From NCBI GenBank assembly GCA_036939755.1, contig JALLAZ010000577.1:1-13874 (forward strand): DNA of 13,874 nucleotides. Direction: 5' to 3'. Origin of the DNA: Stephanodiscus triporus (Eukaryota > Bacillariophyta > Thalassiosirophyceae > Thalassiosirales > Thalassiosiraceae). The position numbers and the translations under genes are program-made. Below, one piece after another: positions 1 to 13,874 of the stretch (position 1 is its first letter; the number at the start of each line of letters is the position of its first letter). The notes beneath the pieces are model-generated. The model worked only from the letters and a program-made list of their open reading frames with translations. It searched no databases and was not told the origin of the DNA.

Positions 1-490
1 TTATGTCAAGTGTGATATTTTAGCTTAATCGTTTAACAAGTGTGATATTTTAACATGTGAAAATGTAATGTGTGATATTTTCCCTGGATAAAGTCACAGG
101 TGTGGTATTCTGGCAGCCGTAAGGACGATTTCTACATTCATGGGAGAAAATAAAACAACCTTGGACGAATTGATAAGTGTGACATTACACCAGGTATCAT
201 GTCACGGGCGTGATATTCTGGCAGGTGAAAACCTACAAGTGTGACATTGTACCTGGTAAAAGTGATAAGTGAGTGCCCAAAACAAAATTTCAGCGATAGG
301 CGTGGCACTGTGGCTGCATTTTACTCACTGCAGGTATAGGACGGATGGTCAAATAAAGGTGAAAAATCCGCCTGGGAAAACTCACCTGTACAGTTTCCCC
401 GTCACACCGGCTACCTGAGATTTTGGATGGAAAAAATTACCACTGAGTAATCTGCTGGCCACAATGCTTATGCAGTGACATTTTACCTAT
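1..490. repeat. Degenerate 30/31-bp tandem repeat array (minisatellite)
   Basis: A core close to GTGTGATATTTT recurs at 10, 40, 70 and 100 (exactly 30 bp apart), then in altered form at 177, 208, 239, 269 and 300 (30-31 bp apart). The second half of the unit resembles CCTGGTAAAAGTCAC and is seen best after the copies at 70, 177, 239 and near 370. Copies become less alike to the right, and the last weak match is near 473-490. The stretch 112-176 keeps little similarity. The mix of 30- and 31-bp steps and the stop codons argue against a coding repeat. The array begins at the window edge and probably continues upstream. It is not CRISPR-like, because whole units rather than spacers diverge. Confidence 0.75.
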
Positions 491-528
491 TTTCCCTTTG
501 GATATCTTTTTAGCTTGCCATAATTTAT

Positions 529-580
529 GCACTAGCGCTAGCACTAGCACTACCCACCACCACCACCACCATCATCCACC
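529..580. repeat. Short simple repeats: hexanucleotide then CCA triplets
   Basis: Four 6-bp units of the type GCACTA (the second reads GCGCTA) span 529-552. They are followed by a run of CCA triplets at about 554-570 and a CAT/CCA-type tail. An apparent histidine-rich reading frame across this tract is a product of the triplet run. Confidence 0.8.
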
Positions 581-649
581 ATACTACATACTACACATAC
601 TGTTCGGGGCTCCAGACCAAGAGCTCCTGCCATTTATTTATTTTTTCAG

Positions 650-1011
650 AAAATTCTGGTGGGATTGCTCTCTCAGAAAATCAGGGTGGTGATATGGCAA
701 GACTGCGCAGCAAAAATCTCCTCACCTCACCAATTTTTGATATCACGCCCTCTCAACGCCTATACCAATCACCGCCAAAATTGTTAAGACCATGGGAGGA
801 TTTCTGAACCCTCCCACAATATTGTTTTATAAAATTCTGGCGGGATTGCTCTCTCAGAAAATCAGGGTGGTGATATGGCAAGACCGCACATCAAAAATCT
901 CACCTCACCAATTTTTGATATCACACCACCCTCTCAATGCCTATCCCAATCACCGCAAAAAATCGTCAAGACCATGGGAGGATTTCTGAACCCTCCCATG
1001 ATGGAATTGTT
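650..1011. repeat. Tandem duplication of a 181-bp unit
   Basis: Two adjacent copies start with AAAATTCTGG at 650 and at 831. They share long near-identical blocks, for example GGGATTGCTCTCTCAG followed by a GTGGTGATATGGCAAGA-type block, the ACCAATTTTTGATATCAC block, and GGGAGGATTTCTGAACC. They differ by scattered substitutions and short indels. Similarity ends near 1011 in the second copy. No open coding frame runs through both copies. The unit may be part of a longer satellite or of a non-autonomous mobile element. No target-site duplication or transposase was seen. Confidence 0.85.
973..1000. other. Perfect 9-bp inverted repeat in the second 181-bp unit
   Basis: CATGGGAGG at 973-981 pairs with CCTCCCATG at 992-1000 around a 10-nt loop. 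The first unit has the same structure at 793-816, but with only seven pairs because its right arm reads CCTCCCA followed by CAA. The hairpin sits near the right end of each unit and may mark an element end. Confidence 0.6.
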
Positions 1012-1017
1012 GATTTT

Positions 1018-1076
1018 GGCAATGTTAAAACACCACAAATGTCCTGGGCAATGTTTTAACATCGCCTGTTTTTTTT
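1018..1076. other. 14-bp inverted repeat followed by eight T
   Basis: GGCAATGTTAAAAC (1018-1031) is complementary to GTTTTAACATCGCC (1053-1066) with one mismatch and a 21-nt loop. T8 follows at 1069-1076. A hairpin plus T run can be a terminal structure of a non-autonomous element or the 3' end of a small RNA gene. No A/B boxes or tRNA fold were recognised upstream, so no RNA gene is called. Confidence 0.5.
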
Positions 1077-2081
1077 AGTGTGTGCCCCCTCCAAGATATT
1101 GCACACACAAAGCTAAACACCTCATTTTTGTGACAATGACGATGAAATATTGCTCCGTCTAATCGATTGCATCTCCCCCAATCCCCCCCTCACCCATAGA
1201 ATTGAATTAACAATCAACTAACAATGGCGACCAGAGAGTACGTGATGGTCAATGGTTAGTCGAGTGAGGAGTGAGGGAGGCAAGGGAGGGGGGGAAGGGG
1301 GAAGATGGCAGGGGGGGGAGGGGGAGCACGATGATGCACCGCGTGCACCACGATAAGCAACGGGGCATTCAAGGCCACCCCAAAAAACACAACAATCAAA
1401 TTATGAGGAGGATGGGACGTCAGATCATGTTGCATCGGATGGCGGGGGCAGAGGAGGAGGGGGCAGGGCCAAGGCCTAAAAGCAGGAGGCGGCATCGGTG
1501 TCAACGACTATGATGGTGGTTGAGGGAGAGGGAGGCGGGAGGGCGTAGTCGTCCAAGCGGCCAGGGAGCGCCACAGGGCAGCAGGACAAGCCAGACATCA
1601 TGACCGCGACGGATGTTTCGACCATGTCATTGCCGGTCGACACAGGTTCGGATCCACCAACACTGTTGCCAAGGATGCAAATGCGGATCCATTGGTCCCC
1701 AAGCCCGTCAACAGTGACGGGACGTTCCAAGGAACAATAATGGGATGACCAACGATGATTTTGTTGAACATGGCATCAGACGGGGGCGACGATCACCCCC
1801 ATCTTCGTCCTCATTGTCGTTAATAGTGAAGATTAAGATGTAATGTAGCCCCCATTGAATTCCTTCGTAGGCTAAATGGAATTGCTATGTGATTTTTTGT
1901 TCCCGCCATAGTTATGAACACCCCCTGACCATGGCGTCCGCCTCTCCTCGGTAGCCCTCATGACCTACTTGGAGTTGGAACCATGCCCACATACTCGAGA
2001 GCCATCTTCCCCAAGTGCATAAGAGTAATCGCCATGCTTTTGATGTCTCATCCAGTGGTCGTTTGACTTTTACAATACATT
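1077..2081. other. Intergenic stretch, no supported gene
   Basis: I see no convincing gene here. Several short frames are open on both strands. One plus-strand stretch around 1640-1740 reads rather like protein, but it has no clear start, breaks into other frames and matches no family I recognise. The left part carries a strongly G-rich plus strand, listed separately. Confidence 0.5.
1264..1328 (+). other. G-rich tract with G-quadruplex potential
   Basis: The plus strand carries many runs of three to eight G within about 65 bases, separated by one to several other bases (for example GGGAGGGGGGGAAGGGGG and then GGGGGGGGAGGGGG). Four or more G runs with short loops meet the usual sequence pattern for a G-quadruplex. 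Whether it forms in the cell is unknown. Confidence 0.55.
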
Positions 2082-2640
2082 TAACAGCGGGGGTGTGTTA
2101 TTTTGCCTAGCTTGTGCCTAGTAATGCTGTGGTAGCCCCAAAACCCCACTTCAAGATGAAAACATCATGCCCCCATATATTCTTGGCATCTTCCTCATTT
2201 ATATGAGAATTACTCAGATGCTTCTCACGTCCTATGCAAAGTATCAGATGTGATAAAAAATTTAAAAATAATAGATAAATGGGTTTTTTGTTAGCGGGGT
2301 CCGCCACCCCTGTTATGGCCCCATTGACCCACTTGGCGCCAGAATTTGGTCCCGAAACTTCGCACCCTTCTTTCAAATATATAAAAGCGATTTCTTATAC
2401 TTGAAACGATCCATTGCATGCTCTCTGACGTTTTGAAAAATGAGCCCTAGAAAGCATGTATAATGGAGCATTTTGTTAGCGGGGGGAAAATCAACGTTTG
2501 ACGCACTAGATGGGCAGGTTATGGTCATTTTTTCTGAAACTTTCAGGATATCATGTGGTGAGCTAATAGAGCATGTTTGATCACTCAGAAACAGCATTGG
2601 GGCCATTTGAAAATTTGACAAATCTTGGGCTGGAGCCCCT
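2082..2640. repeat. Diverged repeat block, unit about 180-205 bp
   Basis: The 14-mer TTTTGTTAGCGGGG occurs at 2286-2299 and again at 2471-2484, with a weaker relative (TTTAACAGCGGGGG) near 2082. Other short matches keep a similar spacing: GAAACTT at 2354 and 2536, and GTTATGG at 2312 and 2518. TTTGAAAA near 2431 and 2607 is followed in each case by a GAGCCC-CTA-type block. Similarity between the presumed units is low, so they would be old copies. No coding sequence is supported. An alternative is two unrelated insertions that share a short end motif. Confidence 0.4.
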
Positions 2641-3174
2641 AAAGATGGAGAATGGAGATCCCCGTTGTTGTCGTTGGGCGGCGGCGTGATCCTGCATCAT
2701 GTCATCTTGTCGGGTAATGCTGTACACCCTGATCGACCTCCCCCAAAACAACACCAATGGGATGGTTCTATGTCGGTCCCTTGGGTTCAGCCGTCTCCCT
2801 GGTCAGGAGAATCAGGGCGGGGCTGGCGCCCCCCATCCCCCGCCTCGCGTTGTTTGCAATCTCAATTGTGGTGATGTCAGCACGAGGGATGATGACGATG
2901 ACGGCGATCTTCATGGGGGCCGAGAAATCCTGCACACAGTCAATGCAGGCACGGGGTCGAGTCTGTGCCCTCTTACCCTGACTATGGAGGCCTGGACTGC
3001 AGACACGGGTCCCATTCAACCGTCGTGTTGCTCATCTCCTCTTCCGTGATGTGGGGCACTTCATGTCGCTTTCCCACCCTCAGTCACACTGTCCTCTTCT
3101 TGTACGGTCACGAGGCAGTGGCAGCGGCAGTCAGGCAACAATCAACTTAGGGTGATAGCAGCTAGTGGTGACGT
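2641..3174. other. Intergenic stretch, no supported gene
   Basis: Several overlapping short frames are open on both strands, including one minus-strand frame at 2768-3019, but none has a recognisable domain, a convincing start context or a clear length advantage. It may continue the degraded sequence to its right. Confidence 0.4.
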
Positions 3175-3867
3175 TTACTCCCTAGAAGGTGGCAGCAGGT
3201 GGAGGCGATCCATGGCAATCGGCGGGGATACGCCTAGTAAGGCTAAGGCCAAGGCGATCTTTGTCACGCCTTCTACCCCCTTGTCATTGCTGTCAGCTGG
3301 CAGCACCGGACAGACAGGTGAGTGGGTAGCAGCGGCAACGGCAGCAGCAGCAGCCTGAGAGTGAAGGATATGGGGTGAATGTGCCCCAGGCAAGAACCCC
3401 CTCCCGCAGCATGCTAATCCATCAAATATTGATATGTTATTTTTGATGGATGTAATGATGTGTTGCAATGTGGGGATGATGGCTTGAGGGGGTGACAGAT
3501 CATGAACCACCATGAGATCCCCAGGAGCCACATTGAAGCACACAAAACATGCATGAGACAGTCATATTATTACCATAATCCACGTAGGAACTTGTTAGCC
3601 AGAAAAAGAAGAAATGTGCATCCCGGGACACATTTTTGCATCCCGGAAAAAAGGACGTTGACAGTATATAGTGCTGGTCCGGTGGTCGACAGGAAGGGTG
3701 TGTTCCAGTTCCAGCTGTGATCCCCTATCTGTTGTGGTTGTGGTGACATGGCTGCAGGTGGTTGGGATGGGATCACCATCATCATCAACAACAACAACAA
3801 CCCTCCCCCTCCTCTTTATGGGAGTCATCACCTCCTCGTCCATCATCCTCACACAGCTGCTGTCCAA
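3175..3867 (-). pseudogene. Coding-like minus-strand tract broken by two in-frame stops
   Basis: Reading leftward from 3867, one minus-strand frame stays open to 3175 except for TAA at 3597-3595 and TGA at 3564-3562. Together that is about 230 codons. The left part has mixed, protein-like composition with hydrophobic and charged residues and two adjacent cysteines, then runs into an alanine-rich segment near 3310-3360. I do not recognise a family. The two nearby stops and the frame change to the tract on its right suggest decay. Low stop-codon frequency in this DNA leaves other frames open as well, so chance is a real alternative. Confidence 0.22.
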
Positions 3868-4462
3868 TTCCTTCTTGAATCCACCTCTTCCTCCCCCCTT
3901 TCACTTGGATGATTGATGCATGTAGGTGTAGGCATGGACAGGGTTTGATTATCGTTGACCAGTGCCATTGCCTCTTGCCCCACCTCTTGCTCTTGGATTG
4001 GATCATCATCGTCTTCATCATGCCTCCCATTCCAGCCACAACTCACCCACCTCTCTGCATCCACATACACCCACTTCTTGGGTTCATTTCTTGGCAAGTT
4101 CATTGTTGTGTGGTGTTCACCATTAGCATTAGCCGATACAGCAGAATCTTGCCAAATTATGGTGGCATTGCAAATTGCAATTGTTGTCATCACCATGTTG
4201 GTGTTCCCAACAGCCACATCATCCATCATTATGTCCAGTTGTCATCTTCAATTTGACTTCCACTGCTGTTGTGGGCTCTTTCTTGGTGGCCTATACCTCC
4301 TGAACAGGAAGGAAGTGTTCTGGTTGTGATGTGATGGAACTTATTTTCCAAGGCCTGCAGCCTCCCAGCAAACCCCTCCCATGCCATTGATGAGATGACA
4401 ATGATGTACATCATGTCAGGATAGGTGATGGTTTTTTGAGGAGGTGGGAAGGGCATGAGCAA
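3849..4462 (-). pseudogene. Two frame-shifted minus-strand coding-like tracts, possibly a decayed retroelement gag
   Basis: One tract (4462 to 4229) contains a segment with Thr-Tyr-Pro-Asp-Met, a Trp, and an Leu-Gln-Ala-Leu-Glu stretch. The next tract (4229 to 3849), in another frame, contains LPRNEPKKWVYVDAERW followed by two residues and a Cys, then an acidic run. Lys-Trp-x-x-Val-Asp followed by Arg-Trp and Cys loosely recalls the region near the zinc-binding segment of Copia-type gag proteins in diatoms, but no intact CCHC knuckle is seen. Stops separate the tracts in every frame. Order and strand agree with the broken tract to the left. The identity is a guess. Confidence 0.22.
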
Positions 4463-5126
4463 GAGTCATCATTGTATCTCCTAACTAATAAAATGCCAAT
4501 GGAAGTGGATTATCATCATCATCGCTTAGTAATGCTATTAGTAATGTTGTGATAAGTAATGCAGGAGTTGATTTTTGGACAAGGAGGGGGTTTTGCTGAA
4601 TTTGGTGAGAGTGGGGATTGATGAAGCCATTTTTTTGAGTTTGTGTGAAAAAATTCTCATCTTCAGCCCCTATGGATTGATATCTTTGCTGGAGAGAACA
4701 CAAAAAATCAGGGAGGATCCATGCCATGTACCATGCTTCTGTGCTTCCATACTTATGTGCTCCTCTGTGCTCATGTGCTTCCATTCTTCCTACCTTCTGG
4801 TTTTCACATGGCAAATTTTGTGTGTTGTGTACTTTCTCTAGTGTTTACAGACTGCTACTTATCTGGACTTAATATTTGCAAGTCCATTGACCTCAGTGAA
4901 CCATTTTTTGTTGCGTGATGTCGACAAGACTTTTCCTCCAAAGATGGTAGTATTAAAACGTAATGAAGCAACTTATTATTATTTTGTGTGTTTTGGTCAC
5001 AGGTCCTGTGTTCTGTTCATACAACCTAACAAAAATGGACCTTCAAAGTTTGAAGGTGTTGCCCGACCATGCAGATAAAGCGTTTTTCTCTTCTCCAACT
5101 ACCAGAATAGAAACAGAAATGCTACA
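4463..5126. other. Region 3' of the FAAL gene, no supported gene
   Basis: This is AT-rich sequence downstream of the FAAL stop codon, which lies on the minus strand. It should hold the 3' untranslated region of that gene at its right end. Around 4710-4800 there are small irregular repeats of the type TGTGCTTCCAT and TGTGCTC. Short frames are open on both strands, but none is supported. Confidence 0.45.
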
Positions 5127-8100
5127 TTACATAACAGTGCATCCACAGCAACCAGAGCCACCACCGCCTGCGCTAGCTCCGCCAACATGTCCTGCCCCAG
5201 AATCATCATTTGCTGCTCCAACCTTGATAATCTCGACCAGCTTCTTCAAAGTCGTTGAATCTTGAAATAGGTACGCATCAGACATCGGTTTCACTGCATA
5301 CTTTCCCTCAAGCAAACCTTTCAGTTGGGCGAGCGTGACTGAGTCCATGAGGGAGTTGAGCGGGGCTCCATCCTTGATAGCAGTTTTATCAATGTTTGCC
5401 AGTTGAGAGATTGACTCGATGAGCAGGTTTCTAATTTCTTGCTTGTCAAGCGCTCTAATTTCTGCTGGTGTCAGGTCTTTCCTTTCCTTCGAGTTTTGCT
5501 CGGATTGTGGTGTCAAATCTTTCCTTTTCTTTGAGTTTTGCTCGGATTGCTTCCCCTCCAGAAGGTCTAGAAATCCATCGAAGTCTGAGTTTGGCGCAGA
5601 TTGATTTCCCTCCTCAATCATATCGCCATTATCTGCAACATCATAGTTCGGATTGCCATTTTCCTTGCCCTTGCCTTTAACATTTTCAATGTCATCAGAT
5701 TCTGTAAAATCTTCATCTTCCTCTTCAAAGTTAAGAGAGTCTTCAACATTACCAGTTTTATATTCTTTTCGGAAAATCTCTTGTAATTGCCTCCCCAAGA
5801 ACTCCCGCTGAGTTTTACTTCTCTGAATCTTTCCGCTGGTGGTCTTAGGGATCGTCTTGTGCTTGACCAAAATAATACATGACAGCGATACACCGTGTAC
5901 TTTGAGAATTTCGGTTCGGATTGAATCAGCTATGACTTCGCATTTTTTCACTGTTGGATGAGGCATTTTCAATTCCATTGCTAGAACAATCTCATCATAA
6001 TCTCCCATAGCGTCAGATGTGCTACCACTTGAAAAAGCCGCCGAGCATCCGGGTCTTACGTGTTCTGAAGCTAGATCTTCAGCTGTAGCCTCTATGTCCT
6101 GAGGGTAATGATTCTTCCCACCGATTATGATCAAGTCTTTGATTCGTCCACAGATGTACAACTGTCCCTCGTGCATAAAACCAAGATCTCCAGATCTGAG
6201 GTATCCATCGGATTTTATCGGCGTGTATTCCAGAAATGCATGAAAGTCGTCCTTGTTTTCTACGTCGCTTTTCCCATAATACCCGACAGCTTTGGACGGG
6301 GAGTTAATCCAAATCTCGCCGACTTTACCATCTGGCAGGGGAATTCCCTTCCCTGGGTCAACAATTTGAACATCGACATTTTGAGAAGAAGGAAAGCCAC
6401 AACCAATGAATTCAAGAACATCGTCCCTATTGGTAGATTCAGTCACTTCCACTACGATTGCCTTATTTATCTCTTCCATAGCCTTTTTTATGACGGCTAT
6501 TTTGCCCTTCCCTCCAGAGCATACGAAAACCGTGTGTTCGGCCAAACCATACGTAGGATAAATGACACCGTCGGGCAAACCAAAGGGAGAGAACGCCCTT
6601 CGGAACGCCTCCATTGATACCTCCGTTACAGGCTCGGCCCCGTTCACTATATGTTTCAGGCAACTCAACTCAAGAGATTTGACCTTCTTCCCAATTTTTC
6701 TGTTTGTCATCTCCTCGGTATTGGTGTATACGTGACTGGTAGATATCGTAGCATTCATTCCATGGATATACTCATTGGGATTGAACTTGCGCGCAGTTAG
6801 GCCAAATGCGAAGTTGGGTGCCTGAAGGTGCGTCGCGCGGTATTCCGACACCGCCTCCAGCCACGCCATGGGGCGCTGCAAGAAGGCGATGGGCGACATG
6901 TACCAACCACTCCCGCCGCAGTAAATCACGCCAATGAGCGAACCGATGAGTCCCATGTCGTGGTATTGGGGCAGCCAGGACACTACCTTGGTCGCGACGG
7001 TGGCCTTCATTTCGCTGGTAATAATGTGCAGATTGTGCGCCAGGTTGGAATGCGTTAACGTAACGCCCTTGGGAGACGACGTCGATCCGGAGGTGTATTG
7101 GATGAAAGCGACCTCGTGCGGTTCCGGATAGGTCTCGACCCTCGGATAGGACCCAATCGGCGGCGGATTCGTAAGCGGCTCCCCGTCTGTCACGACCCAG
7201 ATCAACTCCTCCGGCCAGGTCGGCAGGACTTCGCCATCGCCCCCCTCTCTGTCGGTGTACAACTTCTTGATCTTGGCCACGAACGCACTCTTCATGCTTA
7301 TCAATCGCTTCGCTTGCGCGTACTGTCCATCCGTCAGCGCCACGCGGGCCCCGCACCCGCGCGCGATGCCCACGAACGCCGACACGCTGTCCTTGCGCCC
7401 GGGGTGGGGCGGGTATACGGGCACCGCGACGAGGCCCGCGCGGATGCAGGCAAGGAACGTCAGGATGAAGTGAGGCGAGCAGGGAGGGTAGACCAGCAGC
7501 ACTCGATCTCCCCTGGCCAGGGGCGGTTGGCCTTTCTGGATGGGAACGAGGCAGTCTTTTTTCTTCGGGGCCGTGCCGTCACCGGCGTCGGGAGGCAACA
7601 AGCGAGAGGCCAGGTACTCCACCGCGGAAGACAACTCTTGATACGTAATGTGAGAGGAAACGACCATTTTGCCATAATCGCCTGATTGGAGAAATGAAAT
7701 GGCGGTTTTGTCAGGGAGGAATTCTGCGTGACGACTGAGCCTCTTCAGGAGAGAATCCCAAGAATAAGATGACCAAGTTGGGATGACAACCTCTTCGGCG
7801 GCCGGGACGACGTCCTTGACTTTAGCTTCGACAGGAGACGATTCTGAGACCTTCGAATGATCGCTTTTCTTCTGAGCATGGGATACCCCATCTTTGAGTT
7901 GCACCTCCTTTTCTCCATTGGGGTATGTAATCGTGATCTCTCGCTGGCCGCTGGGGAGGACGACGGTCGACGTCGTCTTAAAGCCCGTCACATTGTCCTT
8001 GGTCATCATCTCGCGTCGCACGCGCGGCAGCGACGGCAGGTGCTTCGTGTCGACTTCCTCGGTCGTTACCTTCTCCATTGTTTCTTCGTCGATTTTGGTG

Positions 8101-8225
8101 GTGAAAACAGTGGTGATGACGGTGCGAGTGCCGTCGGCGTTCGTGATGTTGCGTATTTTCGTTTTCTTTTTCCAGGCTCCAGGTCCCCCAGAAGAAAGGG
8201 CCCCGGGATCTTTTTCGTCGACCAT
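5127..8225 (-). CDS. Fatty acyl-AMP ligase fused to an acyl carrier protein, with a possible CaaX terminus
   Basis: The protein has 1032 residues and no intron. Residues 1 to about 145 are a Thr/Val/Lys-rich extension. Residues about 155-820 form the adenylation domain: P-loop YTSGSTSSPKGV at 377-388, WLPQYHDMGLIG at 418-429 (typical of FAALs), HIVNGAEPV at 525-533, YGLAEHT at 559-565, SGDLG at 678-682, GRIKDLII from 693, and the C-terminal lysine at about 799 in TTSGKIQR. An acidic, Asn-rich linker (about 825-920) carries a duplicated 14-residue unit. A carrier domain follows at about 925-1002, with the phosphopantetheine serine at S962 in LMDSV. A Gly/Ser-rich tail ends in CCGCTVM. Known FAALs make acyl-adenylates and pass the acyl group to a carrier protein; here the carrier is in cis. 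The CTVM end fits a CaaX box, which would put the protein on membranes (inference). No PKS or NRPS lies nearby. The start was chosen as the first ATG, and the family assignment is firm. Confidence 0.93.
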   Translation of the reverse strand: MVDEKDPGALSSGGPGAWKKKTKIRNITNADGTRTVITTVFTTKIDEETMEKVTTEEVDTKHLPSLPRVRREMMTKDNVTGFKTTSTVVLPSGQREITITYPNGEKEVQLKDGVSHAQKKSDHSKVSESSPVEAKVKDVVPAAEEVVIPTWSSYSWDSLLKRLSRHAEFLPDKTAISFLQSGDYGKMVVSSHITYQELSSAVEYLASRLLPPDAGDGTAPKKKDCLVPIQKGQPPLARGDRVLLVYPPCSPHFILTFLACIRAGLVAVPVYPPHPGRKDSVSAFVGIARGCGARVALTDGQYAQAKRLISMKSAFVAKIKKLYTDREGGDGEVLPTWPEELIWVVTDGEPLTNPPPIGSYPRVETYPEPHEVAFIQYTSGSTSSPKGVTLTHSNLAHNLHIITSEMKATVATKVVSWLPQYHDMGLIGSLIGVIYCGGSGWYMSPIAFLQRPMAWLEAVSEYRATHLQAPNFAFGLTARKFNPNEYIHGMNATISTSHVYTNTEEMTNRKIGKKVKSLELSCLKHIVNGAEPVTEVSMEAFRRAFSPFGLPDGVIYPTYGLAEHTVFVCSGGKGKIAVIKKAMEEINKAIVVEVTESTNRDDVLEFIGCGFPSSQNVDVQIVDPGKGIPLPDGKVGEIWINSPSKAVGYYGKSDVENKDDFHAFLEYTPIKSDGYLRSGDLGFMHEGQLYICGRIKDLIIIGGKNHYPQDIEATAEDLASEHVRPGCSAAFSSGSTSDAMGDYDEIVLAMELKMPHPTVKKCEVIADSIRTEILKVHGVSLSCIILVKHKTIPKTTSGKIQRSKTQREFLGRQLQEIFRKEYKTGNVEDSLNFEEEDEDFTESDDIENVKGKGKENGNPNYDVADNGDMIEEGNQSAPNSDFDGFLDLLEGKQSEQNSKKRKDLTPQSEQNSKERKDLTPAEIRALDKQEIRNLLIESISQLANIDKTAIKDGAPLNSLMDSVTLAQLKGLLEGKYAVKPMSDAYLFQDSTTLKKLVEIIKVGAANDDSGAGHVGGASAGGGGSGCCGCTVM
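5466..5549 (-). repeat. 42-bp in-frame tandem duplication in the FAAL linker
   Basis: Two 42-bp units (5466-5507 and 5508-5549) encode QSEQNSKERKDLTP and QSEQNSKKRKDLTP, residues 907-920 and 893-906. They differ at four bases, all transitions, with G or C in the left unit and A or T in the right. Only one difference changes an amino acid (Lys to Glu). The duplication lengthens the flexible linker between the adenylation and carrier domains. Confidence 0.9.
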
Positions 8226-8495
8226 GATGCGGGTGGCTAGTACTGTTGACGCAGGTTTGCTGATGAGGGCGGAGGGGGTGACGCCACTAGATGAAGCGGG
8301 CGGGGCAGCGGATGATGATGAATGAGTTTGTGGGAGAGATCACAATTGCCAACCCCGACCGAAAGCCCCGGCCCGCTATGGTACGCTTGAAGTTGGGCTA
8401 CTCTATTATTTTCTACTACTCTTCTAGTTGTCGCAGCGTCATAAAATCCGCACAAGAGGGCAGTGAGTAGTGCATGCACTGTATCCGAATGCGTC
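8226..8495. promoter_or_regulatory. Shared divergent promoter region of FAAL and FAH-family genes
   Basis: Only 270 bp separate the FAAL start (minus) from the proposed start of the FAH-family gene (plus), so both promoters and 5' untranslated regions must fit here unless one gene has an unseen upstream exon. TGACGC occurs at 8247-8252 and 8279-8284, and its complement GCGTCA at 8491-8496. These resemble half-sites of bZIP factors (TGACG core), but such short words also occur by chance. No clear TATA box was found for either side. Confidence 0.5.
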
Positions 8496-9323
8496 ATGAT
8501 GATCAAGTCATTGTTCAATGTAACGCGCCCGACCGTCCCAATATTCGTACGTAGCTCCGGGTCCGGCTTCGTCGCCGCTTGCGATTGTGACGCCGCCAGC
8601 GACGTCGATCGCGCAGCCGACGGCGTCGTCGCGCGCTGGGCGAGGAGCGACCTCGAGTTCCCCGTGCGGCGCGTCTACTGCGTGGGACGGAATTATCGGG
8701 AACACGCGATCGAGATGGGGGGCGACCCGGACATCGTCGAGACGCCCTTCTTCTTCCAGAAGCCCGCCGACGCCGTCGTGGTCTGCGACCCAACCGCGAC
8801 GACGGCGACTACGACTGCTTGTCGTGTGCCCTATCCGCCCATGACGTCGTCGCTGCATCACGAGGGCGAGCTGATAGTCGTGATCGGATCGGACGGCCTG
8901 CGCGTGCGGGTCGAGGACGCCATGGACATGGTCTACGGCTATGCCGTCGGATGCGACCTGACACGGAGGGACTTACAGGACGAGGCCAAGCGCGGGGGCA
9001 GGCCGTGGGACGCCGCCAAGGGATTCGATCACGGCTGTCCGATGTCCCCCATCGTTCCGAAACGCGACTTCGAGCCGTCCGAAGATACGAGGATCGAGTT
9101 GACTGTCAACAACTCGCCGCGACAGGCGTCGACGTTGGGGAGGATGATACACTCCGTGCCGGAAATCGTGAGCAATCTGTCGCATTTCTTCGCGCTGCGG
9201 CGGGGCGATCTGATCCTTACCGGAACTCCGGCGGGGGTTTCACATTTGTCCGTCGGGGATGCCGTTTCGATTACGTGCGGTGACTTGATACCGTGTCGAT
9301 TCGTGGTAGGAGAACCCGAGTAA
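8496..9323 (+). CDS. Fumarylacetoacetate hydrolase family protein (FAHD1-like acylpyruvase)
   Basis: From the ATG at 8496 the protein has 275 residues. The frame opens further upstream only through a GTG at 8463, which is unlikely in a nuclear gene, and a second ATG follows at 8499. Family motifs in order are GRNYREH (about 64-70), PFFFQKP, LHHEGEL with the metal-ligand pair E123 and E125, GCDLTRRD with the third ligand D154, and PWDAAKGFD with K175. The C-terminal LILTGTPAG ends at 247. These are the conserved features of the FAH C-terminal domain; FAHD1-type members act on acylpyruvates or oxaloacetate with Mg2+ or Mn2+, usually in mitochondria. The roughly 50-residue N-terminal extension relative to the typical 220-residue FAHD1 could be a targeting sequence, but I cannot confirm that. 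The substrate is uncertain within this family. The gene diverges from the FAAL gene. Confidence 0.9.
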
Positions 9324-9964
9324 TCGGTCAAATAAGGACGATGTATTTTGGAGAGGAAAATGTAACCTCCTCATCCTATGTTCCCTTTTTTATGTTAATC
9401 CCAAATATCATCATTGAGAAACTTCTCCTTGCGCCGTGCGGTGGAACTCAGGAGGCATCCTACCATAATATGTCAGCATTCTAAATGTCTACCTCGACGC
9501 GATTGTCGACAGTTCATGCATGCTCTACATTCACGGAAGCCCTTCATTTATACTTCTGTCTTGGTAGTTCGTGTGCAGGTTATTGGGATAATTAAACCGA
9601 GCCTCCCAAAAGCGAGAGCGCGACATCAGCACAGACTACTCCTAACTGACATGCTAGTAGAAGGTTGAGGATCTCACTTGCAACCGAAAACTGGGCTGTT
9701 AAAATTAAAGAAAGCCGCTCAGCAGACACTGAAGCGTTCACCTATTCATTTTCAGAACGTCAGACCCGAGTACTTTCCTCTCCCTCCACACGCAGAAAAA
9801 AATGCAAAAATCTTGAGTGAAAAATCACAGCCATGTCAACGGCGCATTATTGCCCTTGTTGGTGACAGATAAACATAAAAACATACTCTCTCTTCCTCCC
9901 CCCCCTCCCCTACGCGGGATCAGATTCATTCCATTCAAAGGATGCCCTCCTCCCCCATCCATCC
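9324..9964. other. Convergent intergenic region between FAH and DHHC genes
   Basis: This 641-bp stretch lies between two converging genes and should contain both 3' untranslated regions. I see no supported gene or RNA. A C/T-rich tract at about 9886-9912 lies just beyond the DHHC stop. Short open frames carry no recognisable domain. Confidence 0.5.
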
Positions 9965-11273
9965 TCATACTATTCCCTGCTGTCCCTGCCCGCCGTTCGA
10001 CGCCGCCTGATCCATGAACTGCTGCTCCCTCAGCAGTCGTTGCGGAGTGCTGTAACCCATGACGCGATCGTAATCGTCGAAGATCGGGTCCACGGGGAAC
10101 GGCCATGTCAGGATCCCCGCTATCCCGAAGACGTCCTTGAGCGCTATGGGCTCCTCGTCGCTCTGGCTCATGGTGTTCGTCGCCTTCTTCTTGAGCCTGT
10201 CGATCGTGCCGATGCCCGTCATCAGACCGTAGGTGACGTTCATGAGCATCGACGACGTGAAGAGGAAGGCGCCGATGCACAGGAACGTCATGGCGCGGAC
10301 GAGGTGGATCACCACCACGTGGAACGTGCATCCCTCGTCGGCGCAGAAGAAGTAATTCCAACCGAACAGGACCAGGGAGTACGACGCGCACGTCCAGGTG
10401 TATATCAAGAAAAGGATGAAATGTTTCAGATTCGCCGCGCCGACGCAATTGTTCATCTATCCCCACCAAAAAAAACGGCGTGGGGGCGCGAGCGCAAATA
10501 ATTAGCGAATGGACGGTTGTTGTTAGGAGAGAATCCGAAAGAAAAATAATTGAAAGACAACTCAAACCCGAAAACGAATAAACAAAAACACGGGGCTAAT
10601 AGCTCACCCACGGACAGTGATGGTCCATCCTGCTCACGCATCGGTTGCATATGCGACAGTGGTGGCTCATGGGCGGCTTGAATGTCTGACACTGTCCGCA
10701 CATGCTGTGACTGGGATTCTCCCTCCGTTGCTCCTCCTGCGGGACCGCCGCCCTCGGCACGGATCCCGGATCGGTGAGGGACGTCTTGGCGTGGCAAGCC
10801 AAAGCCATCGCGCACAGGAGGGTGTATATCATCCCGAGGACGGGGGGGAATCCCTTGGTTATGGTCAACAGGGTGACGGTGACGGCCGAGTAGGTCATGA
10901 GGAGCCAAACGAGCGTGGCCATGATGGACCCCGCCTGATCGCCGGAATTCATCCATATCCCGTTCTCCTCGCCTGTACCGAGGGAGAAGGACCACGGCTC
11001 GTCGTTGTGGATGTCGATGTAATACTCGCCGGGGGAGCGTATGCGGGGCATCATCGTCGTCGTAGTCGTCGTCGTCGTCCCCCCCCCTCCCCCGGCGTGC
11101 CACGGATCCTTGGCGGCGGTCTGGCAGACTCTCGCCTCGAGGTATTCCGACGAGTCTATTTGGCACCCGCACAATGCGTCGAGGCACGTCCGCAACAGGG
11201 GACGGCCGGCCCCGGAGTTGGTCGCGGACGACGAGCTGCTCGTCCCCATGTCCTTCTTGCTTATCGTGACCAT
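9965..11273 (-). CDS. DHHC-type protein S-palmitoyltransferase, two exons
   Basis: Exon 1 is 11273-10608 (222 codons) and exon 2 is 10456-9965 (163 codons plus stop), giving 385 residues. The start ATG sits in GCCGCCATGG, a strong Kozak context. The enzyme moves palmitate from acyl-CoA to cysteines of membrane-associated proteins through an acyl-enzyme on the DHHC cysteine. Two hydrophobic spans lie at about 115-138 and 142-160. A TDPG motif follows at 167-170, then the cysteine-rich domain from C192 ([18 protein letters not shown]) to D217-H218-H219-C220. Splicing gives DHHCPW joined to MNNCVG, restoring the conserved NNCVG. Two more hydrophobic spans follow in exon 2. The TTxE motif expected after the fourth span is reduced to GTID. 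The N-terminus is low-complexity, with Ser, Gly and Thr runs. Substrates are unknown. Confidence 0.92.
10457..10607 (-). other. 151-bp intron of the DHHC gene
   Basis: The donor is TGG|GTGAGC and the acceptor GGGGATAG|ATG, with a run of eight T about 12 bases before the acceptor AG. Unspliced, exon 1 reads into a TAG nine bases beyond the donor. Splicing in phase 0 joins the active-site DHHCPW directly to NNCVG, the invariant continuation of the family, which makes the boundary secure without RNA data. Confidence 0.88.
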
Positions 11274-12407
11274 GGCGGCCGTTTTATTGTTATTATTATT
11301 ACTTTCGTGCTTACGCCACGGTTAATCGGCCCCACGAAATGACGACCCGACGCAGTGCGTATCTCTAGAGAGAGAGAGGTGGGTAGCGATCACAGTCGGC
11401 TATCTACAGTGGTATTCCGAACGACGACAACGGGGGGGAAAATGATGATAACTACGCCAGGGTGTTCCTAACTCCCTTCATAAGGAAAAAATCGGTGGAA
11501 TCAATAGTTGTAGAGCGTCCGTCGTATTATTCGGATCGAGAATGTTGTCATCGTCCTCTAGCTCCTGGTCAACGCATCCCCTGCCTGCTCGGTTGTTGTT
11601 GTGTTGTGCTCAATTCCTCTCTCACCATAAATAAAGCATCGAGATGGAGGGCGAGGCTGGCTGCTACCATAATAGAGTAGAGTATGATGTATCATCAGCT
11701 ACGATAGCTTGGGGGGGCACGGAAACAACCGTCATTGGAGCGAAACTGCACCCCCTTTCCTACATGCCCGAAAGGGTTTTAATGCGAGAGAAAGGTAATT
11801 TCAGATACCCATCTGAACAAGGCCACACCAACAAAACAAGCGAGAGGAAGGAAAGAGCACCAGCCACGCACACACAACATCATAAAAAATATTATCACAA
11901 GAGACAAAACTAAAGGCACTGAGCCCATAATCGAATCACCGTCACCTAGATACCCGCCACGTCGGGGTAACATAGATAGTTTGCCTGTGCGTGAGTGAGT
12001 GTTTCCCCCCTCTCCTCTCTAGATATTATTACAATACTCCAAAATGGCGGCGATGCCCGAGAGTGGGCACGATAGATACCATGTACACTCTTTTTTCCGA
12101 AAAAAAATAACGTGATGAAGGTCGCGAATGGAACGATTGGAATAGGAGGAAAAGGGGGGGGGGGGGGATTCGCGCCCCTTCCCTCCCGTTCGATGATAAC
12201 GATGCGCGCCATTCGAACGCCCCGTCCCCGCTAAATTCTCTCCCCTCTCCCCCGCGACTCCATCGCAGGAGGAGGCAGATCCTCGGGCAGAGGCGACTTG
12301 GCTAGCAGGCGCCCGCGCGCCCCCAACGACGCGCAATCACGCCATCGAATAGTCGAGTCGAATCGTCGAATCGTCCCGATAATCTCTCGGGGGGGGGCGC
12401 GTCCGTC
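11274..12407. promoter_or_regulatory. Divergent upstream region of the DHHC and 436-residue protein genes
   Basis: This 1134-bp region separates two diverging starts and must hold both promoters. It contains an AG-repeat tract near 11366-11380, a homopolymer of 14 G at 12154-12167, and an inverted repeat CGTTCGA / TCGAACG at 12187-12193 and 12213-12219. Three TCGAAT copies lie at 12345, 12358 and 12366, about 40-60 bases before the plus-strand ATG. None matches a regulatory element I can name. No gene inside the region is supported. Confidence 0.5.
12154..12167 (+). repeat. Homopolymer run of 14 G
   Basis: Fourteen consecutive G follow an A-rich tetrad in the intergenic region. Such a run is prone to length errors in sequencing and in replication, so its exact length should not be relied on. 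Confidence 0.85.
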
Positions 12408-13193
12408 ATGGCAGGGCCGAAACTCGGCCCGCGCCCGCCCGACTTCGACGAGGCGCGCGTACGACGATCGCCCACCTTCCGCAGGTGGCTCCTGCTTCCC
12501 CCCGGCTCCGAGCTCGTTTACGCGTGTCGGACGTTCGTCAAAGGCGGGATCGACGACGAGGAGAGGCTCATGCGTCGGATCATGATCGCGCGCAGGGCCA
12601 ACCTCAGGGATCACGACGTGCTCGTTAGGGCGAGGGAGGAGGTCGATGACGACGGTGTGGATGTGGCGATGGGGGGGGGGACGATGGCGGGATCGACACG
12701 TCGACGACGGAGCGGCGCCGGCGCGACGACTACGACTGCGACTGCGACTGCGCAATCGACTACGACCGGGGGGGCGGGGGATGACGACGTCGACGACGGA
12801 TCGCCGTCCCCGTCCACCGCGACCGTCGTCGCACCCGGCCCGCGTCGTACACTCCCCGGGATGGCGGGAGGACGAGTCGGGCCCCGTTCCGACGAGGACG
12901 TATTGCGCGAGATGGACGTGCACGCCGTGGAGAGTACGAGGTCGTACCGACGTTGGACGGCGTTGGCCGACGGCGAGCAATTCGCGTACAACCAGACGTA
13001 CGTCAAGGGTCGGGACGGACACGATTGGCTCTTGAGGAAGAACATATGGAGGAGGATGAGGTACAGGCGTATGAATCGGGCTAGGGTCGAGAGTATGAGG
13101 GCACGGCGAGGGACGACGACGACGACGACGATGACGACGACGGCGATGAGGGCGGGATTGAGACGGGAGGGACGACGGGGGGAGGAGGAGGAG

Positions 13194-13224
<31 letters not shown>

Positions 13225-13718
13225 GAGGCCGACCCCTCGTAGACTCCAGGGCCGCGGAGGACGCCGCCGCCGCGGCGGCGGCGGGCGCGCTGGCGTCGAA
13301 CCCGTCCTTCGACGGCCTCGGCGTGGTCGACGCCGACGCCGTTGCGGCGCTGGGGGGTGGAGCGGCGGCATCGGCGGAATCGGGGGTGGGCAGTGACGAC
13401 GATCATCATCATCATCATCACGCGTCGTCGTCGTCGTCGAGCGCCCTCTCGGGCGCGCTCGACGCGGCGGCGCGCCTCGCGGCGGCGGTCTCGGCGGCGG
13501 CGGCGGCGGTCGGGGCTGGGACGACGACGGACGACGGGGAGGCGGAAGCGGCGATGGCGATGGACGACGGCGGCGACGAAGAAGACGACGACGATGACGG
13601 CGAAGGGGAGGACGAAGACGCGGACGGCACGCCGACGGACGTCGGATCGGGGGTGGTCGGCGGCATCGGTGACGACGACGACGATGCGAGGGATGTGTCC
13701 GTGATATTCGCGGTGTAG
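12408..13718 (+). CDS. Unrecognised 436-residue protein with a duplicated basic motif and acidic Ala-rich tail
   Basis: I do not recognise the family. Two related segments of about 48 residues occur at 21-67 and 177-224. Shared positions are Arg-Arg-Trp (25-27 and 181-183), a Glu eight or seven residues later, then Thr-[Phe/Tyr]-Val-Lys-Gly (42-46 and 197-201), a Leu nine residues beyond that Lys, an Ile thirteen beyond it, and an Arg-rich end. The two are separated by a Thr/Gly/Asp-rich spacer. After residue 235 the protein is low-complexity: Thr run, Asp9 at 264-272, Ala7, His6 at 333-338, Ser runs and a final Asp/Glu-rich region, ending in DVSVIFAV. No signal peptide or membrane span is seen. 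The basic motif plus acidic tail could suit a nuclear protein, but that is a guess. Support for a real gene comes from the repeated conserved motif in this frame, the length and the ATG start. The sequence is very GC-rich, so long frames also open on the other strand. Confidence 0.72.
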
Positions 13719-13874
13719 ATGGCAGACGATCCTTGCTTTATTCAATACCCTATTGTTAGATGTATTATTAATTAACAGCTTTACCACTATGGGCACAGAT
13801 ATGCGCCCAGCTTTTTTTTGAGCTCCGTTGGCGAATAATAACTTTTCGAATATCCATCCGCTCAGCTAGCTGAA
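13719..13874. other. 3' flank with a hairpin followed by eight T
   Basis: Composition drops abruptly to AT-rich after the stop codon. GGGCACA (13791-13797) pairs with TGCGCCC (13802-13808) with one mismatch around a GATA loop, and T8 follows at 13812-13819. The shape recalls a transcription terminator or an RNA 3' end. It is not the histone stem-loop. No RNA gene was recognised upstream of it. Confidence 0.4.

Follow-up and report, generated by a model that had tools for sequence, protein, structure and literature searches.

A conserved CaaX-type tail on a diatom FAAL–acyl carrier protein fusion suggests a prenylated, membrane-tethered acyl donor

The window, a 13,874-nucleotide stretch of Stephanodiscus triporus DNA (contig JALLAZ010000577.1, which is contig C572 of the 1324 contigs in the 21.65 Mb assembly), carries on its reverse strand a gene in which a fatty acyl-AMP ligase (FAAL) domain is followed by an acyl carrier protein (ACP) domain and a cysteine-containing C-terminal tail (Table 1). 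Direct codon reading and translation yield 1032 uninterrupted codons from an ATG at position 8225 to a TAA at 5127–5129; the protein ends in GCCGCTVM, preceded by a Gly/Ala/Ser-rich stretch, which confirms the ending Cys-Cys-Gly-Cys-Thr-Val-Met claimed in an earlier note on this DNA. No second full-length match was found in the assembly. Two further matches are weak: one is read here as another AMP-binding protein, bearing a carrier-like segment, and one as an acyl-CoA-synthetase-like frame. A bacterial contaminant is ruled out, as the closest relatives that carry an organism name come from diatoms, the same contig bears a DHHC gene split into two exons, and the best-segment identity to bacterial FAALs is 31–38%. 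A chance ending or a wrong frame is ruled out by the homologues and by transcript-named records.

Table 1. Features of the window, with positions counted from its first nucleotide
Feature	Position	Strand	Basis or remark
FAAL-ACP-CaaX gene	5127..8225	−	single 1032-aa open frame
N-terminal beta-sheet domain	7881..8180	−	residues about 16–115; pLDDT 81–94 over 21–110
FAAL domain	5781..7778	−	residues about 150–815; profiles, PDB sequence search, Foldseek
FAAL-ACP linker, disordered	5481..5735	−	residues about 831–915; pLDDT <50, blocks 30–42
Acyl carrier protein domain	5220..5468	−	residues about 920–1002; confident helices in model
Ser962, predicted 4'-phosphopantetheine site in L-M-D-S-V	5340..5342	−	Asp961-Ser962 in 117/117 rows
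Flexible Gly/Ala/Ser-rich spacer, ACP to tail	5151..5219	−	pLDDT <50 at 1008–1032; composition
Cys1026-Cys1027, candidate S-acylation site	5145..5150	−	aligns with Cys of GCPPG in other diatoms
Cys1026	5148–5150	−	codon reading
Cys1027	5145–5147	−	codon reading
Gly1028	5142–5144	−	codon reading
CaaX box, Cys1029-Thr-Val-Met1032	5130..5141	−	Cys at −4 in 168/168 complete tails
Cys1029	5139–5141	−	codon reading
Thr1030	5136–5138	−	codon reading
Val1031	5133–5135	−	codon reading
Met1032	5130–5132	−	codon reading
Fumarylacetoacetate hydrolase family gene, divergent from FAAL gene	8463–9323	+	PF01557 E 6e-52
DHHC protein S-acyltransferase gene, two exons	9965–10456 and 10596–11273	−	
436-aa low-complexity frame	12408–13718	+	two copies of [ST]-x-x-[YF]-R-R-W ... 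V-K-G motif
Five 37-nt GTGTGATATT-type repeats, preceding the direct repeat	6–271		
Direct repeat of about 180 bp, two copies	639–998		segments 91–97% identical

The DHHC gene shares its strand with the FAAL gene and lies approximately 1.7 kb upstream of it, beyond an intervening gene. As the assembly holds 13 DHHC matches on 9 contigs, the window's included, this nearness may be due to chance, and no link between the two genes is claimed. The 436-residue low-complexity frame near the end of the window gave no Pfam match.

The FAAL region of the window protein matches the AMP-binding profile PF00501 (E 8e-55) and, above its cut-off, the DIP2-like C-terminal subdomain PF23024 (E 1e-9). The best NCBIfam matches are FAAL models, all far under their cut-offs. 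The protein resembles FAALs more than it does acyl-CoA ligases: Foldseek ranks 1–29 are all FAAL structures, led by the Synechococcus olefin synthase FAAL, FadD32, and the Legionella FAAL, while the first plant CoA-ligase-type entry (5ie2) appears at rank 44, and the best 14 of the 141 PDB sequences matched by phmmer are FAALs, some of which are entered under the names 'acyl-CoA synthase' or 'polyketide synthase'. Residues 568–615, a candidate for the FAAL-specific insertion, can be aligned gap-free with the FAAL of the olefin synthase, but at low similarity. The protein has an adenylate-forming FAAL fold, in which the catalytic residue Lys799 is conserved in 117/117 aligned rows, and the catalytic-Lys motif and those that we take to be A3, A5, and A8 are near-invariant in the same alignment.

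The AlphaFold2 model, built from 93 aligned proteins (mean pLDDT 79.0), begins with a beta domain at the N-terminus, followed by the FAAL; 85 disordered residues (831–915) then link the FAAL to the ACP, whose helices, within about 920–1002, are modelled at pLDDT 87–97, and the tail (1008–1032) is again disordered. The ACP-type profile PF23297 matches residues 927–1004 (E 2e-4) under its curated cut-off, as do the ACP profiles in every protein where they are listed; the domain is nevertheless modelled as a helical bundle, and it carries the Asp-Ser of a predicted phosphopantetheine site. The N-terminal beta-sheet domain is missing from most relatives. A weak match to Tcp10_C (PF07202, presumably of the centriolar G-box type) lies at residues 100–113 (E 9e-5, under the cut-off), and the N-terminal motif is found in 27 of 172 related proteins, 26 of which have the CCG form of the tail, the remaining one being cut off before its tail. 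When folded alone, the N-terminal domain gave a poor model (pLDDT 63), and its comparison with PDB sequences returned nothing convincing.

A transmembrane anchor was considered and rejected. The most hydrophobic 19-residue stretch of the window protein scores 2.0, above the customary transmembrane hydropathy cut-off of 1.6, and lies at residues 253–271, where it overlaps a modelled helix (251–262) and strand (266–270) of the folded FAAL core, so that no separate membrane segment is evident. Across the seven proteins scanned, the top 19-residue mean hydropathy ranges from 2.0 to 2.5, in every case within the FAAL core. Since 2.0 exceeds 1.6, the case against a membrane segment at 253–271 is made by the predicted structure only.

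Conservation of the C-terminal tail was assessed in 172 distinct proteins, the window protein included, which were drawn from the best 120 of 5570 matches in a search with the window protein and the best 120 of 7994 matches in a second search with a member near the base of the larger branch of the family (described below). A cysteine occupies position −4 in 117 of the 120 proteins from the first search, in all 52 new proteins from the second, and hence in 169 of the 172. The three exceptions are two models that end before the ACP (P0045 and P0050) and a fused Nitzschia model (P0071). P0069 stops inside the tail, at CPPG, and is left out of the complete tails because its −4 cysteine is the upstream one. 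In P0071, the FAAL-ACP breaks off at GALG, where the GCPPG tail should begin, and continues into an acyl-CoA oxidase; this may be a real fusion that hints at a partner enzyme or a gene-model join of neighbours, and is taken as a lead only.

The 168 complete tails all conform to C-x-[IV]-[MQLSI], with the cysteine at −4, an aliphatic a2 residue, and an X residue within the range of farnesyltransferase and GGTase-I; more distant relatives, ranked beyond the best 120 of either search, may lack the box. The earlier note had expected a terminal Cys-x-x-Met in homologues; the CaaX cysteine is indeed kept in every complete tail, while Met at X is found in 79 of the 168, the others having Gln (49), Leu (32), Ser (7), or Ile (1). 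Given this variation at X, some of the proteins resemble substrates of GGTase-I. A second cysteine, followed by [PC][PGA], lies 7–12 residues from the end in 168/168, column 1026 is Cys in 117/117 aligned rows, and the last 12 residues contain two cysteines in 59 tails, three in 108, and four in one. In contrast to the fixed cysteine at −4, the spacer varies freely, with cysteine at 0.0015 per residue between −60 and −21. Greedy clustering at 60% identity reduces the 168 proteins with complete tails, among which pairwise identities reach down to 39%, to 29 clusters, and the box is present in all 29. A different 3' end in transcripts was also looked for: MMETSP/CAMPEP transcript names, none known to be from the window's organism, are carried by 12 of the 172 records, and the box is present in 11/11 of those with a complete tail.

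The extended prenylation motif of Maurer-Stroh and Eisenhaber includes a small, flexible, preferably hydrophilic spacer of about 11 residues (PMC1175975). The tail fits this motif: across the family, the 11 residues upstream of the box cysteine are mainly G, P, C, V, and A, which are small but not very hydrophilic, and in the model of the window protein this stretch is disordered. From the composition of the family, a C-x-[IV]-[MQLSI] terminus is expected at 6e-4, as against 168/168 observed, a comparison that is not a probability because the tails are related sequences. The control set comprised 81 FAAL loci, 80 from prokaryote genomes and one from IMG/VR; 56 of these gave a parsable FAAL frame and 25 were unparsed. 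Cysteine at −4 was found in 0/56 parsed prokaryotic or viral frames, and likewise in none of the 16 frames retained under stricter parsing.

A rapid tree, computed under LG+G4 with SH-aLRT as its sole measure of support, was built from 117 rows of the first search, that is, the 120 less P0045, P0050, and P0071, with the tail columns excluded. The CCG tail form ending in Met occurs in 40 rows, including the window's, which form one supported branch (100*). GCPPG-type tails make up a sister branch of 8 rows and a larger branch of 69, apart from a single row (P0084) that has GCPAHF. The named members of the CCG branch and its sister are Thalassiosira, Conticribra, and Cyclotella, and those of the larger branch include Nitzschia, Pseudo-nitzschia, Amphora, and Mayamaea; as most rows are without an organism name, calling those rows diatom follows from their position in the tree. 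The X residue changes at least 10 times on this tree, and the class switches at least 8 times between farnesyl-type (M, Q, S) and geranylgeranyl-type (L), an assignment that is not absolute, as GGT1 can also accept Met, and FT some Leu (PMC1175975). As the cysteine remains constant while X and class switch, it is the property that appears to be kept rather than the exact string.

The second search, which was aimed at non-diatom eukaryotes from the basal query, returned the same family among its best 120 of 7994 matches. A EukProt record labelled Alexandrium tamarense (P0044) falls in a branch with Conticribra and Cyclotella, adjoining P0049. It was rejected as evidence for a dinoflagellate member, since it is placed beside diatom-type sequences and is probably a contamination or a mislabel.

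Part of the modification machinery was found in the same assembly. PF00432 matches occur on one contig only (C403), and the gene there is of the GGTase-I beta type, with a phmmer E value of 2e-41 to GGTase-I beta versus 2e-15 to farnesyltransferase beta. An ICMT and several PPTase-like frames were also found, in addition to the DHHC acyltransferases. In these profile searches of the fragmented assembly, read exon by exon, the PF00432 matches did not include farnesyltransferase beta, and neither the PPTA alpha subunit nor an Rce1-like protease gave a match. Rab GGTase beta, which eukaryotes need, was not seen among the assembly matches either, and the absences are therefore read as incompleteness or intron splitting. 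The missing prenylation enzymes are weak counter-evidence, yet the enzyme expected for a Met-ending tail is among those not seen.

Taken together, these observations make it likely that the protein is a FAAL-ACP tethered to a membrane by prenylation, and probably by S-acylation as well, and that it serves as an acyl-ACP donor to a membrane lipid enzyme. Prenylation and membrane location are predictions from the tail, and the proposed anchor is strongly supported by its conservation. The conserved residues suggest that the FAAL would activate a fatty acid and transfer it to the fused ACP. In the proposed mechanism, the cytosolic FAAL would adenylate a fatty acid with ATP, and the acyl group would pass to the phosphopantetheine arm on Ser962 of its own ACP. 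A cytosolic CaaX prenyltransferase would prenylate Cys1029 in the disordered tail, with mainly farnesyl expected on proteins ending in M, Q, or S and mainly geranylgeranyl on those ending in L, after which the -aaX residues would be removed and the cysteine methylated. The neighbouring cysteines (Cys1026/1027, or the GCPPG cysteine in other diatoms) would probably be S-acylated as a second anchor. The flexible leash would thus hold the acyl-ACP donor at the cytosolic face of the membrane, from where acyl groups may be handed to a membrane lipid enzyme, bypassing acyl-CoA and type I PKS.

The earlier note had left the acceptor open between lipid and polyketide synthesis, and the polyketide option has become the less likely of the two. 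A survey of type I PKS and NRPS (PMC4661987) gives no type I PKS entry for Fragilariopsis cylindrus, Phaeodactylum tricornutum, Pseudo-nitzschia multiseries, Thalassiosira oceanica, or T. pseudonana, and its Table 1 gives one NRPS for T. oceanica. The use of the FAAL-ACP is probably PKS-independent on the evidence of these five diatoms, and PKS-independent use is considered more likely here, with the membrane anchor fitting a lipid acceptor. It could still be argued that the tail is prenylated and that the protein is a classical loader in the making of a polyketide or a non-ribosomal peptide: the bacterial FAAL-ACP didomains HapA and NocH load PKS (PMC11837247), the nearest solved FAAL belongs to an olefin-synthase PKS, and T. 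oceanica does have the one NRPS. This explanation appears unlikely given the survey's lack of type I PKS entries, the oddity that a conserved lipid anchor would present on a soluble assembly line, and the state of the ketosynthase loci in the window's own assembly: the PF00109 profile finds at least three, of which one is a single frame (562 aa), another is split into two pieces of the same contig, and the third gave no recoverable frame.

The DIP2 proteins suggest another role, in which the anchored protein would regulate diacylglycerol pools as DIP2 does, instead of supplying acyl-ACP to a synthase. The match of the C-terminal FAAL subdomain to PF23024 speaks for this role, as does the control of diacylglycerol by DIP2 in yeast, for which the adenylation residues are required (PMC9342972). 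Nevertheless, DIP2 is described as a DMAP1-binding domain followed by two FAAL-like domains (PMC8460268), whereas the window protein has one FAAL domain and an ACP in which the attachment serine is conserved, and a Pfam search at E 0.01 gave no match to a DMAP1-binding domain in it. Membership of DIP2 was rejected on these grounds, and the regulator role is held to be improbable. A quite different explanation takes the tail cysteines as a metal or redox/disulfide site, or as an acyl-relay thiol, and not as a lipidation signal; each of the 168 complete tails has two to four cysteines among its final 12 residues, which would suit such a site. The −4 cysteine keeps its place throughout the complete tails, whereas the upstream cysteine is found anywhere from 7 to 12 residues from the end, and a metal site would not need the restriction of −2 to I/V and of −1 to M/Q/L/S/I, so this explanation is very unlikely.

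FAALs are known from bacterial PKS and NRPS starters, and FAAL-like domains from DIP2 of fungi and animals. The dually lipidated GTPases H-Ras and Rac1 have, as here, a CaaX cysteine and at least one cysteine a few residues upstream, and the GCPPG that precedes the box in other diatom proteins is one that we take to resemble the Rac1 C-terminus; their fold is unrelated, and in the FAAL-ACP the anchor is on a metabolic enzyme. Another prenylated protein, ALDH3B2, is a mouse aldehyde dehydrogenase without a carrier domain. It acts in lipid metabolism and its prenylation is required for lipid-droplet localisation, providing a precedent for prenylated lipid enzymes (PMC7168155). In bacterial FAAL-ACP didomains (HapA, NocH, AmbG, and the loading module of the cyanobacterial olefin synthase), the FAAL is likewise followed by a fused ACP (PMC11837247), and the solved structure nearest to the window protein is that of the Synechococcus olefin synthase FAAL; the bacterial didomains serve PKS assembly lines, and none of the 56 prokaryotic or viral FAAL frames has the −4 cysteine, whereas the diatom proteins end in a flexible spacer and a CaaX box. 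DIP2/CPS1 is eukaryotic and FAAL-derived, and has the PF23024-type C-terminal subdomain in common with the window protein; unlike the latter, DIP2 combines a DMAP1-binding domain with tandem FAAL-like domains, and the passages on DIP2 in the two accounts mention neither an ACP nor a CaaX box (PMC8460268, PMC9342972). PKS-independent roles have already been suggested for FAAL-like domains in unusual architectures (PMC8460268). No description of a prenylated FAAL was found in the open-licence PMC literature, an absence that is provisional.

More tentatively, and with some doubt, diatoms may possess a CoA-independent acyl route at the cytosolic membrane face, in which a doubly lipidated FAAL-ACP would catch free fatty acids as they leave the bilayer and present them as acyl-ACP to membrane acyltransferases or oxidases, independently of PKS, and in which the choice of prenyl group would have switched repeatedly between lineages. 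In a bolder form of this proposal, the FAAL-ACP would load the very fatty acid that S-acylates its own tail. If the membrane-tethered donor is real, it would point to a hitherto undescribed way in which major marine primary producers handle fatty acids, and would offer an acyl-ACP whose tethering to a membrane can be tested directly.
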